Assembly: GCF_900198835.1 (NCBI RefSeq)
Contig: NZ_LT900021.1
Span: 682,001 to 746,000 of the forward strand
Reading direction: 5' to 3'
DNA: 64,000 bases
DNA from: Thermococcus henrietii
Lineage (GTDB): Archaea; Methanobacteriota_B; Thermococci; Thermococcales; Thermococcaceae
The translations under genes and the position numbers were made by a program. The notes under the pieces are model-generated. The model saw only the letters and a program-made list of their open reading frames with translations. It did not search any database and was not told the DNA's origin. Positions 1 through 64,000 of the stretch are shown piece after piece. The stretch's first letter is position 1, and every line of letters begins with the position of its first letter.

Positions 1-25
1 TAGAAATTATGCAGATCAATTACTC

Positions 26-970
26 ATGGATATAAAACAACTGGGGTGGCAGATAATGAAAAGGGAGGAAATTAAAGAAATTATTGGGGTGCTTTACGGA
101 CTCATGGAGCCGGGAGAATTGAAACTGAAATGCATTAAGGTGACTCCTGGAATAAACGCTCTCCTGGATATTTTAGCTTCAGGATGGTACCCTAAGGACC
201 CAGCCCAAGAACAGATAGTTTATACCCTTGAAGATCTGCTGGTCCTAGGGCATATCCTTAATTTAATTGAAACCCCGGAAGAGCTGAAGATTGCACTCGA
301 AGAGATTTTAGAGCATAAAGAAGCAAGAAAGAACTGGATTCACCGGCTGAACAAATACAGGAAAGATAAGAGGCGGGACAAGATTCTCCAAAGATATGAA
401 AATGTGCTTAACACAATCCTATCTAGGTGGAGAATTGACATTAAGGTTCCATGGACTAAAGTGCCTATTCCCGCTGTGGTCTTTGTTGACGCTTTGAGAA
501 CACTGAACAAGGATTCCCGGACTGTAAAGAAAAGTCTGCTGGAATTTGAGTCTCTGGGATTAATCAAAATTAAAGCCTGCACATCACTCAACTTGGACTC
601 GTGTACCGATCTATCAACGCTGGCTAGGAAACTTACTGAAACATTTCACAGAACCCGCAATACGAAGAAAGCTGAAGAGGAGATATCTCGCATATTGATA
701 GACACGGGGCTTTCTGAAGTTTCTCCTTCATTATTGGCCAAAACCTTGGACATCCTCAAAGAAAAGGACCGGCCTCTGGAGGAAAAATACCAGCTTCTTC
801 TCGATGAAATGGTAACTGCCATCTCAACGTCGAGGATCTACTCTCCCACTATAATAATAGAGCTCCTCATACTTCCGCTCCAAACTACTGAAAAAGCCTT
901 AGATGAAGCCACGATCAAAGAGATTATTGGGGATATTTACCGCTCTAAGAATGTCCCACCTGAAGAGTGA
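26..970 (+). CDS. hypothetical helical protein, possible winged-helix segment
   Basis: I do not recognise a family. The product is about 314 aa, highly charged and predicted mostly helical, without signal peptide or membrane segments. A stretch near residues 150-190, with a helix, a basic turn and an FESLGLIKIKA-like wing, could be a winged helix, which would suggest DNA binding. The frame stays open to the left edge of the window without a stop, so the gene may begin outside it. An internal ATG at 56, preceded by GGGGTGG, is an alternative start. It is followed 46 nt later by an MFS transporter on the same strand. Confidence 0.6.
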   Translation: MDIKQLGWQIMKREEIKEIIGVLYGLMEPGELKLKCIKVTPGINALLDILASGWYPKDPAQEQIVYTLEDLLVLGHILNLIETPEELKIALEEILEHKEARKNWIHRLNKYRKDKRRDKILQRYENVLNTILSRWRIDIKVPWTKVPIPAVVFVDALRTLNKDSRTVKKSLLEFESLGLIKIKACTSLNLDSCTDLSTLARKLTETFHRTRNTKKAEEEISRILIDTGLSEVSPSLLAKTLDILKEKDRPLEEKYQLLLDEMVTAISTSRIYSPTIIIELLILPLQTTEKALDEATIKEIIGDIYRSKNVPPEE

Positions 971-1016
971 TAACTTTTTATTTTTCCTGCTCCTTAATGG
1001 GGGCGGTGGATGTTAA

Positions 1017-2228
1017 GTGGACTTGGTTAGGAAATACAAGCTCTTTTATGCCCTCATGAACGTTGGATTCGTAGGAAACATTCTCATCATCTATTACCTA
1101 ACCAAAGGCTTCAACTACGCCCAAATAGGAATCGCAACAGCAGTAATGACCGCCGGATACGTCCTCTTCGAAGTCCCAACCGGAGTAGTAGCCGACAAAA
1201 TCAGCCGAAAACTAAGCGTCCTCATCGGACTAACCATTCACGCCCTCGGCCTCCTCGTCCTAATCCTCCTAAACAACTTCCCCCTCCTCATATTATACTC
1301 AATCCTCACCGTCCTCGGCGGAACATTCGCAAGCGGAAGCCTCCAAGCATGGTTATACGACAACCTCAAACACCTCGGCAGAGAAAAAGAATTCAGGAAA
1401 CTCATGAAAGAAATCAAAACCATCACAATCCCCCTCTCAGCCACAACCGTCATAATCGGCGGATTCCTCGCCCAATACTACGGCTTCACCCTCCCCTTAG
1501 CCCTAACACTCCTCGCTGAGATAATAACCATTGTAGTGGCCTACACGATTCCGGAGTATGAGTTCCAGAAGCCCGAACGCTCCTACCTCAAACACACCTT
1601 TGAAGCTTCCAAAAAACTCCTTCGGCCAGAACTCCTCTGGCTCATAATTCTCTCAATCACCGTCTCAATGCAGGTAAACCAGTTCAGAAAGTTCTTCGAA
1701 CCTTATCTCGGAGACATACTCGCCAGGAGGTTAAATACAACCCTTATTGGAACGCTCGGAATCCTCGGAGTGGTTGAAGCCATCGTCAAAGTCGTTCCGA
1801 GGCTTATAGGAATCCGCCTCAGAGACGAATGGAGCGTCAAAGCCTACTCCCTCGCTCCGGTTGTTATCCCGCTCTTAACGGCCCTCTCCGTGATTTACCA
1901 GAACCCGCTCTGGATTGTCGCCTTGGGAATCGTGGTTACAATAGTTAATACCGCCTTCGGCTTCAACGTCTCGATTGAACTCCAGCATCGGATACCGAGC
2001 GAGGAAAGGGCCACTATAATGTCTCTGGACATGATGGTCTCAGCGTTAGTTATGAGTGCGTTTTACTTCATCTACGGTTTCGTCGTGGACTGGCTGGGAC
2101 TGGCTGAAGCGAGGTTACTCTTCGCCCTAATCCTCCTCGGTGCGGGAGTCTCATTGAAGGCTGGGGAACTCTTAGGCCCACTCAAGGACGTTCTAAAGCT
2201 CAAACACATGGAAGCCATGACCAAATAG
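1017..2228 (+). CDS. MFS transporter
   Basis: A 403-aa polytopic membrane protein with about 11-12 hydrophobic segments. The first third carries the major-facilitator pattern, with a loop motif containing GVVADKISRKLS after the second helix, equivalent to the GxLaDrxGrk motif A. The substrate is unknown; drug/proton antiport is typical of such proteins but is inference. The GTG start at 1017 is preceded by GGTGG at a suitable distance. Codon use is odd: about 1090-1500 uses almost only A- or C-ending codons (AAA, CGA, CTC, GGA), while the rest looks like its neighbours, as if part of the gene had a different origin. Confidence 0.85.
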   Translation: MDLVRKYKLFYALMNVGFVGNILIIYYLTKGFNYAQIGIATAVMTAGYVLFEVPTGVVADKISRKLSVLIGLTIHALGLLVLILLNNFPLLILYSILTVLGGTFASGSLQAWLYDNLKHLGREKEFRKLMKEIKTITIPLSATTVIIGGFLAQYYGFTLPLALTLLAEIITIVVAYTIPEYEFQKPERSYLKHTFEASKKLLRPELLWLIILSITVSMQVNQFRKFFEPYLGDILARRLNTTLIGTLGILGVVEAIVKVVPRLIGIRLRDEWSVKAYSLAPVVIPLLTALSVIYQNPLWIVALGIVVTIVNTAFGFNVSIELQHRIPSEERATIMSLDMMVSALVMSAFYFIYGFVVDWLGLAEARLLFALILLGAGVSLKAGELLGPLKDVLKLKHMEAMTK

Positions 2229-2352
2229 ACCGTGATTAAGCTTTGTTTTTTGTTTAATATCTTTGATGGACCGTATCTTCGAGCTTGAGTGATATTAGAG
2301 AATCTATACTTCCTTTCCAAATCATCTAGCTGGATCATAGAATACTCATCTC

Positions 2353-2369
2353 CAAAACCTTTATATTCA
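2353..2369 (+). promoter_or_regulatory. TATA/BRE promoter of the abiE-like pair
   Basis: An AAAACC BRE-like stretch is followed by TTTATATTC, about 50 bp before the ATG at 2417. The expected transcription start lies near 2390. It would drive both toxin-antitoxin genes. Confidence 0.6.
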
Positions 2370-2416
2370 AAAATTCTCATTTTCATCCAGTTATATTGTG
2401 ATTATGGTGAGAAAAT

Positions 2417-3187
2417 ATGAATACCACAGAGGTCCTAAGAAGGCTCTCTGAACTGGGGGATGTCTTCACCAAGAAGGAGGCCCAAGAGAAGCTTGGCATA
2501 ACTACAAGACAGCTAAACTACTACCTTAACATTCTCCTCAGAGAGGGATTTCTTCGGAGAATCGCCAAGGGCATCTACACCCTCTCCTTAGAACCTGGAA
2601 GGGCCTCTTCGCCTCACGAGTTCCTTTTAGGCCAGTTGTTGGTGCCTAACGGGGCAGTTGCGTACTGGTCCGCCCTCAACTACTACGGGTTAACAGAGCA
2701 GATTCCAAGAACGGTTTTCATCCAAACTCCAGTAAAGAGGGGTTACAAGGAGCTCTTGATACTTGATGGCAAGAGGTTCAGGGTAGTTGTAGTCCGACCT
2801 GAGAAGTTTTTTGGAATTAGAACCATACGCCTTGGACGCAGGGAGGTTCGGATAACAGATCCAGAAAAGACGATAGTGGACTGTCTAGACAAGCCTAAGT
2901 ACTGCGGGGGAGTAATCGAGGTCGTTAAGGCCCTCAAGAACGCGAGGCTGGATTATGAAAAGTTGCTGGAATATGCTGAACGGATGAAGAGCAAGGCCAT
3001 TCTGAAGCGTTTGGGATTTTTAAGTGAGAAGCTGGGGCTCGGGATTGAGAATGGAATCCAGCTTTCTGAAAATGACAAGAAGAGCTTCGCACTCCTCGAC
3101 CCCTCAATGCCCTCTGGAGGCCGCTTCAGCTATCGGTGGGGCCTGAGGATTAATGTTCCGGAGGATTATTGGGAGGAGGTAGAATGA
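2417..3187 (+). CDS. abiEi: AbiEi-type antitoxin / transcriptional regulator
   Basis: A 256-aa protein with an N-terminal winged HTH (residues about 1-60, with LGITTRQLNYYLNILLREGFL) followed by the AbiEi C-terminal domain (motif TDPEKTIVDCLDKPKYCGG near 150-170). AbiEi proteins are the antitoxins of type IV toxin-antitoxin systems and repress their own operon. The ATG follows GGTGAG. The 3' end overlaps the start of the AbiEii-like nucleotidyltransferase by 4 bp, the usual antitoxin-first order and translational coupling. The role in phage defence or plasmid maintenance is inferred from the family. Confidence 0.9.
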   Translation: MNTTEVLRRLSELGDVFTKKEAQEKLGITTRQLNYYLNILLREGFLRRIAKGIYTLSLEPGRASSPHEFLLGQLLVPNGAVAYWSALNYYGLTEQIPRTVFIQTPVKRGYKELLILDGKRFRVVVVRPEKFFGIRTIRLGRREVRITDPEKTIVDCLDKPKYCGGVIEVVKALKNARLDYEKLLEYAERMKSKAILKRLGFLSEKLGLGIENGIQLSENDKKSFALLDPSMPSGGRFSYRWGLRINVPEDYWEEVE

Positions 3188-4023
3188 TTGAGGAGGAGAT
3201 AAAGGCCCTGAGTTCTGAGCTTGGGGTTCCGGTTTCTACTGTTGAGAAGGACTATGCTATAAGCTGGATGCTCTATGGGCTCTGGAAGTCAAAGTTTTGG
3301 AGAGTACTGGCATTCAAAGGAGGTACCTGCCTGAAAAAGGCATACTTTGCAGACTACAGATTTTCTGAGGACCTTGACTACACCCTGCTTTTAGAGGAGC
3401 CGGATATAGGGGATGTCCAAGCTAAAATAGCTGAAGCCGTTGAAGCGGCCAATGAGGGGCCCGTTCAGTTCCTTGATTTTGAACTGAGGCCAAGATATGG
3501 AGTGAAGCTTTTTCCGGGAGAGCTTCTTGGGTTTGAAGTTCGGATTCCGTTTAGACTGCTCAGCAGAACCGGAAATCCTCCGAAGATTAAGATGGACATA
3601 ACCCTCGAAAAGTACGAGAAGATATTGCTACCCCTCCAAGAAAGGCCGATTCTGCATGGGTATTCAGACAGCCCAAGGTTTTCTGTGGTAAGCGTTAGGA
3701 CCTATAGCTTGGAGGAAATACTGGCTGAGAAAATCAGGTCTCTGTTCCAGAGGACGAGGCCGAGGGATTTGTATGATATATGGTTTCTAAAAAGCATTGC
3801 TGACCTGAGAAGTGTGACACAGATACTCCGTCCCAAGTTTGAGGCTAAGGGGGTTGAACCTGATATAAATGCCCTTCAAGGTAGAAAGCCCTACTATGAA
3901 AGGGCCTGGGAGAGCAGTCTGGGTCATCAGTTGAGGGAACTTCCAGAATTTAGTACCGTATGGAACGATGTTCTAGAATTAGTAAAGGAGGTTCTAAGTA
4001 ATCTGGGCAGTTTCGAGGAGTAA
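3184..4023 (+). CDS. abiEii: AbiEii-family nucleotidyltransferase toxin
   Basis: A 279-aa protein of the AbiEii/MenT nucleotidyltransferase family. Visible motifs are FKGGTCLKKAY (GG-T of the nucleotide pocket, near residues 45-55), FSEDLDYT (DxD-like metal site near 62-69), KMDITLEKY and EEILAEKIRSL...RPRDLYDIW in the C-terminal half. Family toxins transfer nucleotides to tRNA or other acceptors. The ATG at 3184 is preceded by GGGAGGAGGT and overlaps the antitoxin stop, so translation is coupled. All motifs look intact, so the toxin may be active. Confidence 0.9.
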   Translation: MIEEEIKALSSELGVPVSTVEKDYAISWMLYGLWKSKFWRVLAFKGGTCLKKAYFADYRFSEDLDYTLLLEEPDIGDVQAKIAEAVEAANEGPVQFLDFELRPRYGVKLFPGELLGFEVRIPFRLLSRTGNPPKIKMDITLEKYEKILLPLQERPILHGYSDSPRFSVVSVRTYSLEEILAEKIRSLFQRTRPRDLYDIWFLKSIADLRSVTQILRPKFEAKGVEPDINALQGRKPYYERAWESSLGHQLRELPEFSTVWNDVLELVKEVLSNLGSFEE

Positions 4024-4644
4024 AATTCCTCCATACCTAACCTCTAAAAGTTTGGACCGAATTGAACTCTCTTTTTAATGGACCCATGCCTAGCTAATCT
4101 TTTAATTGCAACTGCAGTGGAACTTCTAATTGTTGTTGAGACTGAAACAAAAACTGTAGAAAATGGAAGTGGGTTCAAAGTTTAGGCTAAGAGCTCTGAA
4201 TTAATGTGAAACTCTAACAAAAGTTGCCAAGCTATAGAAGGCTATGCTAGTTATGAGCTAATAGATAAGTGCATGCCCTGACAGCGATAGGCTGAATTAT
4301 TAAAATTATCATAAAGAATGCTCATAACAGAGCATTGAAGGGTTCGAGAAAGGGAGAGTTAGGGATATAGATATGGAAAGCCCTTTTCTGTGTTCTCATG
4401 AGTTCTATAGCGTTTTATCAAATTCTATCCTGTTCTACCCAGTTTCATCCTGTTTCGAATCAGCTCCTCAGAATTCCGACAGATAACAGTTGGGCATTCC
4501 AAGTTCTCAGAAGACCTTCTAGAACATGCATTTTCATACCTAAACTCACAATCTCCAAATCAAACACACGGTGAGTTACCCAGACTTGCTAAATTAATTT
4601 AGATTATTGGCTTTATTCAGAGTGAAAATCCAGCTAACGTACTA
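4024..4644. other. gene-free interval between abiE-like pair and recombinase cassette
   Basis: About 620 bp without a convincing reading frame. It is AT-rich compared with most of the window and holds the 10-bp phased repeat at 4391-4460. Both flanking transcription units run into it, so it may be the end of an integrated element. I found no tRNA fragment in it. Confidence 0.5.
4391..4460. repeat. seven tandem 10-bp units, consensus NGTTCTATCC
   Basis: Seven successive 10-mers start at 4391, 4401, 4411, 4421, 4431, 4441 and 4451. TT is present at positions 3-4 of every unit and G at position 2 of six. The best units read AGTTCTATAG, AATTCTATCC, TGTTCTACCC and AGTTTCATCC. The period equals one DNA turn, so all copies face the same side of the helix, which suits a protein-binding array. 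GTTCTA recurs twice, 10 bp apart, at the predicted promoter of the recombinase gene. Confidence 0.6.
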
Positions 4645-4827
4645 TCATTGAAGATTCTGTTTGTATCTTTTTCCTTCTACAGTATCCCACCACTCATCTT
4701 CTGGTCTGTTCCAGTCTTCGGCTAAAATCGGCTCAATGTTCCTCAGCATTCCTAAAATAAACTCTTCATCTTCATCCTTTGGGTCATGGCAAATTTTCTT
4801 TCTCTTCTTATCATAAATCAATGTCAC
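4645..4827 (-). CDS. small hypothetical protein of recombinase cassette
   Basis: A 60-aa acidic protein (many D/E, with EDEEFILGMLRNIEP and a WNRPEDEWWDTVEG stretch); family not recognised. The GTG start at 4827 overlaps the TGA of the upstream gene as GTGA, a sign of translational coupling, and is preceded by GGGAGGT. It is the last gene of a leftward three-gene unit headed by the tyrosine recombinase. A role as a recombinase accessory or copy-control factor is speculation. Confidence 0.6.
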   Translation of the reverse strand: MTLIYDKKRKKICHDPKDEDEEFILGMLRNIEPILAEDWNRPEDEWWDTVEGKRYKQNLQ

Positions 4828-5285
4828 CAAACCTCCCCCTCCTCCCGGATCAGCTCTGAATAAGATTCATAAAAGAATACCATCTGATTTTTCATCTTTT
4901 CTGCCTTCACTCTGTATTTATAGGCGAGTGTCTCAACGATGGTGACTTTTCGCTCAAGGAATCCCTTCTTGTATAGGCGGTACAAAAACATCCTGATAAA
5001 AGCTTCCCATTTTCCGTCGCCTAATGCCTCTGGAGAGAGAATTGAGGCTTTTAGGAGCTCATCTATGAGTTCTCTAACTGTAAACCACACCCAGTCATTC
5101 TGGGCCAGGTGGCTTAGGACGAATATTTTTACCCTTATTCTTAGATAGTCTTCTGTGTTTTCTTTTAGCTTATCTTGAAGTTTGAGTAGATCTATATAGA
5201 CATCATCGAGAGTCAGCTTTGAAATTTCAACTCTAGCATTTTTACTTTTCATCTTCCCGTGCTTTCTGACAGCATATCTTCCCAT
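4824..5285 (-). CDS. hypothetical protein, possible helical/winged DNA-binding fold
   Basis: A 153-aa basic protein without a recognised family. The middle (residues about 45-110) has helices followed by MFLYRLYKKGFLERKV, resembling the recognition helix and wing of a winged HTH. The ATG at 5285 follows GGGGGGTG; an upstream in-frame GTG at 5297 lies inside that ribosome binding site and is less likely. The gene sits 25 bp downstream of the recombinase gene and overlaps the next small gene, so the three are probably one transcript. Confidence 0.6.
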   Translation of the reverse strand: MGRYAVRKHGKMKSKNARVEISKLTLDDVYIDLLKLQDKLKENTEDYLRIRVKIFVLSHLAQNDWVWFTVRELIDELLKASILSPEALGDGKWEAFIRMFLYRLYKKGFLERKVTIVETLAYKYRVKAEKMKNQMVFFYESYSELIREEGEVW

Positions 5286-5310
5286 TTTAATAAACACCCC
5301 CCAAGACAGT

Positions 5311-6666
5311 TCACGTTATCTCCCCTATTCCTATGGAGGTTGCTCTGGATTCAGAATACGGATACTTGGAGAAGAACTTCTGGGAGGTTTCCTCGCTTAG
5401 AACTAGAAGAAGTTCTGGCATGGCTTCGTCTATTATTGAGTCAACGAACAGTCTTGTAAGTCTTTTATACCTTCTGCGGAATCTTTTATCCTCTGTAAGC
5501 GAGATGTAGTGCATGAAGTCAACGCCTTCTGCTCTCCCTAAAAGATAGTTCTTGTACCTCCTTAGCTCATCAACGAGCCGAATTCCGCTTAGAAAATTCA
5601 TGAAATCGACTCTGCCATCGTCTACTAGGCTGTATATCATGTTCTGAAGATGGCTGTCAAAGAACTTTCTGAATAGTTTAATTGTGATTATCGGCTTATC
5701 CGGACTGCAGTGCTTAAGCCAAGGATACTTGTGGTAGATTTCTTCCAGCTTTTTACGGCTTCTAAACGTCTCTTTAGGGGTGTAGTAGTGTGTAAATATT
5801 TTGTCTATTGAATAGAAACCGAAAATTGGCTGTGTGGGGTCTAGAACATATTTCTTTTTAAAAACCTTGAGTTCGTTCACCAATATAGGATGTATGAATA
5901 TTGGAGTAACTCCTCCCCCATCTCGCCGTAGCTTTGCTCTCCTAAAGTATATTACCCCTTCAGTGAGGTCTATTTGCTTGATTCTTCTACCTGTATCGTC
6001 AGAAGTAATGAATTGGAGGTCGTTGATTTCTGAGCCCCTAGCCCCTGTCATAAGGGCTATTAGAGTAGCAAGCCGAACCTTTTCTACTGTGATTGTGGGG
6101 CGTTCTGAGATGAGAACCGAAAGCCATTTCAGTGCAAGCTTTATTTGATCCGGAGAAACAACCTTTTCCTTCTCCCTTTTTCTATGGGTCTGTAGTTGTA
6201 TTGCCTTTGATCTCATAGCTATTACTGATACCAATCTCAAGTAGAGGTTTGGATTAAAGACTTCGTCTCCTAAGGCTCGGGTTAAACTGATTCCGTATTT
6301 CTCCCAGAGGATGTGCTTCAACGCTTCTTCAGTGTACTTAACCACAACCCTAAATGTGTGGGTAGATTTGCTCCTTCGAGGGTCTTTGAGGTATTCTGAA
6401 AACACCTGATACACATCCATTGCGGTCAGTTTTATTATGGGGTTATCATCAGCTATGGGCCCTTTTATTCTCAGCAGGTACTCAATGAACGTGTTTATTG
6501 CAAACGATTTATTCTGAAAGGTGCCTGGACTCAGCTGTTTTAAGTTTCTCAAGCTTATGAGTTCTTCTTTATATTCATCTATGTCTCTAAGGTCGAGGAG
6601 TATGTAATCATCGGAGGAGTAACGGACGGGCAGTTTTTGAGGGCCTCCAAATCGTTTCCTCCTCAT
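5311..6666 (-). CDS. tyrosine recombinase / integrase
   Basis: A 451-aa site-specific recombinase of the tyrosine family in an archaeal form. An N-terminal SAM-like core-binding domain (about 45-165) precedes the catalytic domain. Catalytic candidates are R210 (TGARGSEINDL), K245 in the beta hairpin, K330-x-x-R333 in place of HxxR, G-R in LLGR (375-378) and the nucleophile Y387 (FMHYISL). Replacement of His by Lys in the second box also occurs in SSV-type archaeal integrases. The frame is intact. The gene heads a leftward cassette, and phased GTTCTA motifs overlap its predicted transcription start. It probably belonged to, or still moves, an integrated element; the attachment site was not identified. 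Confidence 0.88.
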   Translation of the reverse strand: MRRKRFGGPQKLPVRYSSDDYILLDLRDIDEYKEELISLRNLKQLSPGTFQNKSFAINTFIEYLLRIKGPIADDNPIIKLTAMDVYQVFSEYLKDPRRSKSTHTFRVVVKYTEEALKHILWEKYGISLTRALGDEVFNPNLYLRLVSVIAMRSKAIQLQTHRKREKEKVVSPDQIKLALKWLSVLISERPTITVEKVRLATLIALMTGARGSEINDLQFITSDDTGRRIKQIDLTEGVIYFRRAKLRRDGGGVTPIFIHPILVNELKVFKKKYVLDPTQPIFGFYSIDKIFTHYYTPKETFRSRKKLEEIYHKYPWLKHCSPDKPIITIKLFRKFFDSHLQNMIYSLVDDGRVDFMNFLSGIRLVDELRRYKNYLLGRAEGVDFMHYISLTEDKRFRRRYKRLTRLFVDSIIDEAMPELLLVLSEETSQKFFSKYPYSESRATSIGIGEIT

Positions 6667-6688
6667 AGTTCATGCCGCCCTTGATAAT

Positions 6689-6704
6689 GTTCTAAATTGT
6701 TCTA
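6689..6704. repeat. two GTTCTA motifs 10 bp apart at recombinase promoter
   Basis: GTTCTA occurs at 6689-6694 and 6699-6704, with the same 10-bp phase as the array at 4391-4460 on the other side of the recombinase cassette. The predicted recombinase transcription start (about 6690-6700, from the TATA box at 6717-6726) coincides with them, so they could be an operator or an integrase arm site. Confidence 0.5.
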
Positions 6705-6716
6705 TGAATATTCAAA

Positions 6717-6726
6717 GTTTATAAAC
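6717..6726 (-). promoter_or_regulatory. TATA box of recombinase gene
   Basis: GTTTATAAAC lies 50 bp upstream of the recombinase ATG at 6666, the right distance for an archaeal core promoter with a short leader. It is followed in the leftward direction by the GTTCTA pair. Confidence 0.55.
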
Positions 6727-6974
6727 ATTGCTGAATTGCATACATTAACCTATGACATTGATTATATCGGAATATTTATATATTATAAGAGCATAATTAG
6801 CGCATACTTTAAGGCTATATAAGAACGTTAGAGCATACGATTGGTTTTGTGCTTATGTACAAAACGCATACAAAAGAGGATTTAGGATGACACTCCTCAT
6901 CGGTTCGCAACCCAAATGGGTCCTTTGAACGGTAACGTTGGCGATGCTTATCTCTAGGAAACATTATGGGGTAA
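6727..6974. other. AT-rich intergenic segment with GCATAC repeats and hairpins
   Basis: No gene is visible here. The AT-rich part has GCATAC at 6738, 6802, 6833 and 6866 and a GCATAA at 6790. The inverted repeat GTTTTGT-8nt-ACAAAAC lies at 6844-6865. A less AT-rich block (6875-6960) follows, with GAGGA/TCCTC arms, ACCCA-AA-TGGGT and an AACGTT palindrome. It may be an attachment or regulatory region of the recombinase element; nothing proves this. Confidence 0.45.
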
Positions 6975-6986
6975 GGTTATAAGTTT
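6975..6986 (+). promoter_or_regulatory. TATA box upstream of transglutaminase-like gene
   Basis: GGTTATAAGTTT lies about 80 bp before the ATG at 7058, with an expected transcript start near 7005. This makes the GTG at 7010 an unlikely start, because it would leave almost no leader. Confidence 0.5.
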
Positions 6987-7057
6987 TCCGAGCCTAATGA
7001 GAGAAGCACGTGCATCCACAAACTACAACCCCGGGTGATACGACGGAGGCACTGCTT

Positions 7058-8344
7058 ATGGGGCTCCTGAAACCGGCAATCCGCATGACCGCGGTGTTTG
7101 CTGTGTTTTTGCTCTTGTTCAGCAACGCCATCGTATGGCATTTCGAGGGGTTCGGGGCAAACGGAGGGGTGAAGGGTTTCCTGACCGCACCAGTTAAAGT
7201 AATCGAGTACCGCCTCCATCATAGTGGGCCACCAAGAATAGAAAACCATGTGGGCAAAGAGGTGCCCCCTTGGAGACCTTTTTCCCCTGGGAAACTCCTC
7301 AGGGACATCAACAGCCCTCCCGTTAGGGAGTACATTGACAAACTAATAAATGAGAGCATTCTGAGGATTAGGGCCTCAGGGTATCCCATAGACCCCTCTC
7401 TCGTTCGGGGGACAGCGTACTCACTCCTCTTAGAGCGTGTTGTATACACCTACCATCCCGGATGGAACCTTCCGTCCGAGACCATATCCAACGGAGGAGT
7501 CTGTAGGGACTGGGCGCTTGTTGATTACGCCCTCATAAGGGCTGTGAACATGAGGTTTAACATCTCAGCGGATTACTACCTCGTCATAGCATATCCTAGG
7601 GTGGGAGAAGGCCACGCATTTCTCGCGGTTTATTATCCGAAAACAAAAACGTGGGAGCTCTACGATTGGTTTGCGACCCCTTACCTAGAATCTCCCTATG
7701 AGAATTCAAAGTTCAAGGTCGTGAAGCTTGGTAAAAATACGTATCTGGCTGGATGGTTCCCGGCAGGAGTGGCGCGAACTAACTCGTTCTCCTCGATTGA
7801 AGAGGCTCTGAGCGTCTACTCTCTGGCAGGAGGCTTCATACAGAGCGGTTACAATGTTACGCTCTACAGGCTTCCAGGGTTTGAGGAGGAGTTTAGCTTT
7901 CCAAGTTTCAGTGTGCTGAAATCGGCAGAGAAGAAGCTCTCAGAGATAAAGATAAGGTTTGGAAACTACGGAAAAACTTACACAATAAGGATAACCCCAA
8001 TAGGGAACCTGAGCGTGAGGCTGAGCAACGTAACCTTGTACGGAAACTTCCTTCGCCTAAACTTAAGCTTTGCAAAGCTCAACCCCCCGGTTGAGCTTGT
8101 GGCATCACTCGGAGGGGAGATTATATTCCCCCGAGCGGACCTCAAGATTATAAAGTGGAGGGGATTATCCTACGTTGAAGGATACCCCGCGTACAAGTAC
8201 CTGCTACTCAGAAACAGTCTAAAAAGCGTTACACTGCTCGTCGAGCGAAACCGGGAGTATCTACCCTTAATCTCGGCGTTCGAGGTCACGGTCCAGGAGT
8301 ATCTCGGGGGACGGGGCTTTATGATAGAAATCTCAAGCTGGTGA
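7058..8344 (+). CDS. secreted transglutaminase-like domain protein
   Basis: A 428-aa protein with an N-terminal hydrophobic segment (residues about 8-25), a signal peptide or membrane anchor. The transglutaminase-like fold is shown by the Cys-His-Asp set C149 (GGVCRDWAL), H186 (GEGHAF) and D203 (LYDWFA). Such archaeal proteins are usually cysteine proteases or peptide-processing enzymes outside the cell; the substrate here is unknown. The C-terminal 200 residues are beta-rich and probably a separate domain. ATG at 7058 is preceded by GGAGGC at 7 nt; a GTG at 7010 in the same frame lacks this. The stop overlaps the next gene's leader. Confidence 0.8.
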   Translation: MGLLKPAIRMTAVFAVFLLLFSNAIVWHFEGFGANGGVKGFLTAPVKVIEYRLHHSGPPRIENHVGKEVPPWRPFSPGKLLRDINSPPVREYIDKLINESILRIRASGYPIDPSLVRGTAYSLLLERVVYTYHPGWNLPSETISNGGVCRDWALVDYALIRAVNMRFNISADYYLVIAYPRVGEGHAFLAVYYPKTKTWELYDWFATPYLESPYENSKFKVVKLGKNTYLAGWFPAGVARTNSFSSIEEALSVYSLAGGFIQSGYNVTLYRLPGFEEEFSFPSFSVLKSAEKKLSEIKIRFGNYGKTYTIRITPIGNLSVRLSNVTLYGNFLRLNLSFAKLNPPVELVASLGGEIIFPRADLKIIKWRGLSYVEGYPAYKYLLLRNSLKSVTLLVERNREYLPLISAFEVTVQEYLGGRGFMIEISSW

Positions 8345-8349
8345 GCCAA

Positions 8350-9264
8350 ATGAGGGTCGTCCCGCTCGCCTCTGAAAGCCTCGGCGTTAGGAGCCTGGCG
8401 ACGTTCGTGGAAGCTGGGGGAATAAAAATCCTAATCGACCCCGGCGTCGCCCTCGGACCCAAGCGTTACGGCCTTCCGCCGGCGAGAATCGAGCTTGAGA
8501 CCCTCCAGAAGATGAGGAGGAAGATACAGGGCTACGCGAGGAAGGCAGAGGTCGTGACGATTTCCCACTACCACTACGACCACCACACCCCTTTCTTTGA
8601 GGGTCTCTATGAGAGCTCGGGCGAGGAGTATGCCCGCGAGGTCTACTCCGGGAAGCGGCTCTTCATAAAGCACCCGCGGGAGAACATAAACTTCAGCCAG
8701 AGGAAGCGTGCCTGGGCGTTTCTCAAGAAGGCGGAGCCAATAGCTAAGAGGGTGGAGTTCTCGGACGGGAGGAGCTTCGACCTCGGCGGCGTTACGCTGG
8801 AGTTCTCGCCCGCTGTGCCGCACGGTAGCGAGGGCTCAAGGCTCGGCTTCGTGGTTATGGTCCTCATCGACGACGGAACCCGGCTAATCCACGCCAGCGA
8901 CATACAGCTCCTCAACAGGAAGGCCGTTGAGTGGATAATCGAAAAGAACCCCGACATCCTCATAACCGGCGGGCCGCCGACCTACCTCGGGAAGCGCGCA
9001 GAGGGGAGCTGGGAAACGGGAATTAAAAACCTCAATGAGATACTTCGTGAGACGAACGCTGAAATAATCCTCGACCACCACATCGTCAGGGACAGGAACT
9101 ACCCGCGCTTCTTCGACGAGCTCGAGAAGAGGCCGAAGACCTTCGCTGGATTTCTGAAGGTCGAGGACAGACCGCTGGAGGCCTACAGGCGGGAACTCCA
9201 CAGAATAGAGGGGGGGCGAAAGGGCGGAGGTGCCGTTCCACATTTAGGTTTCCCTGAACAATAG
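8350..9264 (+). CDS. metallo-beta-lactamase fold protein, UPF0282 family
   Basis: A protein of about 304 aa with the metallo-beta-lactamase signature HYHYDHH (HxHxDH, near residues 75-81), further metal ligands in PAVPHGSEG and ASDIQ, and a C-terminal ILDHHIVRD. UPF0282 proteins are archaeal hydrolases of unknown substrate. ATG at 8350 gives the conserved-looking start MRVVPLASES; a GTG at 8341 overlapping the previous stop is the alternative. The 3' end overlaps a convergent lipoprotein gene by 21 bp. Confidence 0.85.
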   Translation: MRVVPLASESLGVRSLATFVEAGGIKILIDPGVALGPKRYGLPPARIELETLQKMRRKIQGYARKAEVVTISHYHYDHHTPFFEGLYESSGEEYAREVYSGKRLFIKHPRENINFSQRKRAWAFLKKAEPIAKRVEFSDGRSFDLGGVTLEFSPAVPHGSEGSRLGFVVMVLIDDGTRLIHASDIQLLNRKAVEWIIEKNPDILITGGPPTYLGKRAEGSWETGIKNLNEILRETNAEIILDHHIVRDRNYPRFFDELEKRPKTFAGFLKVEDRPLEAYRRELHRIEGGRKGGGAVPHLGFPEQ

Positions 9265-9972
9265 AAGATACACCGTGACGTCCTCGCCACCGCTGTAGAA
9301 CCTGAAAGATACCTCGCCGAAATTGTCACATCCGCCCCCTCCGTACTGCAGCCAGCCGCCGGAGGCGATTAGGGTGGAGTCTCCTACGGTGGCGTAGGGT
9401 GCGCTGAGGGTTGTGGGGTCGGAGAAATAAACTTTGCAGAGTTCATTGTTCGGTGTCCTGACTCTCACGGCGTAGGTTGTGTATGGAATTCCCGTGTAAG
9501 TTCTGGTCCCATTAGTGAAGTTGGGTGGAAGACGTTGGATGTGCAATCCGCTGACGTTGATGGACTCCGGTCTAAAATTTATCCCGCAGCGTTCCTCGTG
9601 GAGAAAAAGGAGAACGTATCCATAGGTTTCGTTTCCCACCTGCATCGCGGTTTCGTTTATCACCCTTGAATCCGAAAGAAAGAGCCTTGTGAAGTTCGAG
9701 AATCTCTCCAGTTCTGAACCTTTTTTCTCTTCAATCGTCCGGTAGATTTCTTTTGCCCTCCCCAGCTCTTTCTTCATGAGCTCAACGGCGACTTTGTAAG
9801 TTGAACTGTTCGCGGTGATGCTGTCGGCGCCGTTCAGGACCGTAACGTTTCCCCGGTTTGGGCAGGCTATCTGAGTCATCGAGAACGTCGATGCCTTCTC
9901 ATGCCCGGAGATACAGCCGGATGTGAAAACAAGTGCGATAATAAGGAGCGGCATCACAATATTAACGTTCAT
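9244..9972 (-). CDS. predicted lipoprotein of unknown function
   Basis: A 242-aa protein with a signal peptide ending in a lipobox-like FTSGCISG (Cys near residue 20), so it is probably lipid-anchored on the outer face of the membrane. The mature part has many NxS/T sites, fitting a glycosylated surface protein. No family recognised. ATG at 9972 follows AGGTG; a GTG 9 nt upstream lies within that ribosome binding site. It is convergent with the UPF0282 gene and overlaps it by 21 bp. Confidence 0.7.
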   Translation of the reverse strand: MNVNIVMPLLIIALVFTSGCISGHEKASTFSMTQIACPNRGNVTVLNGADSITANSSTYKVAVELMKKELGRAKEIYRTIEEKKGSELERFSNFTRLFLSDSRVINETAMQVGNETYGYVLLFLHEERCGINFRPESINVSGLHIQRLPPNFTNGTRTYTGIPYTTYAVRVRTPNNELCKVYFSDPTTLSAPYATVGDSTLIASGGWLQYGGGGCDNFGEVSFRFYSGGEDVTVYLLLFRET

Positions 9973-10112
9973 TTTGGACACCTATCACACATAGTATGTG
10001 CGATGTGGTATAATTACTTTTCGGTCACCTCGAGCCGTGAGACACATCTGTGCATGGACTCCTTCGGAAACCCTTAAATCCGACCGCGGGAAGTTTGTTT
10101 CAGGTGAGACCT

Positions 10113-11285
10113 ATGAGGAACTTCTACATCGCCCACGAGGAGGATATAAAGGCTGGAAAGACGACGGACGTCTACTTCATTCGAACGAAGAAGATACTGA
10201 CCGAGAAGGGGATTCACAGGAAGGTTTTCGCCGACGTCACCACGACTTCCCTTCCAAAGGATTGGAAGTGGGGTGTTCTTGCAGGAATCGAGGAGGTCGC
10301 GAAGCTCCTCGAGGGCCTGCCCGTTAACGTCTACGCGATGAGAGAAGGAACGATATTCCACCCCTACGAGCCTGTTCTCCAGATTGAAGGCTACTACGAG
10401 GAGTTCGGAGTCTATGAAACGGCCCTACTCGGAATGCTCAGCCAGGCGAGCGGAATTGCAACTGCCGCCTTGAGGGTCAAGATTGCCGCAAACTTTAAGC
10501 CGGTCTACTCCTTCGGAATAAGGCACATGCACCCGGCCATAGCGCCGATGATTGACAGGGCGGCCTTCATAGGCGGCTGCGACGGCGTTAGCGGCGTCCT
10601 AGGAGCGGAGATGATAGGGGAGAAACCCGTTGGAACCATGCCCCACGCGTTAATCCTTACAGTCGGCGACCAGGTGAAGGCCTGGAAGTACTTCGACGAG
10701 GTCGTCGAGCCCGAAGTACCGAGGACAGCCCTCGTTGATACGCTCTGCGACGAGAAGTTCGAGGCGCTGATGGCGGCCGAGGCTTTAGGCGAGAGATTAA
10801 CTGCGGTTAGGCTTGACACACCTGGCTCGAGGAGGGGCAACTTCAGGAGGATAATCGAGGAGGTCCGCTGGGAGCTCAACTTAAGGGGCTACGACTGGGT
10901 GAAGATTTTCGTGAGCGGTGGGCTGAACGAGGAGAGCATAAGGGAAATCGTTGACGTGGCAGACGCCTTCGGCGTCGGTTCTGCCATAGCGAGCGCAAAG
11001 CCGGTAGACTTTTCCCTTGACATCGTTGAGGTTGAGGGGAAGCCGATAACGAAGCGCGGGAAGCTGAGCGGGAGGAAACAGGTCTACCGCTGTGAGAACG
11101 GACACTACCACCGCGTTCCGGCAGAGAAAAAGCTCGAACGCTGTCCCGTCTGTGGGGCGAAGGTCGAACCGCTCCTCCAGCCGCTCATCGAGAACGGTGA
11201 GATAGTGGCCGAGCTCCCGAAGGCAAGGGAGATAAGGGAGTACGTCCTCGAGCAGGCCGAGAAGTTCAAGCTGAGCCTCGAATGA
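10113..11285 (+). CDS. pncB: nicotinate phosphoribosyltransferase
   Basis: A 390-aa enzyme that converts nicotinate and PRPP to nicotinate mononucleotide in NAD salvage. It shows the archaeal NAPRTase layout: N-terminal MRNFYIAHEEDIKAGKTTD, the catalytic region SFGIRHMHPAIAPMID, the PRPP-binding region IFVSGGLNEE, and near the C-terminus a zinc-ribbon insert with CENGHYH...CPVCG. ATG at 10113 is chosen because AGGTGAG precedes it and conserved sequence begins there; an upstream in-frame start would add a basic, unconserved extension. The gene stands alone between divergent and convergent neighbours. Confidence 0.92.
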   Translation: MRNFYIAHEEDIKAGKTTDVYFIRTKKILTEKGIHRKVFADVTTTSLPKDWKWGVLAGIEEVAKLLEGLPVNVYAMREGTIFHPYEPVLQIEGYYEEFGVYETALLGMLSQASGIATAALRVKIAANFKPVYSFGIRHMHPAIAPMIDRAAFIGGCDGVSGVLGAEMIGEKPVGTMPHALILTVGDQVKAWKYFDEVVEPEVPRTALVDTLCDEKFEALMAAEALGERLTAVRLDTPGSRRGNFRRIIEEVRWELNLRGYDWVKIFVSGGLNEESIREIVDVADAFGVGSAIASAKPVDFSLDIVEVEGKPITKRGKLSGRKQVYRCENGHYHRVPAEKKLERCPVCGAKVEPLLQPLIENGEIVAELPKAREIREYVLEQAEKFKLSLE

Positions 11286-11296
11286 GCTCTTCTTAA

Positions 11297-11307
11297 TTTT
11301 TTAATTG
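11297..11307 (+). terminator. T-rich terminator after nicotinate phosphoribosyltransferase
   Basis: TTAATTTTTTAA, 12 nt after the stop, is the U-tract type of signal that ends archaeal transcripts without a hairpin. Confidence 0.4.
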
Positions 11308-11347
11308 TCTTCAGAAAAGCCCGACAAGGAATAGGAAAGAGAGGCCT

Positions 11348-11557
<210 letters not shown>

Positions 11558-11682
11558 TCACCGGGCTTAGGTGGGGTTTGACGAATATAAACTTTTCGTT
11601 CCTAAAACCGAGGGTTTGAAACGATAATCTGTGGAAAGGGAAGCGGAAGAAAGCTAAGATGAACAGAAAAAGACAAGATGGG

Positions 11683-12213
11683 TCAGTAAAGGCCCAGCTT
11701 CTTCTTGTACTCCGGGCTGATTCTGTCCGGCGTCCATGGTGGGTCGAAGGTAAGCTCAATTTCCGCATCTTTAACGCCGGGAATCTCGAGGATTTTGTCC
11801 TCAACGGCCCTGAGAATCCACATTGTCAGCGGACAGCCGGGGGTTGTCATCGTCATCTTGACGTAAACAGTGTTGTCGGGATTGACCTTCAGGTCGTAGA
11901 TGAGGCCTAGGTTGACTACGTCAATGCCAATCTCGGGGTCTATGACCTCCTTGAGCTTCTCAAGAACCATCTCCTCGGTTATCTTGACGTCTCCAGCTTC
12001 CTTCACTTCCCTCTCGCGGTTGATGGTTATCAAGCCGACCCCCTCGAGCTTTCCGAGCTCGGAGTGGAGCTTTATGAGAACGTTGTCTATATCGGGTGTG
12101 TCCTTTGCAAGGGTAACCGTGACGTTGCCCTTCTCGTCAACCTCGATTGAGCGGATGAACTTCCCGTCAACGACGGATTTCACGACATTCTCAACCTCTT
12201 CCTTCGTGACCAT
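11683..12213 (-). CDS. DUF59/MIP18-family Fe-S assembly factor
   Basis: A 176-aa protein. The C-terminal half (about 75-176) is a MIP18/SufT-like DUF59 domain with VNLGLIYDL and the conserved Cys in TTPGCPLT. The N-terminal half (1-70) resembles the NifU-like/FSCA domain of the same fold. Family members assist iron-sulfur cluster insertion. ATG at 12213 follows GGTGGTGAG; the GTG 9 nt upstream is part of that site. It lies 131 bp upstream of the ferredoxin gene on the same strand, which fits a shared Fe-S theme, although a common transcript is not certain. Confidence 0.85.
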   Translation of the reverse strand: MVTKEEVENVVKSVVDGKFIRSIEVDEKGNVTVTLAKDTPDIDNVLIKLHSELGKLEGVGLITINREREVKEAGDVKITEEMVLEKLKEVIDPEIGIDVVNLGLIYDLKVNPDNTVYVKMTMTTPGCPLTMWILRAVEDKILEIPGVKDAEIELTFDPPWTPDRISPEYKKKLGLY

Positions 12214-12273
12214 GCTCACCACCGCTCCAACTTAAGAACTACACATTTAAACCTTTTGGGTCAAAGTTGGGAA

Positions 12274-13011
12274 CTAACGGAGGAGGACGTCCCTCATCAG
12301 CTCGACGGCCATTTCGGGGCTCAAAGCCCTCGCCCGCGTCTCCCTAAGAATCCTCTGGAGGGCTAAACGCTTCGTCGACGGGGCCCGCTTAAAGAGCTCC
12401 CACAGGAGGGGACAGCCGAAGCTTAACTTGTATTCTCCACCGATTATCTCGATAATCTCGCCCTTGTCAAGGGCAAGAAACGCCGGAAAGTTAAGGATAA
12501 CGATGTCGTTCTTCTCGTAAATCGAAATCAGGCCTGAGCTGAGCATGTCGCCCGTCGCAAGGATTCCCACTCCAAGCTCCTTCGCCTTCCTCTCAACGGC
12601 TTCCATAACCATTGAGTGACAGCGGCCGCAGATTGGTGCCCCTTTCTCAATCAGCTCCCACATCGCCTTCTCATAACCCGGCACCTCGACGAGTACTGCG
12701 TTCTCGGAGCGAACCTTTGGGAGGGTTTTTTCGCCCATCTGGGGCAGTTTCGCGGTTATTGGGAGGACGTCAAAGCCCGCCCAGCGCAGGATTTTCAGCG
12801 TTGCAGTGCTGTCGGAGCCGGCGGAGAAGGCCACAGCGACCTTGGAATCAGTGGGAGTCCTCTCGAAGTCTCTTCCTTCAAGGCGGAAGAGGATTAGCTC
12901 CCTCAGCCTGGAATATGTGCTCTCACCTATCGCTTCTCTCACACGTTCCAGTGCATCGAGGTTGTAGCGGAGGCGATAGCGCTTGACCGGGTCTTGGGTG
13001 AGGAGGGGCAT
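12274..13011 (-). CDS. PP-loop ATP pyrophosphatase
   Basis: A 245-aa member of the adenine-nucleotide alpha-hydrolase superfamily. The PP-loop is SAGSDS (residues 63-68, a variant of SGGxDS), and C128-x-x-C131 (CGRC) recalls LarE, TilS/TtuA and QueC relatives. Such enzymes adenylate a substrate for sulfur or amide transfer; the substrate here cannot be told from sequence. The ATG at 13011 immediately follows the TAA of the EVE/nuclease gene and uses a ribosome binding site (GGAGGAGGT) inside its 3' end, so the two form one operon. Confidence 0.8.
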   Translation of the reverse strand: MPLLTQDPVKRYRLRYNLDALERVREAIGESTYSRLRELILFRLEGRDFERTPTDSKVAVAFSAGSDSTATLKILRWAGFDVLPITAKLPQMGEKTLPKVRSENAVLVEVPGYEKAMWELIEKGAPICGRCHSMVMEAVERKAKELGVGILATGDMLSSGLISIYEKNDIVILNFPAFLALDKGEIIEIIGGEYKLSFGCPLLWELFKRAPSTKRLALQRILRETRARALSPEMAVELMRDVLLR

Positions 13012-13962
13012 TTAAACCTCCTCCAGCCGTATTTTCCCGAGCAGTTCTTCGTAGGTGTAAGTTGCTTCTCTCGTGATATTCCCAAACCCATAACTCCAGA
13101 ATTTGATATTGGGCTCTTCCCCGATGTCCTTCTTGAAGGATTTGGCAATCAGCACTCCCCCCACAGTCTCGGGACCGCTTTCCTTTATGTACGCCTTCAG
13201 CTGTTTCAAGTCTTCTTTTCCGGCGCTTCCGAGCTTTACTTCCACAAGAATCCTCGGAGCCCTGCCGAGGGGGTGTTTGGGCTTTATCAGGAGGTCCACA
13301 TGTCCGGAGGGGAGGACCTTTTCGCCGAGAACCTCAAAATCCTCCGGGTTCCCGTCTATTTTAAACGTCTCCAAAAGCCCACCCAGAGAATTCCTCTCAA
13401 TGGCCTTTCGAAGGAGGGACTGGAGGAGAACTTCCCTCATCGGGAAAACCCTCGGTGGGTCTATGCGCTCCCGTGAAAAGGTGATTTTTGGCATGAACGC
13501 CTTCCATTTTGAGGTTTCATGTTGAAATTCTTCGCTTACTGAGATTCCCATTCCCGAAACGTTGTAAAGTGTTACCTCATCGGTCTGGAAATGAGTCTTT
13601 CTATACCCCCCTCTCAACAGAAGGTTTTCAGCTACGTAAGAAAACTCCGATCTTATCATTGACTCGGAAAGCTCACGGAGAGGTGTCAGCAGGAGCCTGA
13701 AGGGGAAAGAATACACCCTCCCAGAGGGCAGTTTTATCGGCTCCCAGGGGCCGACTTCGTCGGGATTCTCAATTGCGACTTTCTTTTTCACGCGATAGAG
13801 GTTGTAAACCTTCGCTCCGTGCAGGAACGAGACGTAGTCTCCGACATCAATATCAACAAATGCCCAGTACCCGTTTACGCTGCTTGTGAACCCTGCAACG
13901 TTCATCTGAGTGCATTTTTCAAGGTTCTCCATCGTCGCGACCGAGATGAGGAAGTATGACAT
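13012..13962 (-). CDS. EVE-like domain fused to PD-(D/E)xK nuclease
   Basis: A 316-aa two-domain protein. Residues 1-100 look like an EVE/PUA-like modified-base-reading domain (MSYFLISVATMENLEK, WAFVDIDVGDYVSF, YRVKKKV). Residues about 165-316 form a NucS/RecB-like nuclease with D223 (GHVDLL), E241-x-K243 (VEVKLG) and Q254 (LKQLKAY). This build is typical of modification-dependent restriction enzymes, so cleavage of modified DNA or RNA is the likely role. ATG at 13962 follows GGTGAG; an ATG at 14013 is in frame but too near the predicted transcript start. It is followed without a gap by a PP-loop ATPase. Confidence 0.75.
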   Translation of the reverse strand: MSYFLISVATMENLEKCTQMNVAGFTSSVNGYWAFVDIDVGDYVSFLHGAKVYNLYRVKKKVAIENPDEVGPWEPIKLPSGRVYSFPFRLLLTPLRELSESMIRSEFSYVAENLLLRGGYRKTHFQTDEVTLYNVSGMGISVSEEFQHETSKWKAFMPKITFSRERIDPPRVFPMREVLLQSLLRKAIERNSLGGLLETFKIDGNPEDFEVLGEKVLPSGHVDLLIKPKHPLGRAPRILVEVKLGSAGKEDLKQLKAYIKESGPETVGGVLIAKSFKKDIGEEPNIKFWSYGFGNITREATYTYEELLGKIRLEEV

Positions 13963-14020
13963 CTTCTCACCAAACATGAAGGCGAGGGTATTGGTTAAAA
14001 CTTTCACGTTCACGGGAAAA

Positions 14021-14030
14021 CCTTAAAAGA
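14021..14030. promoter_or_regulatory. shared divergent TATA element (EVE-nuclease / bpsA)
   Basis: CCTTAAAAG reads as CTTTTAAGG on the minus strand, 60 bp from the nuclease ATG, and as CTTAAAAG on the plus strand, about 55 bp from the bpsA ATG. Only 119 bp separate the two starts, so one element may serve both directions. Confidence 0.4.
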
Positions 14031-14081
14031 GGCCTTACCAACCCCGTTCACGAACCAAAAATGCTTCTGGAGGGATTCATG

Positions 14082-15137
14082 ATGAGGGAGGTAATCGAGA
14101 GGGTTAAGGCCAGGACGAGCATTCCCGTTTACGAGAGGACGATAGAGAACGTTCTTTCGGCGATTCAGGCCAGCAGTGACGTGTGGCGCATCGTTGACCT
14201 CAGCGAGGAGCCTCTTCCTCTTGTCGTTGCCGTCATGGAGGCGCTACACGAGCTCGGTCACATCGCCTTTGAGGGCCCGAACGTCATCCTCACCGAGAGC
14301 GGCAAACGGCTCGTCGAGAAGTACGGAATCGGGCCGAGGAGGGACTACACCTGCTCCCACTGCCAGGGCAGGACCGTTGAGCTTTCGGCCTTCAGCGACC
14401 TGCTCGAGCAGTTCAAGGAGATAGTCAAGGACAGGCCCCAGCCGAAGCACGACTTCGACCAGGCCTACGTCACCCCGGAGACGACCGTCGCGAGAGTCGC
14501 TCTCATGCACAGCCGGGGAGATCTTGAGAACAAAGAAGTTTTCGTCCTCGGCGACGACGACCTAACCAGCATCGCCCTGATGCTCAGCGGTCTTCCGAAG
14601 AGGATAGCGGTTCTCGACATCGACGAGAGGCTCATGAAGTTCATCGAGAAGACCGCCGACGAGCTCGGCTACTCCGACATCGAGATATTCACCTTCGACC
14701 TCCGCGAGCCCCTTCCGGACTACGCTCTCCACAAGTTCGACACCTTCATCACCGACCCGCCCGAGACCGTTCCGGCAATAAGGGCCTTCGTCGGCAGGGG
14801 AATCGCAACGCTGAAGGGCCCCGGTTGCGCCGGCTACTTCGGCATAACGAGGCGCGAGAGCTCCCTCGACAAGTGGCGCGAAATCCAGAGGCTCCTCCTC
14901 AACGAGTTCGGCGTCGTCATAACCGACATCATCAGGAACTTCAACGAGTACGTCAACTGGGGCTATGAGGAGGAAACGCGCGCCTGGAAGCTCCTGCCGG
15001 TCAAGGTCAAGCCGTCCTACAACTGGTACAAGAGCTACATGTTCAGGATTCAGACGCTTGAGGGCTCAAGGGGATTTGAAGAAAAAATAGAAGTCGGAGA
15101 TGAGCTCTACAACGATGAGGAAGCCTCCACGACCTGA
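14082..15137 (+). CDS. bpsA: branched-chain polyamine synthase BpsA
   Basis: A 351-aa aminopropyltransferase that makes N4-bis(aminopropyl)spermidine from spermidine and decarboxylated SAM. These branched polyamines stabilise nucleic acids at very high temperature. The N-terminal winged helix-like part is followed by a CSHC zinc pair (near 95-100) and the catalytic Rossmann domain with GDDDLTS (the GDDD motif) and TDPPET. The second of two adjacent ATGs (14082) gives 351 aa, the length known for the Thermococcus kodakarensis enzyme, and has GGAGGG 7 nt upstream. Confidence 0.93.
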   Translation: MREVIERVKARTSIPVYERTIENVLSAIQASSDVWRIVDLSEEPLPLVVAVMEALHELGHIAFEGPNVILTESGKRLVEKYGIGPRRDYTCSHCQGRTVELSAFSDLLEQFKEIVKDRPQPKHDFDQAYVTPETTVARVALMHSRGDLENKEVFVLGDDDLTSIALMLSGLPKRIAVLDIDERLMKFIEKTADELGYSDIEIFTFDLREPLPDYALHKFDTFITDPPETVPAIRAFVGRGIATLKGPGCAGYFGITRRESSLDKWREIQRLLLNEFGVVITDIIRNFNEYVNWGYEEETRAWKLLPVKVKPSYNWYKSYMFRIQTLEGSRGFEEKIEVGDELYNDEEASTT

Positions 15138-15149
15138 CCTGAATCGTGC

Positions 15150-16889
15150 TCAGCGACTTCGTTTTCCTTTTCTCTTCATCAGTGCAGCGTATCCAAACGC
15201 TCCCGCGAAAAGGACAACGGCCACGCAGTACACGATATAGAGTCTGTTGTCCTCTTTTTGGTGCCACATCTCGGTCAGCGGCTTTTTCCAGGGGTTTTCT
15301 GCTCTGAAGCCCGTCACCGGAACCGCGCTCACGGTTAGGGGATGGGTCGAGGGGTACACGACAACGTAGCCCTCGAGACCATTGACGCACATTCTCTCGG
15401 TGGTGTTCCCGTAGAAAATCCCGTTCTTTATCAGGAGGAACGTTGCGTTCTTTAGCTCAACGACGCTTCCCGTGCTGGTCGGTTGGGGAATATCCGCGTA
15501 CAGTGACCGCCTGATGAACTCGTACCCTTTTCTGTACGTTTCTGTATTTGAGAGACCTGTCTCTAAAAGAGCCCTGAGGACTTCAGCCGTCGTTTTAATG
15601 TTGTCCGGTGATTCTGCGTTGTAGCCCCACCCACCGCTTGGATGTTGATGACGTTTGAGTATCGTGAGGGTCCTGTTTAGGGCCTTTTTCATCCCGAATC
15701 TGTCGAAGTCCACCAGGGCATAAGCGTAGTAGTAGTTTGGGTAGTCGTCCCTAACGTTTGAGGCGAGCCAGTTGAGAACGGGGGTGTAGTTCATCGTGAT
15801 GTTAAGCGCTGAGAGAACCCAGACTATGTAGGCTGTGTCGTAGAAGTTGCCCCAGTGATTGCCCTCTTCGCTGTCCAGGAGGTAGCTAATCTCCCTCTCG
15901 TATGGCTTTCCGAGGTCGTGGTTAAGCCTCGCAATCTCTGCAACCATCCAGGGTTTCAGCTTCTGGAGATGGATTTCGGACAGGTCGATGCTGTGGTTGC
16001 ACTCAACGTAGTATCTGGCGAGCACAACTTTCTCCCACTCGAACCTTGGCTGAACCTTGAGCATGTACGGGCATGCAATCGGCTTGAGGTCGTAGAACCC
16101 TGGAAGCGTTGCGGCCTCGAGAAGGTCAGGAGGTTGGTATTTAAGAACACCCCAGAAGCCGAAGTGGAGGGAGTTCAACAGCTCCTTCGCGTATCGCTTC
16201 TCCCCCGTTGCATACAGCAGGAGCGCGAGGGATGCAGGGTCCCGGAGAGGGGAGCTTATTTGAACGTTCTCACCGGTGAGGTACGCTATTGCAAACGCTT
16301 TGTATAGTGCGTTCACACCACTCGCCTCAACTTTGCGCAGGTCCTTCACGTCCCCGAGGGCCATGTAGCCGAATATCTGCCCCATCGTTGTTCCCGGCGT
16401 GTGGGTCTGGAGGTAGTAGATGCCGTTCGTTATGGCCTTTTTGACAGGGAGCCAAGAGTAAGCGAAGTCCTCATACTCACGGAGGGCAACCACCGCCAGG
16501 GCCGTGTCGGTGTAGTCCCCAAAGGAGCCGTCCTTCCTCTGCTTGTACAGGAGCCAGTAAACACCCGCGTGAATGGTCTTATTGAAAAGTCCCCGGGCTA
16601 TTGACTCCCCCCGCATGAGGGCCATCAGGGCGAGCGCCGTATACTTGGCCTGGGGTGCCATACCGTACTGGTACGCCCATGCGCCCTGGGGGGTCCTCAG
16701 CTTCATCAGCCAGACGTCGGCCTCCAGAACGTACTGGTATTCATGGGCTTTGTAGAGGGCAACGGCGGCCAAGGCAGTGGTAGGAATCGTTGGGTCGTAG
16801 ACGTAGGGCACTTCCCTGGCCGCAACTTCCGGGGGAGTCAGAGCGAGCAGAATGAGGAAAATCATCAAAACCACTGTCATTTTTCTCAT
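15150..16889 (-). CDS. secreted prenyltransferase/cyclase-fold protein, membrane anchored
   Basis: A 579-aa protein with an N-terminal signal peptide (residues 1-24), a body of alpha-helical repeats of the squalene-cyclase/prenyltransferase alpha-toroid type (for example HPSGGWGYNAESPDNIKTTA near 440 and QRKDGSFGDYTDTALAVVAL near 135), and a C-terminal membrane helix with a basic tail (KRKGKRSR). No DxDD cyclase motif is visible, so enzyme activity is doubtful; such secreted toroids are generally of unknown function. ATG follows GGAGGTG. It lies next to a secreted protease on the same strand, 39 bp downstream of it. Confidence 0.75.
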   Translation of the reverse strand: MRKMTVVLMIFLILLALTPPEVAAREVPYVYDPTIPTTALAAVALYKAHEYQYVLEADVWLMKLRTPQGAWAYQYGMAPQAKYTALALMALMRGESIARGLFNKTIHAGVYWLLYKQRKDGSFGDYTDTALAVVALREYEDFAYSWLPVKKAITNGIYYLQTHTPGTTMGQIFGYMALGDVKDLRKVEASGVNALYKAFAIAYLTGENVQISSPLRDPASLALLLYATGEKRYAKELLNSLHFGFWGVLKYQPPDLLEAATLPGFYDLKPIACPYMLKVQPRFEWEKVVLARYYVECNHSIDLSEIHLQKLKPWMVAEIARLNHDLGKPYEREISYLLDSEEGNHWGNFYDTAYIVWVLSALNITMNYTPVLNWLASNVRDDYPNYYYAYALVDFDRFGMKKALNRTLTILKRHQHPSGGWGYNAESPDNIKTTAEVLRALLETGLSNTETYRKGYEFIRRSLYADIPQPTSTGSVVELKNATFLLIKNGIFYGNTTERMCVNGLEGYVVVYPSTHPLTVSAVPVTGFRAENPWKKPLTEMWHQKEDNRLYIVYCVAVVLFAGAFGYAALMKRKGKRSR

Positions 16890-16928
16890 GCCGACACCTC
16901 CAAAAAGAAGAGGGAGGATAAAAAAACT

Positions 16929-18938
16929 TCAGCCGTAATAGATTTTCACCGTCAACCTGTAGTTGGCGGTCCAGTAGTACGTGTCGTACGCGTACACCAG
17001 GAAGTACCAAGTTCCTGACTGGGGGTTGCTGTAGCTTACGTGCTCATCTGAACCGGGATTGGTAGAGCTTGTTACGAGGTTCTGGTTCGGGTCGTAGAGG
17101 TAAAGGTCGAGGTCGTCGTAGCTGCTTCCATGGAGGAACCCCTCAATCTTTGTGGCGCCGCTACGAACGGTGACTGTGTCGACAACGTAGCTTCCGTACT
17201 CAACGGTTCCGGTGAAGTTCTTGACGACGACGTTAGGGGAGGGACTTGGGGACGGGTTTGGACTCGGATTGGGGTTCGGGCTAGGTGATGTTCCCTTCTT
17301 CACGGTTCCACCTTCGTCGAGAACCTCGAGGTGATAGTTGCCGCTTCCCTTGTAACTGTTGATTACGAAGTACCAAGTCCCCGGGGTCGGGTTCCGGTAG
17401 GCGACCTTTTCGAAGCCGTAGTAGCCTGTGGTGGAGGAGTCCACGAGCTTGCCGTTCGGGTCGTACATGTAAAGGTCAAAGTCCGCGTTCTTGTTATCCC
17501 ATGTAAGGAGTGCCGCAAGCCTCTTGGTTCCCTGGCTGACAACAACGCTCAGCGTGACGTTCTTCTTGTTTTCCAGGTATCCCGTGAAATCAACCTTTGA
17601 ATCCTGGTCGTACTTGAGGGCTTCGTAGACGTTTATTCTGCCGGCACCGTAGGCGACACCGGCAATCTGGCTTGGAGCCACGACATCGGCCGTTATCTCA
17701 AGGACGTACTTTATCTTGTCTGGGCTCCAGTCGGGATGAGCCTGCCTGAGGAGGGCAACGGCACCGCTGACGTGCGGAGTGGCCATGCTGGTTCCGGAGG
17801 CGGCGACGTAGTACTGACCGACGAGCTCATTGGTGAGCTGAGTGCCGGCAGCTCTGTCGGAGATAATCCAGTTGCCCGGAGCAACGACCTCGGGCTTGAG
17901 CCTGCCGTCCGCGGTCGGCCCCCTGCTTGAGAAGCTGGTGATGACGTCGTTCTTGTCAACGGCACCGACGGTGATGACGTCCGGGGCGGCGGCGGGTGAG
18001 CCTATGGTGTAAGTGTCGGGTCCGCTGTTCCCAGCGGCGACACAGACGACTATTCCGTCCTCCCAAGCCTTGTCGACCTCCTGGCTGAGGGCATCGGTTC
18101 CATCCGAGCTCTCGCTTGAGCCAAGTGAGAGGTTTATTACCTTTATGTGGTATTTGTCCTTGTTCTTTATAACCCAATCAACTCCCGCTATGATGGTTGA
18201 GACTGAACCGCTACCCTCGGCGTTAAGGACCTTAACACCGACGAGCTTGGCCCCGGGTGCAACACCCCTGTACTTACCGTTGCTCGCGGCACCGGTGCTG
18301 GCGATTATTCCAGAAACATGGGTTCCGTGACCGTTGTCATCGTAGGGATAATCCTTACCGTTTACAAGGTCCTTCCATCCCACAACTTTACCCTTCAAAT
18401 CGGGATGAGAGGCATCGATACCAGTGTCAATGACCGCTACAACGATGCCGTTTCCGTTGTATCCGACGTTCCATACCTCGGGTGCCGATATCTGAGCCGT
18501 GGACTCGTCGAGACCCTCGAGGTCAGCATCAACCTTCACTTTGTAGTCATCCTGAATGAACTGGATGCCCTGGATATCGAGTCCCTGAATGGCCCCCACA
18601 TCTGCCAAACCTGCTAGTGCAAGGAGGTATTCGACTTTTATCTTGACCGCTAGCGCGGGTATTGCGTAGTAGTCGTACTTTATTTTTGCTCCGAGGAACT
18701 TAAGGAGAGGTATGGCTGCCCTCTTGTCCCTTTGGTTGTCGAACATTATGATTGTTGAGATTTCCTTGCTTGGGTCCATGCCTTGAACTTTCTCAAAGAG
18801 CGTCGGCGTTAGGAGACCGTAGTCTTTGGTGGTTTTATGAGCCATCGGCTGGCCGGTTGATGGCGAAATGGCCGCTGCAAATCCAAACGTCATGCCCACT
18901 AAGAGTACGGCAAGTACAAATGCCTTGAGCTCTTTCAT
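16929..18938 (-). CDS. subtilisin-like serine protease with two PPC domains
   Basis: A 669-aa secreted subtilase resembling Tk-SP of Thermococcus kodakarensis. The order is signal peptide (1-24), inhibitor-like propeptide (about 25-135), then the catalytic domain with D171 (VIDTGID), H204 (NGHGTHVSG), oxyanion N304 (AAGNSG) and S384 (SGTSMATP). A first PPC/beta-jelly-roll domain (about 440-545), a Pro/Ser/Asn linker (about 546-568) and a second PPC domain to the end follow. PPC domains bind calcium and stabilise such enzymes. ATG at 18938 follows GGGGTG; an upstream ATG adds ten residues before the signal peptide and is less likely. Confidence 0.95.
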
Positions 18939-19010
18939 TGGGTACACCCCTTGAAAGGTTTTAGTCATCGGGTATAGTAACCCTCATCGAGGAACATCTC
19001 TGAACAGTAG

Positions 19011-19021
19011 GGATATATAAA
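19011..19021 (-). promoter_or_regulatory. TATA box of subtilase gene
   Basis: GGATATATAAA (TTTATATATCC on the coding strand) lies about 75 bp upstream of the ATG at 18938. The rest of the 235-bp gap to the aor stop is AT-rich and shows nothing else. Confidence 0.55.
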
Positions 19022-19203
19022 CATTTCGATTTTCTTCCAAGGTATTGGATAATTTCCCATAATAAATGGATTTCTGCAATTATTTGCATGGGCTATTCCA
19101 TAAAGCCTAAAATTCACCAACACATTGAAACACAGGTTGGATGATGTCACATAAAACAAGAATTGCTTTGAACGGATACATATAATTATAAAAAAGAAAA
19201 CCT

Positions 19204-21021
19204 TCAAAGCTCCTCCAGGCCGAGCTCCTTGAGTTTCTCCTCTGGTATCTTGCCGTCCTCGGTCCAGCCACGGAACTTGTAGTACCTCGGAAGCATGAGG
19301 TGGAGCCTGACGACGTGGCCCTTGTTCGGTCCGTTCCTGACCGGCTCCTCAAGGAGCCTCTTCGGCAGGGTGTCCTCCTTGAGCGGGTCGAGGCCGGCGC
19401 GGAGGTTGAAGAGCCTCTCGGCGTTCCAGATGCGCTCGCCTATCTTCATGTACTCCTCGGTCGAGAGGTCCCAGCCGAGGGCCGCGTTCAGCATGTCGCG
19501 GTAGTCGTCGGCACCGAGACCGAAGGTCGTGAAGACACACAGTCCAGCGGCGTCGATGAGCGCGGTAAGGTCCTGGAACGTGATGACCATCTTGACCTTC
19601 TCGTCGCTTATGTCGTGCGGGTCCATCTTGTACGGGTATCCAAGAATCTCGGGACTAATCATGTACTGCTTGATGTGACAGCCACCGCGGTTGTTGGTGG
19701 CGTAACCGAGACCGTGGCCCTCGGCTCCACGCGGGTCGTAAGCCGGAAGCTCCTGCTTCTTGACACCCATGAAGTACTCGACGCCGTTGTACATCTCGGC
19801 CAGGCGGTAGCCACCCTCAGCAAGCTTGTCACCGAAGCCCTCGCGCTTGGCAATCTTCTCGATGTAGTAGTGGAGCACTTCGGTGTTGCCCCACCTGAAG
19901 GGCGGAGCGTCCTCGCCGAGGTCCTCCTGCTTGAGCAGGCCCTTCTCGTAGAGCTCCATCGCGGTCGCGAGGGTTCCACCGAGGCTTATGGTGTCCATAC
20001 CGTACTCATCGGCAAGGTGGTTGGCCTCGATGATGCTCGCAAGGTCGTTTATGCCGTTGTGCGCTCCCAAAGCCCAGATGCTCTCGTACTCCGGTCCCTC
20101 TGTGATGCCGAGCGTTGGAAGCCGGTTAACCCTTCCACAGCCGATTGGACAGGCGTAACATGGCTTGTTCCTTACGAGGTACTTGGCGGCCATGGCCTCA
20201 CCGCTCTGCTCCTCCGCGTACTCGAACTGGCTGTACTGGAAGTTCCTCGTCGGATAAAGGCCGTTCTGGTTGATTATGTTGACGAGAACTGCCGTTCCGT
20301 ACTTGGGCAGTCCACCACCGGCAGTCGGGTCGTTCCTGAGCTTGTCGGTCTTCTCCTTGACGACGCTCGTGAACTTCGCCCTGTCGGCAACTTCAACGCG
20401 CTTGTGACCGCGGACGACTATCGCCTTAAGCTTCTTGCTTCCCATGACCGCTCCAACACCGCCCCTACCCGCGGCACGGTGCTCGTCGTTCATAATGGCC
20501 GCGAAGCGGACGAGGTTCTCTCCGGCGGGTCCGATGAGTGCAACCCTTATGCGCTTGTCCCCTATCTCCTCCTTGAGGGCCTCCTCGGTCTCGGTTGAGG
20601 TCTTGCCCCAGAGGTGGCTCGCGTCCCTAAGCTCAACGCTCTCGTCGTTTATGTACAGGTAAACCGGGTGGTCGGAAGCACCCTCGACTATTATCGCGTC
20701 CCAGCCCGCGAACTTGAGCTCCGCTCCGAAGAAGCCACCGGAGTTGGCCATTGCAATGTATCCCGTCAGCGGGCTCTTGGTTATCACCATGTACCTTCCG
20801 CCCGTTGGGGCGGTGGTTCCGGTCAGCGGACCGGTGGCAAAAATCATCTTGTTCTCCGGACTCAGCGGGTCAACGGTCGGGTCCATCTCCTTGAGGAGGT
20901 AGTATATGCCGAATCCCCTCGTGCCGAGCCACTTCTTGGCGAACTTCTCATCGAAGTGCTCTTCCTTTATTGAACCGTCTGTAAGGTTCACTCTCAGAAT
21001 CTTACCCCAGTAGGCGTACAT
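19204..21021 (-). CDS. aor: tungsten aldehyde:ferredoxin oxidoreductase
   Basis: A 605-aa enzyme, the same length as Pyrococcus furiosus AOR, that oxidises aldehydes from peptide and sugar fermentation to acids and reduces ferredoxin. It carries the tungstopterin-binding regions (TGPLTGTTAPTGGRY, AAGRGGVGAVMGSKKLKA) and the [4Fe-4S] cluster set CYACPIGC plus a later Cys in DAAGLCVF. The C-terminal DDYRDMLNAALGWD stretch is typical. The gene encoding its likely maturation protein lies upstream on the same strand, 111 bp away. AOR also has its own TATA box in that gap. Confidence 0.97.
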   Translation of the reverse strand: MYAYWGKILRVNLTDGSIKEEHFDEKFAKKWLGTRGFGIYYLLKEMDPTVDPLSPENKMIFATGPLTGTTAPTGGRYMVITKSPLTGYIAMANSGGFFGAELKFAGWDAIIVEGASDHPVYLYINDESVELRDASHLWGKTSTETEEALKEEIGDKRIRVALIGPAGENLVRFAAIMNDEHRAAGRGGVGAVMGSKKLKAIVVRGHKRVEVADRAKFTSVVKEKTDKLRNDPTAGGGLPKYGTAVLVNIINQNGLYPTRNFQYSQFEYAEEQSGEAMAAKYLVRNKPCYACPIGCGRVNRLPTLGITEGPEYESIWALGAHNGINDLASIIEANHLADEYGMDTISLGGTLATAMELYEKGLLKQEDLGEDAPPFRWGNTEVLHYYIEKIAKREGFGDKLAEGGYRLAEMYNGVEYFMGVKKQELPAYDPRGAEGHGLGYATNNRGGCHIKQYMISPEILGYPYKMDPHDISDEKVKMVITFQDLTALIDAAGLCVFTTFGLGADDYRDMLNAALGWDLSTEEYMKIGERIWNAERLFNLRAGLDPLKEDTLPKRLLEEPVRNGPNKGHVVRLHLMLPRYYKFRGWTEDGKIPEEKLKELGLEEL

Positions 21022-21070
21022 ACTTCAATGCCTCCAAACGCTTTGTGAATCATTTTTGTACATTGATGCT

Positions 21071-21078
21071 AATAAACT
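21071..21078 (-). promoter_or_regulatory. TATA box of aor
   Basis: AATAAACT (AGTTTATT on the coding strand) lies 50 bp before the AOR start, followed by GGAGG 9 nt before the ATG. AOR could therefore be transcribed apart from the upstream radical SAM gene. Confidence 0.45.
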
Positions 21079-21132
21079 TGACGAAAGCAAAAAAAGGGAA
21101 CAAGGATGGACATCGAAAGCACATCTGTTTAA

Positions 21133-22257
21133 CTACCAGAAGCCCTTCATACCCTTCTCCGGAATCGGGCAGAGCACTATGCGCCTCGACCACAGGCAGT
21201 CGGCACAGCTTGGCGTGTTGCCCCAGCAGTCGTAGTTCGTATCCTGCACAAAGGAGCAGGACTCGTTCAGCGGGCAGTCGGTACAGCTCGGGTAGAGGGC
21301 GTTTTTGACAACGTAGCGGAACCAGCTGTATTCCCTGTTTGTCCATATCTCCGCCAGGCTCTTCTCGCGGACGTTGCCGAAGGAGTGCGCGTAGACCTTC
21401 TTCTCCCTGCCGAGGATTATCTCGGGATAGGTGTGCAGGAAGCGATAGCAGGGAGCAACTTCGCCGTCCCACCTAACGACCGCCACCTTCTTGTCAACGA
21501 ACTCGCACTTGCGCTCGGTCCTCAGGGAGAACTCCGCTATCTTGTGAAGGTAGCCGTGGTATATCGCCTCAAGCTTGTCAACGATTGGCTTCATGTCAAC
21601 GGAACCGTCGTAGACTATCAGCTCCGCGTGCTCCTTGGTGATTGGAATCAGGTTTGAGATAAGCAAAGTGTCAACGCCGAGGGAACCGACGTAGTGAGCT
21701 ATCTCCGGCAGTTCCCTGTAGTTCTCCTTGGTTGCAACCACCTCGACGCCGATGTGGGGAACGTCGCTTCCGAGCTCTCGCTTAACTTCCTGAATCTTCC
21801 TTATGCGCGAGCTGGTGTAGTCGGGCTTTATGTGGCCGATGTCAACGGGCTGAGTCGGCACGGAGTCAATGGAAAAGTATATGAGGTCGAGGCCGAGCTT
21901 TACGAGCTCTTCGATACGCTTGTCGGTGAGCAGAAAGCCGTTGGTGCTTATTCCAAGGGCAAAACCGCGCTTTTTAACCTCCTTCGCCATGTCCATGAAG
22001 CGCGGGTGAACCGTCGGCTCGCCGATTCCGCCGAAGTAAATCATCTCCAGCTCGGGGAGCTCTTCGGCGTCGTCGAGAATCTTGAGGAACAGCTCCCAGT
22101 CCATGTCGCCCTCTGGGTCGTCCCAGTACTGCTTGAAGCACATCTCGCAACGCAGGTTACAGCGGTTGGTTATCTCTATGTAGAGGTAGTGGATGTCCGG
22201 CTTCTTTGGGATTAGAACCTTGTAGTCTGACAAATCGAAAAGGTGGTGGTCCTCCAT
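21133..22257 (-). CDS. cmo: radical SAM tungsten-cofactor-modifying protein
   Basis: A 374-aa radical SAM protein with C33-x3-C37-x2-C40 (NRCNLRCEMC) and a cysteine-rich C-terminal SPASM-like region (CTDCPLNESC, CWGNTPSCADCLW) for extra Fe-S clusters. Such genes sit beside tungsten aldehyde oxidoreductases in Thermococcales and are called cofactor-modifying proteins. The exact chemistry on the tungstopterin or the enzyme is not established. ATG at 22257 follows AGGTG; a GTG nine bases upstream is part of that site. It precedes aor on the same strand. Confidence 0.9.
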   Translation of the reverse strand: MEDHHLFDLSDYKVLIPKKPDIHYLYIEITNRCNLRCEMCFKQYWDDPEGDMDWELFLKILDDAEELPELEMIYFGGIGEPTVHPRFMDMAKEVKKRGFALGISTNGFLLTDKRIEELVKLGLDLIYFSIDSVPTQPVDIGHIKPDYTSSRIRKIQEVKRELGSDVPHIGVEVVATKENYRELPEIAHYVGSLGVDTLLISNLIPITKEHAELIVYDGSVDMKPIVDKLEAIYHGYLHKIAEFSLRTERKCEFVDKKVAVVRWDGEVAPCYRFLHTYPEIILGREKKVYAHSFGNVREKSLAEIWTNREYSWFRYVVKNALYPSCTDCPLNESCSFVQDTNYDCWGNTPSCADCLWSRRIVLCPIPEKGMKGFW

Positions 22258-22290
22258 ATTCGACACCTAAGGGAGGGGTTAAATGGAACC

Positions 22291-22299
22291 GCTTATAAC
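22291..22299 (-). promoter_or_regulatory. TATA box of cmo gene
   Basis: GCTTATAAC (GTTATAAGC on the coding strand) lies about 35 bp upstream of the ATG at 22257, leaving a very short leader. The tRNA-Lys promoter diverges from it. Confidence 0.5.
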
Positions 22300-22330
22300 A
22301 GTTGGTGGGCAGAAGTGGGTAAGGAGCAAA

Positions 22331-22340
22331 GCTTATAAGG
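22331..22340 (+). promoter_or_regulatory. TATA box of tRNA-Lys
   Basis: GCTTATAAGG lies about 30 bp before the tRNA 5' end, the usual spacing for archaeal tRNA genes. Confidence 0.65.
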
Positions 22341-22365
22341 GCTCCCCCAGTTATCCCGTCGGGAT

Positions 22366-22443
22366 GGGCCGGTAGCTCAGCCTGGTTAGAGCGCGGGGCT
22401 TTTAACCCCGTGGCCGCGGGTTCGAATCCCGCCCGGCCCGCCA
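22366..22443 (+). tRNA. tRNA-Lys (TTT)
   Basis: A complete cloverleaf: acceptor GGGCCGG pairs with CCGGCCC, the anticodon loop CTTTTAA gives anticodon TTT, the T arm contains GGTTCGAATCC, and CCA is encoded. No intron. A perfect 10-bp hairpin begins only 2 nt after the CCA (22446), which opens hairpin island 1. Confidence 0.97.
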
Positions 22444-23039
22444 TAGAAACTTTTGCCGAGCAAAAGTTTCATCAAAGTTCGTGATTCCCTTTTGAAAAAA
22501 GCTTATTCTTTGAGTGGATTTCTTTTTGAGTTTGCTTCTTTGGAGAGTGAATTCCTTTAAAAGCGTCTTTTAAAGGGGTTCAAGCCTTTTTTGCGCTCCT
22601 TCGGAGCGCGGTTTAAGTAGAACCCGTGTGAGGGAGTCCTTAGAGTGTGAATTCAAACTCTCAACGGCTGACTTGATTTTGAAATCCTTTGAAGAGGAGC
22701 CCTAAAGAGGAATCACAAGCTTTTTGGTGAAGCTTTCTCAAAGCTTGCTGGCGAAAAGTTTGACCAAAAGTGTTTGACTATTCAAAAAGTAGAGTTTATA
22801 GTTCGTGCACGTCAAGGGGTGTCTCTTGTTGGGAGTTTCTTTTGGACTTGCTCTTTCGAGAGTGTTTCACTCCCCAAACGGTGTCCAAAAGACGCCAAAA
22901 ATGAGTTGAAATTGTTTCACTGGGCCCCTTTAATGTTAAACTTACGTTGGACTCTTTAATTAGAGAGTGCACGATTGGCTTCTTGCTCTTTGGTGAGAAA
23001 GGGCGCTTTTTTCGCCAGCCTTTTCCAAAGGCTGTTGTA

Positions 23040-23122
23040 AAGCTTGTTCGCCTGTGCGACGTCGAGCTCTGCTCGACGCGAGGGATGAAAGTCCCGCAGA
23101 GTTTGACCAAGGTCGGTGATTC
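23040..23122 (-). repeat. 83-nt module, inverted copy of 51858-51940
   Basis: The reverse complement of this segment aligns without gaps to 51858-51940 with 8 mismatches, mostly transitions. It contains the CGTCGAG/CTCGACG hairpin and the ACCTTGGTCAAACTCTG stretch. Non-coding in both places. Confidence 0.85.
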
Positions 23123-23334
23123 TCTTCTAAGAATGCAATTCTAAGAAGTTTGCACTCTCAAATGATAGTGCTCTCAAAGAATTCTCTTCGAGGAACCCTC
23201 TGGGAGGGTTCTCTAAGAAGCGCTCCTTCAGAGCGCGAGAAAAAGTAAACCCAAGCGAGAAAGCTTCTAAAATTTAGGAATTCGCATTCCAAAAAGCCGT
23301 TAAAAGCGCAAACACTCCAAAAGGAACCCCTACA

Positions 23335-23380
23335 AAAAGAATCACAAACTTTGATGAAGCTTTGTGAAGGCAAAGTTTCC
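23335..23380 (-). repeat. 46-nt module, exact inverted copy of 52242-52287
   Basis: The reverse complement is identical over 46 nt to 52242-52287. It contains GGAAACTTTGCC, GCTTCATCAAAG and GTTTGTGATTC in that order. It begins a collinear run of shared blocks between islands 1 and 3. Confidence 0.9.
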
Positions 23381-23381
23381 C

Positions 23382-23420
23382 AACGTGGGGCGAAGCCCCA
23401 CTCCGGGGGTTTGAGAGTAC
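23382..23420 (-). repeat. 39-nt module, inverted copy of 43061-43099
   Basis: The reverse complement matches 43061-43099 with one mismatch. It includes the 17-nt hairpin GTGGGGC-GAA-GCCCCAC and the flank GTACTCTCAAACCCCC. Confidence 0.9.
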
Positions 23421-23779
23421 AGAGCAAGCCTTAGAAAAGCTTGACCAAAAGTTAGTAGCTCTTCACCTCTAGGCTCGAATAGAAGAATTTTTGCCTGCAA
23501 AACTGCACACTCCCAAAGGAGAATACACTCAAACAGCCCTCTCAAAAGGGGTTTGCTCTCTTCTTGACGCCCTTCGGGCGTCGATTCTAACAACAAACCC
23601 GTACTCAATGGGTAATTTGATAAGTTCTCAAGTGGAACACGGTCAATCAAAGAGAAAATCTCTCAAAACGTAACTTTCAGAAGGGGCTACCAACTTTGAT
23701 GAAACTTTGCCCAGCAAAGTTTCCTTGCAAAAAAATTACACACATCCAACCACGAAAAAGGGTTGCAGGGTTCGAAAGT

Positions 23780-23789
23780 CTTTTAAATA
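23780..23789 (+). promoter_or_regulatory. promoter of the ribosomal-protein supercluster
   Basis: CGAAAG (BRE-like) followed by CTTTTAAATA lies 57-66 bp before the first ATG at 23846, with an expected start near 23812. It is the only good TATA element before the SPOUT methyltransferase and uL3 genes, so it probably drives the first ribosomal operon. Confidence 0.65.
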
Positions 23790-23845
23790 GTCTCCATAAG
23801 CTCCCTTCAGCGCGTTGGGGTTAGGGAGGACAGTGGGGGCGAAAT

Positions 23846-24613
23846 ATGGCCTGGCACGTCTTCATTCCCGATTCCCTCCTTGAGGAAACCGACAACCCAA
23901 AAATCCGGACGTACAAGGTTGGGCAGGTTGCGAGGGCCTGCGCAATCTTCGGCGTCGAGCACATCTGGATTTACAGGGCAGGCGGAAGGGACGGGAAGTT
24001 CATAAAAACGGTCCTTGAGTACATGGAAACACCGCAGTACCTCAGAAAGAGGCTGTTTCCCCTGATGCCCGAGCTCAAGTACGTGGGCGTCGTCCCCCCG
24101 CTCAGGACGCCACATCACAAGCTCAAGGGAAAACCAAAGGTCGGGGAAATCCGCGAGGGCTACGCCTTCCGGAAGGGAAGGAGAATCTACGCGGACATCG
24201 GGCTCGACGAGCTGGCGCTCGTTGGGGGGAACGTCGAAGGCAGGGCAACGTTCAGAATCGTGTCAACGAGGCCCCTCAAGGTCGTCCCGGCGAAGCCGGT
24301 TGAATACTGGGGATACAAAGTTCACCTGAGCGGGAAGCCCCTGGCGAAAACACTTAAAAAGGCTCACCTGGATTTGGCAATCGCGACCTCGAGGAAGGGT
24401 CGCGACGTGAGAAAGGTCAACCTTCCCCCGCTCGAAGGGGAGGTTGGTATTGTCTTTGGCTCGCCGAGGAAAGGCGTCATGGAGCTCCTCGGCGGAGAGT
24501 ACGAGTTCGACTTCGTGCTCAACACGATTCCGAATCAGAAGACTAAAACCGTCCGCACCGAGGAGGCGCTCCTCGCCACGCTGGCGATATTCAATCTCAT
24601 GAGGAGGGATTGA
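23846..24613 (+). CDS. SPOUT-class RNA methyltransferase (C9orf114/SPOUT1-like)
   Basis: A 255-aa protein of the archaeal family found directly before uL3. The N-terminal [27 protein letters not shown] is followed by an inserted OB-like segment and a C-terminal SPOUT knot with VFGSPRKG and [18 protein letters not shown], the SAM-binding loops. It probably methylates rRNA, but the target is not known. ATG follows GGGGG; the stop is 1 nt before the uL3 ATG, so it is the first gene of the ribosomal operon. Confidence 0.85.
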
Positions 24614-24614
24614 G

Positions 24615-25655
24615 ATGGGAAAGGTTCACAGACCAAGGAGAGGTTCACTCGCCTTCAGCCCAAGGAAAAGGGCTAGGAGTGTAGTCCCGAGAATCAAGAA
24701 GTGGCCAAAGGACAGTGAGGTCAGGATGCTGGGCTTTGCTGGCTACAAGGCCGGAATGACCCACATCCTCATGATAGACGACAGCCCCGGGCTCACCAAG
24801 GGCAAGGAGATATTCGTGCCCGTGACCATAGTTGAGGTTCCGCCTCTCTTCGTCTACGGAATCAGGGCCTACAAGCAGGGCTACCTTGGCCTTGAGACCG
24901 CTACGGAGGTCTGGTTCCACGAGCTCAACGACAACGTCAAGAGGCGCATAAAGACCCTGCCGAAGAACTACGACGAGGAGGCCTTCAAGGCCAAGCTCGG
25001 TCAGCTTGAGGACCTCGTCAACGACGGTGAGATTGTCGACGTCAGGCTTCTCGTCCACACCCAGCCCTGGCTCATCAAGCTCAAGAAGAAGCCGGAGGTT
25101 ATGGAGTACGCCATCGGTGGCGACGACGTCAAGGCCAAGTTCGACTACGCCAAGGAGAAGATAGGCAAGGAGCTCCGCGCGAGCGAGGTTCTTCACGAGG
25201 GAGAGCTCCTCGACGTCATAGCGGTCACCAAGGGTAAGGGCACCCAGGGCCCGGTCAAGCGCTGGGGAGTCAAGGTCCAGTTCCACAAGGCCCAGAGGGC
25301 TGGAAAGGGCAGGCACATCGGTAACCTCGGTCCATGGCACCCGGCGAGGGTCATGTGGACCGTTCCACAGGCCGGTCAGATGGGCTTCCACCACAGGACC
25401 GAATTCAACAAGAGGCTCATCGCCATAGGCGAGAACGGAAAGCTTGTGCTCAACGGCAACGAGATTGAGATAACCCCGAAGGGTGGCTTCCCGCACTACG
25501 GAATCGTCAGGAGCGACTTCCTCATGATTGAGGGTAGCGTTCCGGGTTCGTTCAAGAGGATAATCCGTGTTAGGCCCGCTATAAGGCCACCCAAGAAGAA
25601 GCCACCCGTTGAGAGGCCCCAGATAACCTACGTCAGTAGGGAGTCCAAGCAGTGA
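24615..25655 (+). CDS. rpl3: 50S ribosomal protein uL3
   Basis: 346 aa, the long archaeal/eukaryotic form of uL3, which organises the peptidyl-transferase region of 23S rRNA. The N-terminal [19 protein letters not shown] extension and the [19 protein letters not shown] loop that reaches towards the active site are both present. It lies 1 nt after the SPOUT gene and 10 nt before uL4. Confidence 0.98.
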
Positions 25656-25665
25656 GGTGAGATAA

Positions 25666-26433
25666 ATGAAGGTTAAGGTCTTCAACCTCGAAGGCGAGCC
25701 CGTTGAGGAGATAGAGCTCCCCAAGGTGTTCAGCACTCCCTTCAGGCCCGACCTCATCAGGAGAGCTGTCATCGCTTCCTGGACCCACAGGATACAGCCC
25801 CAGGGAAGGGACCCGCAGGCGGGTAAGAGAAGGGTCACCGAGAACATCGGTAAGGGCCACGGAATGGCGAGGGTTGAGAGGATAAAGACCCCGCCGAGGT
25901 TCGCAGCGTTTGTTCCCTTCGCTCGCGGTGGAAGGAGAACCCACCCGCCGAAGGTCGAGAAGATAATCTGGGAGGACATCAACAAGAAGGAGCGCAGGTT
26001 GGCAATAATGAGCGCCATAGCGGCAACCGCCAACCCTGACCTCGTGAAGGCGAGGGGACACGTCACCGACAACGTTCCGGCCTTCCCGCTGGTCGTCGTT
26101 GACGACCTTGAGAAGGTCTTCAAGACCGCCCAGACCAGGGAGATATTCAAGAAGCTCGGCGTCTGGGACGACATCGAGAGGGCCAAGAGGAACACCAAGA
26201 TAAGGGCCGGAAAGGGCAAGATGCGCGGAAGGCGCTACAAGAAGGCCAAGGGCCCGCTCATCGTCGTTGCCAAGAACGAGGGAATCGTCCAGGGAGCGAG
26301 GAACCACCCGGGCGTTGACGTCGTTACCGTTGACAGCCTCGGCGTTGAGCTTCTCGCGCCCGGAACTCACCCCGGAAGGCTTACGGTCTGGACTAAGGGC
26401 GCTATAGAGAGGCTTAGGGAAATCTACGGGTGA
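25666..26433 (+). CDS. rpl4: 50S ribosomal protein uL4
   Basis: 255 aa. The internal extended loop that lines the exit tunnel ([13 protein letters not shown] and neighbours, about 80-100) and the archaeal C-terminal region are present. ATG follows GAGGTGAG. It is followed 6 nt later by uL23, the order uL3-uL4-uL23-uL2 being the conserved S10-operon order. Confidence 0.98.
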
Positions 26434-26439
26434 TGAGAG

Positions 26440-26700
26440 ATGGACCCCTATAAGGTTATCATAAGGCCGCTCGTTACCGAAAAGGCCGTTTCGCTCATAG
26501 AGAGGGAGAACAAGCTCACCTTCATAGTGGACAGGAGAGCCACGAAGGCCGACATCAAGAGGGCCGTGGAAGAGATGTTCAACGTCAAGGTCGAGAAGGT
26601 CAACACCCTCATTACCATGAGGGGCGAGAAGAAGGCCTACGTCAAGCTCAAGCCCGAATACGACGCGAGTGAGATTGCCGCAAGGTTGGGATTGTTCTGA
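26440..26700 (+). CDS. rpl23: 50S ribosomal protein uL23
   Basis: 86 aa, a short archaeal uL23 with [20 protein letters not shown] at the N-terminus and the [10 protein letters not shown] strand. It sits at the tunnel exit, where SRP and translocon dock. Start ATG after GGTGATGAG; the gene is 11 nt before uL2. Confidence 0.97.
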
Positions 26701-26711
26701 GGTGATGTGAG

Positions 26712-27431
26712 ATGGGAAAGAGTCTCATACAGCAGAGGAGGGGTAAGGGAACCACAACCTTCCGCGCTCCTTCCCACAGGTACAGGGGCGCCGTTAAGTA
26801 CGTTCCTCTCAACGTCGTGAAGGAGAAGACCCTCAGGGGAATCGTTGAGGAAATCCTCCACGACCCCGGAAGGACTGCTCCCGTCGCTCGCGTTAAGTTC
26901 GAGGACGGAACCAAGAAGCTCATCCTCGCTCCGGAAGGAGTTCTCGTCGGCCAGGAGGTCTACATTGGCCCAGAGGCTCCGATAGCGATAGGCAACACCC
27001 TCCCGCTCGCCAAGATACCGGAGGGAACCTACGTCTACAACATCGAGGGCGTTCCGGGCGACGGCGGAAAGTACGTCAGGGCTGGAGGAACCTACGCCCT
27101 CGTTGTCAGCAGGGAGAAGGACAAGGTCATCGTCCAGCTTCCGAGCGGTGAGCTCAAGCAGTTCAAGCCCGAGTGCAGAGCTACTATCGGTGTCGTTGCA
27201 GGCGGTGGAAGGCTCGAGAAGCCAATAGTCAAGGCTGGTAAGGCCTACTACATCGCCAAGGCCAGGAACAGGTTCTGGCCCAAGCCGAGGGGTGTCAAGA
27301 TGAACGCCGTCAACCACCCGCACGGTGGTAAGGAGCACCACATCGGTAGGCCCTCGACCGTTTCGAGGCGCGCTCCGCCCGGAAGGAAGGTCGGTCACAT
27401 AGCCGCGAGAAGAACTGGTAGGAGGAAGTGA
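26712..27431 (+). CDS. rpl2: 50S ribosomal protein uL2
   Basis: 239 aa, needed for subunit joining and peptidyl-transferase structure. The conserved [16 protein letters not shown] segment near the C-terminus carries the histidine important for activity. The ribosome binding site is GAGGTGATG. It overlaps the leader of uS19 by a few bases. Confidence 0.98.
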
Positions 27432-27433
27432 AG

Positions 27434-27835
27434 ATGGCGAGAAAGAAGGAGTTTAAGTATAGGGGTTACACGCTCGATGAACTGCTCAACATGTCCCTTG
27501 AGGAGTTCGCCAAGCTCCTCCCGGCCAGGCAGAGGAGGAGCCTCAAGAGGGGCCTCTCCCCGGAGCAGAAGAAGCTCCTCAGGAAGATTAGGCTTGCCAA
27601 GAAGGGCAAGTACAACAAGCCCATAAGGACCCACAGCAGGGACATGATAGTCCTCCCCGAGATGGTCGGCATTACGATTCACGTCTACAACGGCAAGGAG
27701 TTTGTCCCGATTGAGATAAAGGAGGAGATGATAGGCCACTACCTCGGTGAGTTCGCCCTCACGAGGAAGATAGTCCAGCACGGCTCACCGGGTGTCGGAG
27801 CCACCAGGTCCTCGATGTTCGTGGCAATCAAGTGA
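27434..27835 (+). CDS. rps19: 30S ribosomal protein uS19
   Basis: 133 aa of the archaeal length. The C-terminal core includes [22 protein letters not shown] and [15 protein letters not shown] at 27434 follows GGAGGAAGTG; the GTG six bases earlier overlaps the uL2 stop and is part of the ribosome binding site. Confidence 0.97.
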
Positions 27836-27845
27836 GGTGGTTTAG

Positions 27846-28316
27846 ATGAGCAGGGGCAGGTTTTCCTACTCATTCCAAAATTTTGACCCTGAAAGAATGG
27901 CTCGCGCGAGCGGAAGGGACCTCAGGATTTCACCCAAGCACAGCGTCGAGCTCCTCAGGGAGATAAGGGGCATGATGCTCAACGACGCCCTCAAATACCT
28001 AGACGACGTCATAAACCTCAGAAGGCCCGTTCCTATGAAGCGCTTCAACGACAGCCAGGGCCACAAGCCGGGCAAAGGCTTCGGTCCCGGTCGCTACCCG
28101 GTCAAGGTCGCCAAGGCCGTCAAAAAGATACTCCTCAACGCCAAGAACAACGCCGAGCAGAAGGGCCTCGACGTCGACAGGCTCAAGATAATCCACGCCG
28201 CCGCCCACAGGGGTCCGGTCCTCAGGGGTTACATCCCAAGGGCATTCGGAAGGGCCACCCCGTTCAACGAGGAGACGACCCACATAGAGATAGTCGTCGA
28301 GGAAATTAGGAGGTGA
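27846..28316 (+). CDS. rpl22: 50S ribosomal protein uL22
   Basis: 156 aa, the archaeal long form (L17 of eukaryotes). The [20 protein letters not shown] hairpin reaches into the exit tunnel. Its N-terminus [23 protein letters not shown] is typical of archaea. ATG follows GAGGTGG. Confidence 0.97.
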
Positions 28317-28321
28317 GACCT

Positions 28322-28951
28322 TTGGCTATCGAGAGGTACTTCATCAAGGAAGGCGTTAAGGAGATGCTCATCGACGAGTACCTTGAGAAGGAGCTCAGGA
28401 GGGGCGGTTACGGAGGCCTCGACATCAAGAAGACGCCCCTTGGAACCAAGGTCATAATCTTTGCCGCGAGCCCCGGTTACGTTATCGGCAGGGGTGGAAG
28501 GAGGATAAGGCAGCTCACGAGAATCCTCGAGACCCAGTTCGGCCTTGAGAACCCGCAGATTGAGGTCGAGGAAATCAAGAACCCCTACCTCAACGCCAAG
28601 GTTCAGGCCGTTCGTCTGGCTCAGGCCCTTGAGAGGGGAATCCACTTCAGGAGGGCCGCTTACTCAGCAATCAGGGCTATCATGAGGAACGGTGCTCGCG
28701 GTGTTGAGATTAGGCTCAGCGGAAAGCTCACCGGCGAGAGAGCCAAGAGCGTCAGGTTCTACCAGGGCTACCTCGCCAAGGTCGGCAACCCGGCCGAGAC
28801 CCTCGTCAGCAAGGGCTACGCCCAGGCACTGCTCAAGCTCGGTGTCATCGGCGTTAAGGTTGCAATCATGCCGCCCGACGCGAGGCTTCCGGATGAGATT
28901 GAGGTCAAGGACATAGTCGAGGAAGAGGTGAGCGCCGATGAAGCCCAGTGA
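28322..28951 (+). CDS. rps3: 30S ribosomal protein uS3
   Basis: 209 aa with a KH domain ([14 protein letters not shown], with the GxxG loop near residues 58-61) that contacts mRNA at the entry channel. The likely start is TTG at 28322, giving [11 protein letters not shown], because GGAGGTGAG lies just upstream. A GTG at 28313 is inside that ribosome binding site. A rare start codon in a ribosomal protein gene could tune its translation. It overlaps uL29 by 14 bp. Confidence 0.95.
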
Positions 28952-29138
28952 GATTAGGGAGATGAGCATCGAGGAGATAGACAAGAAGATAAGGGAACTC
29001 CGCCTCGAGCTTGCCAAGGAGAGGGGCGTGCTCACCATGGGGGCGTCCATGGAGAACCCCATGGTCATTCGCAATCTCAGGCGCGACATCGCGCGCCTGC
29101 TTACCATAAAAAAGGAGAAGCTTAGGGAGAAAAGGTGA
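28938..29138 (+). CDS. rpl29: 50S ribosomal protein uL29
   Basis: 66 aa, two long helices with the usual [20 protein letters not shown] start. ATG lies inside the uS3 coding end with a GAGGTGAG ribosome binding site, so translation is probably coupled to uS3. Confidence 0.96.
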
Positions 29139-29144
29139 GGTTAG

Positions 29145-29441
29145 GTGCCGAGGATTGTGAACCCTCTGGATGAGATGCTCTTTAAGGAGGTCCTAAAGGA
29201 ACAGCAGAGGATCAGGGTCTACATCGAGAGGGCCCGCTACGGAAAGCTTAAGACCATAATCGAGGGCATAGACGAGAAGGAGTTCGACCTCGAAGACATA
29301 GCAAAGAAGCTGAAGGCGAAGCTGGCATGTGGCGGAACCGTGAAGAAGGGAAGGATAGAGCTCCAGGGCGACCACAGGGACCGTATCAAGAAGTTGCTAG
29401 GAGACCTTGGATTTTCCGAGGAGCTCATAGAGGTCGAGTGA
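29145..29441 (+). CDS. translation initiation factor aIF1 (SUI1)
   Basis: 98 aa, SUI1 fold with the functional region [20 protein letters not shown]. It promotes start-codon selection on the small subunit. The start is GTG at 29145 after AGGTGAGG. Its place between uL29 and uS17 with the RNase P subunit gene is the standard archaeal arrangement. Its TGA overlaps the GTG of the next gene. Confidence 0.94.
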
Positions 29442-29704
29442 CGCGGAAAAACATAGTCTGGCACGAGCTCATAGGCCTCAAAGCAAAGATTATAAGGGCA
29501 TCTCATCCAGAGCTGGTCGGCATCGAGGGCTACGTCCTTGACGAGACGAGGAACACCCTCACCATAGGTGGGGAGAGGGTTTGGGTCGTTCCAAAGGACG
29601 TGGTCGAGATTGAGTTCGACCTCGGCGATGAGAAAATCCGAATCAACGGTCGTGATTTGATTGGAAGGCCCGAGATGAGACTCAAGAAGAGGTGGCGGAA
29701 ATGA
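29438..29704 (+). CDS. rnp1: ribonuclease P protein component 1 (Rpp29)
   Basis: 88 aa, the Rpp29/POP4 beta-barrel: [21 protein letters not shown], then [18 protein letters not shown] protein subunit of RNase P, which trims tRNA 5' ends and partners with Rpp21. The start is GTG at 29438, overlapping the aIF1 stop as GTGA. A longer upstream frame is out of keeping with the family length. Confidence 0.93.
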
Positions 29705-30045
29705 GAGAGATTGGATTGAGGGTTCAGCCTCCCGCTGAGGTGTGTAACGACCCCAAGTGCCCTTGGCACGGGAACCTCAAGATACACGGGAGATACGTTG
29801 AGGGTATAGTCGTCAGCGACAAGGGTAAGAAGACCGTCGTCGTCGAGAGGCAGTACTACCACTACCTCAAGAAATACGAGCGTTACGAGCTCAGGAGGAG
29901 CAAGGTTCACGCCCACAACCCGGAGTGCATTAACGCCAAGACCGGCGACAAGGTCCTCATAGCCGAAACCAGGCCGATAAGCAAGACCAAGAGCTGGGTC
30001 GTCGTGGCCGTCCTTGAGAGGGCCGAGAGGAAGGAGGGGGTGTGA
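29701..30045 (+). CDS. rps17: 30S ribosomal protein uS17
   Basis: 114 aa with the archaeal N-terminal extension containing [17 protein letters not shown] and the OB-fold core [20 protein letters not shown]. The ATG at 29701 overlaps the stop of rnp1 as ATGA and follows GAGGTGG. Confidence 0.97.
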
Positions 30046-30049
30046 GGCA

Positions 30050-30475
30050 ATGGCCAAGAAGGGTGCCGGTGCGACGAGGGGAATCAGCCCCGTCAGGCCG
30101 ACCCGCGCGCTCCCGATTGGGGCCTACCTCAAGGTCGCCGACAACAGCGGTGCCAAGGTCATTCAGATAATAGGCGTCGTCGGCTACAAGGGAACCAGGA
30201 GGAGGCTCGCCTCTGCCGGAGTTGGCGACATGGTCGTTGCGACCGTCAAGAAGGGAAGGCCCGACATAAGGCACCAGGTCGTCAGGGCTGTCGTCGTCAG
30301 GCAGAGGAAGGAGTACAGAAGGCTCGACGGCATGCGCGTCAAGTTCGAGGACAACGCGGCCGCGATAGTTACCCCCGAGGGCGTCCCGAGGGGAACCGAA
30401 ATCAGGGGTGCCATCGCCAGGGAGGCCGCCGAGAGGTGGGTCAGGCTCGGTAGCATAGCGAGCATAGTGCTGTGA
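30050..30475 (+). CDS. rpl14: 50S ribosomal protein uL14
   Basis: 141 aa. The core signature [18 protein letters not shown] and the C-terminal GSIASIVL are present; the protein forms an inter-subunit bridge. ATG at 30050 after GTGTGAGG; an upstream in-frame start would overlap uS17 and add an unconserved tail. Confidence 0.97.
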
Positions 30476-30485
30476 GGTGAGAGTT

Positions 30486-30851
30486 ATGAAGCTTGATATG
30501 AAGCAGCCGAGAAAGCAGAGGAAGTTCCTCTACAACGCTCCCCTTCACCTTAGGAACAAGATAATGAGCGCGACCCTCAGCGAGGACCTCCGGGAGAAGT
30601 ACGGCGTCAGGAACCTCCCGATTAGGGTCGGCGACAAGGTCAGGGTCATGCGCGGGGACTTCAAGGGTAAGGAGGGAAAGGTCGTCGAGGTCGACCTCAA
30701 GAGGTACAGGATTCACGTTGAGGGAGTTACCCAGAAGAAGACCGACGGAACCGAGGTTTACTACCCGCTCCACCCCTCGAACGTGATGATTGTTGACCTC
30801 AACCTCGACGATGAGAGGAGAGAGAAGATAATTAAGAGGAGGGCTGAGTGA
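30486..30851 (+). CDS. rpl24: 50S ribosomal protein uL24
   Basis: 121 aa with the KOW motif [22 protein letters not shown] (near residues 45-66). It helps start assembly of the large subunit. ATG at 30486 follows GAGGTGAG and gives [11 protein letters not shown], the archaeal N-terminus. Its TGA overlaps the next ATG. Confidence 0.97.
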
Positions 30852-31582
30852 TGGCGAGAAAGGGTCCGAAGAGGCACCTTAAGAGGCTTGCCGCTCCAAC
30901 CGCGTGGTACATACACAGGAAGGCCTACAAGTGGGCCGTTCGCCCGAGCCCGGGTCCGCACAGCATGAAGACTTCCATACCGCTCCTTTACATAGTCAGG
31001 GACTACCTCGGCTACGCCAAGACCGCTCGTGAGGCTAGGAAGATACTCAACGAGGGCAAGATACTCGTTGACGGTCGCGTTAGGAAGGACTACAAGTTCC
31101 CGGTTGGAATCATGGACGTCGTCTCGATTCCGGAAACCGGAGAGCACTACAGGGTTCTGCCCAACAGGATTGGCAAGCTCATCCTCCACCCGATAAGCGA
31201 GGAGGAGGCCAAGCTCAAGCCTTTCAGGATTGACAACAAGAGGATGGTCAAGGGCGCGAAGGTTCAGCTCAACCTCCACGACGGAACCAACCACCTCGTT
31301 AGCCTTGCCGAGAAGGACGCCTACAAGACCTCTTACACCGTCATCATGAAGGTCCCTGAGAGGCAGATAGTCAAGATACTGCCCTTCGAGGTCGGTGCCT
31401 ACGTCTTCGTTACCCAGGGTAAGAACGTCGCGAGGAAGGGTAAGATAGTCGAGGTCAGGCACTTCCCGATGGGCTGGCCCGACGTCGTCACCATCGAGGA
31501 CGAGAACGGCGAGCTCTTCGACACCCTGAAGGAGTACGCCTTCGTCGTTGGTAAGGAGGAGCCGGAGATTTCCCTTCCGTGA
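30851..31582 (+). CDS. rps4e: 30S ribosomal protein eS4
   Basis: 243 aa: an N-terminal region ([18 protein letters not shown]), an S4-like RNA-binding domain near 40-100, the central domain, and a KOW motif near 175-200 ([21 protein letters not shown]). ATG at 30851 overlaps the uL24 stop (TGATG). Confidence 0.97.
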
Positions 31583-31593
31583 GGTGAGAGACG

Positions 31594-32145
31594 ATGCAGA
31601 TTAACAGGGAGGCTATCCTTGCAGACTGGGAAGCTCACCCGATGAGGAAGCCGAGGATTGCGAAGCTCACCATAAACATCGGTGTTGGCGAGAGCGGTGA
31701 GAGGCTTACCAAGGCCGAGAAGATGCTCCAGGACCTCGTCGGCCAGAAGCCGATAAGGAGGCGCGCGAAGCAGACCAACAAGGACTTCGGAATAAGGCGC
31801 GGTGAGCCGATAGCGGTTAAGGTCACTCTCCGTGGAAAGAAGGCCTACGAGATGCTTGACAGGCTCCTTGAGGCCGTTGACAGGAAGCTTAGCGTCGGCA
31901 ACTTCGACGAGCACGGGAACTTCTGCTTTGGAATCCAGGAGCACATCAACATACCGGGCGTCGAGTACGACCCCGAGATAGGTATCTTCGGTATGGACGT
32001 CTGCGTCACCCTTGAGAGGCCCGGCTTTAGGGTCGCCAAGAGGAAGAGGCAGAGGAGGAAGATACCGACCAGGCACAAGCTGACGAAGGAAGAGGGTATA
32101 GTCTTCGCTATTGAGGAGTTCAAGGTCAACGTGGAGGGATTGTGA
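31594..32145 (+). CDS. rpl5: 50S ribosomal protein uL5
   Basis: 183 aa, a 5S rRNA-binding protein of the central protuberance. Motifs include [15 protein letters not shown] and [22 protein letters not shown] follows GAGGTGAG; the stop is 1 nt before uS14. Confidence 0.97.
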
Positions 32146-32146
32146 G

Positions 32147-32317
32147 ATGGCGAAGGCTGATTACAACAAGAGGAAGCCGAGGAAGTTTGGTAAGGGAGCG
32201 AGAAGGTGCATGCGCTGCGGCCAGTACGGCCCGATAATCAGGATACACGGCCTTATGCTCTGCAGGCACTGCTTCCGCGAGGTCGCTCCAAAACTCGGCT
32301 TCAAGAAGTATGAGTGA
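32147..32317 (+). CDS. rps14: 30S ribosomal protein uS14, zinc-binding
   Basis: 56 aa. A four-cysteine zinc site is formed by CMRC and CRHC around [17 protein letters not shown] at 32147 immediately follows the uL5 stop, with GTGAG as ribosome binding site; a longer in-frame upstream start has no support. Confidence 0.97.
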
Positions 32318-32328
32318 GGTGAGAAGCG

Positions 32329-32721
32329 ATGACTCTGCTTGACCCGCTTGCGAACGCTCTCTCCCACATGACCAACAGCGAGAGGGTTGGAAAGAAGGAG
32401 GTCTACATAAAGCCCGCCTCGAAGCTCATCGGTGAGGTTCTCAGGGTTATGCAGGAGAACGGCTACATCGGCGAGTTCGAGTTCATAGACGATGGAAGGG
32501 CAGGCATCTACCGCGTTCAGCTCATCGGCAAGATAAACAAGGCAGGAGCGATTAAGCCGAGGTTCCCGGTCAAGGCCAGGGACTACGAGTACTGGGAGAA
32601 GAGGTTCCTTCCGGCCTTCGAGTTCGGAATCCTCATAGTGTCCACCTCCCAGGGCGTTATGACCCACAAGGAGGCCCGTGAGAAGGGCATCGGCGGAAGG
32701 CTGATAGCCTACGTCTACTGA
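32329..32721 (+). CDS. rps8: 30S ribosomal protein uS8
   Basis: 130 aa. The C-terminal [21 protein letters not shown] motif is the central rRNA-binding element. ATG after GAGGTGAG, 11 nt from uS14. Confidence 0.97.
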
Positions 32722-32731
32722 GGTGAGAGCG

Positions 32732-33286
32732 ATGCCGATAGACGCGTGGGTAAGGGAAGAGGTTGAGATCCCAGAGGGAGTCGAGGTCACCGTCGAGGGA
32801 AACACCGTCAAGGTCAAGGGTCCCAAGGGTGAGCTCCAGAGGGAGCTCAAGTACCCGGGCGTTAAGATATTCACCGAGGACGGCAAGGTCGTTGTTTACA
32901 AGGAGTTCCCGAGGAAGAAGGACATCGCCATCGCCAGAACCTTCAAGGCCCACATAGCCAACATGATTAAGGGCGTCACCGAGGGCTTCACCTACAAGCT
33001 CAAAGTGGTCTACAGCCACTTCCCGGTCACCGTCAAGGTCCAGGGCGACGAGGTCGTCATCGAGAACTTCCTCGGTGAGAAGAACCCGAGGAGGGCCAAA
33101 ATCCTCCCGGGCGTTACCGTCAAGGTTCGCGGTCAGGAGATACTCGTCGAGGGCATAGACAAGGAAGCCGTCGGCCAGACCGCGGCCAACATCGAGCAGG
33201 CCACGAGGATAACGAAGTGGGACAGGCGTGTCTTCCAGGATGGTATTTACATAGTTGATAAGGCTGGCAAGCCGATAAAGTTCTGA
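32732..33286 (+). CDS. rpl6: 50S ribosomal protein uL6
   Basis: 184 aa with the two duplicated uL6 domains: [24 protein letters not shown] and [24 protein letters not shown]. It lies near the GTPase-associated centre. ATG at 32732 follows GAGGTGAG. Confidence 0.97.
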
Positions 33287-33296
33287 GGTGTGAGAA

Positions 33297-33680
33297 ATGG
33301 ACGAGAAGGCGAGACTCCTTAGGGTGAGGGCCAGGCTCAAGAGGAAGAAGCCCAAGTTCCTCCGTCAGGAGTGGTGGAGGTACCCGAAGTTCAAGAACGA
33401 CCCCAAGTGGCGCAGGCCCAAGGGAATCGACAGCAAGATGAGGCTCAAGAAGAAGGGCAAGCCCCGCTCACCCAGCATAGGCTGGAGCTCACCGAAGGCC
33501 GTTCGCGGGCTTCACCCGAGCGGTTACGAGGAAGTCCTCGTTCACAACGTCAAGGAGCTCGAGGCAATAGACCCGACCAGGCAGGCAGCGAGGATAGCCG
33601 GAACCGTCGGCGCGAGGAAGAGGGAACTCATAATCGCGAGGGCCAGGGAGCTCGGAATTAAGGTCCTCAACGCGAGGTGA
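33297..33680 (+). CDS. rpl32e: 50S ribosomal protein eL32
   Basis: 127 aa, archaeal/eukaryotic only. Typical features are [28 protein letters not shown] and the C-terminal [22 protein letters not shown]. It overlaps the leader of eL19. Confidence 0.97.
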
Positions 33681-33685
33681 TGCTC

Positions 33686-34132
33686 ATGCTTAAGATGCAG
33701 AGAAGGATTGCCGCTGACATTTTGAAGTGCGGTGAGAACAGGGTTTGGATTGACCCCGAGAGGATTGACGACGTTGCCGCCGCGATAACCCGTGAGGACG
33801 TTAAGAGGCTCATCCACGATGGCGTCATCAAGAAGAAGCCCATCAAAGGCCAGAGCAGGGCCAGGGCGAGGGCCTTCCACGAGGCGAGGAAGAAGGGACG
33901 CCACAGGGGCCCCGGAAGCAGGAAGGGTAAGAAGACCGCCAGAATGGGCAAGAAGGAGCGCTGGATGATGACCATAAGGGCCCTCAGGAAAGAACTCAGG
34001 AAGCTCAAGGCCGAGGGCAAGATTGACGCCCACACCTACAGGAGGCTCTACATCAGGGCCAAGGGCGGCCAGTTCAAGAACAAGAGGCAGCTCTACCTGT
34101 TCATGCAGGAGCACGGCATCTTGAAGGAGTGA
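33686..34132 (+). CDS. rpl19e: 50S ribosomal protein eL19
   Basis: 148 aa with a basic central tail ([17 protein letters not shown]) and a long C-terminal helix that reaches the small subunit. The ATG at 33686 is favoured by the GAGGTGATG spacing; an ATG at 33680 is possible. Confidence 0.96.
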
Positions 34133-34142
34133 GGTGAGATAA

Positions 34143-34748
34143 ATGGCGAGAGGACCAAGGTATAGGGTTCCCTTCAGGAGGAGGAGAGAGGGTAAGACCA
34201 ACTACCACAAGAGGCTCAAGCTCCTCAAGAGCAAGAAGCCGAGGCTCGTCGTGAGGAAGACCCTCAACCACCACATAGCGCAGATTATAGTCTACGACCC
34301 GAAGGGTGACAGGACTATAGTTTCCGCCCACACCAGGGAGCTCATAAGGGACTTCGGCTGGAAGGGCCACACCGGAAACACCCCGAGCGCCTACCTCCTT
34401 GGACTGCTCATCGGTTACAAGGCGAAGCAGGCCGGCGTTGAGGAGGCCATACTCGACATAGGCCTTCACCCGCCGACCAGGGGAAGCTCAATATTCGCCG
34501 TCCTCAAGGGAGCCGTTGATGCAGGCTTAAACGTTCCGCACAGCGAGGAGATATTCCCCGAGGACTACAGGATAAGGGGCGAGCACGTTGCAAACTACGC
34601 CAAGGCCCTCAAGGAGGAGGACGAGGCCCTTTACAGGAAGCAGTTTGGTGGCTACCTCGTCAAGGGCCTTGAGCCCGAGAAGCTCCCCGAGCACTTTGAA
34701 GAGGTTAAGGCCAAGATAATCGAGAAGTTTGAGGGGGCGAGAGAATGA
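34143..34748 (+). CDS. rpl18: 50S ribosomal protein uL18
   Basis: 201 aa, the archaeal form that binds 5S rRNA with uL5. Motifs: [20 protein letters not shown] and [17 protein letters not shown]. The stop overlaps the uS5 ATG by 4 bp. Confidence 0.97.
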
Positions 34749-35452
34749 GTGACCCGAGAGAGATTGCCCAGAGGGTTCTTGAGGAGTGGGAGCCGAGGAC
34801 CAAGCTCGGCATGCTCGTCAAGGAGGGCCAGATAACTGACATTCACGAGATATTCAGGAAGGGTTACCAGATAAAGGAGCCCGAGATAGTGGACGTCCTC
34901 CTTCCCGAGACCAACCTCAGGGAGAACCAGGAAGTGCTCGACATCGCTCTCACCGTCAGAATGACCGACAGCGGCAGGAGGATTCGCTTCCGCGTTCTCG
35001 CGGCCGTTGGCAACAGGGACGGCTACGTCGGCCTCGGAATCGGCCACGGAAGGGAAGTCGGTATAGCCATCAGGAAGGCCATCAGCTACGCCAAGATGAA
35101 CATCATTGAAATCAAGCGCGGTTGCGGTTCATGGGAGTGCAGGTGCAGGAGGCCACACTCGATTCCGTTCGCCGTCGAGGGCAAGGAGGGAAGCGTTCGC
35201 GTCAAGCTCATGCCCGGACCTCGCGGTCTCGGACTCGTCATAGGTGACGTCGGCAAGAAGATACTGAGCTTGGCTGGCGTTCAGGACGTCTGGTCCCAGA
35301 CCCTCGGTGAGACGAGGACAACGGTTAACTTCGCCAAGGCAGTTTTCAACGCCCTCTACAACACCAACCGCGTCGCCATACAGCCCGGTATGGAGGAGAA
35401 GTACGGTATCGTCGTTGGCAGGGCGATGCCCCAGAGCTTCACCCTTGAGTGA
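34745..35452 (+). CDS. rps5: 30S ribosomal protein uS5
   Basis: 235 aa: a double-stranded RNA-binding-like N-domain ([21 protein letters not shown]) with an archaeal insert [16 protein letters not shown] that holds three Cys, then the C-domain [19 protein letters not shown]. Overlaps uL18. Confidence 0.97.
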
Positions 35453-35463
35453 GGTGAGAGAAG

Positions 35464-35931
35464 ATGGCAAAGCTTGCACTCATAAGGCTTAGGAGCGGGA
35501 TTAGGGCGAGGGGAGAAGTGAGAGACACCCTCGCCATGCTCCGCCTTCACAGGATTAACCACCTCGTCATAGTCGACGACAACCCGAGCTACCGTGGAAT
35601 GATACAGAAGGTCAAGGACTACATCACCTGGGGCGAGATAGACAAGGAGACTCTCGTCAAGCTCCTCAGGAAGAGGGGCAGGCTCGTCGGCAACAAGCCG
35701 ATAACCGACGAGTACGTTCAGGAGAAGCTTGGAATGACCATCGAGGAGTTCGCCGAGAAGGTCATCAACGGCGAGATGAAGCTCAGGGACCTGCCGAACA
35801 TCAAGCCCGTCTTCAGGCTTCACCCGCCTAGGGGAGGACTGAAGGGAAGCAAGAAGCGCGCCTTCAAGGAAGGTGGAGCTCTGGGCTACAGGGGCGAGAA
35901 GATTAACGAGCTCATTGAGAGAATGCTCTGA
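35464..35931 (+). CDS. rpl30: 50S ribosomal protein uL30
   Basis: 155 aa, the long archaeal/eukaryotic form: [23 protein letters not shown] core and a C-terminal extension with [22 protein letters not shown] follows GAGGTGAG. Confidence 0.97.
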
Positions 35932-35942
35932 GGTGGCGAGAG

Positions 35943-36389
35943 ATGATTAGGAGGAGGAAGAAGGTTAGGAAGTTCCGCGGAAGTCACACTCACGGATGGG
36001 GGTGCAAGAAGAAGCACCGCGGCGGCGGAAGCAAGGGCGGTCGTGGCATGGCAGGTACCGGTAAGAGGAAGGACCAGAAGTTCACCTGGACCATCAAGTA
36101 CGCCCCCGACTGCCTCGGCAAGCGCGGATTCCACAGGCCCAAGGCCGTTCAGTACATCCCCAAGGTCATCAACCTGAGCGACATCGATGAGAACTTCGAG
36201 CTCTTCAAGGACATGGGCGTCATCTACGAGGAGGAAGGAAAGCTCATCTTCGACGCCACTCAGCTCGGCGTTGACAAGGTTCTCGGTACAGGAAAGCTCA
36301 CCCGCGCCATCGTCGTCAAGGCCTACTACGTTACCCCCAAGGCCGAGGAGAAGATTAAGGCCGCTGGTGGCGAGGTCATCCTCGCCTGA
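35943..36389 (+). CDS. rpl15: 50S ribosomal protein uL15
   Basis: 148 aa. The N-terminal basic, glycine-rich part ([22 protein letters not shown]) penetrates rRNA. Last ribosomal protein before secY, the conserved spc-operon order. Confidence 0.97.
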
Positions 36390-36418
36390 TTTCTTTCAAC
36401 TTTTGGCGGGTGTCGGCT

Positions 36419-37870
36419 ATGGGAAAGGTAAGGGACATTGTATACGCCATAGAGCGCTACTTCCCCGAGGTTGAGAGGCCGAAGAGGCACGTTCCCCTCA
36501 AGGAGAAGTTCATGTGGACCGGAATAGTTCTACTGCTCTACTTCATACTCGCTGAAATCCCGTTGTATGGAATCCCACCCAAGGTTCAGGATTACTTTGC
36601 AACGCTCCGTTTCGTGCTTGCAGGTAGGAGTGGCTCCCTGTTAACGCTGGGTATCGGTCCCATCGTTACCGCGAGTATAATCATGCAGCTTCTTGTCGGT
36701 TCCGAGATTGTTCACCTTGACCTTTCAAATCCGGAGGATAGGAGGTTCTACCAGGCCGCCCAGAAGCTGTTTTCGGTGTTCATGAGCTTCTTCGAGGCTG
36801 CCATCTACGTCTTCGCGGGAGCGTTTGGTAAGGTTAGCACCGGAATTGGCGCCTTTCAGACGGTCACAAGTCCCGAGGGGATAATTTACATAGGCCTGGG
36901 ACTGGCCATCCTGATAGTCCTCCAGCTTGGCTTTGCCTCGACGATGCTCATACTACTCGATGAGCTCGTCAGTAAGTGGGGAATCGGTAGCGGTATCAGT
37001 CTCTTCATCGCCGCGGGGGTTTCGCAGACGGTCATCTACAAGGCCCTTGCTCCCATTCCGAGCAAGGAGTACATCGACCCACTCACGGGAAAACCCGCCA
37101 TAGTAGGTGCTATCCCCGCCTTCATACAGCACCTAATTCACGGTGATATCAGCGGCGCCTTCTACCGTGGACCAACGTTGCCCGATATGGTTAAGCTACT
37201 TGGAACCATAGCTGTTTTCCTCATCGTCGTCTACCTTGAGAGCATGCGCGTTGAGATTCCGCTCAGCTACGGTCGTGTAACCGTCCGCGGAAGGTACCCG
37301 ATAAGGTTCATGTACGTCAGCAACATTCCGATAATACTCACCATGGCCCTTTACGCCAACATCCAGCTCTGGGCCAGGCTCCTTAACAACTACGGCATAA
37401 CCTGGCTTGGAACCTTCGACCAGAACGGCTACCCTGCGAGCGGTTTCGTAACTTACCTCTATCCGCCGAGGGACATCTTCCACGTCATATCGGACCCGTG
37501 GAGAGCCTTTGTCTACGCCATAATGACCATATTCTGGTCGCTGATATTCGGTTTCCTCTGGGTTGAGCTGACTGGATTGGACGCCAAGAGCATAGCAAGA
37601 CAGCTCCAGCAGGCTGGACTCCAGATTCCTGGCTTCAGACGCGACCCGAGAATCCTCGAGAAGGTTCTCCAGCGCTACATCCCGTACGTTACGTTCTGGG
37701 GGTCCTTTACACTGGCACTGGTGGCAGTGCTGGCAAACTTCCTCGGAGCACTAGGTACGGGTACGGGAATTCTGCTGACGGTCGGTATACTCTACAGGTT
37801 CTACGAGGAAATAGCAAGGGAACAGGCAACGGAGATGTTTCCAGCCCTCAGAAGGTTCTTCTCCAAGTGA
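36419..37870 (+). CDS. secY: protein translocase subunit SecY
   Basis: 483 aa with ten membrane helices, the central pore of the Sec translocon. The plug/pore-ring region follows TM2 ([14 protein letters not shown]) and the cytosolic loop between TM8 and TM9 ([25 protein letters not shown]) binds ribosome or partner. ATG at 36419 gives [17 protein letters not shown]; a GTG nine bases earlier lies in the ribosome binding site. It is 29 nt after uL15. Confidence 0.97.
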
Positions 37871-37890
37871 CCCTTTCCTTTTCGCAAAAC

Positions 37891-37899
37891 CTTTTAAGG
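37891..37899 (+). promoter_or_regulatory. TATA box before adkA
   Basis: CTTTTAAGG follows GCAAAAC (BRE-like), 44-52 bp before the adkA ATG. It suggests that adkA and the downstream Oxa1-like gene can be transcribed apart from the ribosomal operon. Confidence 0.55.
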
Positions 37900-37942
37900 T
37901 CGTTTTTCATTACCCAACCAGAACTCCCTGGGTGAGAGAGCT

Positions 37943-38533
37943 ATGCCGTTTGTGGTCATGATTACAGGCATTCCAGGAGTTGGCAAAAGCACCATTACAA
38001 GACTTGCCCTTAAGAGAACCCGGGCTCGGTTCAGGCTCGTCAACTTCGGCGACCTGATGTTCGAGGAGGCCGTTAAGGCGGGCCTCGTTGAACACAGGGA
38101 TGAGATGAGGAAGCTAGACCCAAAAACGCAGAGGGAGCTCCAGCTTAAAGCCGCCCAGAAGATAGTCGAGATGGCCCGTGAGGAGCCGGTACTGCTCGAC
38201 ACCCATGCGACCATTAGAACTCCTGTTGGCTACCTACTCGGCTTTCCCAGGGAGGTTATCGAGGTCATAAACCCCAACTTCATAGTGATAATCGAGGCAA
38301 CGCCGAGCGAGATACTCGGAAGGCGCCTCCGCGACCTCAAGAGGGACAGGGATGTTGAGACAGAGGAGCAGATTGAGAGGCACCAGGACCTCAACAGGGC
38401 CGCGGCGGTGAGCTACGCCATGCACTCAAACGCGCTCATAAAAATAATCGAGAATCACGAGGACAAAGGTCTTGAAGAGGCCGTTAACGAACTCGTTCAA
38501 GTACTGGACCTGGCGGTGAGTGAGTATGATTGA
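37943..38533 (+). CDS. adkA: archaeal adenylate kinase
   Basis: 196 aa, the archaeal-type adenylate kinase that balances AMP, ADP and ATP. The Walker A loop is GIPGVGKST (residues about 8-16). It usually follows secY in Euryarchaeota. The TGA stop overlaps the downstream gene by 8 bp. Confidence 0.95.
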
Positions 38534-39050
38534 GGGGATTTACCAGTTTCTTGACAACGTTTTCGGGCCCTTTATGAAGAACTACCACCCCCTGTGGGTT
38601 ATAACCTTCATGGGCTTCATAATCGGAGGATTCTACACGCTAATCTATTACTTCTTCACTGACATAGAGAAGCAGAAGAAGCTCCAGAAGCTCGCCAAGG
38701 AAGTCCAGAAGGAGATGAGGGAAGCCCAGCAGAGCGGGGATGAGAAGAAGCTCAGGAAGGCCCAGCAGAAGCAGTTGGAGCTCATGAAGATGCAGGGTGA
38801 ACTCATGAAGCAGCAGATGATTCCGATGTTCCTCACCATGCCGATATTTTGGATATTCTTTAGATGGCTGCAGAGATGGTACGTTGAGGTTGCGATAGTT
38901 AAGGCCCCCTTCAACTTCTTCGTCTTCGATTGGTTCCACAAGATGTATCACTCTGCCCTCTCGGGAAGCGAACTCGGCTACTTCGGCTGGTACATCCTTT
39001 CGAGCTACGTCATTGGTATGGTGCTTAGAAAGCTCCTCGACATGGGATAA
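38526..39050 (+). CDS. EMC3/TMCO1-like Oxa1-superfamily membrane insertase (DUF106)
   Basis: A 174-aa protein with a first membrane helix (about 22-42), a long charged coiled coil (about 48-100, rich in [14 protein letters not shown]), and two further helices (about 102-122 and 150-172). This is the archaeal Oxa1-like layout, which binds ribosomes and helps insert membrane proteins; the place next to secY fits. ATG at 38526 follows GGTGAG and overlaps the adkA end. Confidence 0.88.
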
Positions 39051-39058
39051 ATTTAAAA
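39049..39058 (+). promoter_or_regulatory. TATA box before eL34
   Basis: AAATTTAAAA starts at the stop codon of the Oxa1-like gene, 35-44 bp before the eL34 ATG, giving a short leader with GAGGTGAG. Confidence 0.5.
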
Positions 39059-39092
39059 ACGCTCCGCTGAAAGGGGTTGCGAGGTGAGAGTA

Positions 39093-39362
39093 ATGAAGCC
39101 GATGTACCGCTCAAGGTCATGGAGGAGGAAGTACGTTAGGACTCCCGGAGGAAGGACCGTAATCCACTTCGAGAGGAGAAAGCCCAAGGTTGCCCACTGC
39201 GCCATGTGCGGAAGGCCCCTCAACGGCGTTCCGCGCGGAAGGCCGAGCGAGCTCAGGAAGCTCCCGAAGACCGCGAAGAGGCCCGAGAGGCCCTACCCGA
39301 ACCTCTGCCCAAGCTGTATGAGGAAGGTCATGAAGGCCCAGGTTAGGGCCTCCCTCAGCTGA
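39093..39362 (+). CDS. rpl34e: 50S ribosomal protein eL34
   Basis: 89 aa with a zinc ribbon: CAMCG and CPSCM. The N-terminus [20 protein letters not shown] is typical. ATG at 39093 follows GAGGTGAG; cmk follows after 9 nt. Confidence 0.97.
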
Positions 39363-39371
39363 GGTGCGCCT

Positions 39372-39965
39372 ATGCCGAAGGGCTGCCTCGTCATAACCGT
39401 CAGCGGCCTGGCAGGTTCCGGAACCACTACCCTCTGCCGGAACCTCGCCAAGCACTACGGCTTCAAGCACGTTTACGCCGGATTGATATTCCGGCAGATG
39501 GCTAAGGAAAGGGGAATGACCCTTGAGGAGTTTCAGAAGTACGTCGAACTCCACCCTGAGATAGACAGGGAAGTTGACCGGAGGCAGGTCGAGGCAGCCA
39601 AGGAATGTAACGTCGTCATTGAGGGCAGGCTTGCCGGATGGATGGTCAAGAACGCGGACCTTAAGATATGGCTCGACGCTCCAATAATGGAGCGGGCCAA
39701 GAGGGTTGCAAGAAGGGAAGGCGTCTCCGTCGAGGAGGCCTTTGTCCAGATTGCCGAGAGGGAGAAGGGGAACAGGAAAAGGTATTTAAACCTCTACGGT
39801 ATCGACATCGAGGACAAGTCGATTTACGATTTAATCATAAACACTGCCAAATGGGGTCCCGATGGGGTCTTCGCGATTGTGAAGGCCGCCATCGACCACC
39901 TTTACCCCGACGGCGACGCGGGGTCGGGTTCAAGCCCGGAAAACAAAAAGAAGGAGGTGGGATGA
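39372..39965 (+). CDS. cmk: cytidylate kinase
   Basis: A 197-aa P-loop kinase (GLAGSGTTTL, residues about 12-21) that phosphorylates CMP and dCMP. The archaeal family motif is EGRLAGWM. Family members are about 190 aa; the last 15 residues (GSGSSPENKKKE) are a charged tail. It lies between eL34 and eL14, the usual archaeal order. Confidence 0.93.
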   Translation: MPKGCLVITVSGLAGSGTTTLCRNLAKHYGFKHVYAGLIFRQMAKERGMTLEEFQKYVELHPEIDREVDRRQVEAAKECNVVIEGRLAGWMVKNADLKIWLDAPIMERAKRVARREGVSVEEAFVQIAEREKGNRKRYLNLYGIDIEDKSIYDLIINTAKWGPDGVFAIVKAAIDHLYPDGDAGSGSSPENKKKEVG

Positions 39966-40217
39966 ATGCCAGCTATTGAGGTCGGAAGGATTGCCGTCGT
40001 TATTGCCGGAAGGAGGGCCGGACAGAAGGTCGTCGTTGCCGACATAATCGACAAGAACTTCGTCCTCGTCACCGGCGCTGGCCTCAACAAGGTCAAGCGC
40101 AGGAGGATGAATGTCAAGCACCTCGAGCCCCTTCCGGAGAAGGTCAACATCGAGCGCGGTGCCTCCGACGAGGAGATAAAGAAGGCCCTCGAAGAGGCAG
40201 GCATAAGCCTTGAGTGA
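39966..40217 (+). CDS. rpl14e: 50S ribosomal protein eL14
   Basis: 83 aa with an SH3-like fold: [22 protein letters not shown], then [23 protein letters not shown] at 39966 directly follows the cmk stop, with GGAGGTGG as ribosome binding site inside cmk. Confidence 0.96.
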
Positions 40218-40286
40218 GGGCTTTCCCTCACTCTTCTTCCAATAAGTTTCTTAACGCTTCTCTTCGTTAATTCTCCGGGGATTGGC

Positions 40287-41000
40287 ATGATTGCACTCGT
40301 TACTGGCGCAACCGGTGGAATCGGAAGGCTTCTTGTGAAGGCGTTGCTTGATGAAGGTTACAGGGTTGTTGGCGTGGGAAGGCGAAGGGAGAAGCTCGAG
40401 GAGCTGAAGGCCCTTGGTAACTTTGACTACATCGTTGCTGACTTAACCGAGCCAAACAGTACAGAAAGAATAGCGAAAGCCCTAAGGGAACTTGGAATGG
40501 GGGAACTCGACCTCCTCGTGAACAACGCCGGCTATGCACTCCGGAAGCCCCTCCTCGAACATAGCGACGCGGAACTCGAGAGGCTCTTCAAGGTTAACGC
40601 GTTGGTTCCCGTTGAGCTCACGCGGGAGCTGTTGCCCCTCCTTAGGCCCGGCTCAACGGTTGTCTTCGTAATCAGCGGGGTCGCCTTCGTCAACGTTCCC
40701 GAGCTTCCGTCTTACTGCGCCGCCAAGGGCGCACTGCACTACCTCGCGGTGAACCTTGAACGGGAGCTGAAGGAGAGGGGAATCCGTGTCATGCGCGTCT
40801 ATCCAAAGCAGGTCAAGACGGAGTTCTTCACCCGGAACAACGTGCCATACCCGAAGGGTTCAATAGAACCCGAAGACGTCGTTAGGGCAATAATGAGGGG
40901 ACTGAAGAAAGGTAAGAGGGAGGTCTTCGTCCCCGGCTACCTCAAACTGGTCAAATACCTCCCCAACTGGCCGGTTTTCACGTACCGCTTCAGGTATTAG
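40287..41000 (+). CDS. short-chain dehydrogenase/reductase
   Basis: A 237-aa classical SDR: GATGGIGR cofactor loop (residues 8-15), NNAGYA (near 73-78), catalytic S near 130 (VISGVA), Y-x-x-x-K (YCAAK near 145-149). The GRRR after the second strand suggests NADP(H). Substrate unknown. It lies between eL14 and cbf5, where archaeal genomes usually have no such gene, so it looks inserted. It has its own weak promoter (TTTCTTAAC near 40246). Confidence 0.92.
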   Translation: MIALVTGATGGIGRLLVKALLDEGYRVVGVGRRREKLEELKALGNFDYIVADLTEPNSTERIAKALRELGMGELDLLVNNAGYALRKPLLEHSDAELERLFKVNALVPVELTRELLPLLRPGSTVVFVISGVAFVNVPELPSYCAAKGALHYLAVNLERELKERGIRVMRVYPKQVKTEFFTRNNVPYPKGSIEPEDVVRAIMRGLKKGKREVFVPGYLKLVKYLPNWPVFTYRFRY

Positions 41001-41004
41001 GTGA

Positions 41005-41013
41005 GTTTATTAA
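41005..41013 (+). promoter_or_regulatory. TATA box of hicBA
   Basis: GTTTATTAA lies about 35 bp before the hicB start, with GGGGGGTGAG directly ahead of it. Confidence 0.5.
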
Positions 41014-41046
41014 GTCTGGCCTCAAACTCTATGGGGGGTGAGTGAG

Positions 41047-41268
41047 GTGCAACTCCATGCCGTCATCTGGGAGGAAGAGGGCATTTACGTCATTCGGGAG
41101 GTCTTTACAGGTGTTACGACTCAGGGGGAGACAATAGAGGAGGCAATTGAGAACCTCAAAGAGGCCGTTGAGCTGTACCTTGAGGAGTTTCCGGAGCTGA
41201 GGAATGAACTGAAGAGGGTAAAGTTCGTGGGCGATTTCCATGTCGAAGTTGCCAAGGCTCTCGGGTGA
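41047..41268 (+). CDS. hicB: HicB-like antitoxin
   Basis: A 73-aa protein of the HicB fold: a beta sheet (LHAVIWEEEGIYVIREV), the signature GVTTQGETIEEAIENLKEAVELYLEE, and no added C-terminal DNA-binding domain, so it is a minimal HicB. GTG at 41047 has GGTGA 5 nt upstream; GTG at 41038 is an alternative. The gene precedes and overlaps hicA by 29 bp, the reverse of the more common hicA-hicB order. Confidence 0.88.
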   Translation: MQLHAVIWEEEGIYVIREVFTGVTTQGETIEEAIENLKEAVELYLEEFPELRNELKRVKFVGDFHVEVAKALG

Positions 41269-41479
41269 AGAAGTCGTTAAAGTGCTCACCAAAAAGTTCG
41301 GCTTCGAGGTGTCCCGCCAGAGGGGTAGCCACGTTGTCCTCGTTAAATACGTTGACGGCAGGAAAATAGGAACTGTGGTCCCGCTTCACAAAGAGTTAAA
41401 AGCTGGTACGTTGATGGGAGTCCTGAGACTTGCTCAAATAAGCAAGGAGGACTTTATCAAAGCGCTGGAAGACCCATAG
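41240..41479 (+). CDS. hicA: HicA-like mRNA interferase toxin
   Basis: A 79-aa double-stranded-RNA-binding-like toxin. The catalytic His is in RQRGSHVVL (near residue 31), after LSGEEVVKVLTKKFGFEV, and GTVVPLHKELKAGTLMGVLRLA follows. HicA toxins cut mRNA and are neutralised by HicB. ATG lies within hicB, giving coupled translation. The stop lies 9 nt before cbf5. Confidence 0.9.
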   Translation: MSKLPRLSGEEVVKVLTKKFGFEVSRQRGSHVVLVKYVDGRKIGTVVPLHKELKAGTLMGVLRLAQISKEDFIKALEDP

Positions 41480-41488
41480 GTGATGCTC

Positions 41489-42493
41489 ATGGCGAGGGAC
41501 GAAGTAAGGAGAATCCTTCCGGCTGACATAAAGCGAGAGGTCCTGATTAAGGACGAGAAGGCCGAGACGAACCCGAAGTGGGGCTTTCCGCCAGAGAAGA
41601 GGCCAATGGAGATGCACATGCAGTTCGGCATAATCAACCTCGACAAACCACCTGGGCCGACGAGCCACGAAGTTGTTGCGTGGATTAAGAAGCTCTTCAA
41701 CCTGAGCAAGGCTGGTCACGGCGGAACCCTCGACCCCAAGGTCAGCGGTGTTTTACCGGTTGCCCTTGAGAGGGCCACGAGGGTCGTTCAGGCGCTCCTT
41801 CCTGCCGGTAAGGAGTACGTAGCTTTAATGCACCTTCACGGTGACGTTCCCGAGGACAGAATCCTCGCGGTTATGAAGGAGTTCCAGGGCGAGATAATTC
41901 AGAGGCCACCGCTGAGGAGTGCCGTAAAGAGGCGCCTGAGGACGAGAAAGGTCTACTACATCGACGTGCTCGAGATAGACGGCAGGGACGTGCTCTTCCG
42001 CGTTGGTGTCGAGGCGGGAACGTACATACGTTCGCTGATTCACCACATAGGCCTAGCTTTGGGCGTTGGAGCGCACATGGCCGAGTTGCGCCGTACCAGA
42101 AGCGGTCCCTTCAAGGAGGACGAGACGCTGGTGACGCTTCACGACTTGGTGGACTACTACCACTTCTGGAAGGAGGACGGCATTGAGGAGTACTTCAGGA
42201 AGGCGATACAGCCGATGGAAAAAGCGGTTGAACATCTGCCCAAGGTGTGGATAAGGGATTCGGCCGTTTCTGCCGTAACGCACGGCGCGGACCTGGCCGT
42301 TCCGGGAATAGTCAAGCTCCACAAGGGCATAAAGAAGGGTGACCTCGTTGCGATAATGACCCTCAAGGATGAGCTGGTGGCACTTGGAAAAGCCACGATG
42401 ACGAGCGGTGAGATGCTCCAGCGGAGCAAGGGCATAGCGGTTGACGTTGACAAGGTCTTCATGCCAAGAGACTGGTATCCGAAGCTGTGGTAG
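41489..42493 (+). CDS. cbf5: Cbf5 / TruB-family tRNA and rRNA pseudouridine synthase
   Basis: 334 aa, the archaeal dyskerin, catalytic subunit of H/ACA snoRNPs with Nop10, L7Ae and Gar1. Catalytic Asp is D82 in GHGGTLDPKVSG. The second motif is RVGVEAGTYIRSLIHHIG and the C-terminal PUA domain covers about 245-330. ATG at 41489 after AGGTGATG. It is the last gene before hairpin island 2. Confidence 0.96.
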   Translation: MARDEVRRILPADIKREVLIKDEKAETNPKWGFPPEKRPMEMHMQFGIINLDKPPGPTSHEVVAWIKKLFNLSKAGHGGTLDPKVSGVLPVALERATRVVQALLPAGKEYVALMHLHGDVPEDRILAVMKEFQGEIIQRPPLRSAVKRRLRTRKVYYIDVLEIDGRDVLFRVGVEAGTYIRSLIHHIGLALGVGAHMAELRRTRSGPFKEDETLVTLHDLVDYYHFWKEDGIEEYFRKAIQPMEKAVEHLPKVWIRDSAVSAVTHGADLAVPGIVKLHKGIKKGDLVAIMTLKDELVALGKATMTSGEMLQRSKGIAVDVDKVFMPRDWYPKLW

Positions 42494-43394
42494 CGGCCCT
42501 TGCTGACGCAAGCGCCGGCGGAAGATTTAGTGCCTTTTTAGAATTTTGCTGATTTTTCATTGGGGGTTCTCTGTGTGTCCCAGGTAACGGGTGTTTCTCT
42601 CTTTGAAGGCGCCCGATGGGCGCCGATATTGAAGTCGAAACTATCTCAAAGGACTTTAGTTTGATTTAACCCCATCTCAGCTTGCTCTTTTGTTAGTGCA
42701 CGATTGACCTTTCGCCTATGAGTAAGAAGGGCACTCTTTGGTCAAACTTTGCTTTGCAAAGTTTGTTAGCCTGCGCGAAGTTTCATCAAGGTTTGTAGCT
42801 CCCTTCTAAAGTTCATTTTTTAAGGATTTTCTTAATTAACATGGCTCTTTTTGGATGGGATTATATTGAATGCCTTTTAGTGTGGGTTTAAATTTAAATT
42901 GACGCCCTTCGGGCGTCGGGAAGAGAGTAAACCCTTTTTGAGAGGAACCATTTGGATTCTTCCCCTTTGAGCATTATGCAATTTTGTGAGCAAAATCCCT
43001 GGAATGGGTTTTTGGTAGTGAGCTACTAACTTTTGGTGAAGCTTTTTCCAAAAGCTTCCTGTACTCTCAAACCCCCTGAGTGGGGCTTCGCCCCACGTTA
43101 GGAAACTTTGTCAAGCAAAGTTCATCAAAGCCAGCATGCCTCTTAAATGGCTTGTTCTCAGGGGGTTTACTTCCAAACCTGCCAGTTTTGAATGTGTTTT
43201 CCTCCCGTTAGCGCCCTTCGGGCGCTCTTTTAAGTTAAACACCTTCTCCAGGAGATATTGTAAGTGTAAACCCCGAACCAGTGGACTGCTTGATAACGCA
43301 TGCAACTTTCCTTTTGTCCTTTTTGACAGTTAAACCCTTTTGGTCAAGCTTTGCGGGAGCAAAGGTTGATAAACCCCTCAACGAAGCACCGCAC
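42494..43394. repeat. hairpin-mosaic island 2, gene-free, between cbf5 and a methyltransferase
   Basis: About 0.9 kb with no convincing gene. GC-rich 17-nt hairpins (7-bp stem, 3-nt loop) lie at 42608-42624, 42901-42917 (identical to 23566-23582), 43080-43096 and 43210-43226. AT-rich hairpins lie at 42743-42765 (10-bp stem) and 43038-43058 (9-bp stem). Tail motifs ATCAAGGTTTGTAGCTC (42784) and its inverted form (43014) are present. 43061-43099 is an inverted near-copy of 23382-23420. GTGCACGATTG recurs here and in island 1, and GCATGCCTCTTAAA recurs in island 3. Confidence 0.8.
43061..43099 (+). repeat. 39-nt module shared inverted with 23382-23420
   Basis: One mismatch against the reverse complement of 23382-23420. 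It contains GTACTCTCAAACCCCC and the hairpin GTGGGGC-TTC-GCCCCAC. Confidence 0.9.
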
Positions 43395-43982
43395 ATGAGC
43401 CACTACTACTCCGAGGAGCCGAACGTCCCGCTGAAGACGAAGACGATAGAGGTCTGCCTTAGGGGTTACTGCTTCAAGTTCATCACAGCGAGCGGTGTCT
43501 TCTCCTTCGGGAAGCTCGACCGGGGGACGGAGTTGCTCATAGAAAACATGGTTCTCGATAGGAACTGGCGCGTCCTTGATTTGGGCTGTGGCTACGGGGC
43601 AATTGGAATAGTCGCTTCCCGCTTCGTTGACTACGTCGTTATGACCGACGTGAACAGGCGCGCGGTCAGCATAGCGAGGAAAAACTTAAAAATCAACGGC
43701 GTTAGAAACGCCGAGGTCAGGTGGGGAAGCCTCTACGAGCCCGTTAAGGGCGAAAAATTCGACTCAATCATCACCAATCCCCCCGTGCACGCGGGAAAGG
43801 AAGTCCTGAGGGAAATAGTTATAAACGCTCCCCGGCATCTCAACGATGGTGGCCTCCTGCAACTGGTGATTAAGACGAAGCAGGGGGCAAAGTATATTAA
43901 GGCCCTCATGGAGGAGACCTTCATCGAAGTGAGAGAGCTCGCGAAGGGGAGCGGTTACCGCGTGTACGCCGGGATTGCCTAG
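43395..43982 (+). CDS. class I SAM-dependent methyltransferase (RsmC-like)
   Basis: A 195-aa small methyltransferase domain: SAM site DLGCGYGAIG (residues about 61-70), acidic DVNRRAV, and catalytic NPP in ITNPPVHAGK (near 122). The NPP motif points to an exocyclic amine of guanine or adenine in rRNA or tRNA. ATG at 43395 begins MSHYYSEEPNVPL, usual for the family; frames further upstream run into island 2. Its last 15 bases are also the first 15 of tRNA-Ser, on the same strand. Confidence 0.88.
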   Translation: MSHYYSEEPNVPLKTKTIEVCLRGYCFKFITASGVFSFGKLDRGTELLIENMVLDRNWRVLDLGCGYGAIGIVASRFVDYVVMTDVNRRAVSIARKNLKINGVRNAEVRWGSLYEPVKGEKFDSIITNPPVHAGKEVLREIVINAPRHLNDGGLLQLVIKTKQGAKYIKALMEETFIEVRELAKGSGYRVYAGIA

Positions 43983-44054
43983 CCTGGGAAGGCGCGGGCC
44001 TTGAGAGCCCGTGGGCGTTTGCCCGCCGGGGTTCAAATCCCCGTCCCGGCGCCA
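43968..44054 (+). tRNA. tRNA-Ser (TGA)
   Basis: A class II tRNA with acceptor GCCGGGA/TCCCGGC, anticodon loop CTTGAGA (anticodon TGA), a long variable arm (GGGCG/CGCCC type) and encoded CCA. The 5' 15 nt overlap the 3' end and TAG stop of the methyltransferase gene. No TATA box is visible 25-35 bp upstream, so it may be processed from the methyltransferase transcript. Confidence 0.95.
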
Positions 44055-44096
44055 AAATCCCTTTGATTCCCAAGAGGGATGGGAGGTGTGTTGATA

Positions 44097-44546
44097 ATGA
44101 CCGAAAACTTCAGGCACATAGTCCGCGTTGCGGGCGTTGATCTGGATGGACACAAGCAGTTGAGATGGGCACTGACAGGGATTAAGGGAATAGGAATAAA
44201 CTTCGCCACGATGGTGCTCAGAGTTGCAGGACTCGACCCCTACATGAAGGCCGGTTACCTCACCGACGAGCAGGTTAAGCTGATAGAGAAAATCCTCGAG
44301 GACCCCGTCGCCCACGGAATCCCGGCCTGGGCCGTCAACAGGCCGAAGGACTACGAGACCGGCAGGGACATGCACCTCATTACCGCCAAGCTCGTTATGG
44401 CCTGGCGTGAGGACGTCAACAGGCTCAGGAGAATACGCGCTTACCGTGGTATAAGGCACGAGCTCGGCCTGCCACTCCGCGGTCAGAGGACCAGGTCGAA
44501 CTTCAGGCACGGAACCACCGTCGGCGTTAGCAGGAGGAAGAAGTGA
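44097..44546 (+). CDS. rps13: 30S ribosomal protein uS13
   Basis: 149 aa with helix-turn-helix [14 protein letters not shown] and the C-terminal [19 protein letters not shown] at 44097 follows GGGAGGTG; an upstream start would add six residues next to the tRNA. It heads the uS13-uS4-uS11-rpoD unit. Confidence 0.97.
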
Positions 44547-44556
44547 GGTGGTGTAA

Positions 44557-45099
44557 ATGGGAGACCCGAAGAGGCAGAGGAAGAAGTACGAGACTCCCTC
44601 TCACCCCTGGATTAAGGAGAGACTCGACCGCGAGAGGGTTCTGAAGAGGAAGTACGCCCTCAAGAACAAGAAGGAGCTCTGGCGCCACGAGACCCAGCTC
44701 AAGGAGTTCAGGCGTAGGGCGAGGCGCCTTCTCGCAGCGAGGGGTAAGCAGGCCGAAATCGAGAGGCAGCAGCTCCTCCAGAGGCTCCACAGGCTCGGCC
44801 TTCTCCCGGCCGATGCCGTGCTCGATGACGTTCTCTCGCTCACCGTTGAGGACGTCCTCGAGAGAAGACTCCAGACGATAGTTTACAAGAAGGGACTCGC
44901 CAGGACCATCAAGCAGGCCAGACAGCTCATAGTCCACGGCCACATCGAGGTCAACGGCCAGATAATCCGCTCACCCGGCTACCTCGTCCTCCGCGAGGAG
45001 GAGGACACCATTACCTACTCCAAGAACTCCCCCTTCGCGAAGGAGGGTCACCCCGAGAGGATGGTTATTGAACAGGCCAAGCAGGGTGGTGAGGCATGA
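44557..45099 (+). CDS. rps4: 30S ribosomal protein uS4
   Basis: 180 aa with an S4 RNA-binding domain ([27 protein letters not shown], about 105-130). ATG after GAGGTGG. The TGA overlaps uS11 by 4 bp. Confidence 0.97.
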
Positions 45100-45518
45100 G
45101 CGAGGAAACCCAGCAGCAGGTTAACCTTAAGAAGAAGGAGAAGTGGGGAGTTGCCCACATTTACTCCTCTTACAACAACACCATCATCCACATCACCGAC
45201 CTCACCGGGGCCGAGACCGTCTCCAGGTGGAGCGGTGGTATGGTCGTCAAGGCCGACAGGGACGAGCCCTCCCCGTACGCGGCCATGATTGCCGCCAAGA
45301 GGGCCGCCGAAGAGGCCATGGAGAAGGGCTTCGTCGGTGTTCACATCAAGGTTCGCGCCCCCGGAGGAAGCAAGAGCAAGACCCCCGGACCCGGTGCTCA
45401 AGCGGCAATCAGGGCCCTCGCGAGGGCTGGCCTCAGAATCGGCAGGGTGGAAGACGTTACCCCGATACCGCACGACGGAACCAGGCCCAAGGGCGGTAGG
45501 CGCGGTAGGCGCGTCTGA
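45096..45518 (+). CDS. rps11: 30S ribosomal protein uS11
   Basis: 140 aa: [19 protein letters not shown] and the conserved C-terminal [21 protein letters not shown] of the platform. Overlaps uS4. Confidence 0.97.
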
Positions 45519-45547
45519 CCTTTACAACTTCTTTTTTGGTGATGCAA

Positions 45548-46330
45548 ATGGAGCCGAAGTTTGAAATTCTTGAAAAGAGGGAGGACTCGATAAAGTTCAT
45601 CGTCAGTGGCATAGACGTCGCCTTTGCCAACGCCCTTAGGAGGACTATTTTGGCCGACGTCCCTACCTTCGCCGTTGACGAGGTTGAGTTCTTCGAGAAC
45701 GACTCCGCTTTATTCGACGAGATAATCGCCCACAGATTGGCCATGATTCCCCTCACGACACCCGTTGAGAGGTTCTCGCTCGACGCACTTGAACTCGACG
45801 ACTACACCGTTACCCTCTCACTTGAGGCAGAGGGGCCGGGCATGGTTTACTCTGGCGACCTCAAGAGCAGTGACGAGGGAATCAAACCAGCGAACCCGAA
45901 CATTCCGATAGTCAAGCTCGCCGAGGGACAGAAGCTCACGCTCAACGCCTACGCCAAGCTCGGACGCGGAAAGGACCACGCCAAGTGGCAGCCAGGCTTC
46001 GTCTACTACAAGTACCTGACGAAAATCCACGTGAGCAAGGACGTTCCCGACTGGGAAGAGCTCAAGGAGCTCGCCGAGAGGCGCGGTTTGCCCGTTGAGG
46101 AAAAGAATGATGAAATAATCATAACCACGACCAAGGCCTTCTATCTGCCGAGGAAGTTCGAGGCCTACGAGGGCGAGAAGATTAGGGAAGAGGTAGTGCC
46201 TGGAACGTTCGTCTTTACAGTGGAAACAAACGGAGAGCTCCCCGTTGAGGAAATCGTGAGCATAGCGCTCAAGATACTCATGAGGAAGAGCGATAGATTT
46301 ATAAACGAACTCCATAAATTAGCCGACTGA
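45548..46330 (+). CDS. rpoD: RNA polymerase subunit D (Rpo3)
   Basis: 260 aa, the alpha-like assembly subunit that pairs with Rpo11. Motif [19 protein letters not shown] is the alpha dimerisation region. No [4Fe-4S] cysteine set is present, as in other Thermococcales. ATG at 45548 after GGTGATG. The TATA box of the next tRNA gene lies inside its last codons. Confidence 0.96.
46297..46306 (+). promoter_or_regulatory. tRNA-Leu promoter inside the rpoD 3' end
   Basis: ATTTATAAAC lies 26-35 bp before the tRNA 5' end, within codons for RFINEL of rpoD. The tRNA can therefore be transcribed on its own. Confidence 0.55.
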
Positions 46331-46331
46331 C

Positions 46332-46419
46332 GCGGGGGTAGCCGAGCCTGGCCAAAGGCGCGGGATTCAGGGTCCCGTCCCGTAGGGGTTCCGGGGTTCA
46401 AATCCCCGCCCCCGCACCA
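46332..46419 (+). tRNA. tRNA-Leu (CAG)
   Basis: A class II cloverleaf: acceptor GCGGGGG/CCCCCGC, anticodon loop TTCAGGG with anticodon CAG, long variable arm, T arm GGTTCAAATCC, CCA encoded. It starts 1 nt after the rpoD stop. Confidence 0.96.
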
Positions 46420-46477
46420 TAACGCTCACCCCGTCCACCTGTCGGTTTCCCTGCGAGAGCGTTGAGGAGGTATGTTC

Positions 46478-46843
46478 ATGGTCAAGAGAACAGGTCCCAC
46501 CGACATCAACCTGAGAAGGCTCATTCGGGCACTCAGGAAGAAGTCGAACGAAGAGGGAGTTAAGATTTGGAAGGACATCGCTTGGCGCCTTGAGAGGCCG
46601 AGGAGGCAGAGGGCTGAAGTCAACGTCAGCAAGATAAACCGCTACACCAAGGAGGGCGACACCGTCATCGTTCCGGGAAGCGTTCTCGGAGCCGGAAAGC
46701 TCGAGCACAAGGTCACCGTTGCTGCTTGGAAGTTCAGCGAGACCGCTAAGAAGAAGATCCTCGAGGCCGGTGGCGAGGCCATCACCATCGAGGAGCTTAT
46801 GGAGAGAAACCCGAAGGGTAGTGGAGTAATCATAATGGAGTGA
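46478..46843 (+). CDS. rpl18e: 50S ribosomal protein eL18
   Basis: 121 aa: [20 protein letters not shown] and [20 protein letters not shown]-like core. ATG at 46478 is favoured because GGAGGT sits 6 nt upstream; ATG at 46472 is too close to it. Confidence 0.96.
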
Positions 46844-46849
46844 TGGGCC

Positions 46850-47278
46850 ATGAGGATTATTAACGCTGAAGGACTCATACTCGGAAGGCTCGCCTCGAAG
46901 GTTGCCAAGATGCTCCTCGAGGGCGAAGAGGTCGTCATAGTCAACGCCGAGAAGGCCATCATCACCGGAAACCGTGAGGACATCTTTGCCAAGTACAAGC
47001 AGAGGACCGAGCTTAGAACCAGGACCAACCCGAGGAGGGGTCCGTTCTACCCGAAGAGGAGCGACGAGATAGTCAGGAGGACCGTTAGGGGCATGCTCCC
47101 CTGGAAGACCGACCGCGGAAGGAAGGCCTTCAGGAGGCTCAAGGTCTACGTCGGCGTTCCCAAGGAGTTCGAGGGCAAGGAGCTTGAGACCATAAGCGAG
47201 GCCCACATGTCGAGGCTTGCCACGCCGAAGTACGTCACCGTTGGTGAAGTGGCCAAGTTCCTCGGTGGAAAGTTCTGA
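46850..47278 (+). CDS. rpl13: 50S ribosomal protein uL13
   Basis: 142 aa with [23 protein letters not shown] and the [21 protein letters not shown] region. It is 6 nt after eL18. Confidence 0.97.
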
Positions 47279-47288
47279 GGTGAGAAAG

Positions 47289-47696
47289 ATGAGGGTCATC
47301 CAGACTGCTGGAAAGAGGAAAACCGCTATAGCGAGGGCCACCATAAGGGAAGGAAAGGGAAGGGTGAGAATCAACCACAAGCCCGTCGAGATAATCGAGC
47401 CCGAGATAGCGCGCTTCACCATCATGGAACCGCTCATATTGGCTGGAGAGGAGATAGTCAGCAAGGTCGACATCGACGTCAAGGTCGAGGGCGGAGGCTT
47501 CATGGGCCAGGCCGAGGCCGCGCGCGTCGCCATAGCCAGGGCTCTCGTCGAGTGGACCAACGACATGAATCTCAAGGAAAAGTTTATGAAGTACGACAGG
47601 ACTATGCTCGTTGGCGACAGCAGGAGGACCGAGCCCCACAAGCCCAACCGCTCGACCAAGGGTCCGAGGGCCAAGAGGCAGAAGTCCTACCGTTGA
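47289..47696 (+). CDS. rps9: 30S ribosomal protein uS9
   Basis: 135 aa: [21 protein letters not shown] at the start and the C-terminal KAKRQKSYR-type tail that touches the P-site tRNA. ATG at 47289 follows GAGGTGAG; the longer upstream frame overlaps uL13 and is not supported. Confidence 0.97.
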
Positions 47697-47728
47697 TGCC
47701 TCCCCTTTAACAATTTGAGGTGTGGGAA

Positions 47729-47926
47729 ATGATAGTCCCCGTCAGGTGCTTCACCTGCGGAAAGGTGCTGGCAGACAAGTACTACGAGTTCAAGAAGAGA
47801 GTTGAGGCCGGGGAAGACCCTGGTAAGGTCCTCGACGACCTTGGCGTCGAGAGGTACTGCTGCAGGAGAACGCTCCTCAGCCACGTGGAGCTCATCGACC
47901 AGGTAATGGTTTATAAAGTCTACTAA
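47729..47926 (+). CDS. rpoN: RNA polymerase subunit N (Rpo10)
   Basis: 65 aa with the zinc motif C-x-x-C...CC: CFTCG and RYCCRR. ATG at 47729 follows GAGGTGTG. Its last codons contain the TATA box of tRNA-Pro. Confidence 0.97.
47909..47918 (+). promoter_or_regulatory. tRNA-Pro promoter inside the rpoN 3' end
   Basis: GTTTATAAAG lies 26-35 bp upstream of the tRNA 5' end and is also the coding sequence for VYK of RpoN. Confidence 0.55.
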
Positions 47927-47943
47927 AAACCGCAATTCTGGGC

Positions 47944-48021
47944 GGGGCCGTGGGGTAGCTTGGTCTATCCTCCCGGCTTGGGGTGCCGGAGACCCGGGTT
48001 CAAATCCCGGCGGCCCCACCA
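47944..48021 (+). tRNA. tRNA-Pro (GGG)
   Basis: Acceptor GGGGCCG/CGGCCCC, anticodon stem CCGGC/GCCGG with loop TTGGGGT (anticodon GGG), T arm GGTTCAAATCC, CCA encoded. It lies between rpoN and rpoK. Confidence 0.96.
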
Positions 48022-48078
48022 ACATTCCGTTCACTGAAAAAACCTCTCTTGAAGGTGTGGAAGGAAGGGGTGGTAAGT

Positions 48079-48252
48079 ATGTTCAAGTACACCCGCTTTG
48101 AGAAGGCCCGCATCATCGGTGCGAGGGCTCTCCAGATAGCGATGGGTGCCCCCGTGCTGATAGACGTTCCCGAGGGAATAACTCCCCTTCAAGCTGCCTT
48201 GATGGAGTTCGAGAAGGGAATAATCCCGCTCACCGTAATAAGGCCGAGCTGA
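48079..48252 (+). CDS. rpoK: RNA polymerase subunit K (Rpo6)
   Basis: 57 aa, omega-like: [26 protein letters not shown] at 48079 after GGGGTGG; a longer frame runs through the tRNA and is spurious. Confidence 0.96.
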
Positions 48253-48258
48253 TGAACG

Positions 48259-49284
48259 ATGATGGTGATAGAGAACGTAATCGGCAGGGTTGCAGTGCTC
48301 AAGGGGGGCAAATACTCCGTTGAGGTAGACGTCATAACCAGCTCGGGCTTTGGGCGGTTTGCCTCGCCGATAGACGAGAACCCGAGCCTCTACATAGCCG
48401 AGGCTCATCGCGCTGTAAGCGAGGTTGATGAGATAATCGGGCCCGAGCTGATAGGCTTTGATGCAACCGAGCAGGAACTCATAGACAGCTACCTCTGGGA
48501 GATAGACGGAACCGAGAACTTCGGCCACATCGGAGCCAACACCGCGCTGGCGGTTTCAGTAGCCACCGCAAAGGCAGCCGCGAGCGAGAAGAACCTTCCC
48601 CTCTACAGCTACCTCGGGGGAACTTTCACCACCGAGTTGCCCGTCCCAATCCTTGAGCTCGGTCGCGGTGAGGAGTTCGATTACTACGTCATGGTTCGCG
48701 ATTTGATGGAGATTACCGACGTCGTTGACGCTTTCAACAGCGTCCTTGAGAACGTTGAGGGCAATACCGTTGAGGCCTACTCAAAGGCCACCGAAAAGGC
48801 CACCGACGAGCTCGGCCTTGAGGTTGCCCTCGGGCTCGTCCAGAAGAAGGAGCTCGATATAGAGACCGTCCTCTCGACGGTTGAGGACAACAACGTTGCC
48901 TACATAAAGCCCCTCGGTGGTGAGGAGCTCTTCCTTGAGCTTATAGCCGGAACCCACGGGGTCTTCGTTGACGGTGAGTACCTCTTCCGCGAGAAGGACA
49001 TACTCGACAGGCGCTACTACAACGCGCTCTCCATAAAACCCATAAACCTGGGCACGCTCACCGACTTGTACAACCTCATAAACGACGCCAAGTCGGAGAG
49101 AATCGTTCCAATCCTCTCGGAGGCTCGCTACGAGTCCTCCGATGAGGCCCTTGCCCACCTCGCGGTGGGCTTCCGTTGCCCGGCGATGGTCCTGAGGAAG
49201 GATTCCATCGCCAGGCTGAACGAGCTGATAAGAATAGCTGAGGATTTGGGTGAAAGGGGCAGGATAATAACCTTTGAAGGATGA
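48259..49284 (+). CDS. enolase-like protein lacking catalytic residues
   Basis: A 341-aa protein, shorter than true enolase (about 430 aa). The N-terminal third is clearly enolase-like (IENVIGRVAVLKGGKYSVEVDV, HIGANTALAVSVATAKAAA, LPLYSYLGG), and KPINLGTLTDLYNLINDAK matches the IKxNQIGTLTE region. The middle, which carries the metal ligands, is divergent and shortened. The SHRSGET segment is replaced by SEARYES (no catalytic His), and the IKTG lysine is lost (CPAMVLRK). It is probably not a glycolytic enzyme. It lies between rpoK and uS2; the role is unknown. Confidence 0.85.
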   Translation: MMVIENVIGRVAVLKGGKYSVEVDVITSSGFGRFASPIDENPSLYIAEAHRAVSEVDEIIGPELIGFDATEQELIDSYLWEIDGTENFGHIGANTALAVSVATAKAAASEKNLPLYSYLGGTFTTELPVPILELGRGEEFDYYVMVRDLMEITDVVDAFNSVLENVEGNTVEAYSKATEKATDELGLEVALGLVQKKELDIETVLSTVEDNNVAYIKPLGGEELFLELIAGTHGVFVDGEYLFREKDILDRRYYNALSIKPINLGTLTDLYNLINDAKSERIVPILSEARYESSDEALAHLAVGFRCPAMVLRKDSIARLNELIRIAEDLGERGRIITFEG

Positions 49285-49299
49285 GGAGGTGTGAAGGAA

Positions 49300-49905
49300 A
49301 TGGAGGAGTATCTCGTTCCACTCGACCAGTATCTGGCAGCGGGTGTCCACATCGGCACCCAGCAGAAGACCCAGGACATGAAGAAGTTCATCTACCGCGT
49401 CAGGCAGGACGGCCTCTACGTCCTCGACGTCAGGAAGACCGACGAGAGGCTCAAGGTCGCTGGCAAGTTCCTTGCCAAGTTCGACCCGGAGAACATCTTG
49501 GCCGTTAGCGTCAGGCTCTACGGCCAGAAGCCCGTCAAGAAGTTCGGCGAGGTTACCGGTGCCAGGGCCATTCCGGGCCGTTTCCTCCCGGGAACCATGA
49601 CCAACCCGCAGGTCAAGAACTTCTTCGAGCCGGACGTCATTATCGTCACCGACCCGAGGGCCGACCACCAGGCTATGAAGGAGGCCGTTGAGATTGGAAT
49701 ACCGATAGTTGCCCTCGTTGACACCGAGAACTTCCTCAGCTACGTTGACCTCGCAATCCCGACCAACAACAAGGGTAGGAAAGCCCTCGCGCTCATCTAC
49801 TGGATACTCGCCAGGGAGATACTCTACAACAGGAAGGAAATCGAGAGCAGGGAGGACTTCAAGGTTCCCGTTGAGGACTTCGAGATGAGGATTGTGAGGA
49901 CCTGA
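49300..49905 (+). CDS. rps2: 30S ribosomal protein uS2
   Basis: 201 aa: [31 protein letters not shown] and [28 protein letters not shown] at 49300 after GAGGTGTG. Confidence 0.97.
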
Positions 49906-49912
49906 GGGGAAG

Positions 49913-49921
49913 GTTTTTAAC
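49913..49921 (+). promoter_or_regulatory. TATA box of tRNA-Leu (TAA)
   Basis: GTTTTTAAC lies 24-32 bp before the tRNA 5' end, just after the uS2 stop. Confidence 0.5.
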
Positions 49922-49944
49922 TTTCCCCCTGTACTTCCCCTCGC

Positions 49945-50032
49945 GCGGGGGTGCCCGAGCCTGGCCAAAGGGGCCGGACTTAAGATCCGGTGCCGCAGGG
50001 CTTCGCGGGTTCAAATCCCGTCCCCCGCACCA
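49945..50032 (+). tRNA. tRNA-Leu (TAA)
   Basis: A class II tRNA: acceptor GCGGGGG/CCCCCGC, anticodon stem CCGGA/TCCGG with loop CTTAAGA (anticodon TAA), long variable arm, CCA encoded. Confidence 0.96.
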
Positions 50033-50089
50033 AACCTTTAAAAGTTCCCCGTTGAACGAAACCCGTCAAGGTCATTTGAGGTGGTTGAG

Positions 50090-50245
50090 ATGGCGAGATT
50101 CCCCGAGGCTGAAGCAAGAATCTTCAGGAAGCTTATCTGCATGCGCTGTGGCGCCACCAACCCGTGGGGCGCAAAGAAGTGCAGAAAGTGCGGTTACAAG
50201 GGGCTTCGCCCCAAGGCCAGAGAACCGCGCGGTGGCGGACGCTGA
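50090..50245 (+). CDS. rpl40e: 50S ribosomal protein eL40
   Basis: A 51-aa zinc-ribbon protein: [15 protein letters not shown], then CMRCG...CRKCG, ending [11 protein letters not shown]. Archaeal eL40 has no ubiquitin fusion. ATG at 50090 after GAGGTGG. It abuts the stop of the convergent PadR gene with no bases between. Confidence 0.95.
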
Positions 50246-50575
50246 TTAGGTTTTCTTCAACTTTTTCAGCGTTTCTTCCAGAAACTCTATTCCCTCTTTT
50301 AGCAGTTCCTCGCCCTTCGGCGTGAGCTTGTAGTACTTTCTGGCCGGCTTTCCGGTTTCGCTCTCCTGCCACTCGGCGGTGACGTAGCCGTCCTTCTCAA
50401 GCTTGTACAGGACGACGTACGAGCTGACGGTGGCTGGCTCGAAGTCGAAGGCCTCCTTTATGCGCTCCTTGAGCTCGTAGGCGTACATCGGCCTCTCCTC
50501 GAGGAGCCGAAGTATGTAGAGCCAGAGCACCTCTTTCGTAACCTTATTCCTCAACCTCTCTATCGGCGTCGTCAT
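50246..50575 (-). CDS. PadR-family transcriptional regulator
   Basis: A 109-aa winged-helix protein: EVLWLYILRLLEERPMYAYELKERI (helices 1-3), YVVLYKLEKDGYVTAEWQE (recognition helix and wing), RKYYKLTPKGEELL, and a C-terminal coiled-coil helix for dimerisation. PadR proteins repress genes for transport or stress. The target is unknown; divergence from the FUN14 gene suggests it or the PadR gene itself. Confidence 0.9.
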   Translation of the reverse strand: MTTPIERLRNKVTKEVLWLYILRLLEERPMYAYELKERIKEAFDFEPATVSSYVVLYKLEKDGYVTAEWQESETGKPARKYYKLTPKGEELLKEGIEFLEETLKKLKKT

Positions 50576-50640
50576 GGTCCCACCTGTTTTATGTCTTGTA
50601 AATATTTTGGAAGCGTGTAATTTAAGCCTTTTGGGGATAA

Positions 50641-50650
50641 GGTTTTATAC
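50641..50650 (+). promoter_or_regulatory. TATA box of FUN14-like gene
   Basis: GGTTTTATAC lies about 35 bp before the ATG at 50682. The PadR gene is transcribed the other way from the same 106-bp gap, so PadR may act here. Confidence 0.5.
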
Positions 50651-50681
50651 GTTCGCTTCCTAAGGAACCTCGGTGGTGATT

Positions 50682-50981
50682 ATGGATTTCAACGTTAGTG
50701 GCATGTTTGGCGATGTCGGTGTTGGTGCCATCGTTGGCTTTATCACAGGGTACGCCCTCAAAAAACTCATGAAGATAGCGATGGCTATAATCGGTGCCTA
50801 CGTCCTCAGTCTCTTCTACCTTCAAAAGAAGGGCGTAATAACGATAAACACCGACAAGCTATTCAACCTGACCGGTAACCTAACTCAGCAGGTAGTCAGC
50901 CTTGGTCAAAAGGTCGTTGGAATCCTCCCCGGAACCAGCGCTTTCGTCGCGGGCTTCTACATCGGCTTCAAAAAAGGGTGA
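50682..50981 (+). CDS. FUN14-domain membrane protein
   Basis: A 99-aa small membrane protein with glycine-rich helices (GAIVGFITGYALKKLMKIAMAI; then a C-terminal AFVAGFYIGFKKG). This is the FUN14 family pattern. Archaeal members have no known function; the mitochondrial FUNDC1 is a mitophagy receptor. ATG at 50682 after GGTGGTG. Confidence 0.8.
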   Translation: MDFNVSGMFGDVGVGAIVGFITGYALKKLMKIAMAIIGAYVLSLFYLQKKGVITINTDKLFNLTGNLTQQVVSLGQKVVGILPGTSAFVAGFYIGFKKG

Positions 50982-50985
50982 GGAA

Positions 50986-51747
50986 TCAAACCTTCCCGCG
51001 GTAGAGAATCTTGATGAGCTCCTCGGGAAGGCCTTCCCTCTTGATTTTCTCTTCGACGAGCCTCTTTTCCTTCTCGTAGTCAACCTCGATGAACTTGGTG
51101 TGTAGCGTGTCAACGTCAACCAGCGCGAAGGTTGCCTTGTGGTTCTTGCTTGGCGGATAGCCTATGCTTCCGGGGCAGATTACCCTTCCGTACCTAGTCA
51201 TTGCGTTGACCGGGTACTTCGGCGACGCCACGAAGAGTATCTCGTAGTCCTTGACGGGCCTCATTATGGCCTCGTAGTAGCTCGTCGGCTGGTCAGGGAG
51301 CACCTGGCCGTCGAACGGGTTGAGCGGGCTTCCATAGACGCCGAAGATGTCGTTCTTGCCTATCTTGTCCACGAGGTAAATCGGCAGGTCCCTGATGAAC
51401 TCCCTACCTTCGTGGCCGAGCTTCTCCCACGTGTACTTGAGGGCCTTCTTGATGTATGGTGGATAGTCCAGCTTGTCGATGTAATCCGGTCCCTCCGCGT
51501 GCGGGTCGCTGGCCGCTATAACCTGGTCAAACTCACCGCGAATGACCTTGACGACGTTGTTCCTGATGAGGTCATCGAGCGTGTCGAGAACCTCCCTTGG
51601 GTACGGGAAGAGACCGACGACGTTTCCAAGGACGTAGTACTTCTCAATCTCATAACCTTCCTCCTTGAGGGCCTCAATCTTCTCAAGGGCCTTCGCCAGG
51701 GCTGGAAGGTTTCCGTTTATGTTCGCCAGAACCGCCACATATACCAT
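50986..51747 (-). CDS. metallophosphoesterase-fold protein with degenerate metal site
   Basis: A 253-aa protein with the MJ0936/YfcE-like calcineurin fold, but each metal-ligand motif is altered. DxHGN is NINGN, GDIVG is GNVVG, GNHD is GEFD, the HGSP histidine is Tyr (VYGSP), and GHTH is VASP. The structural motifs PYPREVLDTL and CPGSIGYPPSKN remain. It is probably a non-catalytic binding or regulatory protein. Leftward, convergent with FUN14, with a TATA element 50 bp upstream. Confidence 0.8.
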   Translation of the reverse strand: MVYVAVLANINGNLPALAKALEKIEALKEEGYEIEKYYVLGNVVGLFPYPREVLDTLDDLIRNNVVKVIRGEFDQVIAASDPHAEGPDYIDKLDYPPYIKKALKYTWEKLGHEGREFIRDLPIYLVDKIGKNDIFGVYGSPLNPFDGQVLPDQPTSYYEAIMRPVKDYEILFVASPKYPVNAMTRYGRVICPGSIGYPPSKNHKATFALVDVDTLHTKFIEVDYEKEKRLVEEKIKREGLPEELIKILYRGKV

Positions 51748-51794
51748 GGTACCACCTCCATTTTTTCTTACCTAAAGAAACTAAAAGTCCCAAG

Positions 51795-51804
51795 GTATTT
51801 AAAC
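51795..51804 (-). promoter_or_regulatory. TATA box of the phosphoesterase-like gene
   Basis: GTATTTAAAC (GTTTAAATAC on the coding strand) is about 50 bp upstream of the ATG at 51747. It also marks the left edge of hairpin island 3. Confidence 0.5.
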
Positions 51805-51857
51805 GTTTCGGGATATCCGGGAGTTCGGGGGAGTTGGAAAAGGAGAGCCCAAAAAGG

Positions 51858-51940
51858 GAATCACGAACCTTGGTCAAACTCTGTGGGATTTTCGTCCCTT
51901 GCGTCGAGCAGAGCTCGACGTCGCGCAGGCGAGCAAGCTT
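51858..51940 (+). repeat. 83-nt module shared inverted with 23040-23122
   Basis: Aligned without gaps to the reverse complement of 23040-23122 with 8 mismatches. It begins GAATCAC and ends CAAGCTT. Confidence 0.85.
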
Positions 51941-52241
51941 TTGGTAAAAGCTTGACCAAAATGATCAAACCCTCACAGGGGGTAAAGATAGAGTGCATGC
52001 CTCTTAAAGTAACTCGTTGGTTTTTGGGTTTGCTTTGATAAGGGCTTTTGAGAGAGGTGTTTAAACTCGAAACGCGCCCGAAGGGCGCTAATTGAGAAAA
52101 CACCCTCAAAAATTGCGAGTTTTAAGCCAAACTCATCTGAAAATGAACCCTTTAAAAAAGCATGCTTCACTTTGATGAAACTTTTCACAAGAAAAGTTTC
52201 CCCGCCAGCGCTGAAGCTTTTGAAAAAAAAAGCTTCACCAA

Positions 52242-52287
52242 GGAAACTTTGCCTTCACAAAGCTTCATCAAAGTTTGTGATTCTTTT
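52242..52287 (+). repeat. 46-nt module, exact inverted copy of 23335-23380
   Basis: Identical over 46 nt. Shared blocks of 22 nt (52307-52328 against 23292-23313) and 27 nt (52470-52496 against 23128-23154) follow in the same order, with nearly equal spacing. Confidence 0.9.
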
Positions 52288-52546
52288 AACGGGGTGTTTT
52301 GAGAGGGTTTGCGCTTTTAACGGCTTTTGTAGATTGTGAATTCTCCGGATTTTGAGAGCTCTCTCACACGGGTTTACTTTTCTCGCGCTCCGGGGGAGCG
52401 CCTCTTAGAGAAAACCCCCCAAAGGACTCTCTTAAAGAGAATTCTGCAGAGAAGATGGCCGTTTGAAAATGCAAACTTCTTAGAATTGCATTCTTAACGA
52501 AGAATCACAAACCTTGGTCAAACTTCGCCTGCGCGAAGTTTGTAAC

Positions 52547-52624
52547 TGGCGCCCCGGCGGGGATTTGAACCCCGGACCTCGAGGTCCGCAGCCTCGCGCC
52601 CTATCCAGACTAGGCCACCGGGGC
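52547..52624 (-). tRNA. tRNA-Arg (GCG)
   Basis: On the minus strand: acceptor GCCCCGG/CCGGGGC, anticodon stem CGAGG/CCTCG with loop CTGCGGA (anticodon GCG), T arm GGTTCAAATCC, CCA encoded. Hairpin island 3 begins 4 nt after the CCA. Confidence 0.96.
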
Positions 52625-52650
52625 ACTGCCCGCTAACCCTTCTCGGAAAC

Positions 52651-52663
52651 GCTTTATAAATTT
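52651..52663 (-). promoter_or_regulatory. TATA box of tRNA-Arg
   Basis: AAATTTATAAAGC on the minus strand, 27-39 bp before the tRNA 5' end. It is divergent from the tRNA-Gly promoter. Confidence 0.6.
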
Positions 52664-52685
52664 AACCTTTCCCAAAGACCGAAAA

Positions 52686-52695
52686 ATTTATAAAT
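52686..52695 (+). promoter_or_regulatory. TATA box of tRNA-Gly
   Basis: ATTTATAAAT lies 31-40 bp before the tRNA 5' end. Confidence 0.6.
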
Positions 52696-52725
52696 GCTCT
52701 CCGGATGAGTTAGTATCGGGCCTGT

Positions 52726-52802
52726 GCGGTGGTAGTCTAGCCTGGCTAGGACAGCGGCCTGCCACGCCGCTGGCCCGGGTTCAAATCCCGGCCACCGCAC
52801 CA
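52726..52802 (+). tRNA. tRNA-Gly (GCC)
   Basis: Acceptor GCGGTGG/CCACCGC, anticodon stem GCGGC/GCCGC with loop CTGCCAC (anticodon GCC), T arm GGTTCAAATCC, CCA encoded. No hairpin island follows this one, unlike tRNA-Lys and tRNA-Arg. Confidence 0.96.
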
Positions 52803-52880
52803 CAAACTTCTTCTGGGGCTTCATCTCAAAACGAGTTCTCTCGGTCTGCTTTCTTCCGATAATAAAAAGAACGTTAGGTT

Positions 52881-53951
52881 TTAGCTCTCACTGGAGTTTT
52901 CAACGCTTTTTCCAAGCTCAAATAACTCTCTGGAAATCCTCCTCAGCCGTTCGTCGCCTTTTTTCTTAGCCTCCTCGAGCATCTCAAAGGCGAGGAACTT
53001 CAGAATCCTGCCCCGCTTCCATTCGTCAGTTGCCCATATCAGCGCGTTTCGTAGGAACTCCGTGTCAACTCCCCTCTCCTTGGTGACCTCGTAAGCCACC
53101 ATCAGCCTCGTTGCCGGGTTGTGGGTCTTTTCGAGGTACTTCAAAACGAGCTCCGGACGGTCGAGGTTTTTCCTGGCCAATAGTGACCCCAGGACATCCG
53201 AAACTTCGAGCTCCCGAAATATTTCCTCCGCCCTAGCCGTGTCTCCCGTTTCAAGGAGCTTCACGCCGATTTCCTCAAGGTAAAAGCTCCTGAAGGGCTC
53301 GGGAAGTCCCTTTGCGAGCTTCTCGGCTTCTTCAAGCTCACCGTCCTCGATGAGCTTTCTGATGTATTCGAACACGTAGTCCTCGGGCTCTGATTCCTCG
53401 CTTTCAAAAACCGGCTTCGGCGGTTCCCTCTTCGGCCCCTCCGCCGACCTGTCCACTACCCCGCTCATGACCTCCCCCTTAATTCGGTGGAGCACCGAGC
53501 CGGGCATCAGCTTGCCGTCCTTGTAGATGATTCCGTAGGGGAGGGGTTTGAGGTCCTCAAGGTCCCTCTCATCAAGTTTCAGGTCGCTCAATCGAATCTC
53601 AATACCTTTAGTCGCTATAGCCCTCGCCAGGAAATTGCTAACTGCCCGAAAGGCTTTCTTTCTCAGGAACGAGTTCCCAATCTTTCTCGCGGTTTCCAGG
53701 GCCTCTTTGAACTTCTCGTTCTTGGAAAAAATGTAGGCTAAGGAGCGAAGCGCCTCGTCCCTAACCGAGGGTTCCTCTATGGACAGTGCCACCTCAAGGC
53801 CCCTCTCAGGTTCGCCCGCAAGGGCTTCTGCGACCCATCTCAGGGCGTAGGAGCGCCAGTAGGGGTCTTCTATCTTTCTTGCCTCCGCCGCTGCCCCCTC
53901 AACGTCCCCTTCACTGAGGAGTTGCCTGACGAGTAACAGCCTCTCGTCCAT
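52881..53951 (-). CDS. helical-repeat (TPR-like) protein
   Basis: A 356-aa soluble protein of paired antiparallel helices with Ala/Leu/Glu patterns: LLSEGDVEGAAAEARKIEDP, LVR-type and EKFKEALETARKIGNSFLRKKA units in the N-terminal 110 residues, and GELEEAEKLAKGLPEPF and DTARAEEIFRELEV units after residue 200. A charged linker (about 165-195) separates the blocks. Likely protein-protein scaffold; no enzyme motif. The stop of the upstream uridine phosphorylase gene is 1 nt before its ATG, so the two may be cotranscribed. Confidence 0.7.
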   Translation of the reverse strand: MDERLLLVRQLLSEGDVEGAAAEARKIEDPYWRSYALRWVAEALAGEPERGLEVALSIEEPSVRDEALRSLAYIFSKNEKFKEALETARKIGNSFLRKKAFRAVSNFLARAIATKGIEIRLSDLKLDERDLEDLKPLPYGIIYKDGKLMPGSVLHRIKGEVMSGVVDRSAEGPKREPPKPVFESEESEPEDYVFEYIRKLIEDGELEEAEKLAKGLPEPFRSFYLEEIGVKLLETGDTARAEEIFRELEVSDVLGSLLARKNLDRPELVLKYLEKTHNPATRLMVAYEVTKERGVDTEFLRNALIWATDEWKRGRILKFLAFEMLEEAKKKGDERLRRISRELFELGKSVENSSES

Positions 53952-53952
53952 C

Positions 53953-54786
53953 TCAACCCCTCAGCCTGGGGAACCATACCTTCTTTCCTTTCTTTTCCTT
54001 CTCCTCGTCCCACTCGGCGAGTATCTTTACAGCCTCGCTCGCTACCAACGCCGCTTCCTTCTCTCCAGCCTTTCCGAACTCGTTCGTAACGCGGTTCGCA
54101 AAGACGGCGCAGACGCAGCCGGCCCTAAGCCCGTAGATGTTAGCCAGCGTGAACAGCGTGGCCGCTTCCATCTCGAAGTTCGTGACCCTCGCCTGCCTGA
54201 GGTCATCGAGGATGTTCCTCGCGAAGCTTGGGAAGTAGCCGTTCAGACCCGGCCTGCCCTGGCCGAGGTAGAAGCTGTCCGTCGAGGCTGTGATGCCGAT
54301 GTGGTATCTAACGCCAAGGGTTTCGGCGGCCTCTATGAGCGCGAGCGTCACCTCAAGGTCCGCAACGGCAGGATACTCGACGCGGACGTACTGCTTTGAG
54401 GTTCCCTCAAGCCTAACCGCTGCCCTCGCTATAATCAGGTCGCCTATCTCCATTCCCGGCTGGATTGCGCCGGTTGAGCCGACCCTTATGAACGTGTCAG
54501 CGCCTATCGCCGCGAGCTCCTCGATGGCGATAGCGGTCGAAGGCCCGCCTATTCCCGTCGAGGTGACGCTTATTGGAACGCCCTTGTATTTGCCGGTGTG
54601 CGTTCTGTACTCCCTATGGAAGGCTATCTCTTTAGCCTCGTCCCAGAGGGAGCTTATCTTCGGCACCCTCTCCGGGTCGCCCGGCAGGAGAACGTAGCGC
54701 GCAACGTCACCGGGCTTGCAGGCTATGTGGTACTGGTAGCCTTCCTCGGTCTGTGGCCTTTCGGCTGAAATGAACTTCTCACCCAT
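53953..54786 (-). CDS. udp: uridine phosphorylase
   Basis: A 277-aa enzyme of the PNP/UDP family that cleaves uridine to uracil and ribose 1-phosphate. Motifs: YVLLPGDPERVPKISSLWDEAKEI (phosphate site), ITVTSTGIGGPSTAIAIEEL-like, RVGSTGAIQPGMEIGDLII and FEMEAATLFTLA (ribose-binding Glu-Met-Glu). ATG at 54786 follows AGGTGG; the GTG nine bases upstream is within it. First gene of a two-gene leftward unit. Confidence 0.93.
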   Translation of the reverse strand: MGEKFISAERPQTEEGYQYHIACKPGDVARYVLLPGDPERVPKISSLWDEAKEIAFHREYRTHTGKYKGVPISVTSTGIGGPSTAIAIEELAAIGADTFIRVGSTGAIQPGMEIGDLIIARAAVRLEGTSKQYVRVEYPAVADLEVTLALIEAAETLGVRYHIGITASTDSFYLGQGRPGLNGYFPSFARNILDDLRQARVTNFEMEAATLFTLANIYGLRAGCVCAVFANRVTNEFGKAGEKEAALVASEAVKILAEWDEEKEKKGKKVWFPRLRG

Positions 54787-54849
54787 GGCAACCACCTTTT
54801 TAAGTTTCGATGTCCTTTATTCCACACCATCCCTAAAAAAGGTGATGCT

Positions 54850-55896
54850 ATGCTGCGCTGTTTCCGTTGCGGGAGAACTTATCCAGAAACCTTTCGCCTT
54901 ACCTGCGACTGCGGGGGAACGCTCCTCGTCGAGCGGAACTCAGATGCATTCACACCGGAGCCGTTCCTCGACGTGAGGCGTTACCGCAACCATCTGCCCG
55001 TTAACGAGGAAGTCGCCCCGGTTCCAGCGATTACACCTGTAAGCGGGCTCGAAATCAACGGCGTTAGGACCTTCTTTAAGCTCGACTACCTCCAGCCGAG
55101 CAGTTCCTTCAAGGACAGGGGCACCTGGGTTACCGTCTCAAAGCTGCTCGACGAGGGCATCACCGAGGTCGTCCTCGATAGCTCCGGCAACGCCGCGCTG
55201 AGCTTCGCGCTCTACGGCCTTGCAAACGGAATCCGCGTTCATGCCTTCGTCTCCTACGATACGAGTCCCGGCAAGCTCTCGCTCCTCCAAGGGCTCGGTG
55301 CCGTGGTTCACTACGTTGACGGCGACAGGATGGCCGTCCACGAGCGCGCGGTCGAGTTCTCCGAGCGGAGCGAAGTTACCTACGTCTCCCACTGGCTCAA
55401 CCCCTACTTCCTGGAGGGCACCAAGACGGTAGCCTTTGAAATTTACGAACAGCTCGGAGTTCCCGACTGGGTTCTTGCCCCAACCGGAAGCGGAACCCTC
55501 TTCCTCGGCCTCTGGAAGGGCTTTTCCGAGCTAAAAGCGATGGGGGAAATTGATAGACTTCCAAGGCTCGTTGCGGTTCAGGCTTCCGGCTACGAGAGCC
55601 TCTGCGAGCGCTCGGCAGTGAAAAACACCCTCGCTGAAGGTATAGCCATTCCCGAACCGCCAAGGCTCGACGAGATGAGAAAGGCTCTAAAAGAAACCGA
55701 CGGGCTCTGCGTGAGCGTTGACGAGCTTGAAACGATGGGCGCGCTCAGCTGGCTTAAGAGGCATGGCTTTCTGGTCGAGCCAACGTCCGCCGTTGTTCTC
55801 TCCGCGCTGTGGAAGCTCATTGAAAGGGGCCTGGTTGAAAAAGGCGAGCTCGCAGTTCTGCCCCTGACGGGGTCGGGGCTTAAAGGGACGCTTTAG
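54850..55896 (+). CDS. thrC: threonine synthase
   Basis: A 348-aa PLP enzyme of fold type II that converts O-phosphohomoserine to threonine. An N-terminal zinc ribbon (C4, C7, C19, C21) precedes the catalytic domain. PLP lysine is K88 in SSSFKDRGTW, and LDSSGNAALSFALYG and APTGSGTLFLG bind the cofactor phosphate. It is divergent from the uridine phosphorylase gene; the 63-bp gap holds TTTTTAAG (54806-54814), which could serve as a TATA box. Confidence 0.9.
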   Translation: MLRCFRCGRTYPETFRLTCDCGGTLLVERNSDAFTPEPFLDVRRYRNHLPVNEEVAPVPAITPVSGLEINGVRTFFKLDYLQPSSSFKDRGTWVTVSKLLDEGITEVVLDSSGNAALSFALYGLANGIRVHAFVSYDTSPGKLSLLQGLGAVVHYVDGDRMAVHERAVEFSERSEVTYVSHWLNPYFLEGTKTVAFEIYEQLGVPDWVLAPTGSGTLFLGLWKGFSELKAMGEIDRLPRLVAVQASGYESLCERSAVKNTLAEGIAIPEPPRLDEMRKALKETDGLCVSVDELETMGALSWLKRHGFLVEPTSAVVLSALWKLIERGLVEKGELAVLPLTGSGLKGTL

Positions 55897-55905
55897 TGTT
55901 TTATC

Positions 55906-55929
55906 CCAGTTCTGTTGCCAGTTCTGTTG
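55906..55929. repeat. perfect tandem duplication of a 12-mer
   Basis: CCAGTTCTGTTG occurs twice head to tail, directly after the threonine synthase stop and about 140 bp before the M1-like peptidase gene. Function unknown. Confidence 0.5.
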
Positions 55930-56065
55930 AAAGTTTCCAATGGGGTGTTGATTTGCAGTGTGTACACTCCGTACTTTGAAATAACACTTAAGTAATTTCA
56001 TAACCCATTACCCTCGGCGGTATTTCACGCTGGAATATCGCAAGTGCATGGATGGAGGCCTGTAC

Positions 56066-57955
56066 ATGAGAAAGCTATACTTTGGCGTGGTGTTGCTGGC
56101 CCTTCTCTTGGTGGCCGTGGTGTCCTTCTGGGGACATCAAGCCGAGCGAACTGGGCACGAGGGAAGTACTGCCATGAACCATTCCAGCACCCGGTCTAGT
56201 ACCGTACTGAACAAGTACAACTCCTCAAATGCCTCGAGGATGCAAAACACGTCGAAACAACCGCGGAACGCAACAACTGTGATTTACGCATCCAGTCTTC
56301 CGCTGGTTAATGCTTCCACAACGAACTGGAGGGAGCTTCTGAGCTCGTTTGAAAACCAGACTGCCCTCCTAGCAAACGTTACGGTCACTTTCAACTTACT
56401 GTACAACGGCACGTTCAACGCCACAAAGCGCGTTGTCCTTCGGGGAAACGGTACTACCACGCGCGTTCTTATCCTAGAGGGGAATTACATAAAAGTCCGG
56501 ACCCTCACAGTGACAAAGGGAAAACTGCTCAATGCAACCCGCGTATCTCTTGGGGACAATGGAACCGGTATTGTAATAGACATTGCGATGGTGGGTGGAA
56601 CTGCGGAGTTTGCCGTTAATTACACTGGAACCGTTTCCGACCCCGGAATCACATGGGTCAGTAACTACTTCCAGCATGGGGTCAATGCCGTTGATACGGA
56701 GCTCGTTCCAACGTACTTTCTCGTGGACGGCATACCAACGAATCACGTCGTTGAGTCTCTAGTAATAAACCTGCCTGATGAACTCTCGGGCAGCACGGGC
56801 GTGGCGATGGACCTCAGGAGCCGTAACACATTCAATCTGAGCAAAAACGGTTCGACTCGGCTGATTTTTACGTTCTCTGGCTCGCGGCTTCCCCTTCCTT
56901 TCGTTGCGATAGGGCAGTATCGCGTTCTTCACGATGAGTTCAGTGTTGGGGGCAGGGAAATCAAAGCCAGCTTTTACGTTCCCAAGATTTATCCCTCGAG
57001 CTACGAGGGCCTTCTTGTAAACACAACCGAGAACATCGTTAGAACGTACTCTCACTGGTACGGGGAGTACCCATACGATTCCCTCAACATCGTTTTGACT
57101 CAGAACTTCTTGTACCATGGCATAAATCTGTTTCACGGTAACATCTTCATAACGTACAGTGAGTACCTTGCACGGGCTGATTATCCGATTGACTTTCAGG
57201 TCCTGGCGCACGAACTGGCCCACACTTGGTACGGAGATTATTCGCTCGGCAGTTCCCTTATGTCAGAGAGTTTCGCCACGTATTCTCAGATAACCTACAT
57301 GGGAATCTTCTTCCACGTGCACCCAGAGGTTGCCCTCATGTTCTACAACACGAAGGATTACTTGGAGTGGCTTAACTCGTGGGAGAAATACGTCGTTAAG
57401 TACTCATCGTTGCCCATCACCCTAGCCCAAACGTACGGTGAATGGATACCCGACATCAATGAGAGGGAGGCAATCATGTACTTTAAGGGGGCCTTCGTTT
57501 TGAGGTCCCTTCAGTTTACCCTAGGCAACGAGACGTTCCATGCGGGGATGAAGCGGGTATTTGAGACCTGTCACTCATCCAACTGCACCCTCTCCACTGT
57601 TCTCAGAATCTTCGATGATGTAAGCGGACGGAACCTAACGTGGTTCTACTCGGAGTGGTTTAACTCGACGAGCCTGCCGAACTACACCGTTCGGAATTTA
57701 AGGTTGTTGAAAACCGGTGATGGGTACACCCTGAACTTCACCATAGATGATGGGAGCGGTTTCAAAATGCCCCTTCAGGTCGAGGTTGTGACGGCAAACG
57801 GAAGCATTACAAAGACAGTATGGGTCAACGGAACTGCAAGAGTGTCTCTTAAACTGAAAGAAAAGCCCGAGAAGATAATCCTTGACCCCAACGAATGGAT
57901 TGCGAACTTCAACAGGGTCGAGACGGTCAACGGGGTTCGGGTCGTGGTGAACTGA
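56066..57955 (+). CDS. M1-like (gluzincin) surface metallopeptidase, atypical
   Basis: A 629-aa protein with an N-terminal membrane anchor or signal (residues 1-22), a Ser/Thr/Asn-rich linker with many NxS/T sequons, then a beta-rich domain and a zinc peptidase domain. HELAH (H382-E383, H386) and E401 (SESFATY) form the zinc site, and MYFKGAFVLRSL resembles the M1 tyrosine region. Two oddities: the HExxH-to-Glu spacing is 14 rather than 18, and the GxMEN exopeptidase motif is replaced by YHGINLFHGN. It may be an endopeptidase. ATG at 56066 follows GGAGG. Confidence 0.75.
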   Translation: MRKLYFGVVLLALLLVAVVSFWGHQAERTGHEGSTAMNHSSTRSSTVLNKYNSSNASRMQNTSKQPRNATTVIYASSLPLVNASTTNWRELLSSFENQTALLANVTVTFNLLYNGTFNATKRVVLRGNGTTTRVLILEGNYIKVRTLTVTKGKLLNATRVSLGDNGTGIVIDIAMVGGTAEFAVNYTGTVSDPGITWVSNYFQHGVNAVDTELVPTYFLVDGIPTNHVVESLVINLPDELSGSTGVAMDLRSRNTFNLSKNGSTRLIFTFSGSRLPLPFVAIGQYRVLHDEFSVGGREIKASFYVPKIYPSSYEGLLVNTTENIVRTYSHWYGEYPYDSLNIVLTQNFLYHGINLFHGNIFITYSEYLARADYPIDFQVLAHELAHTWYGDYSLGSSLMSESFATYSQITYMGIFFHVHPEVALMFYNTKDYLEWLNSWEKYVVKYSSLPITLAQTYGEWIPDINEREAIMYFKGAFVLRSLQFTLGNETFHAGMKRVFETCHSSNCTLSTVLRIFDDVSGRNLTWFYSEWFNSTSLPNYTVRNLRLLKTGDGYTLNFTIDDGSGFKMPLQVEVVTANGSITKTVWVNGTARVSLKLKEKPEKIILDPNEWIANFNRVETVNGVRVVVN

Positions 57956-57998
57956 ACCCCTTCTCTTCTACCATTTCCAACTGTTAAACTAACCCAAG

Positions 57999-58009
57999 GT
58001 ATTTAAACT
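57999..58009 (+). promoter_or_regulatory. TATA box of MEMO gene
   Basis: GTATTTAAACT lies about 35 bp before the ATG at 58041, followed by GGAGGTGA. Confidence 0.6.
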
Positions 58010-58040
58010 CTTATGCCAATTAACTCCGGAGGTGATGGCG

Positions 58041-58916
58041 ATGACAAGGTATCCTGCAGTCGCGGGAAGCTTCTATCCATCTGACGAAGCGCTCATCGAG
58101 ATGTTAGAGGAGTTCTTTAGGAACCTCGGCGAGGAGGGGAGCGAGAGGAGGATAACGGCAGGAGTCGCGCCGCACGCGGGCTACGTCTTTTCGGGCTACA
58201 CAGCATCGAGAACTTACAAGGCAATCTTCGAGGACGGCCTGCCGGAGACCTTCGTAATCCTCGGGCCGAACCACACGGGACTCGGCTCGCCGATAGCAGT
58301 CTATCCCGAGGGAGAGTGGCTCACTCCTCTCGGGAGCATCGAGGTCGATGCCAAGATGGCTAAGGCGATAGCGAAGCTCTCTGGCATAGCGGATTTGGAC
58401 GAACTCGCCCACCAGTACGAGCATTCCATCGAGGTTCAGCTTCCCTTCATTCAGTATCTGGCAGAGCTCGCCGGGAAGAAAGTGAGAATCGTCCCCATAA
58501 CCCTCGGCATTCAGGACGAAGACGTTTCGAGGGCCCTCGGAAAGGCGATATTCGAGGCGAGCGAGGAACTCGGCAGGGACGTCGTGGTCATAGCGAGCAC
58601 CGACTTCATGCACTACGGGGCTATGTACGGCTATGTGCCATTCAGAGCCAGAGCCGACGAGCTTCCGCACAGGATAAAGGAGTGGGACTTCAGGCTGATA
58701 CGGAGAATCCTCGACTTCGACGTTGACGGTCTCTTCAGGGAGCTCCGCGAGATGAGGCACACGATGTGCGGACCAGGGGCCGTGGGAACTGCCATAGTTT
58801 ACTCCCGCCTCGCCGGGGCGCTTGAGGCTGAGCTTTTACACTACACGACGAGCTACGAGGTCAGCAGGAGCACCGAGGCTGTCGTTGGCTACGCGAGCAT
58901 CGTGATGAGGAGGTGA
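58041..58916 (+). CDS. MEMO1 family protein
   Basis: A 291-aa protein of the MEMO/AmmeMemoRadiSam family: [46 protein letters not shown] and STDFMHYG. Related to extradiol dioxygenases, but the function in archaea is unknown. ATG at 58041 has GGTGA 5 nt upstream. In many archaea it sits just before mevalonate kinase; here a P-type ATPase gene intervenes on the other strand. Confidence 0.92.
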
Positions 58917-58984
58917 ACTCTGCCCCGTGTCTATTCTCTTTTGGTGTCTCGCCCCGAAAGTGAAAAGAAAAGACTTCAAGGACC

Positions 58985-61453
58985 TCAGAAGGCCGCCTTG
59001 TGGCGCTCGTGCTTGACCTCCCAGCTGAAGAACTTGTAGGCAGCCCTCTTGGTTATGTCCTCGATGAAGAACCACACTATGCAGTAGAGCCAGACGAAGC
59101 CCGCGTACTTCCAGCCGATTGCGGTAACTCCCCATCCGTAGACCGTTATCAGCGTCGCTATGAGCTTTGTTCCAACGGCGCTCCAGAGGAGCCACTTGCC
59201 TGGCATTATGCTCCAGAACGGCCCTCTCGTTCTCGTGACGAATATCGTCAGGTGGCCCGCGACGGCGAGCTTCAGGAATATGATGCTCTGGAGCAGTGCT
59301 AGGCCCGTTGCCGTCTTGGGTGAGATGTTGAAGTAGTTTATCATTATCCAGAGCAGGAGGAAGGTCTCTATAACGCCCATGCTTCCGATGATTGTTGACA
59401 CCGTCAGGATTTCGCGGATGTTCCACTTCTCGGGCCAGCGGTTGATTTTGACGTTGTCGTATGCGATGGTGATTATCGGCAGGTCGTTGAGCAGGGCCAG
59501 TAGGATTATCATCACTGCCGTTACCGGGTAGAAGTTGTACGCGAGTATGCTGAGCGTTATGAAGAACAGGACGCGAATCGTTTCCGTGATGCGGTAGACG
59601 ACGTAGCTGTACATCCTCTGGAATATCTTCCTCGCCTCGACGATGGCGTTCTTAATGACGCTTATACCCGGCGCGAGGAGCACTATGTCGGCTGCCGCCC
59701 TTGCCGCGTCCGTCGCTCCTGAAACGGCGATTCCGACGTCGGCCTGCTTCAGGGCAGGGGCGTCGTTGACTCCGTCGCCGGTCATCGCAACCTTGTGGCC
59801 GGCCTCCTGGAGAGCCTTAACTATCTTGAACTTGTGCTCAGGGTAGACCTGCGCGAAGCCATCTGCCTCTTCGCAGAGCTGGATGAGCTCGTGTCCCTTG
59901 GCCTTCTCAAGTTCATCGGCCGTGTGTATCTTCGTTCCGATGCCGAGAATCTTGGCTATCTGCTTGGCAATCGCGATGTGGTCACCGGTAATCATCTTCA
60001 CGCGGATGCCGTTCCTCTTGAGGAACTTGACGGTCTCGGCCGAGTCGTCGCGCGGCGGGTCGAAGAGCGGTATCAGTCCGACGAACTTCCAGCCGTCGCC
60101 GAAGTCGACTGCGACACCGAGCGTCCTGTAGCCCTTCCTCGCGAGCTCCTCGACTTTCTCCATAACCTCCTTCGTGAGCTTCTCGTCGGCGTTGGCCATC
60201 TGGAGTATGACCTGCGGTGCACCTTTAGCTGTCCTGAAGCGCTTTCCTCCTTCGCACTCGACCTCCGCCTCGGTGTGCTTTATAACCGGGTCGAAGGGGA
60301 CAAACTTCACCTGCCTGCACTTCCTGAGCTTCTCCTTGTCAACCTCGCGTAGTATGGCGAGGTCGATGGGGTCCTTGTTCTCCTCCTTGCTGGCCAAAGC
60401 CGCGTAGAAGAGCATCTCCTCGACCGTGAAGCCGTCCCAGGCTATCGGGTTGTCGACCGTCAGCTGGTTCTTGGTGAGGGTTCCGGTCTTGTCGGCGCAG
60501 AGAGTATCCACAGCCGCGAGCTCCTCAATCGCCACGAGCTTCGTCACTATCGCCTGCCTCTTGGCAAGCTCGTAGGCTCCGATGGCCATCGTTATGCTCA
60601 TGACAGCGGGCAACGCCGCTGGAATGGCCGCCACCGTCAGGACGAGGGCAAAGCGCAGGAGTTCGATGAAGGGCTTGCCCCTGTGGAGCTCGACGAGGAA
60701 CATTATGGCAATCATGATGACGCTGAGCACGATGAGGTAGTTTCCGATGTTGATGACGAGCTTCTGGTACTCGCTGGTCGTCTTGGCGGTCTGGACGAGC
60801 TGAACGGTCCTTCCGAAGTAGGTGTGCAGGCCGGTTGCGATAACGACTCCCGTCATCTCACCGCGCTTGACGATTGTTCCGCTGTAAACCACGTCGCCGA
60901 CCTTCTTCGTCACCGGAACGCTCTCGCCGGTTAGCGCCGACTCGTCCACCGTCAGGAAGTCTCCGTCTATGAGTTTTATGTCCGCGGGGATTATGTCGCC
61001 CATGCGGAGCCTCACTATGTCGCCGGGCACGAGCTCCCTCGCCGGAATCGTCTTCCACTGGCCGTCCCTGAGAACCCTGACCTCTAAGGCGAGCTTCTGC
61101 TTGAGGTACTCCATGATGTTCTCCGCCTTGTGCTCCTGCCAGAAGCCGACGACGCCGTTGATTATCAGCAGGCTGACTATTATGGCGAAGTCCTCCCAGT
61201 GGTGGACTATCGCTGATAGAATGGCTGCCGCTTCAATCATCCACGGAATCGGGCCCCAGAAGTAGGAGAGGAACTTTATCAGCGGATGCACCTTCTTCTC
61301 GGGAATCTCGTTGGGGCCGACCTCCTGAAGGCGACGCCTCGCTTCCTCACTGCTGAGACCCTTTGTTGGGTCTACTTCAAGAAACTTCAGAACTTCCTCG
61401 ATGCTCATGTGCTTTGCCTTCTGCGCTATCTTCTGGAGCTTGCTCTCTGGCAT
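58985..61453 (-). CDS. plasma-membrane proton-efflux P-type (P3A) ATPase
   Basis: 822 aa, P3A proton pump. The actuator TGES is at 175-178, the M4 motif IPAALP at 277-282, and the phosphorylated Asp is D321 (DKTGT). TGDGVNDAP in the P-domain lies near residue 530. About ten membrane helices. It would pump protons outward using ATP. In most Thermococcales the ion gradient is made by membrane hydrogenase and A-type ATP synthase, so this is an accessory pump. It lies antisense between MEMO and mevalonate kinase. Confidence 0.93.
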   Translation of the reverse strand: MPESKLQKIAQKAKHMSIEEVLKFLEVDPTKGLSSEEARRRLQEVGPNEIPEKKVHPLIKFLSYFWGPIPWMIEAAAILSAIVHHWEDFAIIVSLLIINGVVGFWQEHKAENIMEYLKQKLALEVRVLRDGQWKTIPARELVPGDIVRLRMGDIIPADIKLIDGDFLTVDESALTGESVPVTKKVGDVVYSGTIVKRGEMTGVVIATGLHTYFGRTVQLVQTAKTTSEYQKLVINIGNYLIVLSVIMIAIMFLVELHRGKPFIELLRFALVLTVAAIPAALPAVMSITMAIGAYELAKRQAIVTKLVAIEELAAVDTLCADKTGTLTKNQLTVDNPIAWDGFTVEEMLFYAALASKEENKDPIDLAILREVDKEKLRKCRQVKFVPFDPVIKHTEAEVECEGGKRFRTAKGAPQVILQMANADEKLTKEVMEKVEELARKGYRTLGVAVDFGDGWKFVGLIPLFDPPRDDSAETVKFLKRNGIRVKMITGDHIAIAKQIAKILGIGTKIHTADELEKAKGHELIQLCEEADGFAQVYPEHKFKIVKALQEAGHKVAMTGDGVNDAPALKQADVGIAVSGATDAARAAADIVLLAPGISVIKNAIVEARKIFQRMYSYVVYRITETIRVLFFITLSILAYNFYPVTAVMIILLALLNDLPIITIAYDNVKINRWPEKWNIREILTVSTIIGSMGVIETFLLLWIMINYFNISPKTATGLALLQSIIFLKLAVAGHLTIFVTRTRGPFWSIMPGKWLLWSAVGTKLIATLITVYGWGVTAIGWKYAGFVWLYCIVWFFIEDITKRAAYKFFSWEVKHERHKAAF

Positions 61454-61511
61454 TATATCACCTCCAGTGTATTTTTTCCATTTTGTTACTATAATCTCGT
61501 AGGCATAACCC

Positions 61512-61524
61512 CGTATAAATTTTA
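61512..61524 (-). promoter_or_regulatory. TATA box of the P-type ATPase gene
   Basis: CGTATAAATTTTA (AATTTATACG on the coding strand) lies 60-70 bp upstream of the ATG. The 217-bp gap to mevalonate kinase holds nothing else that I could identify. Confidence 0.5.
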
Positions 61525-61630
61525 CGTCAAAAAGTGTCGCACATCACCGTTATTTTATGATAAGTGTTTAGCTATTCAGAAGTTAAACCGATAATCTTTT
61601 ACTTTAGCCTTTCAACTTCAAGAGTCCCAA

Positions 61631-61640
61631 AGTTTTTTAG
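61631..61640 (+). promoter_or_regulatory. TATA-like element before mevalonate kinase
   Basis: AGTTTTTTAG lies 31-40 bp before the ATG at 61671; GGTGGTGG is the ribosome binding site. Confidence 0.45.
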
Positions 61641-61670
61641 GGCTTTAGTTTAGACCAATTGGGTGGTGGT

Positions 61671-62675
61671 ATGAGAGTTCTGGCTTCGGCCCCCGCTAAA
61701 ATTATCCTCTTCGGCGAGCACAGCGTTGTTTACGGTAAACCTGCCATCGCGGCCGCAATAAACCTGAGGACTTACGTATGGGCGGAGTTCAACGAGAGCG
61801 GGGCAATAAAGATAGAGGCCAAGGACATACGCGTCCCCGGGTTAACTGTTTCATTCTCAGAGGACGAGATTTACTTCGAGAGCGATTACGGTAAGGCCGC
61901 TGAGGTGTTGAGTTACGTCCGCCAGGCAATAGAACTCGTGAAGGAGGAGGCCGATGCAAATGGAAAGGGTATTACAGTCTCGATAACTTCCCAGATTCCT
62001 GTTGGAGCTGGCCTCGGCTCCTCGGCAGCGGTTGCGGTTGCCACAATCGGTGCTGTTTCAAAGCTCCTTGGCCTCGAGCTGACCAACGAGGAAATCGGAA
62101 AGCTCGGCCACAAGGTTGAACTTCTCGTTCAGGGCGCCTCGAGCGGCATTGACCCAACGGTCTCAGCAATAGGCGGGTTCATTCACTACGAGAAGGGAAA
62201 CTTCGAGCACCTCCCCTTCACTGAGCTTCCTATAGTCGTTGGTTACACCGGCTCGAGTGGCTCAACAAAGGAGCTCGTCGCGATGGTGAGAAGGACCTAC
62301 GAGGAGATGCCCGAGATAGTCGAGCCCGTCCTCGTTGCGATGGGCAAGATAGTGGAGAAGGCTCGGGAAGTTCTCCTTTCAGACCTCGATGAAGAGGTCC
62401 GCTTCGAGAGGCTTGGAAAGCTGATGAACATCAACCACGGCCTCCTCGATGCACTCGGCGTTTCGACCAAGAAGCTCAGCGAGCTTGTTTATGCAGCCAG
62501 AACGGCCGGAGCCTTGGGGGCCAAGATAACTGGGGCCGGTGGCGGTGGCTGTATGTACGCCCTCGCCCCGGAGAAGCAGAGCGAAGTCGCGACGGCCATA
62601 ACGATAGCAGGTGGAACGCCGATGATAACCGAGATAAGCAGGGAGGGTCTCAGGATAGAGGAGGTGATTCCGTGA
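61671..62675 (+). CDS. mvk: mevalonate kinase
   Basis: A 334-aa GHMP kinase that phosphorylates mevalonate for isoprenoid lipid synthesis. Motifs: [19 protein letters not shown] (N-terminal), [15 protein letters not shown] (GHMP motif near 105-119) and [12 protein letters not shown] (motif 3). ATG at 61671 lies after GGTGGTGG. Its stop overlaps the GTG of the next gene by 4 bp. Confidence 0.96.
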
Positions 62676-63457
62676 TAATCGTCAAGGTCGGGGGTAGCGT
62701 CTTCAGCGACAAAAAGGGGAAGCCAGAAAACTTCCGTAGGGACGTCGTTGCCCGCATAGCCAGGGAAATCTCGGAGTTCTACCCCGAGAAGAATTTTATA
62801 ATCGTCCACGGCGGAGGAAGCTTCGGGCACCCGTACGCCAGGAGGTACAGCATAAGGGACGGCATCCCCGACGACTGGAAAACTGCGAGGTTTAGGATGG
62901 TGGGCTTTTCGGAGACCCATCAGGCGATGCTCAGGGCCAACTCGGCGTTCATCAGGGAGTTCCTTCAGAGGGGCCTTCCGGCGTTTTCAGTTTCAACCTC
63001 CTCGGTTTTCATGACCGAGAACGGTGACGTTGCCTACGGGGACCTTGAGATAATCAAGAGGCTGGTTGAGCTCAGATTTATCCCAGTCCTCTTTGGAGAC
63101 GTTTCCCTCGACTTGGCCAAGGGCATCGACATTCTCTCCGGTGACCAGATTATAACTTACCTCGCCAAGATGCTCGAGCCCGAGAAGGTTATTTTCCTCA
63201 TGGACGTTGACGGCGTCTACGACGGCGACCCGGGCGAGGGCAACCTCATCCAAGCCCTCGGCCGGGATGAAATAGAAAGCCTCCTCTCAAAACTCACCTG
63301 CTCCGGTGGCGATGTAACGGGGGGAATATGCAACAAGCTGAGGGAAGCCAAGAAGATAGCGAAGCACTCAGAGGTGTGGTTCGTCAACGGGCTCGTTCCA
63401 GGCAGGCTGAGCGGGGCCATCAGGGGAGACGGTTTCGGCACGAGGATTGTGCCTTAG
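62672..63457 (+). CDS. ipk: isopentenyl phosphate kinase
   Basis: A 261-aa amino-acid-kinase-fold enzyme that makes isopentenyl diphosphate from isopentenyl phosphate in the archaeal mevalonate pathway. Motifs: [27 protein letters not shown] (catalytic His region), FGDVSLD and VDGVYDGDP. Starts with GTG overlapping mvk, so the two are coupled. Confidence 0.94.
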
Positions 63458-63468
63458 CCGGGACGAAA

Positions 63469-63478
63469 TCTTTTTATT
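63469..63478 (+). promoter_or_regulatory. TATA box of the last gene
   Basis: TCTTTTTATT lies about 30 bp before the ATG at 63508 and follows CGAAA. It would give a nearly leaderless transcript. Confidence 0.45.
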
Positions 63479-63507
63479 TTCCTTTAATATTGGTAACTCT
63501 GATAATC

Positions 63508-64000
63508 ATGTTACGTAAGATATTGGCCTTTGTGGTGCTCTTCATCATCGCCCTCTGGGGACTTCAGAAGGCATCTTCCAGTGGCTACCTGAGCGCTTTT
63601 GATGCATCTCCCGGAGGCCTGAACCTAAGCGTTAGGTCGGAGAACAACACCGTCACCGTTGAATGGGAGCTCCGGGGTGGAAGCATCGTTAGAGCTCTCG
63701 CCGGAGGAAGGGACGCGGTTATTCTGGTTTACCCCGGCTGGGTGGAGAACAACGATTCGTGGCTTGTGCTGGGCGATGTCAGAAACCTGTCCGTGACATT
63801 GGGCGGCGGAAACCCGAGGAACCTCACCGTTATCTACTATCCGTTCCAGGTCTCGGCTTCCAACGGGAGCGCTCAGGCCAAATTGAGGGTCTTTGCGGTT
63901 CCCGTCGGATTCCCATCAACGGTTCAGTCCGGAAAAATCGAATTTAAACTGGTAACCTACTACGGAACCTGCAACAACGTTACCCTCAATGTGATTTACT
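63508..64000 (+). CDS. secreted or membrane-anchored protein, truncated by window end
   Basis: The visible 164 residues start MLRKILAFVVLFIIALWGL, a signal peptide or N-terminal anchor. A beta-rich extracellular part follows with several NxS/T sequons (NLS, NNT, NDS, NLT, NGS, NNV). The frame is open to the edge and the C-terminal part is missing. No family recognised. It has its own promoter and is not part of the mvk-ipk unit. Confidence 0.7.
   Translation, partial: MLRKILAFVVLFIIALWGLQKASSSGYLSAFDASPGGLNLSVRSENNTVTVEWELRGGSIVRALAGGRDAVILVYPGWVENNDSWLVLGDVRNLSVTLGGGNPRNLTVIYYPFQVSASNGSAQAKLRVFAVPVGFPSTVQSGKIEFKLVTYYGTCNNVTLNVIY

Follow-up and report, generated by a model that had tools for sequence, protein, structure and literature searches.

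The window, that is, the whole stretch of DNA analysed here, comprises 64,000 nucleotides (positions 682001-746000) of the single-contig Thermococcus henrietii genome of 2,155,760 bp. In its island 3, a tRNA-Arg(gcg) gene on the minus strand turns its 3' end toward a quasi-palindrome of about 258 bp, which is composed of a central GC hairpin and four more complementary block pairs. Such repeat units come in two main types, A and B, and these were searched with separate models (R1 for type A, R2 for type B), a joint alignment of both having shifted the core by one base. The features of island 3 are the following, together with the other units of the window:

52242..52266, + strand: left linker, an imperfect hairpin (GGAAACTTTG..CAAAGCTTC)
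52264..52521, + strand (best R1 orientation): the type A unit under study, R1 225.8 bits, E 1e-48, with edges TTCATCAA / TTGGTCAA
52277..52283, + strand: left terminal block GTGATTC, pairing with GAATCAC at 52502-52508
52307..52312, + strand: block 2, GTTTGC, pairing with GCAAAC at 52471-52476; covaries with GATTTC/GAAATC
52338..52343, + strand: block 3, GAATTC, pairing with GAATTC at 52439-52444; covaries
52370..52375, + strand: block 4, GGGTTT, pairing with AAACCC at 52412-52417; covaries with GGGTTC/GAACCC
52385..52401, + strand: core hairpin GCGCTCC-GGG-GGAGCGC, swapped as a pair for GACGCCC/GGGCGTC in type B
52519..52542, + strand: right linker hairpin CAAACTTCGC-CTGC-GCGAAGTTTG, with 10-bp arms, connecting the unit to the tRNA end
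52547..52624, - strand: tRNA-Arg(gcg), CCA 3' end toward the unit 52264..52521
51952..52179, - strand: second, shorter unit of island 3, R1 52.6 bits (56.9 on the + strand for 51961-52193)
22468..22731, + strand: type A unit, 24 nt behind tRNA-Lys(ttt) at 22366-22443
23103..23358, - strand: type A partner copy in island 1, R1 208.7 bits
23441..23703, - strand: type B unit in island 1, R2 214.2 bits
42782..43040, + strand: type B unit in island 2, R2 188.8 bits
43121..43347, + strand: short unit in island 2, R1 45.8 bits

When the minus strand of 23040-23380 is compared with the plus strand of 52242-52541, five common blocks follow in the same order and at near-constant spacing (52242-52541 against 23095-23380), as the preliminary description had proposed. 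They consist of an exact block of 46 nt, an exact block of 22 nt, the 17-nt GC hairpin (GCGCTCTGAAGGAGCGC / GCGCTCCGGGGGAGCGC), an exact block of 27 nt and GAATCACnnACCTTGGTCAAAC, and the spacers between them measure 21/19, 55/56, 65/68 and 5/5 nt. In a search of the own genome, the two copies display 80% identity over 281 nt (E = 1e-62). This similarity is far beyond chance, and the pair represents two copies of one dispersed repeat. The spacers, thought at first to have largely diverged, are still 67, 77, 74 and 60% identical in this pair, and the extent had been set too short: the conserved edges lie at 52264-52521 and hairpin linkers flank both sides. Genome-wide, the unit under study has nine near-full copies (itself included) with 75-100% identity and some fifteen short ones. 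To oppose a conserved structure to a recent copy was too simple, as we are dealing with a dispersed repeat family with ongoing exchange, in which identical stretches as long as 289 bp recur between the islands of this genome, in both relative orientations.

The geometry of the unit is fixed. A mechanical screen for a central GC hairpin flanked by TTSAYCAA...TTGRTSAA edges recovered 64 distinct full-size units, nearly all of 253-269 nt, in which the core hairpin lies about 121 nt from either edge (range 116-128 nt). The five block pairs are found at about 113, 82, 50, 20 and 5 nt from the unit centre, the outer ones being about 31 nt apart. Type A units carry the ends GTGATTC/GAATCAC and the core GCGCTCC/GGAGCGC; in type B the terminal pair is replaced by GTAGCTC/GAGCTAC or GTGGTTC/GAACCAC and the core by GACGCCC/GGGCGTC. 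Arm length changes by a step of about 30 nt: in shorter units, of about 200 and 230 nt, one arm or both measure about 92 nt. In three units of this kind (L018 1760-1988, L019 1522-1751 and 2040-2242; about 200-230 nt), the arms measure about 92 instead of 121 nt; the shortening is sometimes one-sided and resembles the loss of a block of about 30 nt. The units of this genome lack long ORF structure and are multicopy, intergenic and palindromic over their full length.

Within this geometry, the paired blocks covary. Standard pairs occupy 96.3% of the block-pair cells in type A (40 units), and double changes are found in 55 cells, against 20.7 in shuffles (none of 500 reaching 55) and 3-13 with a slid partner; in type B (20 units) they number 15 for 5.5 expected, and in all these counts independent compensatory events are few because subfamilies share changes. 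Left and right blocks of type A pair better within a unit than between units, by 461 to 30 informative comparisons of within- with between-unit pairing for block 2 and by 349 to 19 for block 3. On the other hand, the four spacer segments exhibit no covariation, and their within-unit pairing equals their between-unit pairing, which lends no support to a continuous 120-bp stem under selection. Since the blocks covary and the spacer segments do not, the blocks appear to be held by pairing and the spacers to keep their length alone. The idea of a conserved fold was largely right: spacing is kept and paired blocks covary in some 60 units of many Thermococcus genomes, though the spacers do not. Freely varying spacer lengths without any covarying pair were looked for as well, and the opposite was seen.

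The distance of about 31 bp between outer blocks, close to three helical turns, and the presence of about 20 AT-rich islands per 2.1 Mb would suit a chromosome-architecture element, namely a putative SMC, TrmBL2 or histone site. However, the left and right blocks vary jointly from one subfamily to another, a coupling that a fixed DNA-binding protein would not need, and we consider this explanation improbable.

Several features would agree with transcription of each unit into a structured non-coding RNA of about 260 nt. Beside the covarying block pairs, the predicted fold of the unit 52264..52521 is stable, with -97.2 kcal/mol (z -6.1) on the plus strand and -81.8 kcal/mol (z -4.7) on the minus strand. 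Moreover, once units are brought into a common orientation by homology, most of them have more G.T than A.C oppositions, so that the G.U-friendly strand is constant in the family (seen at 22468, 23103, 42782 and in most other units). On this strand, the mismatches of the palindrome are largely G.T and scarcely ever A.C, as at 42782 with 23 to 1. The polarity is a property of the unit, independent of the direction of the neighbouring tRNA, and would fit a founder effect or the use of one strand as RNA or single-stranded DNA. A replication-strand mutation bias is an unlikely cause, given that units 22468 and 23103 of the same island are G.T-rich on opposite strands; that units of one island point opposite ways also weakens the RNA explanation. 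For the genomes compared below, the presumed identities are T. kodakarensis KOD1 (G011), T. sp. 4557 (G013), T. onnurineus (G021), T. gammatolerans (G015) and T. sp. AM4 (G005). All eight units tested in G011 have their friendly strand antisense to the tRNA, an opposite polarity that also lends no support to a readthrough RNA selected in the tRNA direction. Spacers without covariation and the lack of an identified promoter weigh further against an RNA of this kind, as does Rfam, where strict and permissive searches placed the units nowhere above chance and no gathering threshold was passed. Such a transcript looks improbable. Linker motifs resembling hammerheads and kink-turns were weighed by eye and dropped.

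The family is strict in its position. About 40 units were detected in this genome, in 19 islands, and at least two further short units behind tRNAs (after 602740 and 859481) escaped the genome search. Of the islands here, 13/19 begin no more than 60 nt from a tRNA 3' end, as do 8/16 (several more being hidden by merged neighbouring units) and 10/14 in two other genomes, for an expectation of 0.02 under random placement; none was found at a tRNA 5' end in the three genomes. The junction is exact: CCA, 3-4 bases, one of three linker hairpins (GAAACTTT..AAAGTTTC, CAAACTTCGC..GCGAAGTTTG or CAGCCCTTTC..GAAAGCGCTG), then the unit. Most islands without a tRNA follow an equivalent, either a tRNA 3' half, an H/ACA RNA or a C/D RNA. 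One unit stands right behind the H/ACA RNA Pab160 (L121 2968-3062) and another, in G005, right behind the C/D RNA sR36 (L138 2161-2227), while five islands in three genomes follow the 3' half of a tRNA, with an SSV-type integrase gene nearby. At these last islands (L106 3277-4203; L119 3360-4460; G011 63200 and 320419; G021 257258), the integrase gene starts directly beside the island, which remains outside the integrated element, on the side of the tRNA half. Three islands of this genome (L111 2820-3700, L113 3068-3400 and L118 2960-4200) have no recognised RNA gene at either edge and may follow an undescribed small RNA.

This strict placement behind three kinds of RNA gene, never before tRNA genes, is what would be expected of a host-functional 3'-end module, acting as bidirectional terminator, insulator or 3'-processing signal behind strongly transcribed stable-RNA genes; mirror symmetry would then reflect action from both sides, and rearrangements would be a side effect. 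The first-entered arm is indeed T-rich (35-40% T compared with 26-27% behind other tRNAs), T runs of at least 4 are enriched in type A (3.2 per arm against 2.1 in shuffles), and different species often have islands behind the same tRNAs. Within 120 nt, T5 tracts accompany 10/16 island tRNAs and 6/20 controls, two of the latter carrying short units. Yet T runs of at least 5 hardly exceed composition, more than half of the tRNA genes have no island, and a terminator has no need of 120-nt arms with constant geometry. We regard a host function of this type as possible, with odds clearly against it.

R1 matches (E <= 1e-6) are present in nearly all sampled Thermococcus genomes, about 58/61, and also in part of the sister genera. 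Another genus of the family, probably Pyrococcus, gave none in nine genomes, and a DNA search of 16 genomes from other families of the class gave no match. Two non-Thermococcus MAGs gave weak, short matches only (53-74 nt). It is certain that a genus-wide structured repeat family is fixed to stable-RNA 3' ends. It is apparently undescribed: no account of it was found in the part of the literature covered, and its novelty is provisional.

Terminal inverted repeats in many copies raise the question of a non-autonomous transposon, MITE-like or single-strand, which would target stable-RNA 3' ends via a putative transposase or integrase. At the same tRNA, which is often occupied across species, linkers and units differ, as mobility would predict, and the constant preference for G.T over A.C would be expected if one strand were used in folded form. 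Against this, no autonomous partner was recognised among the Y1 transposase and SSV-type integrase families searched. Y1 transposase (PF01797) is absent from G000, G005, G013, G015 and G021, with one copy in G011. T. gammatolerans has been described as being without transposase genes (PMC2718504). No target-site duplication is seen at the tRNA junctions, and plasmids and phages gave no copy. Carriage by a virus or plasmid was rejected on this last ground, eight viral-contig matches being to an 18-mer without a unit. A transposon of this sort seems somewhat less probable still than a host function.

Islands of this genome share exact sequence extensively: 42 of 171 island pairs have at least 40 identical bases. 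An identity of 289 bases links the tRNA-Leu(caa) island (L114 2749-3135) to the tRNA-Leu(gag) island (L122 3013-3398), which suggests that gene conversion or duplication took place recently. Island positions also coincide with rearrangement breakpoints. Island flanks have their homologues at islands in 14/38 cases in G011 and 8/38 in G005, compared with 0/24 for controls, the control being one 40-kb set of 24 stretches from the same window and the flank pairs few. For the island under study, the left flank is found at the Arg-cct island of G011 and the tRNA side at its Arg-gcg island; for the L106 and L122 islands as well, the two flanks lie at two different G011 islands, while both sides are syntenic for L114 and L120. 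Between G013 and G021, 14 kb are collinear except for a flipped tRNA-Arg(gcg)/Gly(gcc) pair, which in G013 sits between two inverted units. The Thr/Asn/Met cluster is flipped as well, and the Gln(ttg) island has its far side at another island.

These breakpoints may bear on a known puzzle. Thermococcus chromosomes reshuffle unusually fast though insertion sequences are rare, and published inversions lie at tRNA genes too dissimilar for the reaction in vitro (PMC2718504, PMC5495485). According to Cossu et al. (PMC5495485), the pTN3 integrase accepts 104-bp identities and inversions end at tRNA genes, and between T. onnurineus and T. sp. 4557 the endpoints fall at tRNA pairs too dissimilar for the integrase. 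Islands behind such dissimilar tRNAs would supply the identity, although no unit was seen at tRNA-Leu(taa) of G013. As judged from sequence comparison, the repeat family is likely a hub of recombination.

Our preferred reading, to which we give a probability of roughly 0.55, is that of a non-coding, hairpin-forming interspersed repeat at stable-RNA 3' ends, which recombination homogenises and which provides the homology for inversions. The unit would form a long hairpin with interruptions, five short helices keeping it together, as a cruciform, as single-stranded DNA or as RNA. It would have no gene, and its spread and homogenisation would be due mainly to exchange between islands by recombination and gene conversion. 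As near-identical stretches are carried in both orientations by some 20 islands, recombination between them would flip tRNA cassettes and larger parts of the chromosome; the agent could be RadA of the host, or a pTN3-type integrase taking about 104 bp of identity. The missing inversion homology would come from a repeat that stands behind at least a third of the tRNA genes, and the family is also an example of spacing and pairing kept genus-wide while sequence turns over. Counting against this reading, recombination alone accounts neither for block covariation nor for placement behind stable-RNA genes, and SSV-type tyrosine integrase genes occur in only 4/6 genomes. A bolder version, which we hold to be rather doubtful, would see in the islands a dedicated, selected recombination system of Thermococcus, where pairing keeps units exchangeable and thereby flips tRNA cassettes and chromosome arms. 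If true, it would be the missing cause of scrambled Thermococcus gene order and of inversions ending at non-homologous tRNA genes.

ERIC and BIME/REP of enterobacteria are non-coding, intergenic, multicopy imperfect palindromes, which form hairpins and are clustered. The Thermococcus units are likewise multicopy, intergenic, non-coding, palindromic and clustered, with hairpin pairing conserved in blocks, but they differ by their size of about 260 bp, their five spaced block pairs, their attachment to stable-RNA 3' ends and their archaeal host. In contrast to REP/BIME associated with RAYT, the Y1 transposase is missing in 5/6 Thermococcus genomes. MITEs and other non-autonomous elements with terminal inverted repeats are short, non-coding and dispersed. 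The Thermococcus units share these properties, terminal inverted repeats included, whereas neither a related transposase, among the families searched, nor a target-site duplication was found, and their interior is palindromic too. As in SSV-type integration, the 3' half of tRNA genes is the site of action (PMC8371274), but the islands have no integrase and no copy of the tRNA end, and they lie behind the tRNA half, outside integrated elements. Finally, in the available part of the IntpTN3 work, the common stretches are tRNA and other paralogous genes and repeats behind tRNAs are not mentioned (PMC5495485); what the islands would share with it is inversion between short, identical, oppositely oriented sequences, frequently located at tRNA genes.
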